Source: Butyribacter intestini (GTDB taxonomy: Bacteria > Bacillota > Clostridia > Lachnospirales > Lachnospiraceae). From it: 64,000 nt of DNA. Below the pieces are notes generated by a model. It ran no database searches, was not told where the DNA came from, and worked only from the letters and a program-made list of their open reading frames with translations. The stretch's first letter is position 1, and the number at the start of each line of letters is the position of its first letter. Shown piece by piece: positions 1-64,000 of this stretch. The DNA lies in NCBI GenBank assembly GCA_001414325.1, contig LLKB01000006.1, positions 186,001 through 250,000 on the forward strand, written 5' to 3'. Made by a program: the position numbers and the translations under genes.

Positions 1-587
1 GTTCATGCCATACGGCATTGATGCTGGCAGATGATTATGATGGAAAAGTTCAGGTTGTTGATAACCAGAGAATATCTGTCACACAGCGTCAGTCAGTGCT
101 TGATGCTATGGAACTTGCAAAAAGAGGACTTACGGCAGTTCAGATAAAAGAAAAGCTTGAGAAAGTTAAGTTTGAATCGAGTATATATATAATGCTCGAT
201 ACGCTTAAATATCTCAAAAAGGGCGGCAGGATAACACCGGCGGCAGCAGCAGTTGGCTCTGCACTAAGGTTAAAACCTGTTCTTACGATTCAGGGAGAAA
301 AACTTGACGCATATGCGATAGCCAAGACAAAAAAGCAGGGTGTCAAGAAGATGCTCGCAGCAATAGAAGATGACATAAACAAGAGATTTGGCGGTACTGA
401 CCATATGGAAAACATACACATGGAGATAGCACATACCAAAAATCCTGAGGCGGCAGAGGATTTAAAACAGCAGATAATCGAAAAATTCGGAGTGACTGAG
501 GTTGACCTTTATCCGTTGTCATTAAGCATTGCGTGTCATATAGGACCTGGTTCTATAGCAGTTGCGTGCTCAAAAGTTATTGACTGA
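1..587 (+). CDS. DegV family fatty-acid-binding protein, C-terminal part
   Basis: The reading frame is open to the left edge, so the start lies outside the window; about 195 residues of a family that is usually near 280 remain. The segment VVDNQRISVTQR is the conserved central DegV strand-loop and is followed by the helical lid and the C-terminal domain ending in HIGPGSIAVAC. DegV/FakB proteins bind a single fatty acid, and in Firmicutes with FakA they present it for phosphorylation; no FakA is visible here, so that role is only family knowledge. The first in-frame TTG/ATG codons (18 and 21) are internal, not starts. Confidence 0.88.
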   Translation, partial: SCHTALMLADDYDGKVQVVDNQRISVTQRQSVLDAMELAKRGLTAVQIKEKLEKVKFESSIYIMLDTLKYLKKGGRITPAAAAVGSALRLKPVLTIQGEKLDAYAIAKTKKQGVKKMLAAIEDDINKRFGGTDHMENIHMEIAHTKNPEAAEDLKQQIIEKFGVTEVDLYPLSLSIACHIGPGSIAVACSKVID

Positions 588-752
588 AAAAATTTATATA
601 ATTATTAAAATATTGAAGATTTTTATTGAAACAAATCGTTATATAGGTGTATGCGGAACTGTCGTAAAGATATGATTAGATTGTGCACCCGGCACAACAC
701 ATTGGTTTTGCAATCACCTGAAATCGTTTATAGAATGAGGGGGAAAGACGGG

Positions 753-2003
753 ATGAATTATATCGAACAGCTTGGTAAAGCAGCTAAGGCATCAAAAAAG
801 AGTATAGCAACGGCAGGAACGGCTAAGAAAAATGAGGTTCTTGAAAAGATAGCAGAAAATCTCAGAAAAAATATTGATGTGATACTTAAAGAAAATGAAA
901 AAGATACGGCTATGGCAAAGGAAAATGGTATAACTGATGCAATGGTAGACAGACTCCGGCTTACACCTGAAAGGATAAATGATATCGCTGATGCGTGCAT
1001 ATATCTGACCGGGTTAAATGACCCGGTCGGCGAGGTTATCGAGGGTTACACCAGACCGAACGGTATGCGTATCACAAAGACAAGAGTTCCGATGGGAGTT
1101 ATCGGTATTATCTTTGAGTCAAGACCAAATGTCACGGTCGATGCGGCAACGCTTTGTATAAAAAGCGGAAATGCAGCGATACTTAGAGGTGGAAAAGAAG
1201 CGATAAACTCAAATAAAATTCTTATGGACATAATGAGGGAGTCAGTAGAGGAATGTGGTCTGCCGAAAGATATAATCCAGCTTGTCGAAGATACATCGAG
1301 AGAGAGTTCAAATCAGATGATGAGAGCGAACGGTTACATAGATGTGCTTATTCCAAGAGGAGGAAAAGGACTTATAAAAGCGGTGGTTGAAAATGCCACG
1401 GTGCCGGTTATTGAAACGGGAAGCGGTAACTGCCATATTTATATAGATGAGAGTGCCGATATTGACATGGCGGTATCAGTCACAAACAATGGAAAGACAC
1501 AGCGTCCGAGCGTGTGCAATGCACTTGAGACTTGTCTTGTGCATAAGTCGGTTGCAAAGGAGTTTCTTCCAAAACTTATGGAGGAGTTTAAAAAGTTTAA
1601 TGTCGATGTAAGAGGATGTGAGAGGACCGTTGAGATACTCGGAGAAGGCATAAAGCCTGCTACAGAGGAAGATTATGCCACGGAGTTTGATGATTATATC
1701 ATGGCTGTAAAGGTTGTTGATGATATAGATGAGGCGATAGAGCATATATCAGAATATTCTACGGGACATTCTGAGTGTATCATTACAAATGACCTTAAAA
1801 ATGCTGAGAAATTCCAGAGGGAGATAGACAGTGCGTGCGTATATGTAAACTGTTCAACGAGATTTACTGATGGCGGTGAATTTGGATTTGGAGCTGAGAT
1901 AGGAATATCAACACAGAGGCTTCATGCAAGAGGACCTATGGGACTTAGGGAACTTACAACGATGAAATACCTCATAAACGGAGATGGACAGATAAGAAAA
2001 TAG
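753..2003 (+). CDS. proA: Glutamate-5-semialdehyde dehydrogenase (gamma-glutamyl phosphate reductase)
   Basis: This NADPH-dependent enzyme reduces gamma-glutamyl phosphate to glutamate semialdehyde in proline synthesis. The 416-residue product matches the usual ProA length. The nucleophile is Cys255 in SVCNALE, and the motifs PMGVIGIIFESRPNV and the C-terminal GFGAEIGISTQRLHARGPMG are typical. The ATG at 753 is preferred over longer in-frame starts because GAGGGGGA sits about 9 bases upstream and the protein then begins MNYIEQLGKAAK as family members do. The usual partner proB is not adjacent; a DegV gene lies upstream instead. Confidence 0.95.
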   Translation: MNYIEQLGKAAKASKKSIATAGTAKKNEVLEKIAENLRKNIDVILKENEKDTAMAKENGITDAMVDRLRLTPERINDIADACIYLTGLNDPVGEVIEGYTRPNGMRITKTRVPMGVIGIIFESRPNVTVDAATLCIKSGNAAILRGGKEAINSNKILMDIMRESVEECGLPKDIIQLVEDTSRESSNQMMRANGYIDVLIPRGGKGLIKAVVENATVPVIETGSGNCHIYIDESADIDMAVSVTNNGKTQRPSVCNALETCLVHKSVAKEFLPKLMEEFKKFNVDVRGCERTVEILGEGIKPATEEDYATEFDDYIMAVKVVDDIDEAIEHISEYSTGHSECIITNDLKNAEKFQREIDSACVYVNCSTRFTDGGEFGFGAEIGISTQRLHARGPMGLRELTTMKYLINGDGQIRK

Positions 2004-2019
2004 GGAAAGGGAAAGGGTT

Positions 2020-2634
2020 ATGGAATTAAAAGTAGAAAATCTGATAAAGAGTTTTGAAGAAAAAAGAGTTATAAAAGGTGCGGACTACTCGTTCGAGAAA
2101 GGAAAAATATATGGGCTGCTGGGAAGAAACGGTGCAGGAAAGACAACACTTTTTAACTGTATAAGCGGTGAGATGGATTTTGACAGCGGAAAGATTTATA
2201 TGACAGATGAAGAAAACAGTGAGAGCATGGATTATGAAAAGATAGGTTATGTCTATTCAACACCGATACTTCCGGAGTTTCTTACAGGTTATGAGTTTAT
2301 CAGATTTTTTACTGATATAAACAAAAAGAAAATAAAAAATATTAAAACACCAGAGGAATATGCAGATATGGTGTGCTTTGACAGAAGTGACCTCGACAAA
2401 CTTATAAAAGGCTATTCGCATGGAATGAAAAACAAGATGCAGATGCTTGCGACAGTTATTGCAAGCCCTGAGGTTATACTTCTCGACGAGCCGCTAACAT
2501 CACTTGATGTTGTCGCCGCACATGAGATGAAAGAAATGCTTATGAATATGAAAAAGGATCATATAATCATTTTTTCTACACATATACTTCAGCTTGCAAA
2601 AGATCTTTGTGATGAGATAGTGCTTCTTCACTGA
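2020..2634 (+). CDS. ABC transporter ATP-binding protein, ended early by an in-frame TGA
   Basis: The 204-residue ATPase has Walker A GRNGAGKTT (about residues 35-43), a degenerate signature YSHGMKNKM, Walker B VILLDEP and the H-loop STH. It starts 17 bases after proA and pairs with the membrane protein at 3026. The frame does not end naturally. After EIVLLH comes TGA at 2632-2634, and the same frame continues with GKLAGVADEVYHSADFEEK, which is how this ABC family normally continues after its VLLH strand. All catalytic motifs lie before the stop, so the short protein may still bind ATP. A nonsense mutation, readthrough or a sequence error are the options. Confidence 0.85.
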   Translation: MELKVENLIKSFEEKRVIKGADYSFEKGKIYGLLGRNGAGKTTLFNCISGEMDFDSGKIYMTDEENSESMDYEKIGYVYSTPILPEFLTGYEFIRFFTDINKKKIKNIKTPEEYADMVCFDRSDLDKLIKGYSHGMKNKMQMLATVIASPEVILLDEPLTSLDVVAAHEMKEMLMNMKKDHIIIFSTHILQLAKDLCDEIVLLH

Positions 2635-2895
2635 GGAAAGCTTGCAGGAGTGGCAGATGAGGTTTATCACAGTGCAGACTTTGAAGAAAAGCTTATACAG
2701 ATGCTTAGTGCCGAAAGTGATGAAGATACAGAAAATATTGATATGTGGAGTGCAGATGCAGGTTTGTATGAACAAAATCTTTCGGATGATAAAAATAGAA
2801 ATGAGAAAGATAATTTAATGACCGATGGCAATACCGAAAATCATACACAATCAGACAGCAGGACTGACGACTACGATCCATATGATTTTGATTGA
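2635..2895 (+). pseudogene. Detached C-terminal remainder of the ABC ATPase
   Basis: This stretch is in the same frame as the upstream ATPase and directly follows its TGA codon. It would add about 86 residues: a family-like segment (GKLAGVADEV) and then an acidic, low-complexity tail rich in Asp, Glu, Asn and Thr ending in DPYDFD. A GTG at 2650 could start a separate peptide, but no good ribosome binding site precedes it. I read it as the former C-terminus of the upstream gene rather than a gene of its own. Confidence 0.6.
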
Positions 2896-3025
2896 TAAAT
2901 GTGAGAAATAAGTTCGAGAGTTTATTTTTTTCACGAATATTTGCTTATGAGAGATGACAAATAGATTTGACACCTGAATCTTTATAGCAAATTGCTCAGA
3001 AATTTCGTAGTCAGGAGGAAGAAGA

Positions 3026-4726
3026 ATGTTTGAATTGATGTATCAGCAGATGCAGATTGCGTTTGCCGAGAGAATAAACAAATTTATATATACGGTTAGG
3101 AGAATACCGGTTATCGGAAAATGCATACCTGAGGAACTTTATGCGAGAGTATCTTTAAAAAGAGTGCTTGCGGTGTTGGCGGCAATACGGTCAGTGCTTG
3201 GAGATATGATAAATAAACTTTTATATTTTTTAGCCGCCATATGTTTAGGAGCTGCTGTTGTTTATATTTTTTTGGACGATGGGAAAAATGCTTTCACGGG
3301 ACAAAGTATCATGTTGTTCTGGATATTTTTCTTTATGAATTTTTTGCTGGGTTCATTTGTAAACAGTACGATATGTGCCTGTGATGAAAAAGATTATCTG
3401 CTTGTCGGTCTGCTGAGGATTGATGCAAAAAAGTATTTTTTATTAAAAATATTTAAATCGCAGATTACACAGATAATATATTACACGGTATTTATGAGCG
3501 TGGCACAGCATATCATATTTGATGAAAGTTTAATGACGGTGTTTCTTTATATGCTTGGATTTGCAGCGTTCAGGTTTATAGGAGAGGCGGTAAGACTTTT
3601 CTTAAACGACAGATTTGGTATGCCGTTTACTGATAAAAAGCTGCCGAGCATATTTTATAATATTTATACGGTAGTTATGTTTTTTGTGGCATATGGAACT
3701 TTTTATCTGTTGATATTTCTCAAATATGTACTTGACATTGACGGGATAGTTTACCCTGATATACGCATTGTAGCGACAAATCCGGTGTTTCTTATATTGT
3801 CAGTTGTACTGGCGGTACTATCAATAAGATATATTGTAAATTATCAAAATTATCCGCTTGTTGCCAAAAGACTTGCCGGTTTTAATACGGTTATGGAGCA
3901 GAAGGCTGCCGTAGATGCGCTTGTAAAGGTAAATCAGAATGTTGAGGCGGATGACCTTAGCAAAAAAGAAACAGGACAGAAGATTTTTGAAGAAAAAGAG
4001 GGATATGAATATCTCAATGCGATATTTTTTGAGCGGCACAAAAAGATTTTTTCAAGACCGAGAAAATTAAAAACGGTTATTTCATTTATCATAATGGCTG
4101 CGAGCATAGTGGGGCTTATCGTATTTAAGGCAGGCTCAACGGCAAAGGAGTTTAATTCATTTGCAAATGATATGTGGAATGCAATGGACAGGGTTATGAC
4201 TATCTTTGTATTTCTTATGTATTGCATTACATCAGGAAGAAGCATAACGAGAGCGTTATTTTATAATTGCGACCATAGTCTTATGAAATACGGTTATTAC
4301 AGAAGACCTGATGCCATACTTAAAAATTTCAGGATAAGACTGAGATTTATGTTAAAAAGCGAACTTCCTATGGTAGTTGTATTATGTGTCGGTTTTGTGA
4401 TAGATACGATAATCATCGGAAAGGCAGACCAGTGGGTAAAGCTTCTTTCGATAATAGCCTGCATAGTATTGCTGAGTATCTTTTATTCAGTGGTATATCT
4501 TTGTATGTATTATATTTTCCAGCCGTACACAGAGGGCGGAAAAGAGACGGGAGTCGGATATTCAGTATGTAAGGGTGTTATATATGTGGCATCATATTCA
4601 TGCCTGCAGATAGATACGCTTCCACAGTATTTTGCTGCAATAATAATGGTGATAACTGTTGTAGGGCTTGTCGCAGGTTATGCACTTGCATATCTTATGG
4701 CACCGAAAAGATTTGTTTTGAAATAA
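3026..4726 (+). CDS. ABC exporter membrane protein, large permease
   Basis: A 566-residue polytopic protein with hydrophobic spans near residues 65-85, 92-112, 145-175, 215-240, 255-270, 345-365, 380-400, 445-465, 470-495 and 535-560. A charged cytoplasmic loop (about 275-340) separates the two halves. The start is supported by AGGAGGAAGA just upstream. It follows the ATPase gene by 130 bases beyond that gene's remainder and resembles the putative ABC exporter domain proteins common in Lachnospiraceae. The substrate is unknown. Confidence 0.7.
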   Translation: MFELMYQQMQIAFAERINKFIYTVRRIPVIGKCIPEELYARVSLKRVLAVLAAIRSVLGDMINKLLYFLAAICLGAAVVYIFLDDGKNAFTGQSIMLFWIFFFMNFLLGSFVNSTICACDEKDYLLVGLLRIDAKKYFLLKIFKSQITQIIYYTVFMSVAQHIIFDESLMTVFLYMLGFAAFRFIGEAVRLFLNDRFGMPFTDKKLPSIFYNIYTVVMFFVAYGTFYLLIFLKYVLDIDGIVYPDIRIVATNPVFLILSVVLAVLSIRYIVNYQNYPLVAKRLAGFNTVMEQKAAVDALVKVNQNVEADDLSKKETGQKIFEEKEGYEYLNAIFFERHKKIFSRPRKLKTVISFIIMAASIVGLIVFKAGSTAKEFNSFANDMWNAMDRVMTIFVFLMYCITSGRSITRALFYNCDHSLMKYGYYRRPDAILKNFRIRLRFMLKSELPMVVVLCVGFVIDTIIIGKADQWVKLLSIIACIVLLSIFYSVVYLCMYYIFQPYTEGGKETGVGYSVCKGVIYVASYSCLQIDTLPQYFAAIIMVITVVGLVAGYALAYLMAPKRFVLK

Positions 4727-4878
4727 ATGCATATGTTTGTTAAGCGGATGCATACGGTGTTGATTTTACAAAAATAGAAGCTGATAGAGTTATGGCAGGG
4801 AGCAGAGTGGATTGCGAATAATTAAAGGTGATGATGATTTTACCGGTGTATTACTGAAATGACAGGATGGGAGGAAGA

Positions 4879-5919
4879 ATGGGCAAAAATAAAAAATACT
4901 ATTTAAATGTAATATTTATGGCGGTTCTTTTAGCGGCAGTGTTTTATGTGCTTTTAAAAGACCAGGACTTAAATGACATATTAAATGCGATGAGAGGTGC
5001 TAAGAAATTTGATATGATTCTCTCGATGTTTGCGGCACTTGTTTATGTTATCATGGAGGGAGTTTCCATGCAGATAATATTACACTCGCTCGATTTCAAG
5101 AAACAGGGACTAAAATGTGTAAAATATTCGTTTATAGGATTTTTCTTTAATGCGATAACACCGTCGGCATCCGGTGGGCAGCCCATGCAGGTATATTATA
5201 TGCACGAGGAGGGGATAAATGCGGGAGCATCTTCAGTGACACTTCTTTTCTGGACGATAATATACAAAGTCGTACTCGTCGTATTTGAGTTGTATGTATT
5301 TTTGTTCCATTTTGATTTTGCCGTAAAATATATCGGCGGATATATGTGGCTGTTTATTATTGGGATGGCGGTAAATGTTGTTTCAATAGTTTTATATACA
5401 ATTATAGTTTTTTCAGAAACGGGTGCAAAAAAGCTTGCTTATATGGGAACATGGTTTTTACATAAATTAAAGATAGTAAGACATAAAGAAAAGGCAGAAA
5501 AAAAACTTGACGCTCTGCTTGATTCATACAAAGAGGGTGCAGTCTATATGCGTACCCATGTAAAGGTTGCAATAATCGTATTCTTAACGACCTGTGTTCA
5601 GAGGATTTCGTACTTTGCAGTAACATGGTTTGTCTATAGGGCACTTGGCGGCAGTGGATTTTCGGCATTGGAGATAATAATGCTTCAAAGTTTCGTGTCG
5701 GTATGTATAGATATCCTTCCGTTTCCGGGAGGTGTCGGAGCCAACGAGGGATTTTTCGTAGCGCTGTTTGCACCGGTCATGGGACACAGCATCGCGGTAT
5801 CAGCAATGCTTCTCAGCAGGGGTTCAAGCTTCTATGTTTTAGTTATAGTCAGTGCAGCAGTATCAATGTTTGCACAGTTTCAGAATGTACGGAGGAGTAA
5901 ATGTCAGAATACAAGATAG
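4879..5919 (+). CDS. YbhN/AglD-type flippase-like integral membrane protein (first copy)
   Basis: About 346 residues with some eight membrane spans, related to the transmembrane half of lysylphosphatidylglycerol synthase (UPF0104). Family motifs are TPSASGGQPMQ and DILPFPGGVGANEGFF. Proteins of this fold move lipid-linked molecules across the membrane. The second of two in-frame ATGs (4879) is chosen because GGGAGG lies just before it and overlaps the first ATG (4867). The 3' end overlaps the next gene by 19 bases. A paralogue is encoded at 8986. Confidence 0.85.
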   Translation: MGKNKKYYLNVIFMAVLLAAVFYVLLKDQDLNDILNAMRGAKKFDMILSMFAALVYVIMEGVSMQIILHSLDFKKQGLKCVKYSFIGFFFNAITPSASGGQPMQVYYMHEEGINAGASSVTLLFWTIIYKVVLVVFELYVFLFHFDFAVKYIGGYMWLFIIGMAVNVVSIVLYTIIVFSETGAKKLAYMGTWFLHKLKIVRHKEKAEKKLDALLDSYKEGAVYMRTHVKVAIIVFLTTCVQRISYFAVTWFVYRALGGSGFSALEIIMLQSFVSVCIDILPFPGGVGANEGFFVALFAPVMGHSIAVSAMLLSRGSSFYVLVIVSAAVSMFAQFQNVRRSKCQNTR

Positions 5920-6548
5920 TTTATAAAGGCGGAACAGGGGAGATAGTTGAAAAAAAATCAAGATTTATAGCAAATGTGTTTAAGGTAGAGAGCGAAGATG
6001 AGGCTCTTGAGATTATTGAGCAGACAAGAAAAAAATACTGGGATGCAAGACACAACTGTTTTGCTTATATTATAGGAGAAAACGGGCAGACAAAAAGATG
6101 CAGTGATGACAAAGAACCGCAGGGAACGGCGGGAAAGCCTATACTTGAAGTTATCGAGGGGGCGGGCATCATAAATATCCTTGTTGTTGTGACAAGATAT
6201 TTCGGTGGAACGCTTCTTGGCACGGGAGGACTTGTAAGAGCATACTCCGGTGCGGCAAAAGAGGGAATAGCAAATAGCAGTATAATTAACAAAGAAGCCG
6301 GAAAGAAATTTGTGATAGACACTGATTACAACGGTGTAGGCAAATTACAGTATATTGCAGCAAATATGGACATAACGATAACAGATACACAGTACACTGA
6401 TAAGGTTGTAATGACATTTATAGTACCGCTTGATAAATGTGAGGAATTAAAGAAAAAGATAGTAGAAGCGACGGCAGGCAAGGCTGGGATAGATGACAGA
6501 GAGGAAATATATTTTGCAATGCTTGATGGCAGTCCGGTAATCTTTTAG
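5901..6548 (+). CDS. YigZ/IMPACT family protein
   Basis: A 215-residue protein with an N-terminal IMPACT domain and a C-terminal DUF1949-type domain. Diagnostic motifs are DDKEPQGTAGKPILEV and VVVTRYFGGTLLGTGGLVRAY. Eukaryotic IMPACT regulates Gcn2, but the bacterial role is not settled. The start overlaps the 3' end of the flippase gene, so the two are translationally linked. RarA follows after 14 bases. Confidence 0.92.
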   Translation: MSEYKIVYKGGTGEIVEKKSRFIANVFKVESEDEALEIIEQTRKKYWDARHNCFAYIIGENGQTKRCSDDKEPQGTAGKPILEVIEGAGIINILVVVTRYFGGTLLGTGGLVRAYSGAAKEGIANSSIINKEAGKKFVIDTDYNGVGKLQYIAANMDITITDTQYTDKVVMTFIVPLDKCEELKKKIVEATAGKAGIDDREEIYFAMLDGSPVIF

Positions 6549-6562
6549 AAAGGTAGTACATC

Positions 6563-7897
6563 ATGGATTTATTTGATTATATGCGTGAACAGAACAAAGA
6601 AGATGAATCTCCGCTTGCATCAAGACTCAGACCGAGAACGCTCGATGAAGTGGTGGGACAGCAGCATATTGTCGGAAAAGGCAAACTTTTATATCGTGCA
6701 ATAAAAGCTGACAAACTGGGTTCTATCATATTTTACGGACCTCCGGGAACAGGAAAGACAACACTTGCTAAGGTTATCGCAAACACGACAAGTGCAGAGT
6801 TTTTACAGATAAATGCGACAAGTGCAGGAAAAAAGGATATGGAGGAAGTCATAGAGAAAGCCAAAAACAACGCAGGAATGTATGGCAAAAAAACTATCCT
6901 TTTTGTAGACGAGATTCATAGATTTAATAAAGGACAGCAGGATTATCTGCTGCCGTTTGTCGAGGACGGAACAGTCATTCTTATTGGTGCGACAACTGAA
7001 AACCCATATTTTGAGGTAAATGGTGCGCTTATATCAAGGTCAAGGATATTTGAATTAAAAGCACTTGATACAGAGGACATAAAAGAACTGATACTTCGTG
7101 CCGTAAATGATAAAGAGAGGGGAATGGGTTCGTACAATGCTAAGATAGACGATGAGGCACTTGAATTTCTTGCAGACATGGCAAATGGAGATGCAAGGGC
7201 AGCTTTAAATGCCATTGAACTTGGAATACTCACGACCGACAGAGGAGCTGACGGTATTATTCATATAACGCTTGAAGCAGCAGGGGAATGTATCCAGAAA
7301 AGACCTGTAAGATATGATAAGACAGGTGACAATCATTATGATACAATATCTGCATTTATAAAGAGTATGCGTGGTTCAGATCCGGATGCGGCGGTCTATT
7401 ACCTTGCAAGGATGCTCTATGCTGGTGAAGATGTAAAATTTATCGCAAGGAGAATAATGATATGTGCAGCCGAGGATGTATCAAACGCAGACCCACAGGC
7501 ACTTGTAGTAGCGGTAAGTGCGGCGCAGGCAGTGGAAAGACTTGGTATGCCGGAGGGACGGATAGTGCTTGCACAGGCGGCTGCATATGTGGCATCAGCA
7601 CCAAAGAGTAATTCGGCAATAATGGCGATAGACGAGGCAATGCAGTCAGTTCGGAATGAGAAGATAAGCGGAGTACCAAATCATTTAAAAGATGCACATT
7701 ACAAAAGTGCCGGGAAACTCGGTCATGGCACGGGATATAAGTATGCACATGATTATCCGAATCATTATGTAAGACAGCAGTATCTTCCGGATGAACTTGT
7801 GGGACGAAAGTTTTATGTGCCGTCAGACAATGGGTATGAGAGGAATATTTCTGAATACTTTAATAAAATAAAGGTTGAGAGCGAAACTCTTGAGTAG
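6563..7897 (+). CDS. rarA: Replication-associated recombination protein A (RarA/MgsA) AAA ATPase
   Basis: The 444-residue protein carries Walker A GPPGTGKTT (about residues 59-67), Walker B ILFVDEIHRF, sensor GATTENP and the C-terminal MgsA tetramerisation region with APKSNSAIMAIDEA and VPNHLKDAHYKSA. RarA acts at stalled replication forks and belongs to the clamp-loader AAA+ clade. Length and motif order are normal and the ribosome binding site GAAAGG precedes the ATG. It sits in a plus-strand run with yigZ and small membrane genes. Confidence 0.96.
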   Translation: MDLFDYMREQNKEDESPLASRLRPRTLDEVVGQQHIVGKGKLLYRAIKADKLGSIIFYGPPGTGKTTLAKVIANTTSAEFLQINATSAGKKDMEEVIEKAKNNAGMYGKKTILFVDEIHRFNKGQQDYLLPFVEDGTVILIGATTENPYFEVNGALISRSRIFELKALDTEDIKELILRAVNDKERGMGSYNAKIDDEALEFLADMANGDARAALNAIELGILTTDRGADGIIHITLEAAGECIQKRPVRYDKTGDNHYDTISAFIKSMRGSDPDAAVYYLARMLYAGEDVKFIARRIMICAAEDVSNADPQALVVAVSAAQAVERLGMPEGRIVLAQAAAYVASAPKSNSAIMAIDEAMQSVRNEKISGVPNHLKDAHYKSAGKLGHGTGYKYAHDYPNHYVRQQYLPDELVGRKFYVPSDNGYERNISEYFNKIKVESETLE

Positions 7898-7913
7898 TTG
7901 TGAGGTGATTTGA

Positions 7914-8252
7914 TTGAAGAAAATTAAACAGGCTGCAGCTATCGTTATGTGTGTTCTTTTAGTTGGGATGTATGTTGCTTCGTTTGTGGCGGCGATTTTT
8001 GCCAAGCCGCAGGCTCACGGTCTTTTTATGGCTAGTGTGGGTATGACGATTATGATTCCGTTACTTCTTTATGCATACACGATTATTTACAGGGTTATTC
8101 ATCCTGAAGTGCATGAGGAGGATGAAATGTGTGAGGATATGGAAAAATATGATGATGGCGGCGGGCTAAATGGTGAGAATGATGGCTGCGAACCGGATAG
8201 CGAGAATAATGCCGGCAGGGATAATGATGATAATAGGGATAAGGAAAATTAA
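7914..8252 (+). CDS. Small two-span membrane protein with acidic tail
   Basis: A 112-residue protein starting at TTG (7914) with GAGGTGATT as ribosome binding site. Two hydrophobic segments lie near residues 5-30 and 42-62, followed by a tail of about 40 residues that is almost entirely Asp, Glu, Asn and Gly (EDMEKYDDGGG and following). I do not recognise a function. It sits four bases ahead of the PAP2 phosphatase and may be co-translated with it. Confidence 0.72.
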   Translation: MKKIKQAAAIVMCVLLVGMYVASFVAAIFAKPQAHGLFMASVGMTIMIPLLLYAYTIIYRVIHPEVHEEDEMCEDMEKYDDGGGLNGENDGCEPDSENNAGRDNDDNRDKEN

Positions 8253-8256
8253 AGAT

Positions 8257-8985
8257 ATGAGAGATAAAAAAGAGAGTAAGACAGGGGGCACAAGGTTTGG
8301 AATATGGTATGAAAAATCTGTGGGAAAACTTATTCCTAAGCAGACGGTTGTCTCACTTATTTCATGCTTTGTGCTTAATTCGGCAATATATACAGGAACT
8401 CAGCTTCTTATGAAAAATGCTAAGCATTATGACTTATCGACTAAGTTTGATAAGAGTCTGCCGTTTGTTAAGGAATGGATATACATATATCTTATATGCT
8501 TTGCTTTCTGGGCGGTCAACTACATAATGATATCAAGGACTGAGAGAGAACACTGGTATAAGTTTGCAACAGGTGATTATCTGTCAAGACTTATCTGTGG
8601 TGTGTTTTTTATATTGCTTCCTACTACCAATGTAAGACCTGAGATTACTGGAAACGGTCTTTCAAGTATTCTTATGAGGTTCGTATATACGGCTGACCCT
8701 GCATCAAATCTGTTTCCGTCGATACATTGTCTTGTAAGCTGGATGTGTTTCATCGGGATAAGAAAACAGAAACATATACCGGTTTGGTACAAAGTTTTTT
8801 CGGCGGTGTTTGCGGTACTCGTGTTTGCATCAACGCAGTTTACGAAGCAGCATTATATAATTGATGTGTTTGCAGGGGCCGCGATTGCTGAACTGTCATA
8901 TTTTATAGGGACACATACTAACTTTTATAAAAAGATATGGAGATTTTTTGATAAAGTTAATAATGTTGTATTTGGGAGAGATTAA
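8257..8985 (+). CDS. PAP2-superfamily membrane phosphatase
   Basis: From the ATG at 8257 the protein is 242 residues with about five membrane spans. The PAP2 signature is seen as NVRP, FPSIHC (active-site region Ser-x-His) and QHYIIDVFAG (catalytic His and Asp). Such enzymes dephosphorylate phosphatidic acid, PGP or undecaprenyl pyrophosphate. Longer in-frame starts run into the upstream gene and were rejected; AAGGA at 8241 can serve the chosen start. The flippase and phospholipid genes downstream suggest a lipid substrate. Confidence 0.85.
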   Translation: MRDKKESKTGGTRFGIWYEKSVGKLIPKQTVVSLISCFVLNSAIYTGTQLLMKNAKHYDLSTKFDKSLPFVKEWIYIYLICFAFWAVNYIMISRTEREHWYKFATGDYLSRLICGVFFILLPTTNVRPEITGNGLSSILMRFVYTADPASNLFPSIHCLVSWMCFIGIRKQKHIPVWYKVFSAVFAVLVFASTQFTKQHYIIDVFAGAAIAELSYFIGTHTNFYKKIWRFFDKVNNVVFGRD

Positions 8986-10047
8986 ATGTCAGGAGTAAAG
9001 AAAAATATTTTTAATGGTGCTTTTTTGTTGTTGGTGCTTCTTATCACGCTCTATTCGGTATTTCATGGAGAAAATCTTTCAGAGCTTCTAATTTATTTAA
9101 AGCAGGGAGATTTAAGATATTGGCTGCTCGGTGCGGTATTTGTTGTAGGATTTATCGAGTCAGAGTCGGTGATAATCTATTATATGATGAAAGTATTAGG
9201 CGAAAATGTAAAACTGACACATTGTTTTTTATATTCATTTGTCGGATTTTTCTTCTCGCTCATCACACCATCGGCTACGGGTGGCCAGCCGGCACAGCTT
9301 TACTTTATGAAAAAAGATAAACTGTCATTGCCTACATCGACAATGGTACTTCTTATAGTAACGATTACATATAAACTTGTACTTGTCGTGCTTGGTCTTG
9401 TTGTAATGATATTAAGACCTGAGCCTGTATGGAGACTTTTAAAACCGATATACGGCTGGTGTTATCTTGGAATTTTCTTGAATGTTGTGTGTGTTTTTGG
9501 TATGCTTATACTTGTATTTCATCCTACGCTCGCAAGTAATATTGTATTATTTTGCTTAAGATTGTTTGACAGGATATTTAAGAAAGATATGGAAAAAAAA
9601 TATGGCGGACGCCTGGAGAGAGCAATGGAAAAATACAGGTATGCGGCAGAATTTTTCTATAAAAATATAAAAGTTATAGTAAATGTATTTCTGATAACCT
9701 GCATGCAGAGATTTCTGCTGTTTGCAGTTACATATCTTGTATATAGGTCATTTTCACTCAACCTTGCCGGGGCAGGTGTGGTTATAACGCTCCAGGGAAT
9801 GATTTCTGTTGCAGTTGATATGCTTCCGTTACCGGGAGGACTTGGGATAAGCGAAAAATTATTTAAAGATATATTCTTGCAGATATGCACAAAAAAATAT
9901 ACGCTTCCTGTTATGATAGTCAGCAGGGGATTAAGTTTTTATGTTCAGCTTGGAATAAGTGCTGTAATGACGGTTGTTGCGTATCTTAGGATTGGGTCAG
10001 CAGATAAGATACTAAGCCTGAAACGGTTGTATTTTAGAAAGAAATGA
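8986..10047 (+). CDS. YbhN/AglD-type flippase-like integral membrane protein (second copy)
   Basis: A 353-residue paralogue of the protein at 4879 with the same two hallmarks, TPSATGGQPAQ and DMLPLPGGLGISE, and about eight spans. The ATG directly abuts the stop of the PAP2 gene and the 3' end overlaps the first possible ATG of the phosphatidylserine synthase gene, so these genes form one lipid operon. A role in moving a lipid or lipid-linked intermediate across the membrane is family-based inference. Confidence 0.85.
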   Translation: MSGVKKNIFNGAFLLLVLLITLYSVFHGENLSELLIYLKQGDLRYWLLGAVFVVGFIESESVIIYYMMKVLGENVKLTHCFLYSFVGFFFSLITPSATGGQPAQLYFMKKDKLSLPTSTMVLLIVTITYKLVLVVLGLVVMILRPEPVWRLLKPIYGWCYLGIFLNVVCVFGMLILVFHPTLASNIVLFCLRLFDRIFKKDMEKKYGGRLERAMEKYRYAAEFFYKNIKVIVNVFLITCMQRFLLFAVTYLVYRSFSLNLAGAGVVITLQGMISVAVDMLPLPGGLGISEKLFKDIFLQICTKKYTLPVMIVSRGLSFYVQLGISAVMTVVAYLRIGSADKILSLKRLYFRKK

Positions 10048-10055
10048 GGATTAAT

Positions 10056-10775
10056 ATGAAAGAGAATGTTGAAAAGAAAAAAATCACTGATAAGCTTATA
10101 GGAGTATATGATTATACAGTTATACTTACATATATAAGTCTTTTTATATCAGTTATAGGCATGACGCAGGCGATGAACGGAAGATTTAGGACGGCAGTTA
10201 CCTGTCTTGCACTTTCGGGACTTTGTGATATGTTTGACGGAAAGATAGCCAGAAGCAAAAAGAACAGGACAGACGATGAAAAGCTTTACGGTGTACAGAT
10301 AGACTCTCTCTGTGATGTAGTCTGCTTCGGTGTGTTTCCGGCACTTATATGTTTCCTTATAGGCGTGAGAGGACCGATAGGAATGTTTATTGTAGGATAT
10401 TATTGTGTATGCTCAGTTATAAGACTTGCATTTTTCAATGTACTTGAGACTAGGAGACAGCAGGTGGAGGAAGGAGCAAACAAGTATTATCACGGACTTC
10501 CGATAACATCAATGGCTATCGTACTTCCACTCGTATTTATGCTCCAGGTATTTGTTAGTGACAGGGCATTTGTGCTTGTGTTATATTTTGCCCTTGCGAT
10601 AGTTGGAACATTATTTATTGTTGATTTCAAACTAAAAAAACCGGATAATAAGACACTTGTATTTCTTGTTGTAGTGGTAGCGGCAGCAGTTATAATAGTC
10701 GTTTTATTTTCTAAATACAGAGTACCAAAGCCGCATTTCTTTGAGAAACCTTTATGGAAAATTTTTAGAGGATGA
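10056..10775 (+). CDS. pssA: CDP-diacylglycerol-serine O-phosphatidyltransferase
   Basis: The CDP-alcohol phosphatidyltransferase motif is complete: DGKIAR, then eleven residues later GVQIDSLCD, giving the D-G-A-R-G-D-D set of metal and CDP ligands. Seven or so membrane segments follow the usual PssA layout, within 239 residues. The gene next but one downstream step is phosphatidylserine decarboxylase, which fixes the substrate as serine. ATG 10056 (AGGA five bases upstream) is preferred over ATG 10044, which overlaps the previous stop codon. Confidence 0.9.
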   Translation: MKENVEKKKITDKLIGVYDYTVILTYISLFISVIGMTQAMNGRFRTAVTCLALSGLCDMFDGKIARSKKNRTDDEKLYGVQIDSLCDVVCFGVFPALICFLIGVRGPIGMFIVGYYCVCSVIRLAFFNVLETRRQQVEEGANKYYHGLPITSMAIVLPLVFMLQVFVSDRAFVLVLYFALAIVGTLFIVDFKLKKPDNKTLVFLVVVVAAAVIIVVLFSKYRVPKPHFFEKPLWKIFRG

Positions 10776-10849
10776 TATTGGGGAAGATGTGAAATAAAAA
10801 CAGTAGGTGGTACAGATGGCAAGTACCTATGTTAAAAATGGAGTAAAAA

Positions 10850-11710
10850 ATGGAATTTGAAAGAATAAATTGCAAATTACAGCAAAACAGTCAGGACAAA
10901 TTACTTGAAAAAATGTATAAAAGTGATATAGGAAAGCAGTTATTAAAGGTACTTACCGGCAGAGCCGTGTCTGAACTTGGCGGCAAGTTTATGGACAGCC
11001 CGCTTTCAGTACCGGTAATAAAGCCATTTATCGAAAAAAACAATATTGATATGTCACAGTATGAAGAAAAAGAATATAAAAGCTACAATGATTTTTTTAC
11101 CAGAAAGATTAAAGAGGGTGAGAGAGTCTTTGATTTGACACCGGAGTTTTTGTGTTCGCCATGTGACAGTAAACTTACGGTTTATAATATAGATGAAAAT
11201 TCAGAGTATGAGATTAAGGGCACAAAATATTCATTTGAAAGCCTTACAAGGAGCAAAAAGCTCGCTGATTATTACAACGGCGGTCATATGCTTGTTTTCA
11301 GGCTTTGCGTGGATGATTATCACAGATATTCATATGTGGATAATGGTTATCTCGGACCGGTAAGAAGAATAAACGGTGTTTATCATACAGTAAACCCTGT
11401 TGCTATAGAAGCAGGAAACGATATATACAAGGAAAATACAAGAGAGTGCAGCGTTCTGCACAGCGAGAATTTTGGAAAGATACTTCAGATAGAAGTAGGT
11501 GCGTTGATGGTTGGACGGATTGTCAACAATGATGAGAAATGTCATGTATCAAGAGGACAGGAGAAAGGTCGTTTTGAATTTGGCGGCTCTACGGTTATAC
11601 TTGCATTTGCAAAAGACATGGTAAAGATTAAGGATGAGATAATCAAAAACTCAGCAGAGGACTTTGAAACCATTGTAAAGATGGGGGATGTTATCGGAGA
11701 GAAATTTTAA
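10850..11710 (+). CDS. psd: Phosphatidylserine decarboxylase proenzyme
   Basis: A 286-residue pyruvoyl enzyme that converts phosphatidylserine to phosphatidylethanolamine. The self-cleavage motif is FGGST near residue 245, the site where the Gly-Ser bond breaks and the Ser becomes pyruvoyl. FRLCVDDYHRYSYVD and the VGALMVGRI segment are typical. It lies 75 bases after pssA, giving a complete PS to PE pathway. An AACACTAT/ATAGTGTT hairpin without a T-run follows the stop (11709-11738). Confidence 0.95.
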   Translation: MEFERINCKLQQNSQDKLLEKMYKSDIGKQLLKVLTGRAVSELGGKFMDSPLSVPVIKPFIEKNNIDMSQYEEKEYKSYNDFFTRKIKEGERVFDLTPEFLCSPCDSKLTVYNIDENSEYEIKGTKYSFESLTRSKKLADYYNGGHMLVFRLCVDDYHRYSYVDNGYLGPVRRINGVYHTVNPVAIEAGNDIYKENTRECSVLHSENFGKILQIEVGALMVGRIVNNDEKCHVSRGQEKGRFEFGGSTVILAFAKDMVKIKDEIIKNSAEDFETIVKMGDVIGEKF

Positions 11711-11811
11711 CACTATCAGGTAAGTACACAATAGTGTTATGTGCAAGCAGCAAAGCGGATTGCTAATATACGCCTGACAAGAGATAGAGAGATTAAAAAG
11801 GAGCAAGATAG

Positions 11812-13482
11812 ATGGAAACACCAATCTGTGATTTTGTGAAAGAATACGCCGACAACGGCTTTTCAAGATTTCATATGCCGGGGCATAAGGGCAGAAAATT
11901 TATTGGTTGTGAGAAATACGACATAACGGAGATAGATGGTGCAGATGTATTAAGCCATGCAGATGGAATAATAAAGAAAAGTCAGGAAAATGCGGCAAAA
12001 CTATTTGGAAGTGGTGCTTCTTTTTATTCAACAGAAGGCTCCTCACAGTGCATAAAAACTATGCTTGCCGTTGTTTTTGCCGACTACAGAAGAAAGTTTT
12101 TGTATGAAAAAACAGACAAGCCGGAAAATCTTAGTGAAGCTAAAAAAACAGATAAGTCGGAAAAGCTTTGTGAAAACAAAAATACAAGTGCGAGGCCTTT
12201 TTGTGAGAATGAGATAATTGAAAAGCCAGAAGCAATAACAGAGCGTGCATATGTACTTGCAGCAAGAAATGTCCACAAGTCTATGATAGATGCACTTGCA
12301 CTTCTTGACCTTGATGTGGAATTTATCTATCCCAAAGATGCGGACAGCATATGTGTGAGTATGGTGACACCGGCGGACATTATGGAATATCTTGAAAAAG
12401 TATCAGACAATACAGAAATAAAGACAGAAGAAGTTAAAAAAATATTAGACATTGCAGAAATAAAGACGGAGGAAGTTGAAAGAAAATCAGACAATGCCGA
12501 AAGGGATGATATAAAGTTATCAGATACAGAGCGAAAGAACATATGTGGAAAAGATAATAAAAGAAATATGCTGCCGATGGCAGTATATATAACTTCTCCT
12601 GATTATCTTGGAAATACCGCCGATATAGAGGGAATATCAAAAGTATGTGAAAAATATGACATTCCATTAATTGTCGACAATGCACACGGGGCATATCAGG
12701 CATTTCTTGATGAGGAAAAATACGGAAACATTCATCCGATAAAAAGCGGAGCAGCCATATGTTGTGATTCGGCACACAAGACACTTCCGGTTTTGACAGG
12801 CGGAGCGTATATCCATGTTTCAAGAAAATATAAGGAAAGATTTGCACCTTATGTCGCATCCTACATGACAATGTTTGGCTCGACAAGTCCTTCATATCTG
12901 ATAATGCAGTCACTTGATATGTGTAACAGATATATTGATGAAAAAATCAGACATGAATTAAGTGAATGTATCGGACGGATAGAAAAGACAAAAAAAGTTC
13001 TTGTTGAAAATAATGTAAAACTTATGGAAACAGAGCCGCTTAAGATAGTTATAGATACTGCGGCAGCAGGTATGGAGGGTGGGAAACTCGCCGAAGAACT
13101 TAGAAAATATAAGATAGAATGTGAATATGCAGACAAATATTTTGTTGTATTGATGATAACACCGCAGAATGATGAGAAAGATTTTGAACGGCTTGAAAAG
13201 TGGGCAGTTAAAACTAAGTATAAAAGAGTGGCGAAAAAGAAAATAGAACCTAAAAAACTTATATTGCACAGGGCAGAAAGAGTGATGAGCATAAGAAAAG
13301 CGGCATTTTCGCCGTACAGGAAAATAAAAGTTTCTGATGCCGGTGGCAGTATATGTGCATCACAGACAATAGCGTGTCCTCCGGCAATCCCTATAGCCGT
13401 GTGCGGCGAGAGGATAGACCAAAATATGATAAGTATATTTGAGGAGTACGGAATAGACTATGTAAATGTTGTAAGTTATTGA
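11812..13482 (+). CDS. Orn/Lys/Arg-type PLP decarboxylase with charged insertions
   Basis: The fold-type I decarboxylase is shown by FHMPGHKG near the start, the PLP aspartate region PLIVDNAHGA and the PLP lysine in DSAHKTLPVLTGGAY. The C-terminal domain ends at residue 556, longer than the roughly 470-490 residues usual for the short SpeA/YaaO-like class. The excess lies in two hydrophilic Lys/Glu/Asp-rich insertions (about residues 98-145 and 190-255) made of short tandem repeats. Arginine, lysine and ornithine cannot be distinguished by eye. The start at 11812 has AAGGAG about 10 bases upstream. Confidence 0.88.
   Translation: METPICDFVKEYADNGFSRFHMPGHKGRKFIGCEKYDITEIDGADVLSHADGIIKKSQENAAKLFGSGASFYSTEGSSQCIKTMLAVVFADYRRKFLYEKTDKPENLSEAKKTDKSEKLCENKNTSARPFCENEIIEKPEAITERAYVLAARNVHKSMIDALALLDLDVEFIYPKDADSICVSMVTPADIMEYLEKVSDNTEIKTEEVKKILDIAEIKTEEVERKSDNAERDDIKLSDTERKNICGKDNKRNMLPMAVYITSPDYLGNTADIEGISKVCEKYDIPLIVDNAHGAYQAFLDEEKYGNIHPIKSGAAICCDSAHKTLPVLTGGAYIHVSRKYKERFAPYVASYMTMFGSTSPSYLIMQSLDMCNRYIDEKIRHELSECIGRIEKTKKVLVENNVKLMETEPLKIVIDTAAAGMEGGKLAEELRKYKIECEYADKYFVVLMITPQNDEKDFERLEKWAVKTKYKRVAKKKIEPKKLILHRAERVMSIRKAAFSPYRKIKVSDAGGSICASQTIACPPAIPIAVCGERIDQNMISIFEEYGIDYVNVVSY
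12109..12180 (+). repeat. Two 36-base in-frame tandem repeats in the decarboxylase gene
   Basis: Two adjacent units of 36 bases encode KTDKPENLSEAK and KTDKSEKLCENK. They keep the reading frame and add a charged loop absent from typical members of the family. Confidence 0.7.
12400..12504 (+). repeat. About 2.5 copies of a 42-base in-frame tandem repeat in the decarboxylase gene
   Basis: Units at 12400-12441 and 12442-12483 encode VSDNTEIKTEEVKK and ILDIAEIKTEEVER, and a partial third unit (KSDNAER) follows. The repeats are exact multiples of three and lie in the second hydrophilic insertion. Confidence 0.75.
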
Positions 13483-13510
13483 TTAGGTAATTGCGAAAGG
13501 CGGATTAAAG

Positions 13511-14707
13511 ATGAACATTTTATTTCCAACATGGAAAAGTTTTGGAGTTGAAGATATAAAAGAGACATTTGAAGAATTGGGACATAAGGTATCTTTATAT
13601 GAAAGAGAACCGAAAAATTATCGCATTGACCCAAGATACAAATCAGAAATAAAAAAATATATTAAAGAAAATGACATAGATGCTGTGTTTACATCAAATT
13701 ATTATCCGGTTATATCAGATGGCTGCAATGACATTAAGATACCGTATCTTTCATGGTGTTATGACAGCCCGCTTATACTTACATATTCAAAATCAGTCTT
13801 TAACGAGGTAAACAGGATTTTTATATTTGATTCGCTGATGGTTCAGGAACTTAGAAATCTGGGTGTGAAAAATGTCTGGTATATGCCTATGGCAGTGAAT
13901 GAAAAAAGGCTTGCAGATTTAAGTATTTCACCGCAGGACAGAAAGATTGTTGAGAGTGATGTTTCATTTGTCGGCAGGCTTTATACGGAGGAACACAATC
14001 TTTATGACAGAATGGAACCAAAACTTGATGATTATACAAAAGGCTATCTTGAGGGGATAATGGAGTCGCAGAGAATGATATACGGCTACACATTTATTGA
14101 AGAACTCCTAACACCTGATATAGTGGAAAAAATGATGGCTGCAATGCCTATAAAAGTGCAGGAAAACGGGATGGAGAGTATAGAATATATCTATGCAAAT
14201 TATTTTTTATGCCGCAAAATGACACAGCTTGACAGAACGGAGATATTCAGTTATTTAGGTGAGAAACTTCATGAAATAAAGCTTGAAAACGGAAGAAATA
14301 TAGCTCCAATGAAACTTTACACATCAGAGCCGACACCACAGTTAAAGGGAATAAAAAACATGGGCGAAGTCCACTATATGTATGAAATGCCGCTTGTATT
14401 TAAGTACAGTAAGATAAATCTCAACATCACGCTAAGAAGCATAAGAAACGGAATACCGCTTCGTGCAATGGATATAATGGGTGCAGGAGGATTCTTGCTG
14501 ACAAATTATCAGAATGATTTTTCAATGCACTTTGTGGATGGGGAAGATTATGTTAGTTACAGTGACAGAGAAGATATGCTTAACAAGATAAAATATTATC
14601 TTGAACATGAAGACGAGAGAAAGATGATAGCAGAAAACGGATGCAGAAAGGTGAGAGAGGAGCATACATATACACAGAGGCTGTCGGAGATAATTGGGAG
14701 TATTTAA
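13511..14707 (+). CDS. CgeB/DUF3880-like glycosyltransferase
   Basis: A 398-residue GT-B type protein. The N-terminal half (YLSWCYDSPLILTY, IFDSLMVQELRNLGVKNVWYMPMAVN) matches the CgeB/DUF3880 pattern. The C-terminal part (INITLRSIRNGIPLRAMDIMGAGGFLLTNYQ, split here by its GIPLRAMD core) is the glycosyl transferase group 1 nucleotide-sugar site. The acceptor is unknown. It has a short 28-base spacing to the decarboxylase and AAAGGCGG before its ATG. It borders the agr island. Confidence 0.8.
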   Translation: MNILFPTWKSFGVEDIKETFEELGHKVSLYEREPKNYRIDPRYKSEIKKYIKENDIDAVFTSNYYPVISDGCNDIKIPYLSWCYDSPLILTYSKSVFNEVNRIFIFDSLMVQELRNLGVKNVWYMPMAVNEKRLADLSISPQDRKIVESDVSFVGRLYTEEHNLYDRMEPKLDDYTKGYLEGIMESQRMIYGYTFIEELLTPDIVEKMMAAMPIKVQENGMESIEYIYANYFLCRKMTQLDRTEIFSYLGEKLHEIKLENGRNIAPMKLYTSEPTPQLKGIKNMGEVHYMYEMPLVFKYSKINLNITLRSIRNGIPLRAMDIMGAGGFLLTNYQNDFSMHFVDGEDYVSYSDREDMLNKIKYYLEHEDERKMIAENGCRKVREEHTYTQRLSEIIGSI

Positions 14708-14824
14708 CACTATGATGCAGAACTTGTCAAACGAGGGGTGAGAGCAGAAAACATCCATCACTATGGTTTTGCGTTTAGAGGTAAAGAGGTGCTAATAGAC
14801 GGACGGTAGATGTTTTCGGAACAG

Positions 14825-14894
14825 TTCCCAAATCTGCAATAAAATTCCCAAATCTGCAATATCTATTGAAAAGATAAATGATAAATGGTATCTT
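14825..14894 (+). promoter_or_regulatory. Promoter of agrB with paired LytTR/VirR-box-like direct repeats
   Basis: Two identical 16-mers, TTCCCAAATCTGCAAT, lie at 14825-14840 and 14845-14860, a period of 20 bases or two helical turns. Five bases later comes TTGAAA (14866-14871), a 17-base spacer, and TATCTT (14889-14894). The repeat pattern CCCA..T.TGCA resembles the C. perfringens VirR box, the target of a LytTR regulator. The binding role is inferred. Confidence 0.75.
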
Positions 14895-14924
14895 CTGGTA
14901 AATCAAACAGGAGGTATTTGAGGG

Positions 14925-15503
14925 ATGATTGACAGATATATAAATCTTTTGATAGACAGAGGAATAATATGGCAGGGAGAAGAAGAAATATATAAGTATA
15001 AACTGACTTGTTTTCTTGAAAAAACATTTACGATAAGTATAATGATATTGATAAGTCTGATTTTCAGACAGACCATCAGTATTGTTATGTTTATCGTATC
15101 TTTTTTTTGGCTGAGAAGCAGAATGGGTGGCTTTCATCTTGATTCTTTTAAGGGGTGCTTTGTAGGCACCATAGGCACAGAGATAGTGCTTATACTTCTG
15201 ATAAAATATCGTGTCGTACCGCTCATTATATCGGAAATATTGTCTGCAATCGCGGCAGTTATCATCTTTATTTTAGGGGCATCAAACCATCCCAATATGA
15301 ATTATGACAAAGACGAATACCGTTTCAATAAAAAATATGCAAGACTTATAGTAATCGTAGAATTTTCGGCAATTCTCTTTTTTATCGGATTAGATGTATC
15401 AGAAATATATATCCAGGCAGTGGAATATTCGATTATACTTTCAGCGGTACTTCTTGTGATGGCATTTACAATGGGTCAGCATAAAAAAGTTTATTATTCA
15501 TAA
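14925..15503 (+). CDS. agrB: AgrB-type membrane peptidase/processing protein
   Basis: A 192-residue membrane protein with about five or six spans. AgrB enzymes cut the AgrD precursor and form the thiolactone autoinducer. The catalytic pair is visible as His71 and Cys78 within GGFHLDSFKGC, the seven-residue spacing of the S. aureus pair. The ATG follows AGGAGGTATTTGAGGG. The partner precursor gene is at 15781 and has its own promoter. Kinase and regulator genes lie 7 kb downstream. Confidence 0.9.
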   Translation: MIDRYINLLIDRGIIWQGEEEIYKYKLTCFLEKTFTISIMILISLIFRQTISIVMFIVSFFWLRSRMGGFHLDSFKGCFVGTIGTEIVLILLIKYRVVPLIISEILSAIAAVIIFILGASNHPNMNYDKDEYRFNKKYARLIVIVEFSAILFFIGLDVSEIYIQAVEYSIILSAVLLVMAFTMGQHKKVYYS

Positions 15504-15527
15504 AAAAATTGTAATTTCGACAAAAAA

Positions 15528-15597
15528 TTCCCAAATATGCAATAAAATTTCCAAATCTGCAATATCTATTGAAAAGTGAAAAATTAAGTGATATTTT
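15528..15597 (+). promoter_or_regulatory. Promoter of the agrD transcript with paired direct repeats
   Basis: TTCCCAAATATGCAAT (15528-15543) and TTTCCAAATCTGCAAT (15548-15563) repeat with the same 20-base period as before agrB. ATCTA, TTGAAA (15569-15574), a 17-base spacer and TATTTT (15592-15597) follow. The architecture duplicates the agrB promoter base for base through the -35 element, so both should answer to the same regulator. Confidence 0.75.
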
Positions 15598-15602
15598 TCT
15601 AT

Positions 15603-15751
15603 TGCAGCGAAGATGAAGAAATTAAAGAGAAATTAATTTTAGTATGTAATCGCTGCACTGTGGGTCATAAAAAATGATGTGCCGGCAGAGATTTTTGTGA
15701 TTTTGTGGGATGAAAACAGGAGAAAGACATTATCATAGATTTGTGACCCAC
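15603..15751 (+). other. Structured 5' leader of agrD (two large stem-loops)
   Basis: The predicted transcript starts near 15603. Stem 1 pairs TGCAGCGA (15603-15610) with TCGCTGCA (15650-15657). Stem 2 pairs GTGGGTCA (15660-15667) with TGACCCAC (15744-15751). Together they fill almost the whole leader up to the agrD ribosome binding site AAGGAGA (15764-15770). No open reading frame with a good start was seen in it. It may be a folded leader or a regulatory RNA. Confidence 0.55.
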
Positions 15752-15780
15752 CAATACAGAAGAAAGGAGAGTATAAGATT

Positions 15781-15921
15781 ATGGGAATTAAAGACAGTGC
15801 ATTAAAAATTTCTGGTTCTGTTCTTAAGAAGATGGTTGAAAAAGAACAGCAGAAGAAACCAGGATGTATGGGATTTTTGCATCAGCCTAAAAGACCGGCA
15901 ACACTTAAAAAGATAAAGTAA
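15781..15921 (+). CDS. agrD: AgrD-like cyclic lactone autoinducer peptide precursor (46 aa)
   Basis: A 46-codon gene with AAGGAGA ten bases before its ATG. The product has an amphipathic N-terminal leader (about residues 1-28, rich in Lys), then PGCMGFLHQPKRP, then a basic tail. The pattern Cys-x3-hydrophobic followed by QPK-x-P is typical of clostridial AgrD, so the signal is predicted as a five-residue thiolactone CMGFL with a short N-terminal tail. It follows agrB. The exact processing ends are not determinable from sequence. Confidence 0.88.
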   Translation: MGIKDSALKISGSVLKKMVEKEQQKKPGCMGFLHQPKRPATLKKIK

Positions 15922-15940
15922 TAGCTGCTAAAAATTAAAG

Positions 15941-15984
15941 AAGAACCTCTCACCTTTTACCTCTACCCAGGTGAGGGAGTTCTT
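15941..15984 (+). terminator. Hairpin between agrD and the secreted-protein gene
   Basis: AAGAAC plus CTCACCT (15941-15955) pair with AGGTGAG plus GTTCTT (15969-15984) around a small internal bulge. No T-run follows, so it is more likely a partial terminator or RNA-stability element that lets some transcription pass into the cargo genes. Confidence 0.45.
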
Positions 15985-16015
15985 GATGGGATGGGTAGAA
16001 GAAAAGGAGTATTCT

Positions 16016-16429
16016 ATGAATGATAGAATAAAGAAATTGGTTGCCAAAAGTACTATAATTGCATTGTGTGCATCAGTATTGGCGGGAAGTTCTGCATTTG
16101 CAAAAAATGGAGACATTAATAATATTAAGGTGAAATACGGTAATGGTGAAGAAGCAGCTAGTACATTGACAAAAAATGTTAGTAGACGAAATGGTTTTGT
16201 CAATTTGAAGGAGGATGCTAACAGTCGATGGATTACGGCAAGAATGAAAAAAGGAAAAAAAGTAAAAAAAAGTTATGTTGCCGGATCAGTAGTTTTACAG
16301 GAAGGTACGAGTGCTACATTTACCAATAGCGGAGTTGCTAATACTAATTACACATTATATATTACACGGACATATAAGGGGAATAATCCTGTTTCATATG
16401 TTAATGGGTATTGGAGAGCTGATTATTAA
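16016..16429 (+). CDS. Small secreted protein of the agr cassette
   Basis: The 137-residue product from ATG 16016 (AAAAGGAG six bases upstream) begins with a clear Sec signal peptide: basic start, hydrophobic core and SSAFA before Lys. The mature part is about 105 residues, basic, rich in Lys, Asn, Thr and Gly, and ends in SYVNGYWRADY; it has no cysteine. The profile (secreted, ending in a G-Y-W motif, next to an ABC transporter) recalls DUF2712 or lactococcin-972-like small proteins, but I cannot assign it. A GTG at 15971 would hide the signal peptide and lies in the hairpin, so it was rejected. Confidence 0.75.
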   Translation: MNDRIKKLVAKSTIIALCASVLAGSSAFAKNGDINNIKVKYGNGEEAASTLTKNVSRRNGFVNLKEDANSRWITARMKKGKKVKKSYVAGSVVLQEGTSATFTNSGVANTNYTLYITRTYKGNNPVSYVNGYWRADY

Positions 16430-16480
16430 AAGTGTTGTGATTTTTTAATTAGTTTTGTTAATTACAGACAGGGGGACAAG

Positions 16481-17305
16481 ATGAAAACGATTACTAAAGA
16501 AAGAATAAAAAATCCATTTTTATTTATTGCCGTTTTATCATTGATTACAGTTTTAATAGTTTCGTGGTTGTTTGGAAGTGAATTTCTAACGGTTATAACA
16601 TACAGCGAGGATTATATAAAAGCTAATGGTGGAATGTCAAAAAAAGAATATCTTAATATGATATTGCCGCAGATATTGTCATGGGAAAATTCATGGATGG
16701 GTGCTTTTACATATCTTGTAAATTTTTTTACCTTGTTCCCTTGTTTGGTTGTTTTGGAATTTTCAAAAGAACTAAAGGGATATTTTCCCCATGCAGTGAT
16801 TTATATGAAAAACGGAAATATGTCAATAAGAAAAGCGTGCATATTTTATGCAATACTTGGCGGAATTGTAGTATCGGTGTCATTGCTTCTTGGAGACATT
16901 ATGCTTGCTCCGTTTGCTAAGGCGGCACTTACGGATATTGGTGGGGCAGATGATTTTTTTCCTAAAAATTTTTATGTACTTCATCCTTTTTTTGTTTTTA
17001 ATACTCTTGCATGTACAATATATTTTTTAGCAGGTTTTGCTTTTGCCTTTATGGCATGTAGTGTTGCAATATGGAAGAATGATGCAGTTTTTATATTAGG
17101 CATTCCGTTTTTATTTTATCATTTGGAAAACTTTATTTCATCACAACTTGGTGGTTTTATGCCGTTATGGTCTGCTGATAGTATAGTTGCATTTAATACA
17201 CCACATAACATTTTAGAGCTTTCATTGCCGTTGCTGATAATAATAGGGATAAGTATTGTGATGATTGAGGTAAAAATACATTCCAGGAGAGGAGTGATTG
17301 AATAA
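16481..17305 (+). CDS. ABC transporter permease of the agr cassette
   Basis: A 274-residue membrane protein with about six spans (near residues 12-32, 78-98, 128-150, 172-200, 205-222 and 242-262). It overlaps the ATP-binding gene by one base, which marks the two as a transporter pair. GGGGG lies shortly before the ATG. It is ABC-2-like in size and layout. Export of, or immunity to, the secreted protein encoded just upstream is inferred from context only. Confidence 0.75.
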   Translation: MKTITKERIKNPFLFIAVLSLITVLIVSWLFGSEFLTVITYSEDYIKANGGMSKKEYLNMILPQILSWENSWMGAFTYLVNFFTLFPCLVVLEFSKELKGYFPHAVIYMKNGNMSIRKACIFYAILGGIVVSVSLLLGDIMLAPFAKAALTDIGGADDFFPKNFYVLHPFFVFNTLACTIYFLAGFAFAFMACSVAIWKNDAVFILGIPFLFYHLENFISSQLGGFMPLWSADSIVAFNTPHNILELSLPLLIIIGISIVMIEVKIHSRRGVIE

Positions 17306-17952
17306 TGTCAGGTTATATTGAATGTAAAAATTTGACTTTGCAGCTAAAAAATCAAAATAAAATTCTTGATAATATAAATATTTCTATGGAAAAAGGAAAA
17401 GTTTATGGATTTGTAGGGAGAAATGGCTGTGGAAAAACAATGCTTTTTAGGACTATATGCGGTTTTGTAAAGCCGGCAGCAGGTGAAATTATTGTAGACA
17501 ATTTGAGAATAGGAAAAGATATTGAATACATAAGAAATACAGGGGCGTCAATAGGAGAATCTGATTTTTTAAGACATTTGAGTGGATATGAAAATCTTAA
17601 ACTGCTTGCAGAGATAAATAATAAAATAACTGATGAGGAAATTTTATCTGTGTTAAAGAAAGTAAATCTTTTTGAGGAAAAGGATAAAAAATTTAAAAAG
17701 TATTCAGTTGGAATGAAACAAAAGTTACGAATAGCTCAGGCTATAATGGAAGAACCTGAGATATTGATATTGGATGAGCCGTTTAATGGGGTAGACAGGG
17801 AAAGTGTGTTAAAAATAAGAGAATATTTAAATGATTTAAAAAAGCAGAATAAAACAGTTTTGCTTGCAAGTCATATGAGTGAAGATTTGCAAGTATTGTG
17901 TGATCATATTTTTAAGATGGAATTAGGGAGAATTATAGATGAAAATATATAA
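17305..17952 (+). CDS. ABC transporter ATP-binding protein of the agr cassette
   Basis: The 215-residue ATPase has Walker A GRNGCGKTM, signature YSVGMKQKL, Walker B ILILDEPFNGVD and H-loop ASHMSED. The unusual Cys in Walker A does not replace a catalytic residue. Its start overlaps the permease stop and its end overlaps the following lipoprotein gene by 14 bases, so these genes are translationally coupled. Confidence 0.9.
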   Translation: MSGYIECKNLTLQLKNQNKILDNINISMEKGKVYGFVGRNGCGKTMLFRTICGFVKPAAGEIIVDNLRIGKDIEYIRNTGASIGESDFLRHLSGYENLKLLAEINNKITDEEILSVLKKVNLFEEKDKKFKKYSVGMKQKLRIAQAIMEEPEILILDEPFNGVDRESVLKIREYLNDLKKQNKTVLLASHMSEDLQVLCDHIFKMELGRIIDENI

Positions 17953-18976
17953 ATTGGTTCAGTATATTGGAATTTTATCATTTGGCATAATGTCTGTGAT
18001 AGTAACAGGGTGTTCTAAGACTGGAATAGGTGGGAATAAAGAACTTTTTGAAAAAATGGAAATGAAGAGTGTTGAAGATAATGAAAAACAAAATAATTCA
18101 TATGTATTTAAAGTTAAGTCAGAGAAAATAAAAGACAATTTGCTGTCATTAGGGTTCAATCTTGATGAGGAACAAATGGAAGAAGACATGAAAAATTGTT
18201 TTAGGTTGAAAGAAAAAGGTAATCTGTTTGTGATTGAGTTATTTGACGATATCTTGAATAAAAAAGCAAGTGGGTGCAAGGATATTGACATATATTATTC
18301 AGAGAAAATGATAAGAGATAATAAAAAAGAAAATAAAAGGTTGTTAAAGGCAATTTTTGAAGATATAGGGTATGAGTATAAAAGTATTGTTTTTGATAAA
18401 TTAAAAGAGATGTTTGAAAAAAAACAGAAAGACAAGAGTATAGATTTAAAATATAATAATAAAATACAGTTAGAGTATAGCTGGGAGGGAGATGAGATTA
18501 AATTAAGGATAGTTGCAAACGATTTTGCAAACGAACAGGAAAAAACATTTGATTTTAATCGGAATGATGTTTGGGATAAATTAAAAAGTGAAGAAATAGT
18601 AGTGTCAGAGATTAAATCAAAAGGTGAGTTGGATTTTGTGAAAAGGATGTTGACATTAAAAAACAAAGTAGCCACAGTAATAATAAGAGACAATCAAGAG
18701 AAAATTGGTAAAGAAACTAGCACAGAGGCAATATATATTCAAACAACATTAGTGAGCTTAAAAGATGATAATGGAGTTTTAGAAAACTGTAGGATTTTAG
18801 GTTGTATTTTAAATATGGTATGTAATAATATTTCTAATAATAAGATAGAAAAATACATTTTACAGCTAAAGGAGCTTAAAAACGACAATGCTTCAAAAGA
18901 AATAAAATTAGAAGATGCTTCAATGATTATGAATAATAATTCAGGAAAAATAGAAATAAGTATAATTCCAGAATAA
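17939..18976 (+). CDS. Predicted lipoprotein of the agr cassette
   Basis: The 345-residue protein starts with a lipoprotein signal peptide, hydrophobic core then VTGC at about residues 22-25, so Cys25 would be lipidated. The rest is very rich in Lys, Glu, Asp and Asn, largely helical and without a domain I recognise. It overlaps the ATPase gene by 14 bases. In bacteriocin-type loci a lipoprotein next to an ABC pair often protects the producer; that is a possibility here, not shown. Codons are more AT-rich than in the flanking chromosome. Confidence 0.72.
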   Translation: MKIYKLVQYIGILSFGIMSVIVTGCSKTGIGGNKELFEKMEMKSVEDNEKQNNSYVFKVKSEKIKDNLLSLGFNLDEEQMEEDMKNCFRLKEKGNLFVIELFDDILNKKASGCKDIDIYYSEKMIRDNKKENKRLLKAIFEDIGYEYKSIVFDKLKEMFEKKQKDKSIDLKYNNKIQLEYSWEGDEIKLRIVANDFANEQEKTFDFNRNDVWDKLKSEEIVVSEIKSKGELDFVKRMLTLKNKVATVIIRDNQEKIGKETSTEAIYIQTTLVSLKDDNGVLENCRILGCILNMVCNNISNNKIEKYILQLKELKNDNASKEIKLEDASMIMNNNSGKIEISIIPE

Positions 18977-19010
18977 AGATGACTTGGAAGGTAATGAAAC
19001 GGAGTTTGAT

Positions 19011-19742
19011 ATGAATAAAAAGATTACATATAAATATCTTATATTAAATTATATTGAGATGTTGTGTTGTGGTATTATCAGTGGGCTGGTATCATTAGTT
19101 GTGACCAATTCATATATAAATCAAAATATAGAAAATATACTGAAGAATAAATATTTTGACTATATTATAAATGTGATATTTTTTAATGATGGATATAAAG
19201 ATATTGCATATATGAATGGAAGTATAACTAAGTTATTGACAATATTGTTGTATTTTTATATACCGCCATTAATGTTTCTCTTATATAAATATTCAAGGGA
19301 AACAGAAACATATTATCCAATGATTATGGTAAGGCTTAATTCGAATAAGGAGGTAATAAAAAATATAAGAAAAAGACCATTTTTTTTATTTTCTGTGTAT
19401 GTTGTGGGATTTATGGTGTGTGTAGTATTAATAGGAAATAATATGTGTGAAATATCAATGAATAGTAGCATATTACATGATATTTTGATGTTTTCAATTT
19501 TAAGAATTGTAGTATTGACAGTATTTGGTAATATATTATTTTTAATCTATATAAAATATGGCACGGGAATATCATTTTTTATGGTAAATATATTATTTTT
19601 AATTATGTCAATGACAGATATAAATATAGAAAAAGTAAATATTTTGTTATATCATCCAGGGAGATGTTACATTGAAAATATAATTACATTATGTATTATA
19701 TTATTATTTATTAAAATTATGCAAAATAAGAGTATATTATAA
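19011..19742 (+). CDS. Multi-span membrane protein of the agr cassette
   Basis: From ATG 19011 (ACGGAG six bases upstream; a TTG at 18984 is the alternative) the protein has 243 residues and about six membrane spans. Its topology, with a long outside loop after the first span and a cytoplasmic basic loop near the middle, resembles that of the permease at 16481. It could be the second permease half of the same transporter. No specific family is recognised. It is strongly AT-rich. Confidence 0.65.
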   Translation: MNKKITYKYLILNYIEMLCCGIISGLVSLVVTNSYINQNIENILKNKYFDYIINVIFFNDGYKDIAYMNGSITKLLTILLYFYIPPLMFLLYKYSRETETYYPMIMVRLNSNKEVIKNIRKRPFFLFSVYVVGFMVCVVLIGNNMCEISMNSSILHDILMFSILRIVVLTVFGNILFLIYIKYGTGISFFMVNILFLIMSMTDINIEKVNILLYHPGRCYIENIITLCIILLFIKIMQNKSIL

Positions 19743-19818
19743 ACAAAATATGCTATATATGTTAAAAGCAAACAAATATTTTGGGGTAATTAAATTTATT
19801 TTAGGAGGATATAATTAC

Positions 19819-22202
19819 ATGAGATTTGATAATGAAGAATTATTTAAGGAATTAGTAAAAAAATATGGAATGAATTTGTTTGTAGGAGCAGGGTTTTCTG
19901 TTTATGCTTATAATGAGGATAAAGAAAGTTTACCGTTAGGTGAAGAAATAAACAAAAAATTGATAAAGCTTTTTTCGTTAGATAACGGAAGAAAATTTAA
20001 TTTGAGTAAAACATGCCAAAAGATAAAAATAAATAATTCAGATATGTTGGAAAAAAATTAAAGGATATATATACAGTTGAAAATTTTGACAAGGAATATT
20101 TCAAAATAACAAGACTTCCGATAAAGAATATTATAACTGTAAATATAGATAATTTGTTGGAAAAAATATATGATTCTCAAGAATCTTCAGTAAACATATC
20201 GGATACGGCAATTTATGGTTCATTGGAGAAAGAGAAAGTTGTTAGTTTATATAAACTGCATGGTTCAGTTACTTATCCTGTTGGTAGTAGAATGTCATTT
20301 ACAGAAACAGAATTGACAGATTTATTTATTAGAGATAATAAATTGTTTGAAACAGTTTCATTTAAGCTTTCTACAGCACCTACTATATTTTGGGGAACCA
20401 AGTTAAGTGATAACAACATTATGCAAATAATATGTAATAGTGAAGCTTATGCAAAATCATCGATGCAAAGATGGTTAGTTGTTTATCCTGACGAAAAAAA
20501 TAAAGAATTTATTGAAGATTACATAGATTTGGGGTTTAATATTATAGAAGCTGATACTAAAGAATTGATTAATTATCTTGGAGAGCAGAGTTTTGCAAGG
20601 GTCGACGAGGGGGATAAAAATATATATAAAGAGTATAGGGACAAGTTCCCAACAAGTTTTATCTGCAATGAGTTAAAAAAGTCGGGTGTAAAACGTCCGG
20701 TTGTGGATTTTTTTGCGGGTGCAGAACCTATTATCTCAGATATAGTATCTAGTAATGTTTCTAGAACTTCATATTATACTGTTTTGTTAGGTACAATATT
20801 AAAGGGGAATATTACTTTAATAACTGGAATACCAGGCTGCGGAAAGTCTACATTGTTAATGCAATTAGCCTTTTCGAAGGAACTCAGTGGTAGAAAATTT
20901 TGGTTTAACAATATTATAGAGCAAGAAGCCGTAAAACTTGTGAATCTTGTAAGAGATGATGAAAACGTAACTGTTTTTATTGACAATTTGTATAATAATG
21001 TAGATGCACTTAAGGTATTAAGAAAAAATGAAAATATTAAACTAGTATTAGCGGAAAGAGCATTAAATTATGAATATGTCAAGCGTTTTTTAAATATTTC
21101 ATCAGATAGAATTGTGGACATTAGTGAACTGAATAAAAATGATGTACAAGTGATATGCAAGTCTATGAATCGTTCAAGTTCAGATGCATTTGATTTAATG
21201 GCATCAAATGAAAATATATCATTATTAGAAATTGTATTTTATACCGCAACATCAACACAAATTCAGGAGAGAATAAAAAGTTATGTGAGAGATTTAAAGG
21301 AATATAAGGATAATAGCTTAAAAATTGATTTACTGGAATTATTTGTATTGGTTAATTATACAAGTTATTGTGGAATACCATGTTCAATGGATATGATGTA
21401 TTTTTATTTTAGTGATTGTATTGAGTCATATAAAGACATATTATATGCATTGAAAAAGATGAACCGAATTATAGTAGAAAGTACGGATTATGACAGTATT
21501 GGAAAAAACCAAGACTACAAAGAAATGAGAAGTAAATTGTTTGCAGAAAAATCATTTAATGTATTGGAGGCAAGTGTAATAGCAAAAGTTATGAATAAGT
21601 TTTTGGATAAAGTTGGAATTCATATAATATATAGGTATGATATTTTTAAACGTAGAGCTTATGACGCTGATTTAACTAAAAAAGCATTTTGCCTAGAAGA
21701 TGGAATTGAATTTTATGAAAAAATATTAAAAAACAATAAATCTCCATATATAAGACATCAATATGCTTTGTTTTTACAGAGAAAAAAAGAGTATGATTTA
21801 GCATGGTCGCAGATAGACCAGGCATATACTGAAAGTAAAAAGAAAATTTTTTCAATTGCAAATACACATGCGATTATTATGTTTGAAAGAAATATTATAA
21901 GTGAAGCAAGTGATCAAAGGGAATTGGATATGTTAAAGAAAACGATAGAAAAATCGTTTTTAACATTAGAATTTTGCATTACTCAAGATGTTAGAGTAAA
22001 TTATCATATTTTAACTTATGCTAGAAATGCTATAAGGTATTATGAGAAATATGATTGGGATAATTATGCTGAACAGTATGTTGAAAGTGCATTGAAACAA
22101 TTGGATATATTGTTAAATTCTGAAGAATATATTTTTCATGGAACATTAAGAGAATTGAAGAATTTACAAAAAAAATTAGTGATGATTAAGAAAAGTATGT
22201 GA
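19819..22202 (+). pseudogene. SIR2-STAND NTPase (antiphage type) interrupted by a frameshift
   Basis: Two frames join into one protein of about 794 residues. The N-terminal SIR2 domain shows FVGAGFS (NAD site), TVNIDNLLE and KLHGS (catalytic His). A STAND P-loop follows with GIPGCGKST and Walker B VTVFIDN, and then a long helical, TPR-like C-terminus. SIR2-STAND proteins (Avs5/DSR-like) deplete NAD+ on phage sensing. The start at 19819 has AGGAGG ten bases upstream. The frame breaks at the A7 run 20051-20057: as written it reads LEKN-stop, while one extra A or a -1 slip on A-AAA-AAT restores LEKKLKDIYTVENFD. It may be inactive, phase-variable, programmed, or a sequencing error. Confidence 0.8.
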
Positions 22203-22209
22203 TTTTTAT

Positions 22210-22249
22210 AAATGGCATTTATTATTTTTTATAGATAAGTGCCATTTTT
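22210..22249 (+). terminator. Intrinsic terminator after the SIR2-STAND gene
   Basis: AAATGGCA (22210-22217) pairs with TGCCATTT (22240-22247), the stem can extend through AT pairs inside, and TTTTTG ends the site. It closes the cargo transcript before the two-component genes. Confidence 0.7.
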
Positions 22250-22254
22250 GCATT

Positions 22255-22317
22255 TCAGTCCATTATTTTGACCTCTCAGTCAGAATTTTGTTCATAATCT
22301 CTATTTTGTGTTATAGT
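22255..22317 (+). promoter_or_regulatory. Promoter region of the agrA/agrC-like pair with 21-base-spaced repeats
   Basis: TCAGTC occurs at 22255-22260 and 22276-22281 in similar context (TCAGTC...ATTTTG), exactly 21 bases apart, the spacing of LytTR half sites. A possible promoter follows: TTGTTC (22288-22293), 18-base spacer, TATAGT (22312-22317). Autoregulation is inferred. Confidence 0.5.
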
Positions 22318-22348
22318 TATTGTATAAATCACAAAGGAGGAAACATAT

Positions 22349-23092
22349 TTGGGGACTGATATTATTAAAATAGCTATATGTGATGATGAAAAGGTTATTA
22401 TAGACAGGCTGCGGGGATATATCGAGAAGCATATAAAAAAAGCAGGATTTCCATATAAGATAGACATTTATCAGTCGGGTGAGGAGTTTGCAGCTTTAGA
22501 AAAAGCTATGAGCGGGTATGATATTGTTTTTATGGATGTGAATATGAAAGAGATGGACGGGATAAAAACGGCTGAAGATCTAAGAAAATACAGTGACAGG
22601 ACATTTCTTGTATTTGTGACCGGTTTTATTGAGTATTCACTGGCAGGATATAAGGTTGATGCCATAAGATATATAATAAAAGATGAGACAACTATAGAAT
22701 CTGACATTATCGAGGCTTTGAATGTTATTTTAGAAAAAATGGGAAGAAGCGTCCATGAGCTTGTATATGATTTTGTTGAACAGAGAGAAAAAAAGGTAAA
22801 TATTGACAACATAGTCTATATTGAAAATTTTTTACATAGGGCGTGTTTTCATTTAGTTGAGAATGACAGCGAAAAAGAATATACAGTTTATAAAAAGCTG
22901 AATGATATAGAGCAGGAGATTAAAGAGGAGAAGTTTGTCAGGATTCACCAGAGTTTTATCGTTAATATGGATTATGTGTGTGATGTAAAGAGATATTATG
23001 CAAAGCTTGTAAATGGAAGGGAACTTCCGGTATCAAAACAGAAGTATAAATCCGTTGCCAGTGAATATATAAAGCAGAGAGGAAAATTATAA
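22349..23092 (+). CDS. LytTR-family response regulator (AgrA/VirR-like)
   Basis: A 247-residue regulator starting at TTG with AAAGGAGG eight bases upstream. The receiver domain has Asp12-Asp13 (ICDDEKV) and phospho-acceptor Asp63 in FMDVNM. A LytTR DNA-binding domain occupies about residues 140-245 (VYIENFLHRACFH, FVRIHQSFIVNMDYV, LPVSKQKYKSV). It overlaps the kinase gene by one base (TAATG). With AgrB and AgrD at 14.9-15.9 kb it completes a quorum-sensing circuit, and the paired repeats before agrB and agrD are its likely targets. Confidence 0.9.
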   Translation: MGTDIIKIAICDDEKVIIDRLRGYIEKHIKKAGFPYKIDIYQSGEEFAALEKAMSGYDIVFMDVNMKEMDGIKTAEDLRKYSDRTFLVFVTGFIEYSLAGYKVDAIRYIIKDETTIESDIIEALNVILEKMGRSVHELVYDFVEQREKKVNIDNIVYIENFLHRACFHLVENDSEKEYTVYKKLNDIEQEIKEEKFVRIHQSFIVNMDYVCDVKRYYAKLVNGRELPVSKQKYKSVASEYIKQRGKL

Positions 23093-24390
23093 TGAATGTT
23101 TTACAGAGTTATCTGATTATACTTATTGAAATGTCATGCTTTTTGATATTCAGTTCGTCGTTTTATAAACCCGAGTTTAGATTTAAAAAATGGACGAGAG
23201 TTGTCTATGTATTTATTATGGCAACGCTGGTTCTTATTGTAAGTGATGTTTTTGGACAAAGTCCTATACTAAAACAGATATTAAATATAGTCATTCTTGT
23301 AACCGTGAGTATGATTATGGAAAAGAAAAAGTTTGAAAGGGCAGTTATAGTATCAGTTTTATTTATATTCTTGCTGCTTGCTGCTGATATAATAACAATA
23401 TTGATAGATAGCAATGTATTTAAAATTGATACAAATGGCTCATATAGTATAAATGTGTTTGTAATACTGTTGAGCAAGTCGGTATTGTTATTGCTTATAC
23501 TTATCTTCAAAAAATGTATGAGCAGAAGATGGCTTGAAAGTGTCGAGACAACAGATGTATTCTTTTTGATGATATTTCCCATCATATCAATAGCCTGTAT
23601 TTTATTTACACTTAAAATAGAAATCGCAGTAAAGTTTCAAAATGAAATGCAATTTGTCTGGATAGTTATGGTAAGCCTTATAGCAATGAACATACTTGTG
23701 ATATTTTTTATGGATGACCTTGCTGAAAAAGCAAAGTTAAAGCGGGAAAAGCTTATGTTTGAGATGGATGTAAAGAAACAGCAGGAAATGTATGAGTCGC
23801 TCGAAGAGAATGTAAAGCAGCAGAGAAGTATATCACATGAATATAGAAATAACCTTTTATATATTGGGGGACTGCTTCAGAAAAAAGAGTATGATGAACT
23901 TTCGGATTATCTGAAAAAGTTGAGCGATGGAAATATGGCAGGGGAAGATGTCATAGATACAAATAATTCGGTGGTAAATATTATATTGAACACAAAATAT
24001 TACGAGGCAAAGAGGGCAGGAGCTTCATTCATATGTAAAATAAATGACCTGGCAGGAATTACGATGATGGAGGGGGAGCTTATTTTAGTTTTGTCAAATC
24101 TTTTAAATAATGCCATCGAGGCAGTTGAAAAATGCAATGGCAGAAAGATGATAAAGTTAAAGACCGTTATTGAAGATGAAAAATTTATTGTATCCGTGAA
24201 AAATACTTTTGACGGAAATCTTAGAAAAGACGGGGAGAGATTTCTTTCGACAAAAAGAGAAAATAATGAGCTTCATGGTATAGGTATAAAAAATGTTATA
24301 AAAGTAGTTGAAAAATATGACGGATTTTATCTGTTTGAGCCGGAGGGTGATGAGTTTAGTGCGATTGTTATAATTCCGATGGATTTTTAG
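23092..24390 (+). CDS. AgrC-like sensor histidine kinase (GHKL family)
   Basis: The 432-residue kinase has six to seven N-terminal spans (about residues 1-205), a coiled linker, the phospho-acceptor His249 in SISHEYRNNLLYIGG, and an ATPase domain with N-box LSNLLNNAIEAVEKC and G-box HGIGIKNVIKVVEKY. This is the layout of AgrC/VirS peptide-pheromone receptors. It is translationally coupled to the response regulator. The signal is probably the thiolactone encoded at 15781. Confidence 0.9.
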   Translation: MNVLQSYLIILIEMSCFLIFSSSFYKPEFRFKKWTRVVYVFIMATLVLIVSDVFGQSPILKQILNIVILVTVSMIMEKKKFERAVIVSVLFIFLLLAADIITILIDSNVFKIDTNGSYSINVFVILLSKSVLLLLILIFKKCMSRRWLESVETTDVFFLMIFPIISIACILFTLKIEIAVKFQNEMQFVWIVMVSLIAMNILVIFFMDDLAEKAKLKREKLMFEMDVKKQQEMYESLEENVKQQRSISHEYRNNLLYIGGLLQKKEYDELSDYLKKLSDGNMAGEDVIDTNNSVVNIILNTKYYEAKRAGASFICKINDLAGITMMEGELILVLSNLLNNAIEAVEKCNGRKMIKLKTVIEDEKFIVSVKNTFDGNLRKDGERFLSTKRENNELHGIGIKNVIKVVEKYDGFYLFEPEGDEFSAIVIIPMDF

Positions 24391-24432
24391 GGAGAATGAT
24401 GAGAGAAATTATGAATAAGAAAAGCCGGCAGA

Positions 24433-24954
24433 TTACTCTACCGACAATTCGCTGAATAAAAGACTGTAAATCTTTTCATTTTTCTTTTTAAAGTTTTTGC
24501 ATACCTGTATCGCTTCTTCCTCGGTCGGTACATTGAGGGAGACTTCAAGGAGTACACTGCCTCGTTCTACTATTGAACAGCGGGCGATGTACTCTTTGTT
24601 TTTGACATGGGTGTAATCAGTATGTATCGAGGTATTCTCTACAATGCTTACCCTATTTTCAGAGAGATATTTTCGTATCTGTGCCTTTGTGCTGTCAGGG
24701 AGCTGTTTGCCAAAGAAAGTAAGTATTTCCTGACCGGCAGGCTTTATCTTATAATATGAAGTTGCGTGCGTCTGCTCACTCTCTATCATATCATCTTCAA
24801 GCAGGTTGGTGAGCGTTTCCTGTATTGAAAAATAATCCGTATAATTGTTTGTAAGGATAAAATCAGAGATGATAGCGTTTGACATTGGCTGTTTAGTCAG
24901 ACTTAAAAAATAAAGTATTATCAGTTTATACAGCTTTCGTGATTCAGGTGTCAT
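24433..24954 (-). CDS. DUF4364 family protein
   Basis: A 173-residue protein read on the minus strand. The N-terminal half looks like a winged helix (ESRKLYKLIILYFLS, ISDFILTNNYTDYFSIQETL), followed by a small alpha/beta domain. The family is common in Clostridia and its function is unknown. It shares one base (TAATG) with the stop of the radical SAM gene, so it is the last gene of that operon. Confidence 0.85.
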   Translation of the reverse strand: MTPESRKLYKLIILYFLSLTKQPMSNAIISDFILTNNYTDYFSIQETLTNLLEDDMIESEQTHATSYYKIKPAGQEILTFFGKQLPDSTKAQIRKYLSENRVSIVENTSIHTDYTHVKNKEYIARCSIVERGSVLLEVSLNVPTEEEAIQVCKNFKKKNEKIYSLLFSELSVE

Positions 24955-25916
24955 TAAAATCCCCCATTTCTTTTAAGTTTTTGTCCCTGATATATGCCAC
25001 GCACCTTTAATTCATGGCTCAGGGTATTTAAAACCTGTCGTTTGTTTTTGCTCCATTCAGGTGCTATAAGTAAATCTTTCGGTCCGTCTCCGGTAAGCCG
25101 GTGTATAACTATGTCAGGCGAGAGTTTTGCTATACATTCACATAGTATGTCTATATATTCGTCCGGTGTCAATATATGAAAACTTCCCATAAGGTCAGCT
25201 AAAGCAGTATCTTTTAGGATATGAAGAAGCTGCAGCTTTATGCCCTGAATGTCCATTTGATTAAGATAATCGATAGTTTCATATAGATTATCGGCATTTT
25301 CGCCCGGAAGTCCGATTATGACATGGACGATAACGGTTATGTTTCGCTTTCTAAGTTCATGAACGGCTTTTTCAAATACCTCCAGTGTATAACCACGGTT
25401 TATAAACTCAGCAGTTTTTTCATGCTTTGTCTGTAGACCAAGTTCTACCCAGACCGGTTTTATATGGTTCAGCCTTTCAATAAGGTCATATATTTCAGAT
25501 GAGAAACAGTCGGGTCTTGTGCCGATGGAAAGAGCTGATATAAGAGGGTGGTCTATTGCCTGCAAGAAAATATCTTCAAGATATGAAACGGGAGCATATG
25601 TATTTGAAAATGACTGAAAGTATGCTATAAATTTTTCTCCAACAAATTTTTCATTTGCCTTTAGTGAATTTATTCCGGTTTCAATCTGTCTTGTTATGTC
25701 ATTGTCTTTATCATGTTTTATGGCAAAATCCCCCGAACCTCCGTTGCTGCAGAATATACAGCCGCCCGTGGAGACAGTGCCGTCACGGTTTGGACAGCTC
25801 ATGCCTCCGTCAAGGGCAACTTTATATATTTTTTCACCGAAAGTTTTTTTCAAATAATAATCGAGAGAGTAGTAAGGTTTTTCGCCCCACCGTTTTATAT
25901 GTTCATTTTTTTTCAT
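24954..25916 (-). CDS. TIGR01212-type radical SAM protein (YtqA/YhcC-like)
   Basis: The 320-residue protein has the cluster-binding cysteines in MSCPNRDGTVSTGGCIFC, the longer-than-usual spacing of this subfamily, and GLQTKHEKTAEFINRGY and VHVIIGLPGE downstream. The B. subtilis relative YtqA has been tied to tRNA wobble-uridine modification; I carry that over only as a hypothesis. It lies between the malic enzyme and DUF4364 on the minus strand, with 8 bases to the former. Confidence 0.9.
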   Translation of the reverse strand: MKKNEHIKRWGEKPYYSLDYYLKKTFGEKIYKVALDGGMSCPNRDGTVSTGGCIFCSNGGSGDFAIKHDKDNDITRQIETGINSLKANEKFVGEKFIAYFQSFSNTYAPVSYLEDIFLQAIDHPLISALSIGTRPDCFSSEIYDLIERLNHIKPVWVELGLQTKHEKTAEFINRGYTLEVFEKAVHELRKRNITVIVHVIIGLPGENADNLYETIDYLNQMDIQGIKLQLLHILKDTALADLMGSFHILTPDEYIDILCECIAKLSPDIVIHRLTGDGPKDLLIAPEWSKNKRQVLNTLSHELKVRGIYQGQKLKRNGGF

Positions 25917-25924
25917 ATATTAAG

Positions 25925-27076
25925 TTACTTTATGTTTGCCTTTACTGCCTGAGATACCACATCTGCTACACGAGGGTCAAAGGCTTCGGGCATGATATTG
26001 TCCTCATTTAAATCCTTTTCGTCTACAAGCCCTGCGATAGCAAGTGCAGCAGCAAGTTTCATTTCTTCAGTTATCTGTTTTGCGTGGCCTTCAAGTGCAC
26101 CCTTGAATATACCAGGGAAAGCAACGACATTGTTTACCTGATTTGGAAAATCTGAACGGCCTGTGCCGACAACTTTTGCACCGGCTTTCTTTGCCACATC
26201 AGGCATTATCTCAGGAACAGGATTTGCCATTGCAAAGAGGATGGCATCCTTATTCATGCTCTTAACCATATCTTCTGATACAATGCCCGGAGCTGACACA
26301 CCTACAAAAATGTCCGCACCTTTGAGTGCGTCTGCGAGAGTACCTGTTTTTCCTGTAAGGTTTGTAACTTCCATCATTTCTTTCTGCATCCAGTTAAGGT
26401 CATCACTTGCTTTTGAGAGAATACCTGATTTGTCGCACATAACAACATCCTTAAAGCCGTATCTGAGAAGAAGTTTAGTAATGGCAACTCCGGCAGAACC
26501 GGCACCGTTTACAACTACATGACATTCTTCTTTTGTCTTTCCGACAACCTTAAGACCGTTTATTATTCCGGCGAGGACAACGATAGCCGTACCGTGCTGG
26601 TCGTCATGGAAAACAGGAATGTCAAGTGCTTCTTTTAATCTTGTCTCTATCTCAAAACATCTTGGAGCTGATATATCTTCAAGGTTGATGCCACCAAAAG
26701 CAGGTGCTATATTTATAACGGTCTTTATTATCTCCTCGGTATCCTGCGTATCAAGGCAGATAGGAAATGCGTTTACATTGCCAAATTCCTTAAACAAAAC
26801 AGCTTTTCCCTCCATAACAGGCATGGCAGCCTCAGGACCGATATTGCCTAAACCGAGAACGGCACTGCCGTCAGAGACAACGGCAACAGTATTTGATTTG
26901 ATGGTATAGTTGTATGCTTCTTTTTTATCTTTTGCGATTATCTTGCAAGGCTCAGCGACACCGGGTGTGTATGCGATAGCAAGGTCTTCTCTTGACTTTA
27001 CATGACATTTTGGTGTTGTGTCGATTTTTCCGTTCCATTCTTTGTGAAGTGCAATAGCTTTTTCGCTGTTTGTCAT
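25925..27076 (-). CDS. Malic enzyme (oxaloacetate-decarboxylating, NAD(P)-dependent)
   Basis: The 383-residue bacterial short form converts malate to pyruvate and CO2. Key motifs are YTPGVAEPC, GLGNIGPEAAMPVMEGKAVLFK, the divalent-metal site CLDTQD, DDQHGTAIVVLAG and the dinucleotide fold GAGSAGVA. The start has GGAGGAAAT before it on the minus strand. It is the first gene of a three-gene minus operon and diverges from the gntR-ABC operon. Cofactor preference cannot be told by eye. Confidence 0.94.
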   Translation of the reverse strand: MTNSEKAIALHKEWNGKIDTTPKCHVKSREDLAIAYTPGVAEPCKIIAKDKKEAYNYTIKSNTVAVVSDGSAVLGLGNIGPEAAMPVMEGKAVLFKEFGNVNAFPICLDTQDTEEIIKTVINIAPAFGGINLEDISAPRCFEIETRLKEALDIPVFHDDQHGTAIVVLAGIINGLKVVGKTKEECHVVVNGAGSAGVAITKLLLRYGFKDVVMCDKSGILSKASDDLNWMQKEMMEVTNLTGKTGTLADALKGADIFVGVSAPGIVSEDMVKSMNKDAILFAMANPVPEIMPDVAKKAGAKVVGTGRSDFPNQVNNVVAFPGIFKGALEGHAKQITEEMKLAAALAIAGLVDEKDLNEDNIMPEAFDPRVADVVSQAVKANIK

Positions 27077-27168
27077 TTTTATTTCCTCCGTTTGTTTTAC
27101 TGATATATGATTTGAAATTTTTATATAAGTTTGCGATACCGCATATAAAAATGAATGTTACATAGATA

Positions 27169-27197
27169 AGAATACCATATATGAAAAGTTTGGTCAA
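27169..27197 (-). promoter_or_regulatory. Minus-strand promoter of the malic enzyme operon
   Basis: Read on the minus strand, TTGACC (27197-27192), a 17-base spacer and TATTCT (27174-27169). It lies about 93 bases before the malic enzyme start. Confidence 0.6.
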
Positions 27198-27212
27198 AAA
27201 TATAAATAAGTG

Positions 27213-27265
27213 TTGACATTTTATAAAAACTGTATTACAGTATTATTGTACTAAGTGAGTAATAC
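27213..27265 (+). promoter_or_regulatory. Promoter and operator-like dyad before the gntR-ABC operon
   Basis: TTGACA (27213-27218), a 17-base spacer and TACAGT (27236-27241) form a promoter. The inverted arms GTATTAC (27232-27238) and GTAATAC (27259-27265) overlap and follow the -10. YtrA-type regulators bind such spaced dyads at their own promoters, so autorepression is likely. Confidence 0.7.
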
Positions 27266-27303
27266 AATGATACAATGTGGAACAAGGAAAGGAGGATATA
27301 TGA

Positions 27304-27672
27304 TTGGTTTGGAAATTCAATGATGAACAGCCTATTTATCAGCAGATAATCAGCCAGATAAAAGAGCGTATAGTGGCTGGGGAGTGGAAAGCCGGAAGTA
27401 AATTAAAGTCAGTCAGGGAGCTTGCCTTAGAAGCGGGAGTAAATCCAAATACGATGCAAAAAGCACTTGCCGAACTTGAGAGAGAGGGACTTGTATATTC
27501 GCAGAGGACGGCTGGGAGATTTGTATCAGACAATAAGGAAAAGACAGACAGGCTGCAGGAGGAAATGACAATGGAGTGTATAAAAACATTTGTGGCTCAG
27601 ATGGAGAAAATGGGATATAAAAAAGAACAGATTATAGAAATGTTAAACAAATATATATCTGAAAATAAGTAA
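27304..27672 (+). CDS. GntR-family regulator, YtrA subfamily
   Basis: A 122-residue protein with an N-terminal winged helix (QPIYQQIISQIKERIVAGEWKAGSKLKSVRELA is the family hallmark, quoted here by its ends QPIYQQII and LKSVRELA) and only a short helical dimer tail, as in YtrA. The TTG start is set by AAAGGAGG eight bases upstream; the ATG at 27300 is out of frame. It precedes an ABC ATPase and permease that it probably controls in response to cell-envelope stress or antibiotics, as in the B. subtilis ytr operon. Confidence 0.9.
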   Translation: MVWKFNDEQPIYQQIISQIKERIVAGEWKAGSKLKSVRELALEAGVNPNTMQKALAELEREGLVYSQRTAGRFVSDNKEKTDRLQEEMTMECIKTFVAQMEKMGYKKEQIIEMLNKYISENK

Positions 27673-27858
27673 AGTCAGCGTGAAGAAATTAACTTTACCA
27701 AAGCGTGGGGATTTTGATAAAAGCATGGAAAATGAAATTTAGGCATGAATTTGGTAAGGAATTAGCATAAAAAATTTTTTCACATACAGGATTTGTGTCT
27801 GCATATATTTGATGCAGACTTTAGATGCACGGGAGTCTGTGCGGAAATGGAGGTCATG

Positions 27859-28551
27859 ATGATATTAGAATGTGAAAATCTATCGAAAAACTATGGCAGT
27901 GTTAAAGCTCTTGATAATCTGACACTTAAGATTGAAAGCGGAAAGATAGTGGGACTTCTCGGACCGAACGGTCACGGCAAGACTACTCTTATAAAGACTT
28001 TGAGTGGTCTTTTAAGCAAAGATAAGGGAAAAGTTCTCATAGACGGCAAAAGGATAGGGGTCGGGACAAAGAAAATAGTTTCATATCTTCCTGAGAGGAG
28101 TTATCTTTCACCGGAGATGAAGATAAAAGAAGTGGTAAGCTTTTTTCAAGAATTTTATGAGGACTTTGATGCAAAAAAGGCGGATGCGATGCTTGGGGAA
28201 CTTAGTCTTGACAAAGAGAGCAAACTAAAATCTCTCTCAAAGGGAAACAGGGAAAAGGTTCAGCTTATCATGGTAATGAGCAGAAAAGCAAAGCTGTATC
28301 TACTCGATGAACCGATGGGCGGTGTTGACCCTGCCGCAAGAGATTATATCTTAAAAACCATAATAAGCAATTATTCAGAGGATGCGACGGTTATCATATC
28401 TACCCATCTTATTCAGGATGTTGAGCAGATACTTGATGAGGTTGTTTTTCTGAAAGAGGGAAAAGTGATGCTTCACAGTGATGTGGATGAACTCAGGATG
28501 GAAAAAGAAAAGTCAGTTGACGCTTTATTCAGGGAGGTGTTTTCATGCTAA
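27859..28551 (+). CDS. ABC transporter ATP-binding protein (YtrB-like)
   Basis: About 230 residues from ATG 27859, which has GGAGG five bases upstream. Walker A GPNGHGKTT, signature LSKGNREKV, Walker B LYLLDEPMGGVD and H-loop STH are complete. The non-standard signature and His in Walker A are typical of the YtrB clade. It overlaps the permease gene by seven bases. Confidence 0.92.
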   Translation: MILECENLSKNYGSVKALDNLTLKIESGKIVGLLGPNGHGKTTLIKTLSGLLSKDKGKVLIDGKRIGVGTKKIVSYLPERSYLSPEMKIKEVVSFFQEFYEDFDAKKADAMLGELSLDKESKLKSLSKGNREKVQLIMVMSRKAKLYLLDEPMGGVDPAARDYILKTIISNYSEDATVIISTHLIQDVEQILDEVVFLKEGKVMLHSDVDELRMEKEKSVDALFREVFSC

Positions 28552-29363
28552 AGAAACTTATAAAACATGATGTAAAGTCAAATATAAAAGTAATTGCAGG
28601 GGCATATAGTTTGATAACATTGTTTGCCATTTTACACCTGATAATGGAAAAACTTTATAAAGCTTATCCGGGAGCGGTTCAATGGATTGTGCTGGAAAAT
28701 ATTTTATTTATACTGCATATTTTGAGTGTGGGAGCAGGATTTGCCATTACGATAATAACCAGTGTATTATATTACAGAAAAAGTATGTTTAAAGATGAAA
28801 GCTATCTGACACATACACTTCCCGTAAGCGAGACTATGATATTCACATCTAAATATTTGTCTGCATTGATACTGTTTATCATAAATATTGTGGGGGCATA
28901 TATAACAATGTCTATATCGGTAGGCAGCCCTTTGTGGTGCATAAAATTCATAAAAGGATTTGCAGATGGCATGAAAGAGAGCGGTTTTACCATACTGAGC
29001 CAGTGGCTTGTTGTTATTTCATTAGTAGTGGGAGCATTATACGGAATAAGCCAACTATTTGGATCGATTACGATCGGTTATTCATTTGGAAAGAAAATGA
29101 ATAAAGATGTATGTTCTTTTTTGACATACTTTATAGGTTATGTCGTAATGCAGGTATTTTCAATAGCTTTTGTTGTCATCGCAGCAGCAGGGAGAGGAAT
29201 GATGACGCAGCTTGTGGAAAGTGCGGAGGCACCTGATATGGGAGTTCTCAATGCATATATAAGTGATGTTCTTATCGGAAGTATCATACTTATGATAGTG
29301 ATGATGACATTTTATTGCGGAATGAGTGTGTACCTTTTAAACAAAAAGCTTAATGTTGATTGA
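28545..29363 (+). CDS. ABC transporter permease partner of the GntR-controlled system
   Basis: The 272-residue membrane protein has six spans (about residues 17-37, 55-80, 103-125, 148-172, 186-212 and 242-265). A cytoplasmic loop FKDESYLTHTLPVS is characteristic of Gram-positive ABC-2 permeases regulated by YtrA proteins. It is coupled to the ATPase by overlap. The substrate is not known. Confidence 0.85.
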   Translation: MLKKLIKHDVKSNIKVIAGAYSLITLFAILHLIMEKLYKAYPGAVQWIVLENILFILHILSVGAGFAITIITSVLYYRKSMFKDESYLTHTLPVSETMIFTSKYLSALILFIINIVGAYITMSISVGSPLWCIKFIKGFADGMKESGFTILSQWLVVISLVVGALYGISQLFGSITIGYSFGKKMNKDVCSFLTYFIGYVVMQVFSIAFVVIAAAGRGMMTQLVESAEAPDMGVLNAYISDVLIGSIILMIVMMTFYCGMSVYLLNKKLNVD

Positions 29364-29430
29364 GGAAAGGCTGTTCCGCCATAAAAAGAGAATTTAGTAT
29401 TTAATTTATTGCATTGTCAATTATTTTTTT

Positions 29431-29467
29431 GGCTGAGCTGATGTAACAGGTCAGCCTTGCTTTTTTT
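29431..29467 (+). terminator. Intrinsic terminator of the gntR-ABC operon
   Basis: GGCTGAGCTG (29431-29440) pairs with CAGGTCAGCC (29447-29456), then TTGCTTTTTTT. Confidence 0.9.
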
Positions 29468-29471
29468 ATCC

Positions 29472-29500
29472 TTTACAAATGCTAAAAGATTGTGTATAGT
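29472..29500 (+). promoter_or_regulatory. Promoter of rho
   Basis: TTTACA (29472-29477), a 17-base spacer and TATAGT (29495-29500). The leader to the rho start is about 115 bases and could carry Rho autoregulation; no clear hairpin was seen in it. Confidence 0.65.
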
Positions 29501-29624
29501 AAATTGAAAGTATTATAAAATTATTCAGACACTATCGTGAAATTAAAATCCCGGAATCGTCAATATAATTTAAAAATTAAACAATCAAAGAAAAATCAAA
29601 ATGTATTTGTAAAGGAGCAAAATA

Positions 29625-31631
29625 ATGTCAGATTTAGAAAAAATGTCTCTTGTTGAACTTAGGGTTGCAGGCAGAAAGATGGGCGTGAAGAATGTAACAA
29701 CTTATAAGAAAAGAGAGCTTTTAGAGTTACTTTTGGAAGTTGAAAAGAAGCAGTCGTCAAATGTGGCAGAAAGTGCAGTGGACAATGCTGAAAATGCATC
29801 AGCAGATGTTAAGATAAAAAAGACAGAAAACAGAAAAAAAGAAGAAAAGAAAGATGATATTCCGGCTGCAGAACATGATAATGTGGCTGAACAGGCAGGA
29901 ACAGCAGAGTCAGATTTAAAGAACAGTGATAAAATTGAGAACGCAGATGAAAAAAGACCACAGTTTCAGAATTCGTATGTGAGAAATGATTATAATGAAG
30001 AACATAAAAATACATATAAAAACAGGAGAGAGGGTGGCATCCAGTCATCATACGGAAGAACAGGCAATGTGCGTGGACAGCAGAGAAACAACGGCAGAAT
30101 GAATCAAAGACAGGGCAATAATCCTTATTTAAATCAAAATCCGGGTTATTCTCAGAACGGCTACCAGTCAAATTCTAATCATGGCGGTTATCAGAATAAT
30201 TATAACCAGAATAACGGTCAGTCAAACGGCGGATATTCACAGAATGGTTATAACAACGGCTATCAGAATGGCAGTTACAATCAAAACGGTGGTTACGGTC
30301 AGAATGGCGGTTACGGACAGAACAATTACAGCCAGAGTAATAATTATCAGAACGGCGGCTATAATCAAAACAACAATTATCAGAACCAGTCAGGTTCATA
30401 TTCAAACAACGGTTATCAGAATGGCAGTTATGGAAATCAGGGTTACCAGAATAATGCTGCACAGAACACAGCGGATATTGACAAGCAGCCTGATTTAAGT
30501 CAGCTTGACAGCGGTGAGTCAAGAGAGGGAATCCTTGAGATAATGACAGAGGGTTATGGATTTATCAGATGCGACAATTTCCTGCCGGGTGATAATGATG
30601 TTTATGTATCTCATGCACTCATAAAGAAATACAGACTCCGCACGGGAGATATTCTTAAGGGAAATTTGAAAGTCAGAAGCCAGAGTGAGAAATTTGCGGC
30701 ATTGCTGTATGTTGTTACTGTAAATGGTTATCCGGTAGAAGATCTTTTGGCAAGACCAAAGTTTGAACAGCTCACACCTATCTTTCCAAATGAAAAGATA
30801 AGACTTGAGACGGACGGTGCGACTATCTCAACAAGAATGATGGATATAATTGCTCCTATCGGCAAGGGACAGCGTGGAATGATAGTTTCTCAGCCAAAGA
30901 CAGGAAAGACAACACTTCTTAAGCAGGTTGCAAAGGCTATAAAGACAAATTATCCTAAAATGAACCTTATTGTTCTTCTTATAGATGAAAGACCTGAGGA
31001 AGTTACTGATATAAAAGAGTCTATCATGGGACACAATGTTGATGTTATCTACTCCACATTTGACGAACTTCCTGAAAATCACAAGAGAGTTTCAGAGATG
31101 GTAATCGAGAGAGCAAAGAGACTTGTTGAGCATGGCGAGGATGTTACGATACTTCTTGACAGTATCACAAGACTTGCAAGAGCCTACAACCTCACGGTGT
31201 CACCGAGCGGAAGAACACTTTCCGGAGGTCTTGACCCGGCTGCACTTCATATGCCGAAGAAATTCTTTGGTGCAGCGAGAAATATGAGAGAGGGCGGAAG
31301 CCTTACCGTACTTGCAACGGCACTTGTCGATACGGGAAGCAAGATGGACGATGTTGTATTTGAGGAGTTTAAGGGAACAGGTAACATGGAAATGGTTCTC
31401 GACAGAGGACTCTCGGAAAAGAGAGTATTCCCGGCTATAGATCTTCCAAAATCAAGCACTAGAAGAGACGACCTTTTACTCACACAGGATGAGAAAGATG
31501 CGGCTTACCGCATACGCAAGGCTTTCAGCTCAATGAGAAATGATGAAGCTGTGGAAAAAATCATAGATTTGTTCAGAAAGACAAGAAACAACAGGGAATT
31601 TGTTGAAATGATAAGAAAGATACATTTCTAA
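29625..31631 (+). CDS. rho: Transcription termination factor Rho with Asn/Gln-rich insertion
   Basis: A 668-residue hexameric RNA helicase, against about 420 in E. coli. An N-terminal Rho_N helix ([15 protein letters not shown]) is followed by a charged stretch and then a low-complexity region at about residues 150-285 built of N, Q, G, Y and S ([18 protein letters not shown]). The RNA-binding cold-shock fold ([14 protein letters not shown]) and the ATPase with P-loop [21 protein letters not shown] and [13 protein letters not shown] are normal. The ATG has AAAGGAGC upstream. The inserted region looks prion-like and may drive condensation, as reported for Rho in some Clostridium and Bacteroides. 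Confidence 0.96.
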
Positions 31632-31902
31632 AATCAGTTCAGCCTCTCATTTATTACATTCGTAAACCTGCCAGCGAGCTGTCAGTCGCTGCTATGCAGC
31701 TTGTGTTTATTTACGCGAAAGCAAAGTGAGGATGGAACAAATAAATTTGTTCCATCTGAGCGCACTCGCGAGGGCTTTGCCCTCATTTCATAAATGAAAG
31801 GCTATTCCGCCCAAAAAAACAAGCCAATAATACATCGAGCAAGCTCGTGTATTATTGACTTATCTTTTTTGGGCGGAACTGTTACAAAAAATAAAAATGT
31901 GC
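31632..31902 (+). other. Gene-free rho-rpmE region filled with hairpins
   Basis: No coding region is seen. It holds at least three stems: GATGGAACAAAT/ATTTGTTCCATC (31731-31756), GAGGGC/GCCCTC (31770-31784), and the nested terminator at 31805-31878. The gene-free stretch extends to the rpmE start at 32047 with its promoter and leader. Confidence 0.6.
31805..31878 (+). terminator. Nested bidirectional terminator after rho
   Basis: An outer 14-base stem TTCCGCCCAAAAAA / TTTTTTGGGCGGAA (31805-31818 and 31865-31878) encloses an inner stem CAATAATACA.CGAGC / GCTCG.TGTATTATTG (31825-31857). The inner hairpin is followed by a T-run on both strands. Confidence 0.8.
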
Positions 31903-31931
31903 TTGCACTTTTATACTAAGTGTGTTATAAT
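31903..31931 (+). promoter_or_regulatory. Promoter of rpmE
   Basis: TTGCAC (31903-31908), an exact 17-base spacer and a consensus TATAAT (31926-31931), about 115 bases before the rpmE start. Confidence 0.8.
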
Positions 31932-31958
31932 AATGAAGTTGTGTTGAAAATTGAAATC

Positions 31959-31997
31959 GAAAAGATACAGTCCTACATTCTGGGTGTGATCTTTTTC
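31959..31997 (+). other. Hairpin in the rpmE leader, possible L31 leader element
   Basis: GAAAAGAT (31959-31966) pairs with ATCTTTTTC (31989-31997) around a loop of 22 bases. Ribosomal-protein L31 leaders are known in Firmicutes; whether this is one needs a covariance-model search. Confidence 0.35.
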
Positions 31998-32046
31998 GTG
32001 ATATGTATTTGCTGTCGTGATGGCAGCGGAATGGAGGTCATAAGAC

Positions 32047-32253
32047 ATGAGAGAGGGAATTCATCCTAATTATTATCAGGCTAAAGTTGTTTGCAACTGT
32101 GGTAATGAGTTTGTAACTGGTTCTACAAAGGAAGAAATTCATGTAGAAATCTGTTCAAAATGTCATTCTTTCTACACAGGTCAGCAGAAAGCTGTTAAGG
32201 CTCGTGGTGCGATTGACAAGTTCAACCGTAAATATGGAATGCAGGCAAACTAA
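32047..32253 (+). CDS. rpmE: 50S ribosomal protein L31 (zinc-binding form)
   Basis: The 68-residue protein begins [10 protein letters not shown] and keeps the zinc ligands Cys16, Cys18, Cys36 and Cys39 (CNCG and CSKC), so this is the C+ type. It has GGAGG ten bases upstream and follows rho, the usual order in Clostridia. Confidence 0.97.
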
Positions 32254-32311
32254 ATTAGTGTACTGTATCAATGACTTTAGTATAAGAATAATGTAAGATT
32301 CGGTCTTATAG

Positions 32312-32350
32312 ATGGTCACAGCAACCAAAAGGGGGCTGTGACCATTTTTC
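32312..32350 (+). terminator. Intrinsic terminator of rpmE
   Basis: ATGGTCACAGC (32312-32322) pairs with GCTGTGACCAT (32335-32345), followed by TTTTTC. Confidence 0.92.
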
Positions 32351-32390
32351 ATTGTATAGGTAAATGCTCGTGAAGTAGTGTGAAACCAGG

Positions 32391-32416
32391 AGCAAAACGC
32401 TGGTTTTGCTCTTTTT
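32391..32416 (+). terminator. Second intrinsic terminator before the DUF1385 gene
   Basis: AGCAAAAC (32391-32398) pairs with GTTTTGCT (32403-32410), then CTTTTTC. It sits only 18 bases before the DUF1385 start and may act as an attenuator of that operon. Confidence 0.7.
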
Positions 32417-32433
32417 CATTTGGAGGGTATTAT

Positions 32434-33369
32434 ATGAACAAAAAATCGGTAGTAAAACCATCAGGTATAGGAGGGCAGGCTGTTCTTGAGGGTGTCATGA
32501 TGAAAAATAAAGACAGATATGCCGTTGCCGTCAGAAAACCTGACGGAGAGATTGAGGTAGAAGAAGGAACTTGCAAAAGTCTCAGAGATAAATACTTTAT
32601 CTGCGACCTGCCTATAATAAGAGGTGTTGTGACTTTTGTCGAGTCGCTGGTACTCGGAATGAAAAGCCTTACGGACTCATCAAAATATTTTGAGGACGAG
32701 GAAGATGATGCAGAGGAGATTGACGAGGACAAAAAGGAAAAGCGTGAAAAGGTGGAAACGACTTTTACGGTCATTTTGTCGATAATACTTGCGGTTGGGA
32801 TTTTTATGATTTTACCGTTTTTCATATCAGAACTTTTGAAAAAAGTTGTCGCATCAGAAAAACTTCTTGCAGTGATAGAGGGAGTTATAAGGATTTTACT
32901 GTTTATCGGTTATGTATTTGCGATTTCCTTTGTTAAAGATATAAAGCGTGTCTTTATGTATCACGGAGCAGAGCACAAGACAATAAACTGTGTTGAACAT
33001 ATGCTTCCACTGACTGTCGAAAATGTAAAAAAACAGTCGAGAGAACATAAAAGATGTGGAACAAGTTTCATTTTTATAGTATTATTTATAAGTATTATAT
33101 TTTTTATATTTATAAGAGTTGATAATATGTGGCTTAAGATTTTGTGTAGGATTTTGCTGGTGCCTGTTATAGCCGGAGTTTCCTATGAGTTTATACGGCT
33201 TGCGGGAAAATCAGAAAACAGCATTGTAAATGCACTGAGTAAGCCGGGTATGCTTATACAGAAACTAACGACAAAAGAACCAGATGACTCTATGATAGAA
33301 GTTGCGATAGCTTCGGTAGAGGCTGTCTTTGACTGGAAAGAGTTTCAGAAAAATAAGGATGCAGAGTGA
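32434..33369 (+). CDS. DUF1385 family membrane protein
   Basis: A 311-residue protein from ATG 32434, set by GGAGGGTA just upstream. Family marks are GIGGQAVLEGVMMKN near the start and MYHGAEHKTINCVE and HKRCGTSFIF in the second half, with about four or five membrane spans and an acidic loop (FEDEEDDAEEIDEDKK). Its function is not known, but it is regularly found between rpmE and prmC in Clostridia. Confidence 0.93.
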   Translation: MNKKSVVKPSGIGGQAVLEGVMMKNKDRYAVAVRKPDGEIEVEEGTCKSLRDKYFICDLPIIRGVVTFVESLVLGMKSLTDSSKYFEDEEDDAEEIDEDKKEKREKVETTFTVILSIILAVGIFMILPFFISELLKKVVASEKLLAVIEGVIRILLFIGYVFAISFVKDIKRVFMYHGAEHKTINCVEHMLPLTVENVKKQSREHKRCGTSFIFIVLFISIIFFIFIRVDNMWLKILCRILLVPVIAGVSYEFIRLAGKSENSIVNALSKPGMLIQKLTTKEPDDSMIEVAIASVEAVFDWKEFQKNKDAE

Positions 33370-33415
33370 CTATAAAAGATATATATGCAGTTTTTGTATC
33401 GTGTTCAGACAAAAG

Positions 33416-33511
33416 GTACGGAAGTGAGGATTACGATGATAACATATCAGTAATTCAAAAGTATGTGCAGGAATGAGGATTAACATGATAACATATCAGG
33501 AATTGTTAAAA
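33416..33511 (+). repeat. Imperfect tandem duplication of the prmC translation start
   Basis: About 46 bases occur twice, 49 bases apart. GAGGATTACGATGATAACAT lies at 33426 and GAGGATTAACATGATAACAT at 33475, each with its own SD and ATG. The first copy reads MITYQ then TAA, and the second opens prmC with MITYQELL. The first start at 33436 therefore encodes only a five-codon minicistron. Confidence 0.8.
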
Positions 33512-34312
33512 AGCGGAGAAAATGAACTCGTGTCATCAAATATTTCAGATGCAGAGCTTGACGCATGGTATCTGCTTGAGTATATTACGGGGATGAGCAG
33601 GGCAAAATTTTTTCTTGATAGAGATATGGAAGTGTCTGATGAAATAAAAGACAGATACCTCTCACTTATCCATATGAGAAAAGAACATATACCATTGCAG
33701 CATATAACGGGAACTCAGGAATTTATGGGATTTGACTTTTTTGTAAATGAAAATGTCCTGGTTCCAAGACAGGATACGGAGTGCCTTGTCGAAAATGTCC
33801 TTCCCTTTGCACATGGAAAGAAGATACTTGATATGTGTACGGGTTCAGGCTGTATTATAATATCACTGAAAAAACTTGAGGAAACAGCAGAATGTACCGG
33901 TGCTGATATTTCTAAAAAGGCCCTGGAGGTTGCACAGAAAAATGCGGCTTCAAATGAAGCTGAGGTTTATTTTATAGAAAGTGATATGTTTGAGAAAATA
34001 AACGGAAAATATGATATTATAGTATCAAATCCGCCTTATATCAGACCCGATGTGATAAAAACTCTTGAACCGGAGGTGAGGGAGCATGACCCGATGCTTG
34101 CACTTGATGGCGGAGAGGATGGTCTTATGTTTTACCGCATACTTGCAAAAGAGGGAAAAAAACATCTTGCCGGTCCGGGGATGATGTTTATGGAGATAGG
34201 GCATGACCAGGGCAGAGCCGTAAAAGAGATTTTTGAAAACGAGGGCTTTAAAGAGGTTATCGTAAAGAAAGATTTGTGTGAAAATGACAGGGTTGTTATG
34301 GCTGTAAAATAA
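33485..34312 (+). CDS. prmC: Peptide chain release factor N5-glutamine methyltransferase
   Basis: PrmC methylates the Gln of the GGQ motif in release factors. The 275-residue protein has the N-terminal helical domain, VPRQDTECLVE, the SAM-binding DMCTGSGCIIISL and the catalytic SNPPYIRP. Its substrate gene prfA follows 112 bases downstream. ATG 33485 is preferred to ATG 33473 because GAGGATT then lies at the right distance. Confidence 0.95.
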   Translation: MITYQELLKSGENELVSSNISDAELDAWYLLEYITGMSRAKFFLDRDMEVSDEIKDRYLSLIHMRKEHIPLQHITGTQEFMGFDFFVNENVLVPRQDTECLVENVLPFAHGKKILDMCTGSGCIIISLKKLEETAECTGADISKKALEVAQKNAASNEAEVYFIESDMFEKINGKYDIIVSNPPYIRPDVIKTLEPEVREHDPMLALDGGEDGLMFYRILAKEGKKHLAGPGMMFMEIGHDQGRAVKEIFENEGFKEVIVKKDLCENDRVVMAVK

Positions 34313-34423
34313 AAGTTGAAATTTTGTTATGCAAAAAAGAATACACAGGCTTTGCTTTAAAGATTTTTAGGATTTATACACTGAATATAAATATAAACAA
34401 TATTTTTATATGGAGGAAAAACG

Positions 34424-35497
34424 ATGTTTGATAAATTAGAAGAACTTGTAGGACGATTGGAAGAGATAAACATGATGCTCACTGAGCCGGAGGTTATCAA
34501 TGACCAGAAAAAATACAGGGAGCTTATGCGTGAGCAGAACGAACTTACTCCTATCGTTGAAAAGTACAAGGAATACAAGGCTGCAAAAGATGGAATAGAG
34601 GACAGTCTTGCGATACTTGACGAGGAGAGTGACGAGGATATGCGTGAACTCGCAAAAGAGGAACTTAATGAGTGCAAGGAAACTGTTGAGAAATGTGAGC
34701 AGGAGCTTAAAATTCTCATGCTTCCAAAAGACCCTAACGATGAGAAGAATGTTATTGTCGAAATCCGTGGAGGTGCAGGCGGAGATGAAGCAGCACTTTT
34801 TGCGGCAGACCTTTTCAGGATGTATTCAAAATTTGCCGAGGCAAACCGCTGGAAAGTAGAAGTTATGAGTGCGAGCGAGAATGGAATCGGTGGCTTCAAA
34901 GAAATCGTATTTATGGTAATAGGTGCAGGTGCGTACTCAAAACTTAAATATGAGAGTGGTGTTCATCGTGTGCAGAGAATACCTTCTACGGAGTCGGGTG
35001 GAAGAATTCATACATCAACGGCAACGGTGGCAATTATGCCGGAAGTTGAGGAAGTTGATGTTCATGTAGACCCTAATGACTGTAAGATTGATGTGTATAG
35101 AGCATCAGGAAACGGCGGTCAGTGTGTAAATACAACGGACTCGGCAGTACGAATCACACATATCCCTACGGGAATAGTCGTAACCTGTCAGGATGAGAAA
35201 TCACAGCTTAAAAATAAAGATAAAGCCATGAAAGTTCTCCGTTCAAGAATTTATGACATGGAGCAGGAAAAGGCAAACAGCGAGCAGGCGGCAGAGAGAA
35301 GAAGTCAGGTAGGAACAGGTGACCGTTCAGAGAAGATAAGAACATACAACTTCCCACAGGGCAGGGTTACAGACCACAGAATAAAGTACACAAGCCACAG
35401 ACTTGGAGAGATACTTGACGGTGATATAAATGAGCTTCTTGAAAATATCATTGCGGCAGACCAGACGGCAAGACTTGCGAAGATGAGCGAGGAGTAA
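34424..35497 (+). CDS. prfA: Peptide chain release factor 1
   Basis: The 357-residue RF1 recognises UAA and UAG. The catalytic loop [15 protein letters not shown] contains GGQ, and the stop-codon loop is [14 protein letters not shown], a P-S-T variant of the RF1 P-x-T. The gene is preceded by TATGGAGG and follows prmC, which modifies its GGQ. Confidence 0.97.
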
Positions 35498-35531
35498 GTT
35501 TTTTCAGCTGCGAAATTATGTAGGTTGTGTT

Positions 35532-35679
35532 GATTGTGCAGCTATAACAGAATAATACCGCCGGCACGCTTTCGCTATGTTGTCACTCGTAGCAGTACAT
35601 AAAGTCAGCAAAAGACGCTGACTGAGTACTGACGGTGACAAAAATGCCGGCTAACATTATTTGTTATAGCTGCACAATC
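35532..35679 (+). repeat. 148-base nested inverted repeat between prfA and the SpoU gene
   Basis: The outer arms (35532-35566 and 35645-35679) match over about 35 bases with few mismatches, starting GATTGTGCAGCTATAACA and ending with its complement. Inside, TGTCAC/GTGACA, AGTAC/GTACT and GTCAGC/GCTGAC nest around a seven-base loop (35610-35616). The whole can fold as one long hairpin and has no coding content. It fills most of a 332-base gap. It could be a MITE-like element or a structured RNA. Confidence 0.75.
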
Positions 35680-35829
35680 CAAGCAAATATTACGACAGAA
35701 TAATAATGTCGGTATGCTAATGTTAAAATAAATTTTGCTACAAAAATAATTGTATGCAACCACGCATTATATATGTTTGGGATTTGCATACATTTATGTA
35801 TATATATTGTTTTAAAGAGGAGATTTGGT

Positions 35830-36633
35830 TTGAAATCAAAGGATTTAATAATCACAAGCGAGTCTAACGGACAGATTAAAGAACTTATAAAACTTCAGAA
35901 GCAGGCGAGGGAGCGAAGAAAGACTAAGAAATTTGTTGCAGAGGGGATTAAGATGGTTCTTGAAGCAATCAATTTTGATAAGCTCGATAAATTATATGTT
36001 TCGGAGTCTGCTTTTGACAGGACGGCACAGAGACTTGGTGATAAGCTTGAAAGAATACCGTATGAGGTTGTTGCCGATAATGTTTTTAAACAGATTTCCG
36101 ATACGGTTACACCTCAGGGAGTTCTTGCTATAGTCAATATGCCCGAGTACGATGTTAAAGAAATTCTGTCGGATGAGAGAAAAGCGTGGGTACTTTTGGA
36201 TGATTTAAGAGACCCCGGCAATCTAGGTACTATAATAAGAACATCGGAGGGGGCTGGAATGTCCGGTGTTATCATGAGTAAGGAGAGCGTTGACCTTTTT
36301 AATCCTAAAGTGGTGCGTTCAACGATGGGAGCAATATTCAGGGTTAAGTTCTGTTATGTTGAGTCGCTTATAGACATTATAGAAGAGATTAAAAAATCCG
36401 GATATGATGTGTATGCAACGGCAATGGAGGGCAGTGAGGTATATGACTGTGTTGATTACACAAAGGGTTCCGCCTTTATAATAGGCAATGAAGCAAACGG
36501 TGTATCTGATGCAGTGTTTGAAAAAGCATCAAAGCGTATCAGGATTCCTATGGAGGGAAAATTGGAGTCGCTTAACGCAGCAGTATCAGCCGCCATAATA
36601 ATGTATGAGATGGCGAGACAGAAACGAAAATAG
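35830..36633 (+). CDS. SpoU/TrmH-family RNA 2'-O-methyltransferase
   Basis: About 267 residues from TTG 35830, with AGAGGAGA upstream; a longer in-frame start would add a hydrophobic stretch not seen in the family. The substrate-binding N-terminus (KFVAEGIKMV) is followed by the SPOUT knot motifs RDPGNLGTIIRTSEGAGM, IGNEANGVSD and SLNAAVSAAI. Such enzymes methylate ribose in 23S rRNA or tRNA; the exact site cannot be read from the sequence. Confidence 0.92.
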   Translation: MKSKDLIITSESNGQIKELIKLQKQARERRKTKKFVAEGIKMVLEAINFDKLDKLYVSESAFDRTAQRLGDKLERIPYEVVADNVFKQISDTVTPQGVLAIVNMPEYDVKEILSDERKAWVLLDDLRDPGNLGTIIRTSEGAGMSGVIMSKESVDLFNPKVVRSTMGAIFRVKFCYVESLIDIIEEIKKSGYDVYATAMEGSEVYDCVDYTKGSAFIIGNEANGVSDAVFEKASKRIRIPMEGKLESLNAAVSAAIIMYEMARQKRK

Positions 36634-36698
36634 TCTGTTATTTAGTTTATTTGAGGTTGTGAATAATAGTTGAATAGAGAAACGAAAGTATCATTTAG

Positions 36699-36727
36699 TT
36701 GACAAATACAGTTGTTTGAGCTATATT
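36699..36727 (+). promoter_or_regulatory. Promoter of the NfeD-SPFH operon
   Basis: Consensus TTGACA (36699-36704), a 17-base spacer and TATATT (36722-36727), with a leader of about 105 bases. Confidence 0.75.
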
Positions 36728-36838
36728 CAGTGAATAAATGCGATAAAATCGTACAAATCATATACTCTCGGAAATCCAGCCAAAATAATTCGTTTTGAAA
36801 AGATACTGAGAGATTATGGTATAGGAGAGGAGGAAAAT

Positions 36839-37273
36839 ATGGAACCGATGTATTGGCTTATTGCTATGGCGATACTGCTTGTCATTGAGATAATCACTAT
36901 GGGGCTTACGACCATATGGTTTGCGGCAGGAGCATTAGCAGCGGTTGTTGCAGCACTTTTTCATGCTCCGCTCATCGTGCAGTTTGCATTGTTTTTGACC
37001 GTATCGGTGGTATTGTTCTGTTTTACAAGACCTATTGCAGAAAAATACCTAAATAACAGCAGGACAAAGACAAATATAAACAGTATTATCGGTGAAGAAG
37101 CAAAGGTTACAGAGGAGATTGACAACTTTAACCAGAAAGGTGCGGTTGTTGTAAGAGGGCTTGAGTGGACAGCGAGGAGTGTTGATGACAATGAAATCAT
37201 TCCTGAGGGTTCAAAAGTCAAAGTAAAAGAGGTAAATGGAGTTAAATTGCTTGTAGAAAAGCAGAATTGGTAG
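36839..37273 (+). CDS. NfeD-family membrane protein (short form)
   Basis: The 144-residue protein has two to three N-terminal spans and a soluble C-terminal beta-barrel (OB-like) domain (GEEAKVTEEI, KGAVVVRGLEWTARS, GSKVKVKEVNGVKLLVE). Short NfeD proteins partner SPFH proteins in membrane microdomains, and the SPFH gene follows after 15 bases. GGAGGAAAAT precedes the start. Confidence 0.92.
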   Translation: MEPMYWLIAMAILLVIEIITMGLTTIWFAAGALAAVVAALFHAPLIVQFALFLTVSVVLFCFTRPIAEKYLNNSRTKTNINSIIGEEAKVTEEIDNFNQKGAVVVRGLEWTARSVDDNEIIPEGSKVKVKEVNGVKLLVEKQNW

Positions 37274-37288
37274 AAAGGAGATATGAAA

Positions 37289-38206
37289 ATGCCATTTTTA
37301 GCAGCTTTAGTAATATTGATTGTAATTATACTTTTGTCATGTATAAATGTAGTACCACAGGCAAGGGCGTATGTTATTGAGAGACTTGGAGGATATCAGG
37401 GGACATGGGGAGTTGGAATCCACTTTAAAATCCCTTTTATAGACAGAGTTGCAAGAAAAGTAGATTTAAAAGAGCAGGTTGCAGATTTTCCACCACAGCC
37501 GGTTATTACAAAAGACAATGTAACAATGAGAATAGACACTGTTATCTTTTATCAGATAACTGATCCTAAACTTTATACATACGGTGTTGAAAATCCGATA
37601 ATGGCTATCGAAAATCTCACAGCTACAACGCTTAGAAATGTTATCGGTGAGCTTGAACTTGATGAAACACTTACATCAAGAGAGATTATAAATGCAAAAA
37701 TGCGTTCATCACTTGACACGGCGACAGATCCATGGGGAATAAAGGTAAACAGAGTCGAGCTTAAGAATATCATTCCGCCGGCAGCAATCCAGGATGCGAT
37801 GGAAAAACAGATGAAGGCAGAGCGTGAAAAGCGTGAAGCAATCCTTCGCTCACAGGGAGAAAAAGAGTCGGCAATCCTTGTTGCGGAGGGAAAGAAACAG
37901 TCAGCAATCCTTGATGCGGAGGCTGAGAAGCAGGCTGCGATACTTAGAGCCGAAGCCAAAAAAGAGGCAACTATCCGTGAGGCTGAAGGTCAGGCTCAGG
38001 CTATACTTGCGGTTCAGCAGGCAAACGCAGATGGTATAAAGATGCTTAACGATGCGGCTGCATCCGACAATGTTATCAAATTAAAGAGCCTTGATGCATT
38101 TGCAAAGGCAGCAGATGGAAAAGCAACAAAGATAATCATTCCGTCAGAGATACAAGGGCTTGCGGGACTTGCAAAATCAGTAACCGAGATTGCAAAAGAG
38201 AATTAG
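37289..38206 (+). CDS. SPFH/band 7 domain protein (QmcA/stomatin-like)
   Basis: A 305-residue protein with one N-terminal membrane anchor, then VPQARAYVIERLGGYQGTWG and the band 7 domain. A long coiled coil at about residues 175-255 holds repeated EKESAILVAEGKKQSAILDAE-like Ala/Glu/Lys heptads, here quoted only by their theme (QSAILDAEAEKQAAILRA). These proteins form membrane scaffolds and often guard proteases. ATG 37289 fits the AAAGGAG spacing better than ATG 37283. Confidence 0.94.
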   Translation: MPFLAALVILIVIILLSCINVVPQARAYVIERLGGYQGTWGVGIHFKIPFIDRVARKVDLKEQVADFPPQPVITKDNVTMRIDTVIFYQITDPKLYTYGVENPIMAIENLTATTLRNVIGELELDETLTSREIINAKMRSSLDTATDPWGIKVNRVELKNIIPPAAIQDAMEKQMKAEREKREAILRSQGEKESAILVAEGKKQSAILDAEAEKQAAILRAEAKKEATIREAEGQAQAILAVQQANADGIKMLNDAAASDNVIKLKSLDAFAKAADGKATKIIIPSEIQGLAGLAKSVTEIAKEN

Positions 38207-38344
38207 GTTGTTGCGAAAATGATTATATGTTGCGAGAATTTCGCAAGTACCTGTTTTAATATTAAAAAGTAGGAGTCTGTCACTGGCAGACTCTATATGT
38301 GTATTATTACATCATAGTATAAAAAAGAAATGGAGGACATATCA

Positions 38345-39346
38345 ATGGCTATCAATTTAAAAGGACGCAATTTTCTTACTTTAAAGGACTTTACACCGGA
38401 AGAGATACAGTATATGCTTGATCTGTCGGCTGATTTAAAGGCGAAAAAGAAAAACGGAGTATCAATTAAAAACTACACAGATAAAAATATCGCACTTATA
38501 TTTGAAAAGACAAGCACACGCACACGATGTTCTTTTGAAGTTGCAGCAAATGATATGGGTATGGGAGTTACATATCTTGACCCGTCCGGTTCACAGATAG
38601 GCAAAAAGGAGAGTATACCTGATACTGCAAGGGTTCTCGGAAGAATGTTTGACGGTATCGAGTACCGTGGATATGGACAGGATATTGTAGAAGAACTTGC
38701 AAAATATGCAGGAGTTCCGGTATGGAATGGTCTTACAAATGAATATCATCCTACACAGATGCTTGCTGACTTACTTACCATCAAAGAGCATTTAGGAAAG
38801 ATTAAAGGTGTAAAACTCGTATATATGGGGGATGCCCGTTATAATATGGGAAATTCGCTTATGATAGCGTGTGCAAAGATGGGGATGAATTTTACGGCTT
38901 GTACTGCAAAGGAATATTTCCCAAATCAGGAACTTGTTGAACAGTGTCAGGAATATGCAAAGGCATCAGGCGGTTCTATTACACTTACTGAGGATGTTGA
39001 GAGTGGAACAAAAGGTGCAGATGTTCTCTATACTGATGTATGGGTATCAATGGGTGAGCCTGACGAAGTATGGGCAGAGAGAATAAAAGCTTTATCACCA
39101 TATCAGATAAATAAAAAAGTAATGGAAAATGCAGGCAGGGATGCGATATTTATGCACTGTCTTCCGGCATTCCATGACCTTAAGACCAAAATCGGTAAAG
39201 AAGTTTATGAGAAATTCGGAATGAGCGAACTTGAAGTTACTGACGAGGTATTTGAGTCAGAGCAGTCAGTTGTGTTTGATGAAGCCGAAAACCGTATGCA
39301 CACTATAAAGGCAGTTATGGTTGCCACACTTGGAGAAAGGGAATAG
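38345..39346 (+). CDS. argF: Ornithine carbamoyltransferase
   Basis: The 333-residue enzyme makes citrulline from ornithine and carbamoyl phosphate. The carbamoyl-phosphate loop [25 protein letters not shown], the ornithine site DVWVSMGEP and MHCLPAFHD are all present. ATG 38345 is used because GGAGG lies nine bases before it, while ATG 38330 overlaps that site. It stands alone, so whether it serves arginine synthesis or the arginine deiminase pathway is open. Confidence 0.96.
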
Positions 39347-39403
39347 TGTGAAAATTAACAGCAGGAAAACCTGTAAAATATGGTAAACAGCAATTTTCAC
39401 ACT
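39345..39403 (+). terminator. Dyad between argF and birA
   Basis: AGTGTGAAAATT (39345-39356) is the exact inverse complement of AATTTTCACACT (39392-39403), with a 35-base loop that starts inside the argF stop codon. It lacks a clear T-run and could be a terminator or an operator-like element. Confidence 0.4.
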
Positions 39404-39463
39404 CAAGATTTGTGCTTTGCACAAACTTGTTAATGTACAAAAAGGCACAGAAAAGAGGATGAC

Positions 39464-40465
39464 ATGAAAAGTGAGCTACTACGCATTTTACGCGAAGCGG
39501 GAGATGAGTGTGTTTCGGGGCAGAGTTTGTGTGAGCGTTTCGGCGTGTCAAGACAGGCTGTCTGGAAGAATATAACGCAGCTTAAGGAAAAAGGATTTGA
39601 GATAGAGTCAGTTTCTAATAAGGGATATAAACTTAAGAGTGAGCCTGACATATTAAATGCACCAGCGATAGAAAGTTATCTGCCCAAGGACTGCATTTGC
39701 AAGAAAGCCGTGACATATGACACGATAGATTCAACGAATACAAAGGCAAAGCAGCTTGCCGAGGCAGGAGAGCCGGAGGGGATTTTGCTGGTGGCTGACG
39801 AGCAGACAAACGGCAAGGGCAGGCGTGGCAGAAAATGGTGCTCTAAAAAAGGTGCAAATATTTTTATGACACTTCTCATAAGACCAAAGACTGAGCCTAA
39901 ACATCTTTCGGGTATCACGCTTCTTGCGGCAATGTCTGTTGCAGGAGCAATAAAAGATGTGTGTGGTGCGGACACAAAGATAAAGTGGCCTAATGATATT
40001 GTACTTGAAAAAAAGAAAATATGTGGTATTCTTACTGAGATGAGTTCAGAGATGAACTATGTAAATTATGCCGTTATAGGAATAGGCATAAATGTAAACG
40101 ATGATGATATACCTGACGAACTTAGAAAAAATGCTTCTTCAATATATCTGGAGACAGGCAAAATGACAAACAGAAATAAACTTACAGCAAAGGTTGTAGA
40201 GAAATTTGATGAATATTACAAAAAATTTCTTGAGACAAATGATTTGTCGCAGGTTGTCGATAAGTATAATTCTATGCTCATAAGCATGGACAGTGAAGTA
40301 AAAGTGCTTTATGGCATGGCGGAGACAGCAGATCCTAAGGAAGAAGAAACAGGTATCGCAAGAGGAATAGACAAGGACGGTGCACTGCTTGTCGAGACAA
40401 AAGACGGCATTAAGAGCATTGTGTCGGGAGAAGTATCAGTAAGGGGGTTGTATGGCTATGTATGA
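39464..40465 (+). CDS. birA: Bifunctional biotin-protein ligase and biotin repressor
   Basis: The 333-residue BirA has a winged helix (residues 1-65, SLCERFGVSRQAVWKNITQLKEKG region), the ligase core with DSTNTKAKQLAEAG, the adenylate loop GKGRRGRKW and WPNDIVLEKKKICGILTE, and a C-terminal SH3-like domain. It attaches biotin to carboxylase carriers and can repress biotin genes. It overlaps the next gene by 14 bases. Confidence 0.95.
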   Translation: MKSELLRILREAGDECVSGQSLCERFGVSRQAVWKNITQLKEKGFEIESVSNKGYKLKSEPDILNAPAIESYLPKDCICKKAVTYDTIDSTNTKAKQLAEAGEPEGILLVADEQTNGKGRRGRKWCSKKGANIFMTLLIRPKTEPKHLSGITLLAAMSVAGAIKDVCGADTKIKWPNDIVLEKKKICGILTEMSSEMNYVNYAVIGIGINVNDDDIPDELRKNASSIYLETGKMTNRNKLTAKVVEKFDEYYKKFLETNDLSQVVDKYNSMLISMDSEVKVLYGMAETADPKEEETGIARGIDKDGALLVETKDGIKSIVSGEVSVRGLYGYV

Positions 40466-40826
40466 TGAGGCTGACATAAACAGTGAAGCGGTGATATTGT
40501 GTGCGGCAAATGCCTATGAACAGAAATATTATCTCAATGAAAATTTCAGTTCACTTCCACAGACAATTAAGGATGAATTACAGATAATGTGTGTACTCTA
40601 TACGGCAGAGATAGGCGGAATTTTTTCATTACAGTATGATGAAGAGGGCAACCTTTACATGAATGTCGTAGCAGAGGAAGACGATTTTTCATTTGACGAG
40701 ATAGGAAGTGCATTAAAGATAAAAGCATTGCAAAATGAGAAAAGGGATCTTCTTGAATCACTTGAAAAATATTATAAAGCAGTGATATTACACGAAGATT
40801 TAGATGCTATACAGACGCAGGAATAA
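40452..40826 (+). CDS. Conserved hypothetical protein (DUF6145-like)
   Basis: A 124-residue acidic soluble protein with no signal peptide. The N-terminal part contains YEQKYYLNENFSSLP and IMCVLYTAEIGGIF; the C-terminus is helical (LESLEKYYKAVILHEDL). It looks like the small DUF6145 proteins of Lachnospiraceae, and I know no function for it. The start lies inside the end of birA, so translation is coupled. Confidence 0.8.
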   Translation: MAMYDEADINSEAVILCAANAYEQKYYLNENFSSLPQTIKDELQIMCVLYTAEIGGIFSLQYDEEGNLYMNVVAEEDDFSFDEIGSALKIKALQNEKRDLLESLEKYYKAVILHEDLDAIQTQE

Positions 40827-40880
40827 TAAATTATATATGGCTTTGTGTGATAACATATATAGAAATGTGAGGAAAAAATC

Positions 40881-41651
40881 ATGTTATTAGCAGTAGATGT
40901 TGGAAATACGGATGTGACATTTGGAGTATTTGATGGAGAGAGACTTGCAGCAAGGTTCAGATTTACTGTTCAGGTTCCGAGAACATCAGATGAATATGGA
41001 GAATTATTGTGCAATATTTTAGAGCAGAAAGGGTACAAGCCTGACGATATAACAGAGGTTATAATAGCATCGGTAGTGCCTAAGATGATGTACTCCTTTA
41101 CGAGTGGTATAATCAAGTACCTCAACTGCCATCCTATAGTTGTCGGAGCAGGTACAAAGACAGGCATAAGAATAGATACGATGAACCCAAAAGAAATAGG
41201 ACCTGACAGGATAGTGGATGCAGTAAGTGCGTTTGAACTTTATGGTGGACCTATAATCGTCGTGGATTATGGAACAGCGACGACTTATGATCTTGTGACG
41301 GCAGATGGAGCATTTAAGGGCGGAGTTATCAGCCCGGGAATAAGAATATCGGCAAATGCACTCTGGAATAACACGGCTAATCTTCCTGAGATAGAGATAA
41401 AATGTCCCGGAAATATTATTGCTAAAGATACTATTTCTGCAATGCAGGCGGGACTTTTTTATGGAACGATAGGTCAGACAGAGTATATCATAAGAAAGAT
41501 TAAGGAAGAATCCGGACTTATGGATGCTAAAGTCATCGCAACAGGCGGGCTTGGAAAGGTTGTATATGAAAATACCAAGTCTATAGAGATATATGACGGT
41601 GACCTCACATTAAAAGGGTTGCAGCTTATACACAGCAAACAGAAAAAATAG
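40881..41651 (+). CDS. coaX: Type III pantothenate kinase
   Basis: The 256-residue ASKHA-fold kinase performs the first step of coenzyme A synthesis. Motifs are the phosphate loop [42 protein letters not shown] and GGVISPGI. The gene lies 7 bases ahead of the dihydrouridine synthase gene. Confidence 0.96.
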
Positions 41652-41657
41652 AGAGTT

Positions 41658-42626
41658 ATGAGTGAATTTTATATAGGAAATGTAAAAATAGACGGTAATC
41701 TTGCTTTAGGACCTATGGCAGGAGTGACGGATATGCCATTTCGCATGATTTGTAAAGAGTTTGGTGCAGATCTGCTTTACACTGAGATGATAAGTGCAAA
41801 AGGCATCTATTATAAAAATAAAAATACAGAACCCCTGTGGCAGATAGACGATACGGAGCATCCGGTAGCATTGCAGCTTTTTGGTTCAGAACCGGAACTT
41901 ATGGCGGATATGGCGGAGCAGATAGAATACAGAAACTTTGACATACTCGATATAAATATGGGCTGTCCCGTGCCAAAAGTAGTAAACAACGGTGAGGGTT
42001 CGGCACTTATGAAAAATCCGGAACTTGCCGCAAAAATAGTGAGAGCCATATCAGACAGGATAAAAAAGCCTGTCACGGTCAAATTCAGGAAAGGTTTTAA
42101 TGACGAAAACATAAATGCCGTTGAATTTGCAAGAATGATGGAACAAAGCGGTGCAAGTGCCGTTGCGGTACACGGCAGGACAAGGGAAGAATATTACTCC
42201 GGAACGGCGGACTGGGATATAATAAGAAAAGTAAAGGAAGCAGTAAAAATCCCGGTCATAGCGAGTGGAGACATATTTACACCTGAGGATGCGGTAAGAT
42301 GCAAGAATGAAACAGGCTGCGACGGTCTTATGATAGCGAGAGGTGCGAGAGGAAATCCGTGGATATTCAGGCAGATAAAGGAATTTGAAAAAAGCGGTCA
42401 ATATCAGGACAAGCCATCATTTGATGAGGTGGCAGCTATGATACTCAGACATACAAAAATGCAGATAGAATATAAAGGTGAATATCTTGGCATACGCGAG
42501 ATGAGAAAACATGTCGGCTGGTACACGGCAGGCTATAAGAATTCATCATCAATACGCAGACAAGTAAATGAAGTAGAAAATTATGAGCAGTTAGAAAGCC
42601 TTATAAATGATTGCAGGAATTTATAA
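41658..42626 (+). CDS. dusB: tRNA-dihydrouridine synthase (DusB-like)
   Basis: The 322-residue FMN enzyme reduces uridines in tRNA. It shows LGPMAGVTDMPFR, the catalytic Cys in DINMGCPVPKVV, HGRTREEYYSGTADW and GDIFTPEDA, with IARGARGNPWIF at the phosphate site. The same order coaX-dus is common in Clostridia. The B subtype is assigned by general resemblance only. Confidence 0.93.
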   Translation: MSEFYIGNVKIDGNLALGPMAGVTDMPFRMICKEFGADLLYTEMISAKGIYYKNKNTEPLWQIDDTEHPVALQLFGSEPELMADMAEQIEYRNFDILDINMGCPVPKVVNNGEGSALMKNPELAAKIVRAISDRIKKPVTVKFRKGFNDENINAVEFARMMEQSGASAVAVHGRTREEYYSGTADWDIIRKVKEAVKIPVIASGDIFTPEDAVRCKNETGCDGLMIARGARGNPWIFRQIKEFEKSGQYQDKPSFDEVAAMILRHTKMQIEYKGEYLGIREMRKHVGWYTAGYKNSSSIRRQVNEVENYEQLESLINDCRNL

Positions 42627-42757
42627 AAAACGATAGTTATAATTTATACTGGCTGTATTACAAATATTGAAAATTGCAAAATATTTATGACAAACTGCCA
42701 TGATTTGGGAAAGATGCATTTAATTTAGCACATAATTAAAACGAAATGGAGATAAAG

Positions 42758-43666
42758 ATGGAAGAACTTATTCAAAAGATTGAGAGATTAAAGAAAGAAA
42801 ACGATTTTGTCATACTTGCACATTACTATGTAGATGGTGCTGTTCAGGATATAGCAGACTATGTTGGAGACTCATTTTATTTAAGCAAGGTTGCGACAAA
42901 AGTTGAGGCAAAAAACATATTATTTGCAGGTGTGTCATTTATGGGTGAGAGTGCAAAACTCTTAAATCCTGAAAAGCATGTATATATGGCAGATGTGACT
43001 GCCGACTGTCCTATGGCTCATATGGTAACGGTTGACCGTATAAAAGAAGTAAAAGAGCAGTATGACGATGTTGCCGTAGTCTGTTATGTAAACTCAACAG
43101 CCGAGATAAAGGCAGTATCAGATGTATGTGTGACTTCATCAAATGCCATCAAGGTAGTAAAAAATATAGAGAATAAGAGGATATTCTTTGTGCCTGACAA
43201 TAACCTTGGAAGATATGTTGCAAAGCAGTTGCCTGAAAAAGAGTTTATATTCAATGACGGATTTTGTCATGTCCATAAGAGTATTGACCCAGAGCTTGTC
43301 AAAGAAGCAAAAGAGCATCATCCTGACGCACTCGTGCTCGCACATCCTGAATGTACTGAGGATGTACTCGAACTTGCCGATTATATAGGAAGTACGGCAG
43401 GAATACTTGATTATGCAACAGAGAGTGACTGCAAGAAATTTATCATCTGTACAGAGATGGGCATATTCTTTAAACTCAGCAAGCAGAATCCTGACAAGAA
43501 GTTCTATTCAGTAGGACACAGACAGTTCTGCCCGAATATGAAGAAAGTAAGCCTTGAAAAAGTGGCAGATGTAATGGAAAATCCGATGGAGGAAGTAATT
43601 CTTCCTGATGATATAATGGATGAAGCCTGTAAACCGCTTCAGAAAATGCTTGAACTTGCAAAATAG
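42758..43666 (+). CDS. nadA: Quinolinate synthase A
   Basis: The 302-residue NadA condenses iminoaspartate with dihydroxyacetone phosphate in NAD synthesis. The three iron-sulphur ligands are the cysteines in TADCPMAHMV, LAHPECTEDV and RQFCPNMKK. ATG 42758 is taken because the upstream ATG at 42746 overlaps its GGAG binding site. The usual partners nadB and nadC are not adjacent. Confidence 0.94.
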   Translation: MEELIQKIERLKKENDFVILAHYYVDGAVQDIADYVGDSFYLSKVATKVEAKNILFAGVSFMGESAKLLNPEKHVYMADVTADCPMAHMVTVDRIKEVKEQYDDVAVVCYVNSTAEIKAVSDVCVTSSNAIKVVKNIENKRIFFVPDNNLGRYVAKQLPEKEFIFNDGFCHVHKSIDPELVKEAKEHHPDALVLAHPECTEDVLELADYIGSTAGILDYATESDCKKFIICTEMGIFFKLSKQNPDKKFYSVGHRQFCPNMKKVSLEKVADVMENPMEEVILPDDIMDEACKPLQKMLELAK

Positions 43667-43790
43667 ACAAACATTCAGCATTTGGATTATTATAAAATGA
43701 ATGGCTGTTACATTAAATAAATAGCTTTGACGATACAATGAGCAGGTTCAGATATTGACATAGATAGTTTGTTCACCTGTTGTGCATAAT

Positions 43791-44077
43791 TTGTGAAATA
43801 ATCGTGAAATTGTACAATAATCATTAAAAAAATGATAAAATAATCCGATATTATTTATGGATGGCAAAAAGGTAAAATACTTACTCACGAGGTAAAACAT
43901 ATCAACATAGTCCGAAGTTCAAAGGATTGGCCGTACACTCTCCAGAGAGTTTCAGATTGTGAGAATATGATTTACTATATCAGTGTATATCGTATAATGG
44001 GCCGTACACCAATGATATATGATATACACAAAAAAACAACACCAATCGTTTAAAAGCAATTGGTGTTATTTTTTTAT
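43791..44077 (+). ncRNA. Candidate structured non-coding RNA after nadA
   Basis: This 482-base gap holds no plausible protein gene beyond a 12-codon frame without SD at 43857. A promoter-like TTGTGA (43791-43796), 16 bases and TACAAT (43813-43818) precede a region with an ACTCTC/GAGAGT stem (43937-43950), a 14-base stem GTGTATATCGTATA/TATATGATATACAC (43983-43996 and 44016-44029) and a final terminator. GGCCGTACAC occurs twice, at 43929-43938 and 44000-44009, the second in a hairpin loop. The family is not recognised. Confidence 0.4.
44038..44077 (+). terminator. Bidirectional intrinsic terminator between nadA and the ligase gene
   Basis: AACACCAAT (44038-44046) pairs with ATTGGTGTT (44059-44067), with an A-run before and an eight-T run after, so it serves both strands. 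Confidence 0.92.
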
Positions 44078-44148
44078 AAAACAATATATTTTGTTTTTTA
44101 CTGTGTCACAGCAATAGTGCAAGCTGTAATTACTTTAATTTTATTGAT

Positions 44149-45996
44149 TTATTTTGCGACCTCTTTAATCTGAGCTGTCCCAGTTTCTTTTTGGTCTTTC
44201 TTCAACTTGTAATTGATACCAAGTCCCATACCCGTAACTGCATAGAATACAGGAGCAACAGCTATACAGGAGTCGTTTGTGAGTGAGATTATCAGGTAGC
44301 CTATAACACCGACAAATATACTCACTCCGATTTTTGGAAGATAACCGCTAAAATCGTGTTTCCAGTAGAGTTTTAAGCTGCTGACAAGGTACCATATAAA
44401 GAATACCAGCCATGCGATAAGCGAGATAACACCAGTCTGTACACCAATCTGCATCAGCGTACAGTGGGGTTTTGTAATAATCTCATTTATGTGTCCTGAA
44501 TTGTAAAGACCGACAAGGTCATTGTTAGGAAACGCAATGATAAATGTATCAGGACCTGAACCGAGTAAGAAATACTTCTTGAGAAGCGGAAGTGTTCTTG
44601 CCCAGATATATCCACGCATATTTGCAAAATGGAAATGGTTTTCAAGGAAAGAAAGTGATTTGGTCTGTTTTGTAAGTTTCATAATGGCACCACCCGGACC
44701 ATAAGTATAAAATGTTGAATCATTTTCTTTCATCATATTTGTAAAGTACCATGTTTTATCATCTATCGTAATCTGATAACCATTGAAACTGTCAGAGCGG
44801 ATAGAAGAGAATGAGAATGGAAATCTCTCATCATTTATAACATAGCTTGAAGAGTCCTCATTAAGTGCGAAAGCCACTTCTTTACCTGACTTGTCAGTAA
44901 GTGAAAACTGGTCAGTACCGTTAGCATCCTGAGTACACTTGATGATAAGAGTTTCATTATTATAAACAATGGAAACATTGTCATCATTTGTGGTAATCTC
45001 GCTGAGCGGATGATATTCAGCTTCAGTACTGAACATGGATTTCATTCTGTCAAGCAATATACCCTGGTTTGCCACATTTATTCCAATAAATGCAACTATA
45101 AAAACAGCGATTGCGGCAATAACGATTTTGATATTTTTAATAAACACTTTCCTCATACAGAGAAGCATAACTATAAGAGAAAAGATAACCGCAAGAATAC
45201 CGGCACGCGACTGTGATGCAAAAAGAATAAGCATAAGAGATACTATCAAAACAGTACAGCCTATCTTCGCCCACACTTTTTTGAGTGCAAATATAAGACC
45301 TACAAGAATAGGAACTATAAGGCAGACATAAAATCCTACATAGTTAGGATTGTAGAGGGAAAGATAAGTACGCCCCTCCTCAAAATTAAACTTAAGAGGA
45401 CCTCCCTTGTATGTAGAAGGTGTCATAAGTTTCTGACCGAGTGAAGTCCTGAAAAAATCGTGCTTTAATGCCTGGCTGAGTCCAAGCAGAACCATAACCG
45501 TAATACCGGCAACAAACCACGGCATTATACGCTTTACTGCTGCTTCTGTACGCATTATAAAGAAACAATAGTATGCGGTAAGGCAATATCCCATAAGAGC
45601 CCAGACAGGTTCAAACTGCTCATAGATACCTGAAAAACAGAAATCTCTGTTTGAGGATGCAAGAGCCGAAATAAAGGAAATGCCACAATAAATTGCAAGT
45701 GGTATAAGTATTTTGCACCATGCAGCCTTCTGTTCATCTGCAAATATCATATAGACAAGACAGAATATCATGCATGCACAGGCAACGAGAAACCATATGA
45801 GTTTTGTGTGAAGGAAAAAGTCGACTGCGGAAGTCTGGCTTGTGTACCATTCAAACTTGCCAAGTTTGGTTTCATAAGAATACATATAAGTGATAAGTGG
45901 TATCACGCTGAGTACGGCGATTATCGGGAGCAAAAGACCTAATGGGTACTTTGGCTCAGCCGCTGTGCCTTTTTTCTTAGCATTTTGAGATGCCAT
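44149..45996 (-). CDS. O-antigen ligase/Wzy-like polysaccharide membrane protein
   Basis: A 615-residue minus-strand protein with about 12 spans. The O-antigen ligase core is seen as ASQSRAGILAVIFSLIVM and, after a large extracytoplasmic domain (about residues 330-460), MRGYIWARTLPLLKKYFLLGSG with PDTF. The start at 45996 has AGGAGG seven bases upstream; a longer in-frame start lacks one. It ligates or polymerises lipid-linked glycan on the outer face. It is divergent from the polysaccharide operon that starts at 46372. Confidence 0.85.
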   Translation of the reverse strand: MASQNAKKKGTAAEPKYPLGLLLPIIAVLSVIPLITYMYSYETKLGKFEWYTSQTSAVDFFLHTKLIWFLVACACMIFCLVYMIFADEQKAAWCKILIPLAIYCGISFISALASSNRDFCFSGIYEQFEPVWALMGYCLTAYYCFFIMRTEAAVKRIMPWFVAGITVMVLLGLSQALKHDFFRTSLGQKLMTPSTYKGGPLKFNFEEGRTYLSLYNPNYVGFYVCLIVPILVGLIFALKKVWAKIGCTVLIVSLMLILFASQSRAGILAVIFSLIVMLLCMRKVFIKNIKIVIAAIAVFIVAFIGINVANQGILLDRMKSMFSTEAEYHPLSEITTNDDNVSIVYNNETLIIKCTQDANGTDQFSLTDKSGKEVAFALNEDSSSYVINDERFPFSFSSIRSDSFNGYQITIDDKTWYFTNMMKENDSTFYTYGPGGAIMKLTKQTKSLSFLENHFHFANMRGYIWARTLPLLKKYFLLGSGPDTFIIAFPNNDLVGLYNSGHINEIITKPHCTLMQIGVQTGVISLIAWLVFFIWYLVSSLKLYWKHDFSGYLPKIGVSIFVGVIGYLIISLTNDSCIAVAPVFYAVTGMGLGINYKLKKDQKETGTAQIKEVAK

Positions 45997-46164
45997 AGGT
46001 AAACCTCCTAAAAATTTTTTATGATTGCAAAAATAGCTGTATGCTGTAAAGATTGAACATATATAGACTATTTTGCAAACTGAAATATATGTATGTAAAC
46101 ATAGATTATGTTCAGATACACACATCTAATTATACATATATTTTAAAAAGAAACAACAGTAAAG

Positions 46165-46193
46165 TTGACATTAAATAAGGAAATTAGTAGAAT
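46165..46193 (+). promoter_or_regulatory. Promoter of the polysaccharide operon
   Basis: TTGACA (46165-46170), an exact 17-base spacer and TAGAAT (46188-46193). The leader to the first gene is about 170 bases. This promoter sits in the 375-base divergent gap 45997-46371. Confidence 0.8.
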
Positions 46194-46242
46194 AAGAAGT
46201 ATTGTACCGTATATTTTTAATGATAATGCAGTTTTCTGCCTT

Positions 46243-46270
46243 ATGGTAAGTTTATGAACATAACCATTTT
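46243..46270 (+). terminator. Attenuator-like hairpin in the polysaccharide operon leader
   Basis: ATGGT-aa-GTT pairs with AAC-ata-ACCAT around a four-base loop (46243-46267), followed by TTTTTATT. It lies between promoter and first gene, so it could act as a conditional terminator. Confidence 0.45.
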
Positions 46271-46371
46271 TATTGCGTAGAGCAATAAACGACAGAGAGG
46301 ATTGCGAATATCTGTTTGAATATACAATGAGTTTTGGAGGTTTTATAAAGAAACGAGGTTTAAGGATAAAG

Positions 46372-47793
46372 ATGAGAAATTACGACCCATACAAAAAAAC
46401 GATACTTTTTTTTGCATCGCTTGTTAATATAGTGCTTATGTCACTTGTATTTATGTATGTATGGTTTCATTACTATGCAGCTACGATGTTTGTGGCAACT
46501 TTTTACAGAAAAGGACATTATGCTATGATTGGTTTATACGCACTTATTCTTTTCTTTTTTTCAACGATGTATGGAAGCATGAAAATAGGGCAGTACAGGC
46601 GGCTTGAGGTTATGCTGTCGCAGTATCTCAGTCTGTTTTTGTCTAATATGGTGATGTATTTTGTAATATGCCTTTTGGCATTCGGAATAGTAAATCCCAT
46701 GTATATGATTGCTGCAATGGCAGTTGAGATGACTCTTTCCACGATATGGAATTTTGTGATAATCCATTTCTACAACAGAATTTTCCAGCCGTGGAAGATT
46801 TTGCTTATATATGGTGAAAGACCGGCGGCAGACCTTGTATATAAGGTTGAGGCAAGGCGTGATAAGTATGCAATCTATGATGCGGTAAATATAGATGAGG
46901 GGATAGATAAGATAGCTGAGAAAATGAAAGATTTTCAGGCTGTCATAATCGGTGATATATCTGCCGAAAAGAGAAACGATATGCTCAAATACTGTTATGC
47001 ACATAAAATGAGGGCATATGTTATACCGAAACTCTCAGACATAATACTTATGGGAGCAGACAGGATTCATGTGTTTGATACACCGTTTTTGCTTTCAAAA
47101 GGCTATACATTGAGCCTTGACCAGAGATTGTTTAAAAGAGCACTAGACCTTATCATTGCAATTCCAATGACAGTCATAGCTTCACCGTTTATGCTTATCA
47201 CGGCAATAGCAATAAAATTGTATGATGGAGGTCCGGTATTTTACAAACAGGTAAGATGCACAAAATATGAGCGTGAATTTGAGATATACAAATTCAGGAG
47301 CATGATAGTAAATGCTGAGAGTGACGGTGTCGCAAAGCTTGCAAAGGAAAATGACGACAGGATAACACCGATAGGAAAATTTATTAGGGCGACCCGTATC
47401 GATGAATTGCCACAATTATTTAATATAATAAAGGGAGATATGTCATTTGTAGGTCCAAGACCGGAAAGACCTGAGATAATGAAGCAGTATTGCGAGGAAA
47501 TGCCGGAATTTTCGTTCAGGACAAGAGTAAAAGCGGGACTTACGGGATATGCACAGGTATATGGTAAGTACAATACAACGCCTTATGACAAATTAAAACT
47601 TGACTTGTTTTATATAGAAAATTATTCACTATGGACTGATATAAAACTTATACTTATGACAGTAAAAACGGTTCTTAAGAAGGATGCAACGGAAGGTGTT
47701 TCAGACAATCAGGTTACAGCCGAGAAAGCAGATGATGCGGCACAGGAGCCGGTGGAGAAGATAGTTAAGGAAATAGTTAAGAATAACCAATGA
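46372..47793 (+). CDS. Polyprenyl-phosphate sugar-1-phosphate transferase (initiating enzyme)
   Basis: About 473 residues: four to five N-terminal spans, a central nucleotide-binding-like region, then a membrane helix and the bacterial sugar transferase domain (FKRALDLIIAIP, GGPVFYKQVR, FEIYKFRSM, RATRIDELPQLFNIIKGDM and SFVGPRPERPE). It transfers a sugar phosphate to undecaprenyl phosphate and starts the repeat unit. ATG 46372 has AAGGA six bases upstream; in-frame starts at 46273 or 46327 are less likely. The C-terminal tail is acidic. Confidence 0.93.
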   Translation: MRNYDPYKKTILFFASLVNIVLMSLVFMYVWFHYYAATMFVATFYRKGHYAMIGLYALILFFFSTMYGSMKIGQYRRLEVMLSQYLSLFLSNMVMYFVICLLAFGIVNPMYMIAAMAVEMTLSTIWNFVIIHFYNRIFQPWKILLIYGERPAADLVYKVEARRDKYAIYDAVNIDEGIDKIAEKMKDFQAVIIGDISAEKRNDMLKYCYAHKMRAYVIPKLSDIILMGADRIHVFDTPFLLSKGYTLSLDQRLFKRALDLIIAIPMTVIASPFMLITAIAIKLYDGGPVFYKQVRCTKYEREFEIYKFRSMIVNAESDGVAKLAKENDDRITPIGKFIRATRIDELPQLFNIIKGDMSFVGPRPERPEIMKQYCEEMPEFSFRTRVKAGLTGYAQVYGKYNTTPYDKLKLDLFYIENYSLWTDIKLILMTVKTVLKKDATEGVSDNQVTAEKADDAAQEPVEKIVKEIVKNNQ

Positions 47794-47900
47794 TGTGATT
47801 GCGAAACGCAGTTTTTCACTGTGAATATTTGCACATATAAAATGTAATTTATTGAGGGTTTCGCAAAAGCTTAATCAATAGCATAAGTTGGAGGAAGATT

Positions 47901-49166
47901 TTGAAAGAGAATTTAGATGTGGAAAAAACGGAAGAAGTGGGAAAGGTTAAGAAAGCACTTCTTGTTACAAGGGTTAGTGGCTTTATACCTCAGCATGAGA
48001 TGAATAATGTGAAGATTCTTCAGGAAATGGGATATGAAGTTCATTATGCTACAAATCTTAATGTTGTTGTGTATGGAAAGGACAACAGCAGGCTTGAGGA
48101 AACGGGGATAATCACACATCAGATAGATTTTTTAAGAAAACCGTCCATAAAAGATATAAAGAAAGCATATAAACAGCTAAAGGATGAAATGTATCATGGT
48201 GATTATGATGTTGTTCATTGTCATATGCCTCTTAGCGGAATCCTTGCAAGGCTTGCGGCTAATGCAGTTAGAAAAGAAACAAAGAAAAATGTACCGGTAA
48301 TATATACTGTACATGGTATGCATTTTTTTAGGGGATGTCCGTTGAAAAATTGGATCATGTATCCGGTGGAGAGGGAGCTTGCAAGATATACAGACAGGCT
48401 TATAACGATAAATGATGAAGATTATGGCAGGGCAGTAAGATTTCCGATAAGAGGAAAGGCGGAAAAAATAAATGGGGTTGGGCTTAAGACAGAGAGGTTT
48501 AAAGAGTTTCACAAAAAAAGCTGGGATATATATATGCCCGATAAAGAAGAAACACAGACTGTACAAAATAATATACGATTGAGATATGGAATACCTAATG
48601 ATCATTATATATTGGTGAGTGTAGGGGAACTTGCACCGGGAAAGAAAAATATGGTTGTTATTGATGCGCTTGCGGAATTAAAGGATTTGAAAATATCATA
48701 TCTGATATGCGGTGAAGGACAGATGAGAGAAGAACTTGAAAAGAGAGCCGCAGAGTTAGGTGTAAGTGACAGGATAGTTTTTGCAGGATATGTAACTGAC
48801 ACACCACTCATATTATCTCAGAGTGATGTATTTGTATTTCCGTCAGCAAGAGAGGGACTACCTGTTTCGGTAATGGAGGCAATGGCAGCAGGTCTTCCTG
48901 TGATAGCCTCAGATATAAGGGGAGTCAGGGAACTTGTGGTTCATGCAAAAGGGGGATATCTTGTACATGGTCATGCTCCGGAAGATTATGCTGTAAAGAT
49001 AAGAAGAATATTTACTGAAAAATATGGGAAAAGTGCAATTCCACGAAATAAACGCAGACAGCAGATGGGTGAATTCAATATGGAATATGTAAAAAAATAC
49101 AGTATAGAAGTAGTAGATAAACAGATGCGTAAAATATACGCAGACTTATTAGGAGGAGAAAACTAA
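47901..49166 (+). CDS. Glycosyltransferase family 4 protein
   Basis: The 421-residue GT-B enzyme starts at TTG 47901 (GGAGGAAG upstream). The acceptor half has VHCHMPLSGILARLAA and IYTVHGMHFF; the donor half has SVGELAPGKKN and FVFPSAREGLPVSVMEAMAAG with the E-x7-E motif. It resembles EpsD/CapM-type transferases that add the second sugar. It is two bases ahead of the next GT gene. Confidence 0.92.
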   Translation: MKENLDVEKTEEVGKVKKALLVTRVSGFIPQHEMNNVKILQEMGYEVHYATNLNVVVYGKDNSRLEETGIITHQIDFLRKPSIKDIKKAYKQLKDEMYHGDYDVVHCHMPLSGILARLAANAVRKETKKNVPVIYTVHGMHFFRGCPLKNWIMYPVERELARYTDRLITINDEDYGRAVRFPIRGKAEKINGVGLKTERFKEFHKKSWDIYMPDKEETQTVQNNIRLRYGIPNDHYILVSVGELAPGKKNMVVIDALAELKDLKISYLICGEGQMREELEKRAAELGVSDRIVFAGYVTDTPLILSQSDVFVFPSAREGLPVSVMEAMAAGLPVIASDIRGVRELVVHAKGGYLVHGHAPEDYAVKIRRIFTEKYGKSAIPRNKRRQQMGEFNMEYVKKYSIEVVDKQMRKIYADLLGGEN

Positions 49167-49167
49167 A

Positions 49168-50196
49168 GTGATACAGGTACTTATGTCAACCTACAATGGA
49201 AAAGACTATTTAAGAGAACAGATAGACAGCATACTCTCACAGGATTGTGAAGAAAAAGCAGATGTAAAATTAAAACTTCTGATAAGAGATGATGGTTCAA
49301 AAGACGGAACACAGGAGATACTTAGAAAATATGCTGCAAAATATCCGGATCAGGTGAGCTGGTATCAGGGAGAAAACATAGGAGTAATAAAAAGTTTTTT
49401 TGATCTTATAGAAAAATCAGATGAAAAAGCAGATTACTATGCATTTTCAGATCAGGATGATTACTGGCATAAAGAAAAATTAAGGGCCGGCATAGAAAAA
49501 ATAAAAGAAATGTCAAAAAAGTATCAACAGGAAAAAGATAAATATATAGGATTTAGTGAAAAAAATAGTGTATATTTAAAAGTCCCATTGCTCTATTGCT
49601 GTAGTCCATTGCTGGTAGACGAAAATCTTAAAGAGATAGATAATGAAATGACTAGGAAGAACAAAATACCAAGTTTTGAAAATGCTGTGGTGGAAAACAT
49701 AGTTACAGGATGTACTATTGTGATGAACAAGACATTAAGAAACATGGCAAAAAAGCATCCGCCAAAATTTACGGTAATGCATGACTGGTGGTTCTATCTT
49801 CTGGCAAGCTGCTATGGTGAGCTATACTTTGACGGCAGGCAGTTAATAAGTTACAGACAGCATGGAACCAACACGGTAGGATACAACACAAGTAAGTTGA
49901 AAGAATTTAAAGACAGAGTAAAAAGATTTAAAGGAAACAGGAGAAACATAACAAATCAGCTTAAGGATTTTGTGAGAATATATGAATTGTATTTAAAAGA
50001 TGAACCTGATAACAGTGTATTTAAGGCAAAAAAGACAAAGCAAAAGATTCATATTGCAAAAATGCTGGTAAAATACAGTGGAAAACCGGGATTTATCATC
50101 AAACGGGCAGGTTTGCTGAAAAAGACGGGTATATATCGTCAGAGGAAGGTTGATAATATAATATTTAAGATAATATTGTTGTCTGGCAGTTACTAA
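49168..50196 (+). CDS. Glycosyltransferase family 2 protein (rhamnosyltransferase-like)
   Basis: A 342-residue GT2 with VLMSTYNGKDYLREQIDSIL, the nucleotide site IRDDGSKDGT, the metal motif SDQDDYW and the acceptor region GCTIVMN and MHDWW. This pattern is typical of RgpB/EpsE-like rhamnosyl or galactosyl transferases. A GTG start follows the GT4 stop by one base, with GGAGGAG just upstream. Confidence 0.9.
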   Translation: MIQVLMSTYNGKDYLREQIDSILSQDCEEKADVKLKLLIRDDGSKDGTQEILRKYAAKYPDQVSWYQGENIGVIKSFFDLIEKSDEKADYYAFSDQDDYWHKEKLRAGIEKIKEMSKKYQQEKDKYIGFSEKNSVYLKVPLLYCCSPLLVDENLKEIDNEMTRKNKIPSFENAVVENIVTGCTIVMNKTLRNMAKKHPPKFTVMHDWWFYLLASCYGELYFDGRQLISYRQHGTNTVGYNTSKLKEFKDRVKRFKGNRRNITNQLKDFVRIYELYLKDEPDNSVFKAKKTKQKIHIAKMLVKYSGKPGFIIKRAGLLKKTGIYRQRKVDNIIFKIILLSGSY

Positions 50197-50354
50197 AAAG
50201 ATGTATAGTAACATTTTTACTGTAAAAATAAAATCATTGTCTGTAAATTATAAAAACAAGATTTATGTATATGAAAATCTAACAGTATTGCAAGCAGGAA
50301 GCAGATCGGATTGAAAGTATCCGTCTGACTGTTTTAGATGGAAAGGCTGGGAAT

Positions 50355-51995
50355 ATGGGAAAAGCAGCAAAAATAAAAGGGTACTTAAAAGATTATGGTT
50401 TTACATACACTATAAAAAAAGTATATAACCGCTATATAATAAAATACCATAAAGGAAGAAAATACTGTCCGATTGATATTTCGTCAGAAGAAAGAAAACT
50501 CGAAGAACAGTATATAACGCATGATGATATAAAAATAAGTATAGTAGTACCCGTATATAATACTCCGGTTTCATATCTTGTACCGATGATAGAGTCAGTA
50601 AAAAAACAGACATATAAAAACTGGGAACTTTGTCTTGCGGATGCAAGCGATGAAAATGGAGCAGCAGTAGAGGGTGTTGTAAAGAAACTAGCACAGAAAG
50701 ATGACAGGATAAAATATAAGAAACTGGAAACAAATGCAGGAATAGGTGAAAACACAAACAGGGCAGCAGAAATGGCAATAGGAAATTATATAGGCTTGCT
50801 CGATCATGATGATCTCCTGCACCCGTCAGCACTCTATAATGTAGCAATGGCAATAGAAGAACATGGTAGCGAATTTATATACACAGATGAATTATCCTTC
50901 GATGGAGATACAAGAAAAGTACAGAGTATAAACTTCAAACCTGATTTTTCATGGGAGACATTCAGATATAATAATTTTATATGTCATTTCACTGTATTTA
51001 AAAAGGAATTATTTGAAAAAGCCGGTGGGTATAGAAAAGAATATGATGGAGGTCAGGATTATGACTTGTTTCTTAGAATATTAGAACAGACAAAAAAGGT
51101 ATATCACATACAAAAAGTGCTTTACTATTGGAGGATACATAGTGCATCGTCAGCAGCAGGCGTTGCAGCAAAACCGTATATAGTCGAGGCAGGCAGAAAA
51201 GCCGTAGAAGAACATCTAAGAAGAATAGGACAGCCTGGAAAAGTAGAAGCATCAAAAGAACATGGACCTTTTTACAGGGTTACATATGAAAATAAAATAG
51301 AAAAAGACCGGGTAAAAGCATATAGACAGGGTGATATAACTTCGGAGGAAATAATAGCAGATCTTGGTAAAAACAGTGGAAAATATGATATAATCATTCT
51401 TTCACGAAAAGGTTACGAGGCATTTATGCCGGATATAGTTTCAGCAGATAAAACAGAAACTAACAAGGGCATTGACGAACTTGTAAATTGTCTGATACCA
51501 AAAGAAAATATGGCAGCATCCAATACCGTTTTAGATAACAGGCAAAAATATATAAATGCAGGCTGGTGTTATAATAAGAAATGGAAAGAAAAATGCAGAC
51601 CACTTTACAAAGGAGTACCCGTAAAAGAACCGGGATATATGAACAGACTTCATTTCCGGCAAAGTGTGTCACTATTAGATGGCAGCGTGCTTGCAATAAA
51701 AACAGAAATTGTAAAAAAATGGCTTGAAAAAAAGACACGGGGCATAAAAAAACAGGATAAAGAACGAAAAGATATAGATTTCTTTTGCCGCAGCAGCTGG
51801 TTTGAGATGTGCATGGAAGGAAATAAAACAGGAGGCTGCTGTGTGCTGACACCATACTTTCCGGCAGTTATAAGTAAGGTGAAGAAAATAGAATTGGAAA
51901 ATGCAGAGTTTGTATCTGAGTTTGAAATGGCTGAAAAGGACAGGTATTATAATGAAGGAATGGAGAAATTTGGGCGAGAGCATTTTATGTGGTAA
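50355..51995 (+). CDS. GT2 glycosyltransferase with intact first half and decayed second half
   Basis: A 546-residue protein. The first GT2 domain (about residues 55-290) is complete with SIVVPVYNTP, LADASDEN, GLLDHDD and GGQDYDLFLRI. The second half keeps the size and a few end features of a second GT2 domain (GSVLAIKTEIV, DIDFFCRSSWFEMCM) but lacks a recognisable nucleotide site and a D-x-D motif. Compare the genes at 52130 and 56074, which have the same two-domain plan. Confidence 0.85.
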   Translation: MGKAAKIKGYLKDYGFTYTIKKVYNRYIIKYHKGRKYCPIDISSEERKLEEQYITHDDIKISIVVPVYNTPVSYLVPMIESVKKQTYKNWELCLADASDENGAAVEGVVKKLAQKDDRIKYKKLETNAGIGENTNRAAEMAIGNYIGLLDHDDLLHPSALYNVAMAIEEHGSEFIYTDELSFDGDTRKVQSINFKPDFSWETFRYNNFICHFTVFKKELFEKAGGYRKEYDGGQDYDLFLRILEQTKKVYHIQKVLYYWRIHSASSAAGVAAKPYIVEAGRKAVEEHLRRIGQPGKVEASKEHGPFYRVTYENKIEKDRVKAYRQGDITSEEIIADLGKNSGKYDIIILSRKGYEAFMPDIVSADKTETNKGIDELVNCLIPKENMAASNTVLDNRQKYINAGWCYNKKWKEKCRPLYKGVPVKEPGYMNRLHFRQSVSLLDGSVLAIKTEIVKKWLEKKTRGIKKQDKERKDIDFFCRSSWFEMCMEGNKTGGCCVLTPYFPAVISKVKKIELENAEFVSEFEMAEKDRYYNEGMEKFGREHFMW

Positions 51996-52050
51996 AAGGG
52001 GGAAACATACTTTTTGTTGAAAATTACCAATATAAAAATTTAATATTATA

Positions 52051-52079
52051 TTGAAAAAGAAAAGAAAATTAGGTAAAAT
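52051..52079 (+). promoter_or_regulatory. Possible internal promoter in the polysaccharide locus
   Basis: TTGAAA (52051-52056), a 17-base spacer and TAAAAT (52074-52079) in a 134-base gap ahead of the next GT gene. Confidence 0.45.
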
Positions 52080-52129
52080 AATAGTTTGTATATAGTGTAG
52101 ACAGGTATTAGACTATTGGAGGAAATGTT

Positions 52130-53959
52130 TTGGGTGATATAAAATCAAAAATTAAGTATATGATTTGTTCAAATGATTTTGCCAATTCACTGCTCAAGAT
52201 ATATTTTGGAGTAAAAAAAGATGGAATATCGCATTTGGGCAATGTCATTGGGGAAGAAAGATATAACAAATATTATAGAAAGCCGTGGGTAGTTAATAAA
52301 AAAGAAGTAATTAGGCAAAAAAAAGAGTTTGCAAATTCAAATGCAAATATTCTTATTGGTATTTCATGTGAGGAAAAAACAAATGCCAACATACTTTCAA
52401 GTCTTATATCATTATCTAGGCAAAGTGTTGACAAGGTGTTGTCAGTAGTATGCATAGGGACGGATATTAAAGACAGAGAGAGGTTAAAAAGTGTTTTTAG
52501 CAAAGAGTCAGAGATGTGTCTGTATTTTATGGAAGATGGAAAGGATGTTGTATCTTTTGTAGAAAAGAATAAATTCGACTATTATGGTGAAATTCAGGCA
52601 GGAGACCTGCTTCATCCATATATGACATACTTTTTGCTTAAAGAAATTAGTCAAAATAATAGAAAATTTCTCTATTATTTCGACGAGTGGTATTTTGAAG
52701 ATGATGTCAGAAAAGCCAGGAAGCATAATTATAAAAGTGATTTTTCAAGGATTTCACTTTATTCCAAAAACTATATAGATGATTTTTTTATGACAAGAGC
52801 AGATGTTTTTGTAAAGTTAAGAGGGTTTGATGGAGAAACACGGGCAAGCTATTATAACTATTTATTGAAAACTGTAGAGTATATAGACCATTGTGCAAAA
52901 GAAACAAAATCAAATGACAGGGAAATTAAAAAAATGTTGGATGATGGTTTTGTACATATTAAGGAACCTATGTATTATAAACAGGACAACGATAAATCAG
53001 AAGAAAAGAAAATAGAAAATGATCTAATAGAAATAAAGGTGTTAGAGGAGCACTTTAACAGGTGTGATATATCTGCAAAGATTATGTATGATGATAGATT
53101 ACACGAGAGACATATCATTTATCCAATAAACAAAGACAAAAAAGTATCGATAATCATTCCAAATAAGGAGCATAGGGATGATTTAAAGAGATGTATAGAT
53201 TCAATTGAAACAAAGACAAGTTATACGGATTATGAAATTATAATAGTGGAAAACGGAAGCACTTCAGAAAATATAAAAGAGTATTATAAAGAATTGTCAG
53301 AGAAAGATAATATAACAATTTGTGAGTGGAAGAATGGTTTTAATTATTCAGCAATCAATAATTTTGGAGCAGGAAAAGCAAAAGGAGATTATCTTGTTCT
53401 TTTGAATAATGATGTGGAAATAATATCTCCCCATTGGATAGAGGAAATGCTTATGTATGCACAAATGTCAGAGATAGGGGCAGTAGGATGTATGTTATAT
53501 TATCCTGATGATACGGTTCAGCACGCAGGAGTTATACTTGGTATCGGTGGGGTAGCAGGTCATTCCCACAAACATTTCAGTTCATCAGCAAGTGGGTATA
53601 ATGAGAGAATGAACTATGTTCAGGAACTTAGTGCAGTTACGGCAGCATGCATGATGACAAGAAAGGATATATATAATGAAGTTTGCGGACTTGATGAAAA
53701 GTTTGAAGTTGCCTTTAATGATATAGATTATTGTATGAAATTAAGAGAAAAAGGACTTGGAATCATATTTACACCATATTCAAGGCTGTATCATTACGAA
53801 TCTATAAGCAGAGGATACGAAACAACAGAAGCGAAAGAAAAAAGATTTCGCAGTGAAACTGAAAGGTTTAAAAATAAATGGGGAAAAGAACTGGAAGAAG
53901 GGGATTTGTATTATAACCCACATTTGACATTAAGATATGAAAATTTTGAACTGAGATAG
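52130..53959 (+). CDS. Tandem GT2 protein with decayed first half and intact second half
   Basis: The 609-residue protein starts at TTG with GGAGG upstream. The N-terminal half (about 70-300) keeps a GT2-like order but has QAGD where D-x-D is expected. The second half has VSIIIPNKEH, VENGSTSEN, LLNNDVE (metal site) and GLDEKFEVAFNDIDYCMKL, as in WsaE/WbbX-type rhamnosyl transferases. It abuts the ABC permease gene. Confidence 0.87.
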   Translation: MGDIKSKIKYMICSNDFANSLLKIYFGVKKDGISHLGNVIGEERYNKYYRKPWVVNKKEVIRQKKEFANSNANILIGISCEEKTNANILSSLISLSRQSVDKVLSVVCIGTDIKDRERLKSVFSKESEMCLYFMEDGKDVVSFVEKNKFDYYGEIQAGDLLHPYMTYFLLKEISQNNRKFLYYFDEWYFEDDVRKARKHNYKSDFSRISLYSKNYIDDFFMTRADVFVKLRGFDGETRASYYNYLLKTVEYIDHCAKETKSNDREIKKMLDDGFVHIKEPMYYKQDNDKSEEKKIENDLIEIKVLEEHFNRCDISAKIMYDDRLHERHIIYPINKDKKVSIIIPNKEHRDDLKRCIDSIETKTSYTDYEIIIVENGSTSENIKEYYKELSEKDNITICEWKNGFNYSAINNFGAGKAKGDYLVLLNNDVEIISPHWIEEMLMYAQMSEIGAVGCMLYYPDDTVQHAGVILGIGGVAGHSHKHFSSSASGYNERMNYVQELSAVTAACMMTRKDIYNEVCGLDEKFEVAFNDIDYCMKLREKGLGIIFTPYSRLYHYESISRGYETTEAKEKRFRSETERFKNKWGKELEEGDLYYNPHLTLRYENFELR

Positions 53960-53971
53960 ATGAGGAATATT

Positions 53972-54799
53972 ATGGAAAAGACAAAAAGATTACCAGCGGC
54001 AATAGGTATATTGAAAGAAAATTATAAAAGCAGGAAAATGATATTTAAACTTGCAAAAAATGATTTTAAAACAAAATATGCAGGCTCTTATTTAGGAATT
54101 ATCTGGGCATTTGTACAGCCGATAATGACAATATTATTATATTGGTTTGTATTTCAGGTGGGATTTAGAAGCCAGCCATATGGTGATTATCCGTTTGTGC
54201 TATGGCTTACGGCAGGTCTTGTTCCGTGGTTCTTTTTCAGTGATGCGTGGAATGGTGCAACAAACAGTATGCTGGAATATAGCTTTCTTGTAAAAAAAGT
54301 AGTGTTTGACATAGGAATATTGCCAGTTATCAAAATATTTTCTGCTTTTTTTGTAAATATATTCTTTTCACTGTTTATGGTAGTTTTGTTTATGGTAAAT
54401 GGGTATATGCCTACTATGCATACATTGCAGCTTATATATTGTCTTATATGTATAATTGCATTATGTGGTGCAATGTCATACTTTACATCATCAATAATAG
54501 TTTTTATAAGAGATCTCGGACATCTGCTAGGAATAGTATTGCAGGTGCTTATGTGGATGACACCTATTATGTGGAATATACAGATGGTACAGGGAAGATT
54601 TCCGTGGCTTGTAAATCTGCTTAAGTTAAATCCCGTCTTTTATATAGTTCAGGGATATAGAGATGCTATGTTTGCAGAAAAATGGTTTTGGGAAAGACCG
54701 ATATGGACGATTTATTTTTGGGTGTTAGTTCTGTTCATATATATAGCAGGAACTCATGTATTCCAAAAATTAAGACCTCATTTTGCAGATGTATTGTAG
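53972..54799 (+). CDS. Polysaccharide ABC transporter permease (Wzm/TagG-like)
   Basis: The 275-residue ABC-2 permease has six spans and the family marks FKTKYAGSYLGIIWAFVQPI and LNPVFYIVQGYRDAMF. It exports a completed lipid-linked glycan with the ATPase encoded next. ATG 53972 (AGGA five bases upstream) is preferred to ATG 53960, which abuts the preceding stop. Confidence 0.93.
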   Translation: MEKTKRLPAAIGILKENYKSRKMIFKLAKNDFKTKYAGSYLGIIWAFVQPIMTILLYWFVFQVGFRSQPYGDYPFVLWLTAGLVPWFFFSDAWNGATNSMLEYSFLVKKVVFDIGILPVIKIFSAFFVNIFFSLFMVVLFMVNGYMPTMHTLQLIYCLICIIALCGAMSYFTSSIIVFIRDLGHLLGIVLQVLMWMTPIMWNIQMVQGRFPWLVNLLKLNPVFYIVQGYRDAMFAEKWFWERPIWTIYFWVLVLFIYIAGTHVFQKLRPHFADVL

Positions 54800-54870
54800 A
54801 AATATATTGAAAGATGTTGCAGATAAAATGTATTTTGCATCCAATTGATGTTAGGAAAGGAATTCAGTAA

Positions 54871-56067
54871 ATGGATAAGGGAACAATAGAGGTCAGAGAT
54901 TTATCTAAAGTCTACCACTTATATAATAAACCGAGTGACAGAATACGCGAAACATTTAGTATAAGAAAGAAAAAGTATTCAAAAGAACATTATGCTTTAA
55001 AAAATATTAACTTAAAAATAAATAAGGGTGAGTCGATTGGTATAGTAGGGACAAACGGTTCAGGTAAATCTACATTATTAAAATTAGTTACTGGAGTTGT
55101 GACACCTACTACTGGAACTATAAAAACAGATGGTAAAATTGCAGCTTTACTTGAGCTTGGTGCAGGATTCAATCCTGAATATACAGGTATAGAAAATATA
55201 TATCTTAACGGGACTATGATGGGATATACAGAAGAAGAAATGAAGAAACGTGTTCCAGATATAATAGAATTTGCGGATATAGGAGAATTTATAAATCAGC
55301 CTGTAAAATCATATTCAAGTGGTATGTTTGCGAGACTTGCATTCGCTGTTTCGATAAATGTTGAACCTGACATATTGATAGTAGATGAAGCATTATCAGT
55401 AGGCGACACCAGATTTCAGGTTAAATGTATAGATAAGATGCGTGAACTTCAGGAGAGCGGAACGACGATATTGTTTGTAACACATGCGATAGAGCAGATA
55501 AAAAGATTTTGCACAAGAGCAATATGGATAAAAAACGGTGAACTTATAGAAGATGGTGAAGCGAGTCAGGTTGTTGATTTATATGATAATTTCATGAAAT
55601 ACGGTGAAAAGAAAATAGAAAAAGTAAATAATGAAGATGAATTTAGACTACCTGAGAATTCAGATTACCTTGCTGTAATACAAAAAGTTTCAATAAATAA
55701 AAATATGTTTAAAACATTTGAGAAACTTGAAGTTGAAGTAACATACGATGTTTATGATAATCATATGGAAGATCTTCAGGTAGGGGTTGCATTTTACAGT
55801 CTTGACAGAAAGATATATGTATTTGGACCTAACACTAATCTTGACAAAATATCAGTACCTCAAAAGCAGGGGCGTCATGTGGTGAAATACATAGTACCTG
55901 AGCTTATGCTTATGGGAGGAGATTATACGGTTGATGTAGGAATATTTAACAGCGGTGGAATTGTAAATTTAGATTACAAAAATAACTGTGAAGGCTTTTC
56001 GGTTGCAAATGAATACTTTTCGGAGGGAATGTTTTACCTTAAACATGAATGGCAAATAGGAGAATAA
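54871..56067 (+). CDS. Polysaccharide ABC transporter ATPase with Wzt-type C-terminal domain
   Basis: In this 398-residue protein the ATPase domain (1-245) has Walker A GTNGSGKST, signature YSSGMFARLAF, Walker B ILIVDEALSVGD and the long ELGAGFNPEYTGIENIYLNG segment of the TagH/Wzt class. Residues 260-398 form a beta-rich domain (VEVTYDVYDN, DYTVDVGIFNSGG) like the glycan-recognising Wzt C-terminus, which implies selection of a modified chain end before export. Confidence 0.94.
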   Translation: MDKGTIEVRDLSKVYHLYNKPSDRIRETFSIRKKKYSKEHYALKNINLKINKGESIGIVGTNGSGKSTLLKLVTGVVTPTTGTIKTDGKIAALLELGAGFNPEYTGIENIYLNGTMMGYTEEEMKKRVPDIIEFADIGEFINQPVKSYSSGMFARLAFAVSINVEPDILIVDEALSVGDTRFQVKCIDKMRELQESGTTILFVTHAIEQIKRFCTRAIWIKNGELIEDGEASQVVDLYDNFMKYGEKKIEKVNNEDEFRLPENSDYLAVIQKVSINKNMFKTFEKLEVEVTYDVYDNHMEDLQVGVAFYSLDRKIYVFGPNTNLDKISVPQKQGRHVVKYIVPELMLMGGDYTVDVGIFNSGGIVNLDYKNNCEGFSVANEYFSEGMFYLKHEWQIGE

Positions 56068-56073
56068 CAAAAG

Positions 56074-58281
56074 ATGGGTATATTAAAGAAGATAAATACG
56101 GCATGCAGGATAGTTAAAGAAGAAGGCATGTATGTAATGTTATACAAATTTAAAGCAAAATTAGGAATAGGTTCAGCAGGGGAAAATGCTGGCATTGCAT
56201 CAAATGATGAAAAAAACTATCAGAACTGGATAAAGAAAAATGAAACAGCTCTAAATGAGTTTGATGAAGAGAAAATTCCATATAAGCCGTTGATTTCGGT
56301 TGTAGTGCCTGTTTATAATGTATCAACTAAGATGTTAAAAGAGTGTATAATGTCTGTGATAGATCAGACATATGCAAATTGGGAACTTTGCCTTGCTGAC
56401 GATGCATCTACGATGCCCGAAGTAAGAAAGTGCCTGAAATCATTTGAGGACAATCCCAAGATAAAAATTAAATACAGGGAAAAAAATGGTCATATATCAC
56501 GCTGTACGAATACAGCGATAAAGATGGCAACAGGTGAATATATAGCATTTATGGACTGTGATGATGTTCTTGCTCCAAATGCGTTATATGAAGTTGTAAA
56601 GCTGCTCAATCAGGATAAAAGCCTTGACTTTATATATAGTGATGAAGATAAGCTGTCAGAAGATGGAAAACACAGACATCAGCCACATTTTAAACCTGAC
56701 TGGTCACCTGATACTATGATGTCACTCATGTACACATGTCATCTTGGGGTATATAGAAAAAGGATAGGTGATGAACTTGAATGGCTTAGAACAGGCTTCG
56801 AGGGAGCACAGGATTATGACCTTACATTAAGATTTACGGAAAAGACAAAAAGGATAGGTCACATTACAAAAATACTTTATCATTGGAGAGAAAGAAAAGA
56901 ATCTACTGCTATAAATCCGGAAGCGAAAGGGTATATAGTAGATGCTACCAGAAAAACGAAAGAAGAAGCATTAAAAAGAAGGGGATATGAGGCACAACTT
57001 GAATGGGTTGATAATATATATCAGTTCAGAGTAAATTACAAGCCTGTTGGAAATCCAAAGATAAGTGTGATAATACCGTCTAAAGACAATTTTGATGTAT
57101 ATAAAAGGTGTATAGAAACACTGACTGAAAAAACAAAATATAAAAATTATGAGATAGTAACTGTCGATAATGGAAGTTCTGAAGAAAACAGAAAAAAATA
57201 TGAACAGTATAATAAAGATAAGGCTCAGAAATATATTTACAAGCCAATGGATTTCAACTTCTCAAAAATGTGTAATATAGGAGTAGAAAATTCAGATGGA
57301 GAACTTGTATTATTGTTAAATGATGATATGGAGATAATAGACGGAGAATGGATGGAGCGTATGGCAGGTCATGCGATGCTGCCATATACAGGTGCAGTCG
57401 GTGCAAAACTATTATATCCAAACAGTACGCTTATACAACATACTGGTGTATTTAGTTTTGATTGTGGACCAAGCCATGCATTATGCCGATATGATGATAG
57501 TATCTTGTTTAATTTTTGCAGAAATAAGATTGAATACAATTATAGTGCAGTGACTGCTGCGTGCCTTATGGTTACCCGTGAGAAATACTTAGAAGTCGGT
57601 GGACTTGATGAAAGCTTTGCGGTAGCGTATAATGATGTAAAATTCTGTTTTGACTTATTAGAGAAAGGCTATTATAATGTAGTACGGACAGATGCAGTAT
57701 TATATCACCATGAATCATTAAGCCGTGGAAGTGATGTGCTTGACAAGGCAAAATATGAGAGACTTTTAAAAGAACGCCGCAGATTATATGATATACATCC
57801 ATCACTGGAGGGAAAAGATCCGTTTTATAATCCGAATCTTACGATGAGGAGAGGAGATTGTACTGTAGAAGGCGGGCTTGATAATTTAGAAAATATAGTC
57901 TTAAATTTGCAAAGTAAAGATTGTTTAGAAAAAAGAAAGAGTAATTTTATTAAAGGTTCAATAGAGAATATAGTTGTTACAGGAAAGTATATGCTAGTTA
58001 GTGGTTGGTGCATAAATGAGAAATCGAGATGGAACAATTTTATAAGAGCGAAAATACTTTTGGTTTGTGATGATAAAATATTTGAATTAAAAACACAGAA
58101 AATGTATAGAGAACATATGAATGAGCTTACTGGTATAAATGGAAAAAATAATTTGAGTTGTTTTAGAGTATATTTTGATTCGAATCAGTTACCGAGTCGA
58201 AAATATAACATTTATATAAAAAAAGGAAAATATATTTTTGATAGTAGCAGAATATTGGAAAAAGTGAAAAGTGTTTACTGA
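56074..58281 (+). CDS. Tandem GT2 glycosyltransferase, both domains intact
   Basis: A 735-residue protein with two full GT2 domains. The first has SVVVPVYNVS, LADDAS, FMDCDD and GAQDYDLTLRF. The second has SVIIPSKDNF, VDNGSSEEN, LLNDDME and GLDESFAVAYNDVKFCFDL. A C-terminal beta-rich region of about 120 residues follows (VVTGKYMLVSGWCINEKS). It lies seven bases after the ATPase gene. Likely a bifunctional chain-building transferase. Confidence 0.9.
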   Translation: MGILKKINTACRIVKEEGMYVMLYKFKAKLGIGSAGENAGIASNDEKNYQNWIKKNETALNEFDEEKIPYKPLISVVVPVYNVSTKMLKECIMSVIDQTYANWELCLADDASTMPEVRKCLKSFEDNPKIKIKYREKNGHISRCTNTAIKMATGEYIAFMDCDDVLAPNALYEVVKLLNQDKSLDFIYSDEDKLSEDGKHRHQPHFKPDWSPDTMMSLMYTCHLGVYRKRIGDELEWLRTGFEGAQDYDLTLRFTEKTKRIGHITKILYHWRERKESTAINPEAKGYIVDATRKTKEEALKRRGYEAQLEWVDNIYQFRVNYKPVGNPKISVIIPSKDNFDVYKRCIETLTEKTKYKNYEIVTVDNGSSEENRKKYEQYNKDKAQKYIYKPMDFNFSKMCNIGVENSDGELVLLLNDDMEIIDGEWMERMAGHAMLPYTGAVGAKLLYPNSTLIQHTGVFSFDCGPSHALCRYDDSILFNFCRNKIEYNYSAVTAACLMVTREKYLEVGGLDESFAVAYNDVKFCFDLLEKGYYNVVRTDAVLYHHESLSRGSDVLDKAKYERLLKERRRLYDIHPSLEGKDPFYNPNLTMRRGDCTVEGGLDNLENIVLNLQSKDCLEKRKSNFIKGSIENIVVTGKYMLVSGWCINEKSRWNNFIRAKILLVCDDKIFELKTQKMYREHMNELTGINGKNNLSCFRVYFDSNQLPSRKYNIYIKKGKYIFDSSRILEKVKSVY

Positions 58282-58305
58282 TTTAGTAAGAGGAAAATTT
58301 AAATT

Positions 58306-60297
58306 ATGAATTTGAAGAAAAAATTAGAGGATAAAGTTAATAAAAGAAAATGCTTGATTTTATCTTATCAAACAATTATGTTAATAGCATTAATGCTTAT
58401 TTTTTATGTAATATATCCGAGCATCAGATATGATTACATAAATGGAAAACAGGTTGTGGGGATTGAAAATATATCAGGTTACAATTCTTATAATATAGTT
58501 GACAATACATTTAATGTAATTGGAGATGATCCTAATTTTACAATAACGGATGATTTGGAATATATCAATATAGTGGATATAAAATTTGAACAAGCTGTGG
58601 AAGATGATATTGATATTGCTGTTTATTATGCAAAAAAAACAGAACAATTTAGCGAAAAAAATGTTAGGTATAGTAAAATAAAAAAGGGAGAAAGTGATAT
58701 TAAATTTTATCTCAAAAAAAATAAATATAAATATATACGGCTAGATGTAGAAAAAGATTTTATATTAGATAAAATTGAACTTAATGGAAAAAGGTTGGAA
58801 AAAAATGATGTTAAGTTTACAATAAGTATATGTATATTTTTGGTTATTGCAATTTTGGGAGCAATAAATATTAAAAATAGATATGATAAAATTAATGCTT
58901 TTTTGTTTAAAACAGTGAAACAATTAGATGGAATTTTAAAACAGCTTGACAAGAAGATAGAAAAGATTTTCACTGTTGTTGGAATAATAATGGGATGTTT
59001 GTTTGCGGTATTGATTCCACCAGAACAGGTACCAGATGAACCTGCTCAATATAGTATGATTGAAAATGAATTTGGTTTTTCTGGTTATTATAATGAAATC
59101 TACAAATATTATGAAGATATTGGAGCCACTAATGTTGTTAGAAACTATGATGTAAAACAAAGTAAAGAATCGCTTAAAAAGCATAGTGGTGACAGATTTT
59201 CTAAGGAATGTAAATGGACAGGCAAGATAAGTATAAAAATGATAACACATTTGCCTCAGGGCATAGCATTTTTTATATTTGCATTGTTAGGAGCACCGAT
59301 AGCAGTGTGTATGTATGCAGCAGAATTTGCAGCGGTATTATTTTTTGTAATAATAGGATATATTGCATTAAAGATTATGCCAGTCAAAAAAAGTTTATTA
59401 TTTGCAATAATGCTTTTGCCTATGAATTTGCAGCAGTGTTCAAGTGTAAGTTATGATGCAGTATTGTTGCCAGTTTGTTTTTTGTTGACAAGTTACATTT
59501 TTCATTTAATATATGATTATATAACGGTAGGATATAAACAGATATTGTGTTTAGGTGCGTTATCAGTTGTTATAATGTTAATTAAACCGCCGTATTTACT
59601 TTTATTAGGGCTACTGTTAATGTTGCGATGTGAAAAGATTTCTTTTTTTGATAGTTTAGTATATCAGAAGATTAAAAAATTTAAATATTGTTTTGCAGTT
59701 TTAATTATATTTGCCATTATATTAGGATGCATATTATTTAGGGAGAATATGTATGTTAAAGTGGTTTTGGCATGTGTATTTAACTTTAAAAGATATGTTG
59801 TCATTGTGTTTAATACATTAAAGTCATATGCTGAGTTTTACACAGTGTCTACTATTGGAATAATGGGATGGCTTGATACAAAATTTTCAATATGTTATTA
59901 TTTATTTATAATTATTTTCTTGGCAATTATAGCACAGAAAGACAATATAAATAATAGATACAAGAATGGTTTTGTATTAAGAGATAGGATTATTATGTTG
60001 ACGATTGCTTTTTTAATAGTTGTTACTATAATCACTATCATGTTTACATGGACTTTTCAAATTGCTGAAATGGACATAAATGTATCATTTATAGAAATGG
60101 CAAAATATTTAAATAATACAGAATTGAGTTTAGGAACCCAAGGAAGATATTTTGTACCTATTGTATTTTTAATATATGCATTATTGTATGACCTTGTCAA
60201 GATAAAGGACAAAGTTATCAGCATTGTTGAGGTAATAGTATATCCGATAATGTTTATTTATGTGATAATGCAGTTGCTTCAAAGATTTTGGGGATAA
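58306..60297 (+). CDS. DUF2142-family multi-span membrane protein
   Basis: The 663-residue protein has one N-terminal span, an outside domain of about 110 residues, and about ten further spans. The motif PPEQVPDEPAQY after the third hydrophobic segment is characteristic of DUF2142, a GT-C-like family found in polysaccharide loci. It may transfer a lipid-linked sugar on the outer face. It is clearly more AT-rich than the genes before it. Confidence 0.78.
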   Translation: MNLKKKLEDKVNKRKCLILSYQTIMLIALMLIFYVIYPSIRYDYINGKQVVGIENISGYNSYNIVDNTFNVIGDDPNFTITDDLEYINIVDIKFEQAVEDDIDIAVYYAKKTEQFSEKNVRYSKIKKGESDIKFYLKKNKYKYIRLDVEKDFILDKIELNGKRLEKNDVKFTISICIFLVIAILGAINIKNRYDKINAFLFKTVKQLDGILKQLDKKIEKIFTVVGIIMGCLFAVLIPPEQVPDEPAQYSMIENEFGFSGYYNEIYKYYEDIGATNVVRNYDVKQSKESLKKHSGDRFSKECKWTGKISIKMITHLPQGIAFFIFALLGAPIAVCMYAAEFAAVLFFVIIGYIALKIMPVKKSLLFAIMLLPMNLQQCSSVSYDAVLLPVCFLLTSYIFHLIYDYITVGYKQILCLGALSVVIMLIKPPYLLLLGLLLMLRCEKISFFDSLVYQKIKKFKYCFAVLIIFAIILGCILFRENMYVKVVLACVFNFKRYVVIVFNTLKSYAEFYTVSTIGIMGWLDTKFSICYYLFIIIFLAIIAQKDNINNRYKNGFVLRDRIIMLTIAFLIVVTIITIMFTWTFQIAEMDINVSFIEMAKYLNNTELSLGTQGRYFVPIVFLIYALLYDLVKIKDKVISIVEVIVYPIMFIYVIMQLLQRFWG

Positions 60298-60318
60298 GTT
60301 AAGAAAGGATACCGATAT

Positions 60319-62070
60319 ATGTTAGCACTTATTTTTTATATCACATCTATATGTTCAATTGCCGCTTCAATTTTCCTTATAGAAAAAAGTAAGGAAAAAT
60401 TAAATGGTATATCGTGGTTTGTACTGACTATTATCACCATAATAGGTTATCAAGGATTTATTGGAGGAATAGTAAATTTAGTTAATTTACCTGTTGGTAT
60501 AATAACTATAGGAGGAGCAAACTGGCTGGTTTCACTTATATTTTTTAAAATTATTTTTGAGAATAAAAAAATACAAAAGTATTATTATGATAGGATTGAT
60601 ATTATTTTTACCATAGTTGCCTTTTTGATTTTGCTGAATTTGGTGTATCATAGATTTGGCTTTGGTTTAGATATTAATTTTCAGTCTGTAGATGCAACAG
60701 TTCATATGAAACTGGCTACAGATACAGTCAAAAATCATAGTATTTCAACTAACTTATATTTATCATCTTTGAATGAAGCTTTGATAATAGAAGTATTAAA
60801 AGGAATTGTTCCTAAATTTTTCTATTATAAAATTTTTGTGTTATGTGAAATTTTTTACTTATTTTTAGCTGGGATGATTTTCTACACTATTGTACGCAAT
60901 TATAGTAAAAATATATTTTTACAATTAGCTGCATGTGTTACAACAATTTTTTATTGGTTAGGTTATCCTTTGTATAGTACAGTTTTTGGTTTTTCATATT
61001 TTGGATTAGGAATAACTGTTATTGCATATTTGATTGCTGTTTGTGATATGTATGTTGATAAATTGATAAAGAGGGAAATATGTATAATAATGCTGGCATT
61101 AGGATGTTATTCGCTTATGGTTTGTTACACATTATTTGTACCAGTAGTTTTTTTGGGAATATTTATCTGCATTCTTAATGGACAAATAAAGAAAAAGATG
61201 ATGATTTCACTTGAGACTATTTGGACTATGTTAAGTGTATTTTTAATTCCATGTATTTTGGGATTGATATATTCATTTAGAAATGTTAAGGAATTGGCGA
61301 TAACATCTTCGACTACGACTGCATTTGCAAATGAAGGTGGTAGCTATAGAGATTTATATTCGGATTTCATATTAATATTACCTTTGATAATTGCTGGATA
61401 TTGGTTTATTATAAAGAAAATAAAAAAAATTAATATGGTTATTACGACTATGCCATTATTAATAATTTTTATGATTATTCTTTTTAAATTAGGAATGGAC
61501 GGAAAAGTATCGAGTTATTATTTTTGTAAAAATCATAGTTTGCTATGGTTATTGTCTTTTATATGTGTTTTTTGGTGCGTGGAAACATTATCTGAAAAAC
61601 ATAAAGAAATAGTTATAGGTTTTTTTGTTACTTATTTGATTTTATTTGGGTTTGATTTTAAAGGAGGAGATAATTATATTTTAAATAAGAATTCAAATTT
61701 TATATCTGTAACATCAAAAAATTTTATTAATATATATGATTTTACAAAATTGTGGTATGATCAGCCTAAATTTGATGGTGGAAAACTGGAATTATATAAA
61801 TATGCAAGCGATGCATACCAACCAGATGTCAATAATAATGTGCTGGTTTTTGGAAATGAATTGGAAGAGGGATGGTTTCAGACATTAACTGATCAGGATT
61901 CTCCTAAATGTAATGGAGACATAAACACATATAATGAAATAGTGAGTACAGGAAAAGCAGAATATGTCTGTGTATTATATGGAGATGCATATCAGACTAA
62001 TCAGGCATATTTTGACAGCTTGGAAAAAGTGTATCAAAATGGCGTAGGTTTTATTGCAAAGATAAAATAA
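60319..62070 (+). CDS. Large polysaccharide-locus membrane protein of unknown family
   Basis: A 583-residue protein with about twelve spans and a C-terminal outside domain (about residues 470-583). An early outside loop contains DINFQSVDATVHMK, with acidic residues as in GT-C glycosyltransferases. Polymerase or GT-C transferase are both possible; no motif settles it. It has AAGGATAC before the ATG and is AT-rich. Confidence 0.65.
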   Translation: MLALIFYITSICSIAASIFLIEKSKEKLNGISWFVLTIITIIGYQGFIGGIVNLVNLPVGIITIGGANWLVSLIFFKIIFENKKIQKYYYDRIDIIFTIVAFLILLNLVYHRFGFGLDINFQSVDATVHMKLATDTVKNHSISTNLYLSSLNEALIIEVLKGIVPKFFYYKIFVLCEIFYLFLAGMIFYTIVRNYSKNIFLQLAACVTTIFYWLGYPLYSTVFGFSYFGLGITVIAYLIAVCDMYVDKLIKREICIIMLALGCYSLMVCYTLFVPVVFLGIFICILNGQIKKKMMISLETIWTMLSVFLIPCILGLIYSFRNVKELAITSSTTTAFANEGGSYRDLYSDFILILPLIIAGYWFIIKKIKKINMVITTMPLLIIFMIILFKLGMDGKVSSYYFCKNHSLLWLLSFICVFWCVETLSEKHKEIVIGFFVTYLILFGFDFKGGDNYILNKNSNFISVTSKNFINIYDFTKLWYDQPKFDGGKLELYKYASDAYQPDVNNNVLVFGNELEEGWFQTLTDQDSPKCNGDINTYNEIVSTGKAEYVCVLYGDAYQTNQAYFDSLEKVYQNGVGFIAKIK

Positions 62071-62081
62071 AGAGGAAAAAT

Positions 62082-62864
62082 ATGAAACATACATTTGTGA
62101 TTTGTGCATATAAAGAAAGTGAATTTTTAGAAGAATGTATCTTGTCTTTGAAAAAGCAGACAGTAAGATCAAATATTTTTATTGCAACATCAACACCAAA
62201 TAAATATATAGATGATATTGCAGAAAAACATGGGATTGTTGTTATGGTAAATAAAGGTCAGGGTGGAATAACACAGGATTGGAACTTTGGACTTAGTAAA
62301 GTTAAGACCAGATATGCCACAGTTGCACATCAGGATGATATATATGAGCCTGAATATGCAGAAAAAATAATTAAGGAGATGGCTAAATCGGACAATTCGA
62401 TTATTGCATTTTCTGATTATAGTGAGCTTAGAAAAGGTGAAAAGATACATGATACAACGATGCTTAAAATTAAGAGGATAATGTTATTGCCATTGAGAAT
62501 AAGGGCATTTTGGAAAAGCAAGTTTATAAGAAGAAGAGTTTTATCTATGGGCGATCCAATATGTTGTCCTGCCGTTACATTTGATCTTAAAAATGTTAAA
62601 AGACCAATTTTTCAAGATGGATTCAGAAGTTGCGAGGACTGGGAAGCATGGGAAAAATTATCTGGATTAAAAGGAAAATTTATTTATATAAATGAACCCC
62701 TGATGTGTCACAGAATACATGAGGAATCGGCAACAACGGCTATAATACATGATAATGCAAGAGTTCAGGAAAATTATACCATGTATTGTAAATTTTGGCC
62801 GAAACCGATAGCGAAACTGATAAATCATTTTTATACAAAATCTGAAAAATCAAATGAGATATAG
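62082..62864 (+). CDS. Glycosyltransferase family 2 protein
   Basis: A 260-residue GT2 with FVICAYKESEFLEECILSL, a donor-site loop ATSTPN, NKGQGGITQDWNFGL, AHQDD as the metal site, and RSCEDWEAWEKL plus CHRIHEES at the acceptor side. The GKGxGxxxDWN and HQDD variants mark a subgroup common next to lipid-linked sugar systems. Its sugar is unknown. Confidence 0.88.
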   Translation: MKHTFVICAYKESEFLEECILSLKKQTVRSNIFIATSTPNKYIDDIAEKHGIVVMVNKGQGGITQDWNFGLSKVKTRYATVAHQDDIYEPEYAEKIIKEMAKSDNSIIAFSDYSELRKGEKIHDTTMLKIKRIMLLPLRIRAFWKSKFIRRRVLSMGDPICCPAVTFDLKNVKRPIFQDGFRSCEDWEAWEKLSGLKGKFIYINEPLMCHRIHEESATTAIIHDNARVQENYTMYCKFWPKPIAKLINHFYTKSEKSNEI

Positions 62865-62916
62865 TAAATAGATAAAGATGAATTAAAGTTATACAAGATT
62901 AGGGAGTTAAAATACA

Positions 62917-63606
62917 ATGAAAAAACTTGTAATAATTCCGGCTTTTAATGAAGAAGGAAATTTAGAAAAAACAATAAAAGATATAAAAGATAATGCACCG
63001 GACTTTGATTATGTTATAATCAATGACTGTTCAACCGATAAAACACTTGAAATGTGTAGGAGACATGGATTTAGTTATCTTAATCTTCCGGTAAACCTTG
63101 GAATAGGTGGTGCTGTCCAGACAGGATACAGATATGCGTATTATCATGGTTATGATATAGCAGTTCAGTTTGATGGTGACGGACAGCACAGTGCATCACA
63201 TTTAGAGGATATGGTTACGACACTTATCGATACAGAGTCAGATATGGTAATCGGTTCAAGATTTATTGAAAAAGAAGGTTTTCAGTCCTCTGGTTTAAGA
63301 AGAATAGGAATTAAATATTTTACCGGACTTATTAAATTGCTGACTGGAAAGAAAATAACTGATCCGACTTCAGGAATGAGAATGGTTAATAAAAAGCTCT
63401 TGGAAAAATTTACAGATGAATATCCCAAAGATTATCCTGAGCCCGAAAGTGTAGTAACGATTTTAGCTGAAAAATATAAGGTAACGGAAATTCCTGTAGT
63501 TATGAATGAAAGAGAAGAAGGTGTATCTTCAATTTCATTAAAAAACAGTGTATATTATATGATTAAAGTTAGTTTTGCAATACTGATAGCAAGAATGAAA
63601 AAATAA
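62917..63606 (+). CDS. DPM1/GacI-like GT2 making a polyprenyl-phosphate sugar
   Basis: The 229-residue GT2 has VIIPAFNEEGNLEKTI, INDCSTDKT, NLGIGGAVQTGYRYA, FDGDGQH and the DPTSGMRMVNKKLLE motif of dolichol-phosphate-mannose-synthase-like enzymes. Streptococcal GacI shares this signature and makes GlcNAc-phospho-undecaprenol. The DUF2304 gene directly after it fits GacJ, the partner that stimulates GacI. Confidence 0.88.
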   Translation: MKKLVIIPAFNEEGNLEKTIKDIKDNAPDFDYVIINDCSTDKTLEMCRRHGFSYLNLPVNLGIGGAVQTGYRYAYYHGYDIAVQFDGDGQHSASHLEDMVTTLIDTESDMVIGSRFIEKEGFQSSGLRRIGIKYFTGLIKLLTGKKITDPTSGMRMVNKKLLEKFTDEYPKDYPEPESVVTILAEKYKVTEIPVVMNEREEGVSSISLKNSVYYMIKVSFAILIARMKK

Positions 63607-63618
63607 AGGTGGATAAAA

Positions 63619-63981
63619 ATGTCGATAAAATTACAGATTTTGATAATAGTTGTCATTATTTTGGCAATGTTATATATTGTTAATCATGTTAGAAAGAAAA
63701 GCATAGATTTTAAATACGCATTATTATGGCTTTTTGTATGTATATGTGTATTGGTACTAGCGATATTTCCTAAATTGTTGAATGTGGTTGCAAAAGCATT
63801 TGGGATAGCATCACCGGTAAATATGTTATTCTTTTTTGGATTTTGTTTGTCCATAGTAGTTATATTTACATTGTCTATAGCATTGAGTAACCTGACTGAC
63901 AAGGTTAAAAAAATGGCACAGGAGATTGCTATTATCAGAAAAGATATGTATGAAAGATACAATTCAAATAAGGATGTATGA
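63619..63981 (+). CDS. DUF2304 small membrane protein (GacJ-like)
   Basis: A 120-residue protein with three spans (about residues 3-20, 32-52 and 65-90) and a basic C-terminal helix. The size and its place 12 bases after the GacI-like gene match DUF2304/GacJ, which binds the GT2 and raises its activity. The next gene seems to begin with GTGAGGA and ATG at 63998, at the window edge. Confidence 0.85.
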   Translation: MSIKLQILIIVVIILAMLYIVNHVRKKSIDFKYALLWLFVCICVLVLAIFPKLLNVVAKAFGIASPVNMLFFFGFCLSIVVIFTLSIALSNLTDKVKKMAQEIAIIRKDMYERYNSNKDV

Positions 63982-64000
63982 TAATTGTGAGGATAAAATG

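Follow-up and report, generated by a model that had tools for sequence, protein, structure and literature searches.

A split agr-type locus of Butyribacter intestini predicted to control a secreted-protein/ABC transporter cassette

Results

A split agr module encloses the cassette

Analysis of a 64,000-nucleotide stretch of the Butyribacter intestini genome (the window) points to an agr-type quorum-sensing module that would run a cassette of a secreted protein and an ABC transporter, a reading to which we give a probability of about 0.6. AgrB, AgrD, a LytTR regulator and a GHKL-type AgrC-like kinase were all identified. As the initial annotation had described, agrB and agrD lie at the left edge of the block and the regulator and kinase genes at the right, all on the + strand, in the order agrB, agrD, secreted 137-residue protein, ABC pair, lipoprotein, membrane protein, SIR2-STAND, regulator and kinase (Table 1). 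The cargo genes it had listed are there, except that the SIR2-STAND gene is not intact, its halves lying in different frames. The distance from agrB to the regulator gene is 6,846 bp, and the module departs from the usual (not strictly defining) agr trait of four contiguous genes with receptor and signal co-regulated. The split is indeed unusual: among 40 relative loci examined, AgrB was detected in 23, and in all 23 agrB lay less than 500 bp from a regulator or kinase gene.

AgrB carries the protease pair His71 and Cys78 at the positions annotated before (counted in the translation), and the signal core of AgrD is probably CMGFL. The gap of 277 bp between agrB and agrD contains the second of two regulatory boxes. 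As the regulator reached only 49.6 bits against the NCBIfam AgrA equivalog (cut-off 400), we label it AgrA-like and not staphylococcal AgrA. The genome holds six AgrB matches.

Table 1. Features of the agr block, in window positions (G403, congener; L009, another agr locus of the genome)
Feature	Position	Strand	Remarks
AAA-ATPase_like/PDDEXK_9 C-terminal relic	14711..14809	+	frame ends in HYDAELVKRGVRAENIHHYGFAFRGKEVLIDGR and a stop; gene whole in G403
Regulator-type box 1	14825..14860	+	tandem repeat TTCCCAAATCTGCAAT, period 20, 5' of agrB; then promoter-like TTGAAA-17-TATCTT
agrB	14925..15503	+	PF04647 E 5.5e-29; G403 AgrB 66% identical
Regulator-type box 2	15528..15563	+	box 1 repeat with two changes, 5' of agrD and cargo; then promoter-like TTGAAA-17-TATTTT
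agrD	15781..15921	+	NCBIfam quorum_AgrD TIGR04223, 24.5 bits (cut-off 19)
RNA-like hairpin element	15940..16005	+	loop core CTCTACCC; after agrD, before secreted-protein gene
Secreted 137-aa protein	16016..16429	+	no family; C-terminus NGYWRADY
ABC permease	16481..17305	+	DUF2712-cassette permease profile E 1.3e-5, 15.4 bits, bias 12
ABC ATPase	17305..17952	+	PF00005; nearest model lantibiotic protection TIGR03740; relic in G403
Lipoprotein	17939..18976	+	lipobox-like TGC
Membrane protein	18984..19742	+	about six helices (simple hydropathy count)
SIR2-STAND gene, broken	19819..22202	+	halves 19819-20061 and 20154-22202 in different frames; second-half frame open from at least 20055
Hairpin, possible cargo-operon end	22210..22247	+	absent from terminator-scan calls
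Box of L009 agr type	22253..22282	+	upstream of regulator-kinase operon
LytTR response regulator (AgrA-like)	22349..23092	+	PF00072 and PF04397; 63% identical to G403 regulator
AgrC-like sensor kinase	23092..24390	+	GHKL domain PF14501 E 7.1e-22; 59.6% identical to G403 AgrC

Private tandem-repeat boxes precede agrB and the cargo

Boxes of the TTCCCAAATCTGCAAT type occurred at two sites in the whole 3.6-Mb genome (up to 3 mismatches, with a pattern built from these same two sites), and a reversed-pattern control gave 0. Across 46 stretches, the non-coding DNA close to agr genes contained 33 repeat pairs with period 20 and 21 with period 21, while other periods from 12 to 33 gave 0-9 pairs each; tandem repeats with a period of 20-21 are thus a property of the subfamily of the window regulator. 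In 15 of the 40 relative loci, a pair with the core TTCTGCAA or TTCGTGCA stands no more than 90 bp 5' of agrB. Both window boxes, each with its promoter, were kept in the congener G403, with local alignment scores of 41 and 47, where 300 simple shuffles reached at most 14 and 19. At L010, a second agr locus in this genome, agrD is followed by genes for a secreted protein, a permease, an ATPase (41% identical to the window ATPase), a 228-residue protein and a membrane protein, and the cassette comes with its own type of repeat pair. The earlier proposal that population density controls the cargo therefore gains support: the box type stands only before agrB and before agrD with the cargo, both boxes are conserved in G403, and L010 repeats the build of the cassette behind agrD.

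We propose that AgrB would trim AgrD to a cyclic peptide with the CMGFL core, that the AgrC-like kinase would sense this peptide and that the LytTR regulator would bind the two private boxes. Box 1 would drive agrB, and box 2 a single predicted operon of agrD, the RNA hairpin, the secreted protein, the ABC pair, the lipoprotein and the membrane protein, so that signal and cargo would rise together. The cargo most likely would make a bacteriocin-like secreted protein from which the ABC pair and the lipoprotein would protect the producer. The receptor operon would form a separate unit.

Related cassettes adjoin the same kinase subfamily in loci L051 and L065, and L011 carries a lipoprotein, a permease and an ATPase. 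The link between agr and cassette is not general, since a similar ATPase (at least 200 bits) was present on the stretch in just 2 of the 40 relative loci. Permease patterns, sensitive to close relatives only, gave no confirmed relative in the genome_contigs database. No match was found for the kinase in viral contigs, for the permease in phages or for the whole block in plasmids. The kinase alone matched 27 plasmid records, none covering more than 80% of the query, and the 8 of these 27 that were listed were all below 32% identity.

A box type of another agr locus precedes the receptor operon

The regulator-kinase operon lacks the box type of its own module and has that of L009, another complete agr locus. 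Three sites of this type were detected in the genome, two at L009 and one before the window receptor operon (reversed control 0); the pattern was derived from two of the three, and the L009 agrB box is 3 bases off it. The initial suggestion of a self-contained module is therefore not supported. The arrangement suggests an agr-to-agr cascade running from L009 to the window receptor operon, in which L009 would have to fire before the window system could listen.

The box before the receptor operon might be a non-functional leftover with no cascade behind it, which is quite possible, though we lean against it. An L009-type box was looked for before the G403 regulator and not seen, and thus a cascade, if real, would be young or lost in G403; moreover, the regulators of the window and of L009 share just 26.5% identity, and regulator binding is predicted. 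Against a leftover, the likeness of the receptor promoter to the L009 promoter spans 76 columns with both the box and the -10 region (alignment score 50, shuffled maximum 19), and the genome has just three such boxes in total.

A congener has kept agr and probably lost the cargo

In G403, the agr genes and both boxes are conserved at the same chromosomal place. AgrD is 70% identical between the two genomes and differs in the ring residues (CMGFL in the window, CGAVL in G403). As G403 carries agr but not the cargo, its agr would serve another use or is decaying. An ABC-ATPase relic nevertheless persists between its agrD and regulator genes (BLASTN E 8e-15; tblastn E 5e-9 against the gap and 6e-7 against the contig), and because of this relic the cargo was probably ancestral at the locus and then lost. 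The start of the secreted-protein gene may also be left, to judge from a short, weak match (E 2.4). We considered that the cargo had been inserted into an agr operon once contiguous, and rejected this because of the relic at that place. The initial annotation had named agr genes contiguous with the cargo elsewhere as evidence against its view; this was found in part, in that agr is contiguous with a similar cargo in L010. The cargo-less agr of G403 also counts partly against that view, although the relic indicates a loss. On the stretches examined of the other genomes of the genus, neither agr genes nor the glycosyltransferase were detected beside DUF4364, and no empty site lacking agr emerged from them.

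Nature of the cargo and alternative readings

Pfam returned nothing over the cut-off for the secreted protein, the permease, the lipoprotein or the second membrane protein, and in the Pfam, NCBIfam and DUF2712-cassette comparisons no significant likeness emerged except for the ATPase and, to a modest degree, the permease. The best NCBIfam match of the ATPase was TIGR03740 with 163.3 bits, below the cut-off of 309.75 for a LanFEG assignment. The permease fits the permease family of DUF2712 cassettes modestly (next best non-permease target 0.099), and a search of 28 genus genomes returned just the permease itself plus a weak match of 61 residues. The secreted protein was present in 1 of 397 genomes of the family, its own, and its AlphaFold2 model from the single sequence (pLDDT 35.5) was unusable. 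Membership of this protein in DUF2712 is not supported: hhalign gave P 0.029 over 20 columns (reversed control 0.15), and the profile E value of 0.0075 (5.3 bits) barely improves on the 0.015-0.059 of five other small secreted proteins. The secreted protein of L065 is a true member (E 4e-13). A density-gated bacteriocin-like protein with self-protection is what the gene set faintly suggests.

A chance proximity of agr and cargo, with a regulator that controls the agr genes alone and a cargo that has its own promoter, would agree with the cargo-less agr of G403 and with the absence of the cassette from most relative loci. We consider it improbable, as box 2 precedes agrD on the cargo strand and the genome has no further such box, a like-ordered cassette follows agrD in L010 with its own repeat pair, and the ABC relic occupies the same place in G403. 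It is somewhat less improbable, yet still unlikely, that the role of the ABC pair is to export the agr peptide, to remove it or to adjust signalling, instead of protecting a bacteriocin producer. The cassette is tied to agrD and the secreted protein has no antibacterial likeness in the comparisons above; however, processing and export of the peptide fall to AgrB itself in AgrB systems, and DUF2712-type cassettes mostly occur without agr nearby: of 14 such loci, 1 has an AgrB-like ORF and 13 have no agr gene in a range of about 1.5 kb. That the block is a defence island under quorum control, with an NAD-depleting SIR2-STAND protein at its end, is very unlikely. The SIR2_2 and nSTAND5 domains were confirmed, on the same strand and 76 bp downstream of the membrane-protein gene, but they do not form one intact protein, neither half has a relative on the L009, L010, L011, L051, L065 or L154 stretches, and the PADLOC matches were weak (best 24.6 bits). 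With the gene broken and no relative on the stretches around L010, L011, L051 and L065, the other agr loci with such an exporter, the suggested NAD-depleting defence is unsupported; the gene is a broken passenger. Control of a secreted-protein/ABC cassette by agr is the reading we retain.

Comparison with known systems

In Staphylococcus aureus agr, the regulator is reported to bind two direct repeats (PMC4227749). The window module resembles that system in having all four parts and direct-repeat pairs before the signal promoters, and in a peptide core that differs between sister species whose leader and tail are kept; unlike there, the cargo separates receptor from signal genes, agrB and agrD each stand behind their own box, and the receptor promoter has the box of another locus. 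Plantaricin-type class II bacteriocin systems combine an AgrC-like kinase and a LytTR regulator with repeat boxes ahead of the operons for secreted peptides, immunity and transport. Their pheromone is a linear peptide, in contrast to the AgrB-made cyclic peptide expected here.

In Clostridioides difficile, the LytTR regulator of RgaS-RgaR is reported to have direct-repeat sites upstream of agrB1D1 and of a small number of other promoters, and this orphan pair activates agrB1D1 without sensing AgrD1, which makes RgaS-RgaR/Agr1 a precedent for uncoupled signal and receptor wiring (PMC10602386). Unlike in C. difficile, the window receptor genes are apparently fed by another complete agr locus, a prediction from sequence. 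Clostridium acetobutylicum is reported to have an agr-controlled effector gene, CA_C0082, which encodes a LanM-like protein, beside the agr operon (PMC10301443). The window likewise has a dedicated effector adjoining agr, under predicted control; here it is a secreted protein with an ABC exporter and not a LanM-like protein. DUF2712 (PF10916) cassettes, which combine a lipoprotein or one-helix protein with a permease probably of the same family as the window's, also have the small secreted protein first and the permease after it, but the secreted protein and lipoprotein of the window do not match their sets. A literature search for DUF2712 found no paper, and among the matches listed no title concerned this split arrangement or an RNA element behind agrD.

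An RNA-like element behind agrD

Three copies of the hairpin element occur in the genome, each 3' of an agrD, and a fourth in G403. An initial pattern had 0 matches in the genome, and a looser one gave the three copies. The exact pattern, which would also miss copies resembling that of G403, matched once in the genome_contigs database, in Kineosporia, which we take as chance; no Rfam family matched over the element. Over the 46 stretches, a model of the element returned below E 0.04 only its own three source copies. In 28 genus genomes, it gave one further convincing match, in G403 (E 3e-7). A match in genome G192 (E 0.001) sits at the end of a contig, and no agr gene was seen on the 1.6 kb of sequence there or beside a second match in G403 (E 0.009). 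A pseudoknot with GGGTAGA just 5' of the ribosome-binding region of the secreted-protein gene is possible. The pairing is not significant in any single copy (460, 286, 89 and 162 of 2000 shuffles were equally good), hairpin covariation is slight and no higher than in shuffles, and the fold of the window copy is no more stable than those of its shuffles (z -0.67).

The genome bears on the question of how several agr systems that share a cell are kept apart or made to communicate. We tentatively suggest, at somewhat less than even odds, that this genome insulates several agr systems by their own LytTR boxes, wires two of them in series through a captured promoter (L009 to the window receptor operon), and, through the shared element, places the secreted-protein genes at three agr loci under joint control. 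If so, a second signal would be heard only after a first. The genome offers concrete, testable DNA, with box types of 2-3 sites per genome, a foreign box at a receptor operon and a post-agrD element outside Rfam, by which agr insulation and hierarchy become addressable in reporter and gel-shift experiments.

The block extends to the left of its genes, with box 1 and, just 5' of it, the AAA-ATPase_like/PDDEXK_9 relic. By BLASTN, window positions 14711-15603 align to 8348-9214 of L154 with 71.7% identity.

Layout of the agr module and state of its genes

All genes listed in the initial annotation were present on the plus strand in the order given there: agrB, agrD, a cargo (secreted 137-aa protein, ABC permease and ATPase, lipoprotein, membrane protein, SIR2-STAND gene) and a LytTR regulator with an AgrC-like kinase. 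Domains were confirmed for AgrB, AgrD, the ATPase, the SIR2/STAND part, the regulator and the kinase. The window (C6:186001-250000) belongs to a genome of 3.61 Mb in 12 contigs, which contained six AgrB matches. The layout is right, except that the SIR2-STAND gene was not intact: its start and its remainder lie in different frames, through either a genuine break or an assembly error in a run of A. The NAD-depleting defence suggested earlier is not supported. Neither half had a relative on the stretches of three other agr loci of this genome (L009, L010, L011), of two relatives (L051, L065) or of the congener G403 (L154).

The 41 best AgrC matches from outside the window genome, among 397 sampled family genomes, supplied 40 relatives (one two-stop fragment was excluded), and up to 20 kb was fetched around each. 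Regulator and kinase were at most 500 bp apart in 38 of the 40. A profile built from five AgrB proteins of the window genome, and liable to overlook distant ones, detected AgrB in 23 relatives, in all of which it lay within 500 bp of the regulator or kinase, compared to 6,846 bp between agrB and regulator in the window. By this comparison the split in the window is unusual.

Repeat boxes and probable agr control

Tandem-repeat boxes precede both agrB and agrD of the window (Table). Using a pattern built from these two sites themselves, the double unit (up to 3 mismatches) was confined to them genome-wide (reversed control 0). Promoter-like sequences follow (TTGAAA-17-TATCTT after box 1, TTGAAA-17-TATTTT after box 2), such matches being about as frequent in shuffled DNA. 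Control of the cargo by agr, as initially proposed, is well supported by the DNA evidence.

Table. Positions of regulatory sites, elements and associated genes
Feature	Position	Location	Description
Box 1	window 14825-14860	upstream of agrB	16-bp unit TTCCCAAATCTGCAAT in tandem, period 20
Box 2	window 15528-15563	upstream of agrD	slightly varied TTCCCAAATCTGCAAT tandem, period 20
L009-type box	window 22253-22282	upstream of regulator-kinase operon	tandem repeat TTTCAGTCC..TTTTGACCTCTCAGTC
Post-agrD element	window 15940-16005		
Post-agrD element	L009 8663-8729		
Post-agrD element	L010 9098-9163		
Post-agrD element	L154 9463-9530		G403 copy
AAA-ATPase_like/PDDEXK_9 gene	L154 6653-8446	immediately upstream of agrB	
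AAA-ATPase_like/PDDEXK_9 gene	L011 10718-12427	immediately upstream of agrB	
AAA-ATPase_like/PDDEXK_9 relic	window 14711-14809		tail only
DUF2712 cassette (L189)	C5:899873-900217	elsewhere in window genome	
AgrB-like ORF	L185 2554-3258	adjoins DUF2712 protein	E 1.5e-9
Second regulator-kinase pair	L009 10150-12227	close to L009 agr locus	without own agrB

Direct repeats were surveyed in 46 stretches (the 40 relatives, the window and five own loci). Non-coding DNA near agr genes gave 33 pairs at period 20, 21 at period 21 and 0 to 9 at any other period from 12 to 33, counted as pairs rather than independent events (window box 2 is counted twice, and stretches L049 and L050 are near copies). In coding DNA the counts were 8 (period 20) and 33 (period 21), the value for period 21 being similar to those of other multiples of three. 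The commonest core was TTTTCTGCAA; the window carries a variant of it, AATCTGCAAT. Over whole stretches, the core TTCTGCAA formed 68 pairs at 20 bp and 54 at 21 bp; the adjacent spacings of 19 and 22 bp gave 27 pairs each, and the reversed core 5 to 11. Of the 40 relatives, 15 had a pair of TTCTGCAA or TTCGTGCA cores in the 90 bp upstream of agrB, and 10 had one in the 250 bp upstream of the regulator. Judged from this enrichment and placement, the window boxes seem to be of the kind that this AgrA subfamily usually targets. Staphylococcus aureus AgrA is established to bind a pair of direct repeats ahead of the promoters it controls (PMC4227749). On three of the stretches (L055, L047, L068) TTCTGCAA-type pairs precede ORFs with signal-peptide-like starts, and this AgrA subfamily may therefore drive secreted proteins more widely.

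The module's own box was absent upstream of the window regulator-kinase operon, where a box of the type found at L009 is located (Table). Searched genome-wide with a pattern combining this site and that of L009 agrD, the type occurred at these two places and at a third before L009 agrB-regulator-kinase, with 3 mismatches (reversed control 0). Aligned through the -10 region, the window receptor promoter and the L009 agrD promoter scored 50, whereas 300 simple shuffles reached at most 19. Compared to the G403 receptor promoter, the window scored 20 and L009 18 (shuffled maximum 17 in both cases), mainly from the -10 region. L010 and L011 showed further, different repeat types. Read most simply, these results suggest that every agr regulator uses a box type of its own and that L009 would now control the receptor operon of the window; a cascade from L009 to the window agr system is moderately supported at the DNA level. 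A precedent for such uncoupled signal and receptor wiring is found in Clostridioides difficile, where RgaS-RgaR activates agrB1D1 without sensing AgrD1 (PMC10602386).

Loss or gain of the cargo

G403, a congener whose genome is 63% complete, was found by a covariance model of the post-agrD element, and its contig represents the same chromosomal site. The order is glycosyltransferase, a whole AAA-ATPase_like/PDDEXK_9 gene, box, agrB, box, agrD, element, regulator and kinase, followed by the same DUF4364, radical-SAM and malic-enzyme genes as in the window. Identity to the window was 66% for AgrB, 63% for the regulator, 59.6% for AgrC and 92% for the flanking DUF4364 protein. AgrD leader and tail are kept and the ring residues differ (CMGFL in the window, CGAVL in G403).

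The G403 locus has no cargo, which could reflect a gain in the window or a loss in G403. Between element and regulator, G403 carries a relic of the ABC-ATPase (BLASTN E 8e-15, with 75% identity across 124 columns; the protein-level comparison gave E 5e-9 with the gap as target and 6e-7 with the contig), which argues that the cargo was most likely lost there rather than gained in the window. The window, in turn, most likely lost the AAA-ATPase_like gene apart from its tail. DUF4364 occurred in 27 of 28 genus genomes; in the sequence fetched around it (at most 1.5 kb per side, less where a contig ended), its neighbours included agr genes in no genome but those of the window and G403, and the glycosyltransferase in none of the others. 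AAA-ATPase_like/PDDEXK_9 genes, which also precede agrB at L011 (Table), are a possible recombination partner of agr loci.

Recurrence and likely role of the cassette

At L010, agrB-regulator-kinase occupy one strand and agrD, the element, a secreted protein, permease, ATPase, a 228-aa protein and a membrane protein the divergent one; L011 consists of agrB, regulator, kinase, lipoprotein, permease and ATPase. The ATPases of window, L010 and L011 were 41-46% identical, and the remaining cargo proteins showed no mutual likeness by BLASTP. A similar ATPase (at least 200 bits) was present on the fetched stretch of only 2 of the 40 relatives, L051 (regulator, kinase, box, lipoprotein, two permeases, ATPase; agrB undetected) and L065 (regulator, kinase, agrB, 748-aa ORF, secreted protein, permeases, ATPase).

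A profile of ten permeases (some truncated) from DUF2712 cassettes was run against 22 targets and matched L065 (3.7e-42), L010 (2e-19), L051 (3.9e-10) and the window permease (1.3e-5, high bias); the next target reached 0.099 and the best control 0.35. The window lipoprotein matched none of the set of second genes in these cassettes, and the secreted protein had no significant likeness to DUF2712, the sole resemblance being its C-terminal NGYWRADY, which recalls the DUF2712 ends GxWSPDSV or GYWDEET. DUF2712 proteins occurred in 13 of the 397 family genomes, including the window genome at another place (Table). Within about 1.5 kb each side of 14 DUF2712 loci, an AgrB-like ORF was found at one, in another genus of the family (Table), and no kinase, regulator or window-type ATPase. 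The nearest model to the window ATPase was a lantibiotic-protection ATPase, with a score under its cut-off. Together with the cassette comparison, this likeness hints, if weakly, at a bacteriocin-like product with self-protection as the likeliest role of the cargo. The best explanation overall is an agr module running a secreted-protein/ABC cassette (probability about 0.6), our confidence being held slightly lower because the permease match was modest and the putative terminator of the cargo operon weak.

A conserved element after agrD

The pattern CTCTACCC..GTGAG..GGGTRGAAG had three genome copies, each directly 3' of an agrD (window, L009, L010; control 0). Rfam gave no family over the element up to E 1 in L009, L010, L011 and L003, the stretch covering the window copy. 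Including G403, the hairpin arms vary somewhat yet pair, with slight covariation, and the loop core CTCTACCC is identical in all four copies. Fold z-scores of the three genome copies were -0.67, -2.16 and -2.53. Three copies allow the loop to pair with a GGGTRGA lying shortly downstream, and the G403 copy with a different stretch, but none of these pairings is significant when each copy is taken by itself.

Near the L009 agr locus, the second regulator-kinase pair (Table) is preceded by a 333-aa ORF whose product resembles a secreted protein anchored in the membrane at its C-terminus. The agr loci of L049 and L050, from genomes placed in different genera (g95 and g18), were 99.55% identical over 14,990 columns, which suggests recent transfer or a mixed assembly.
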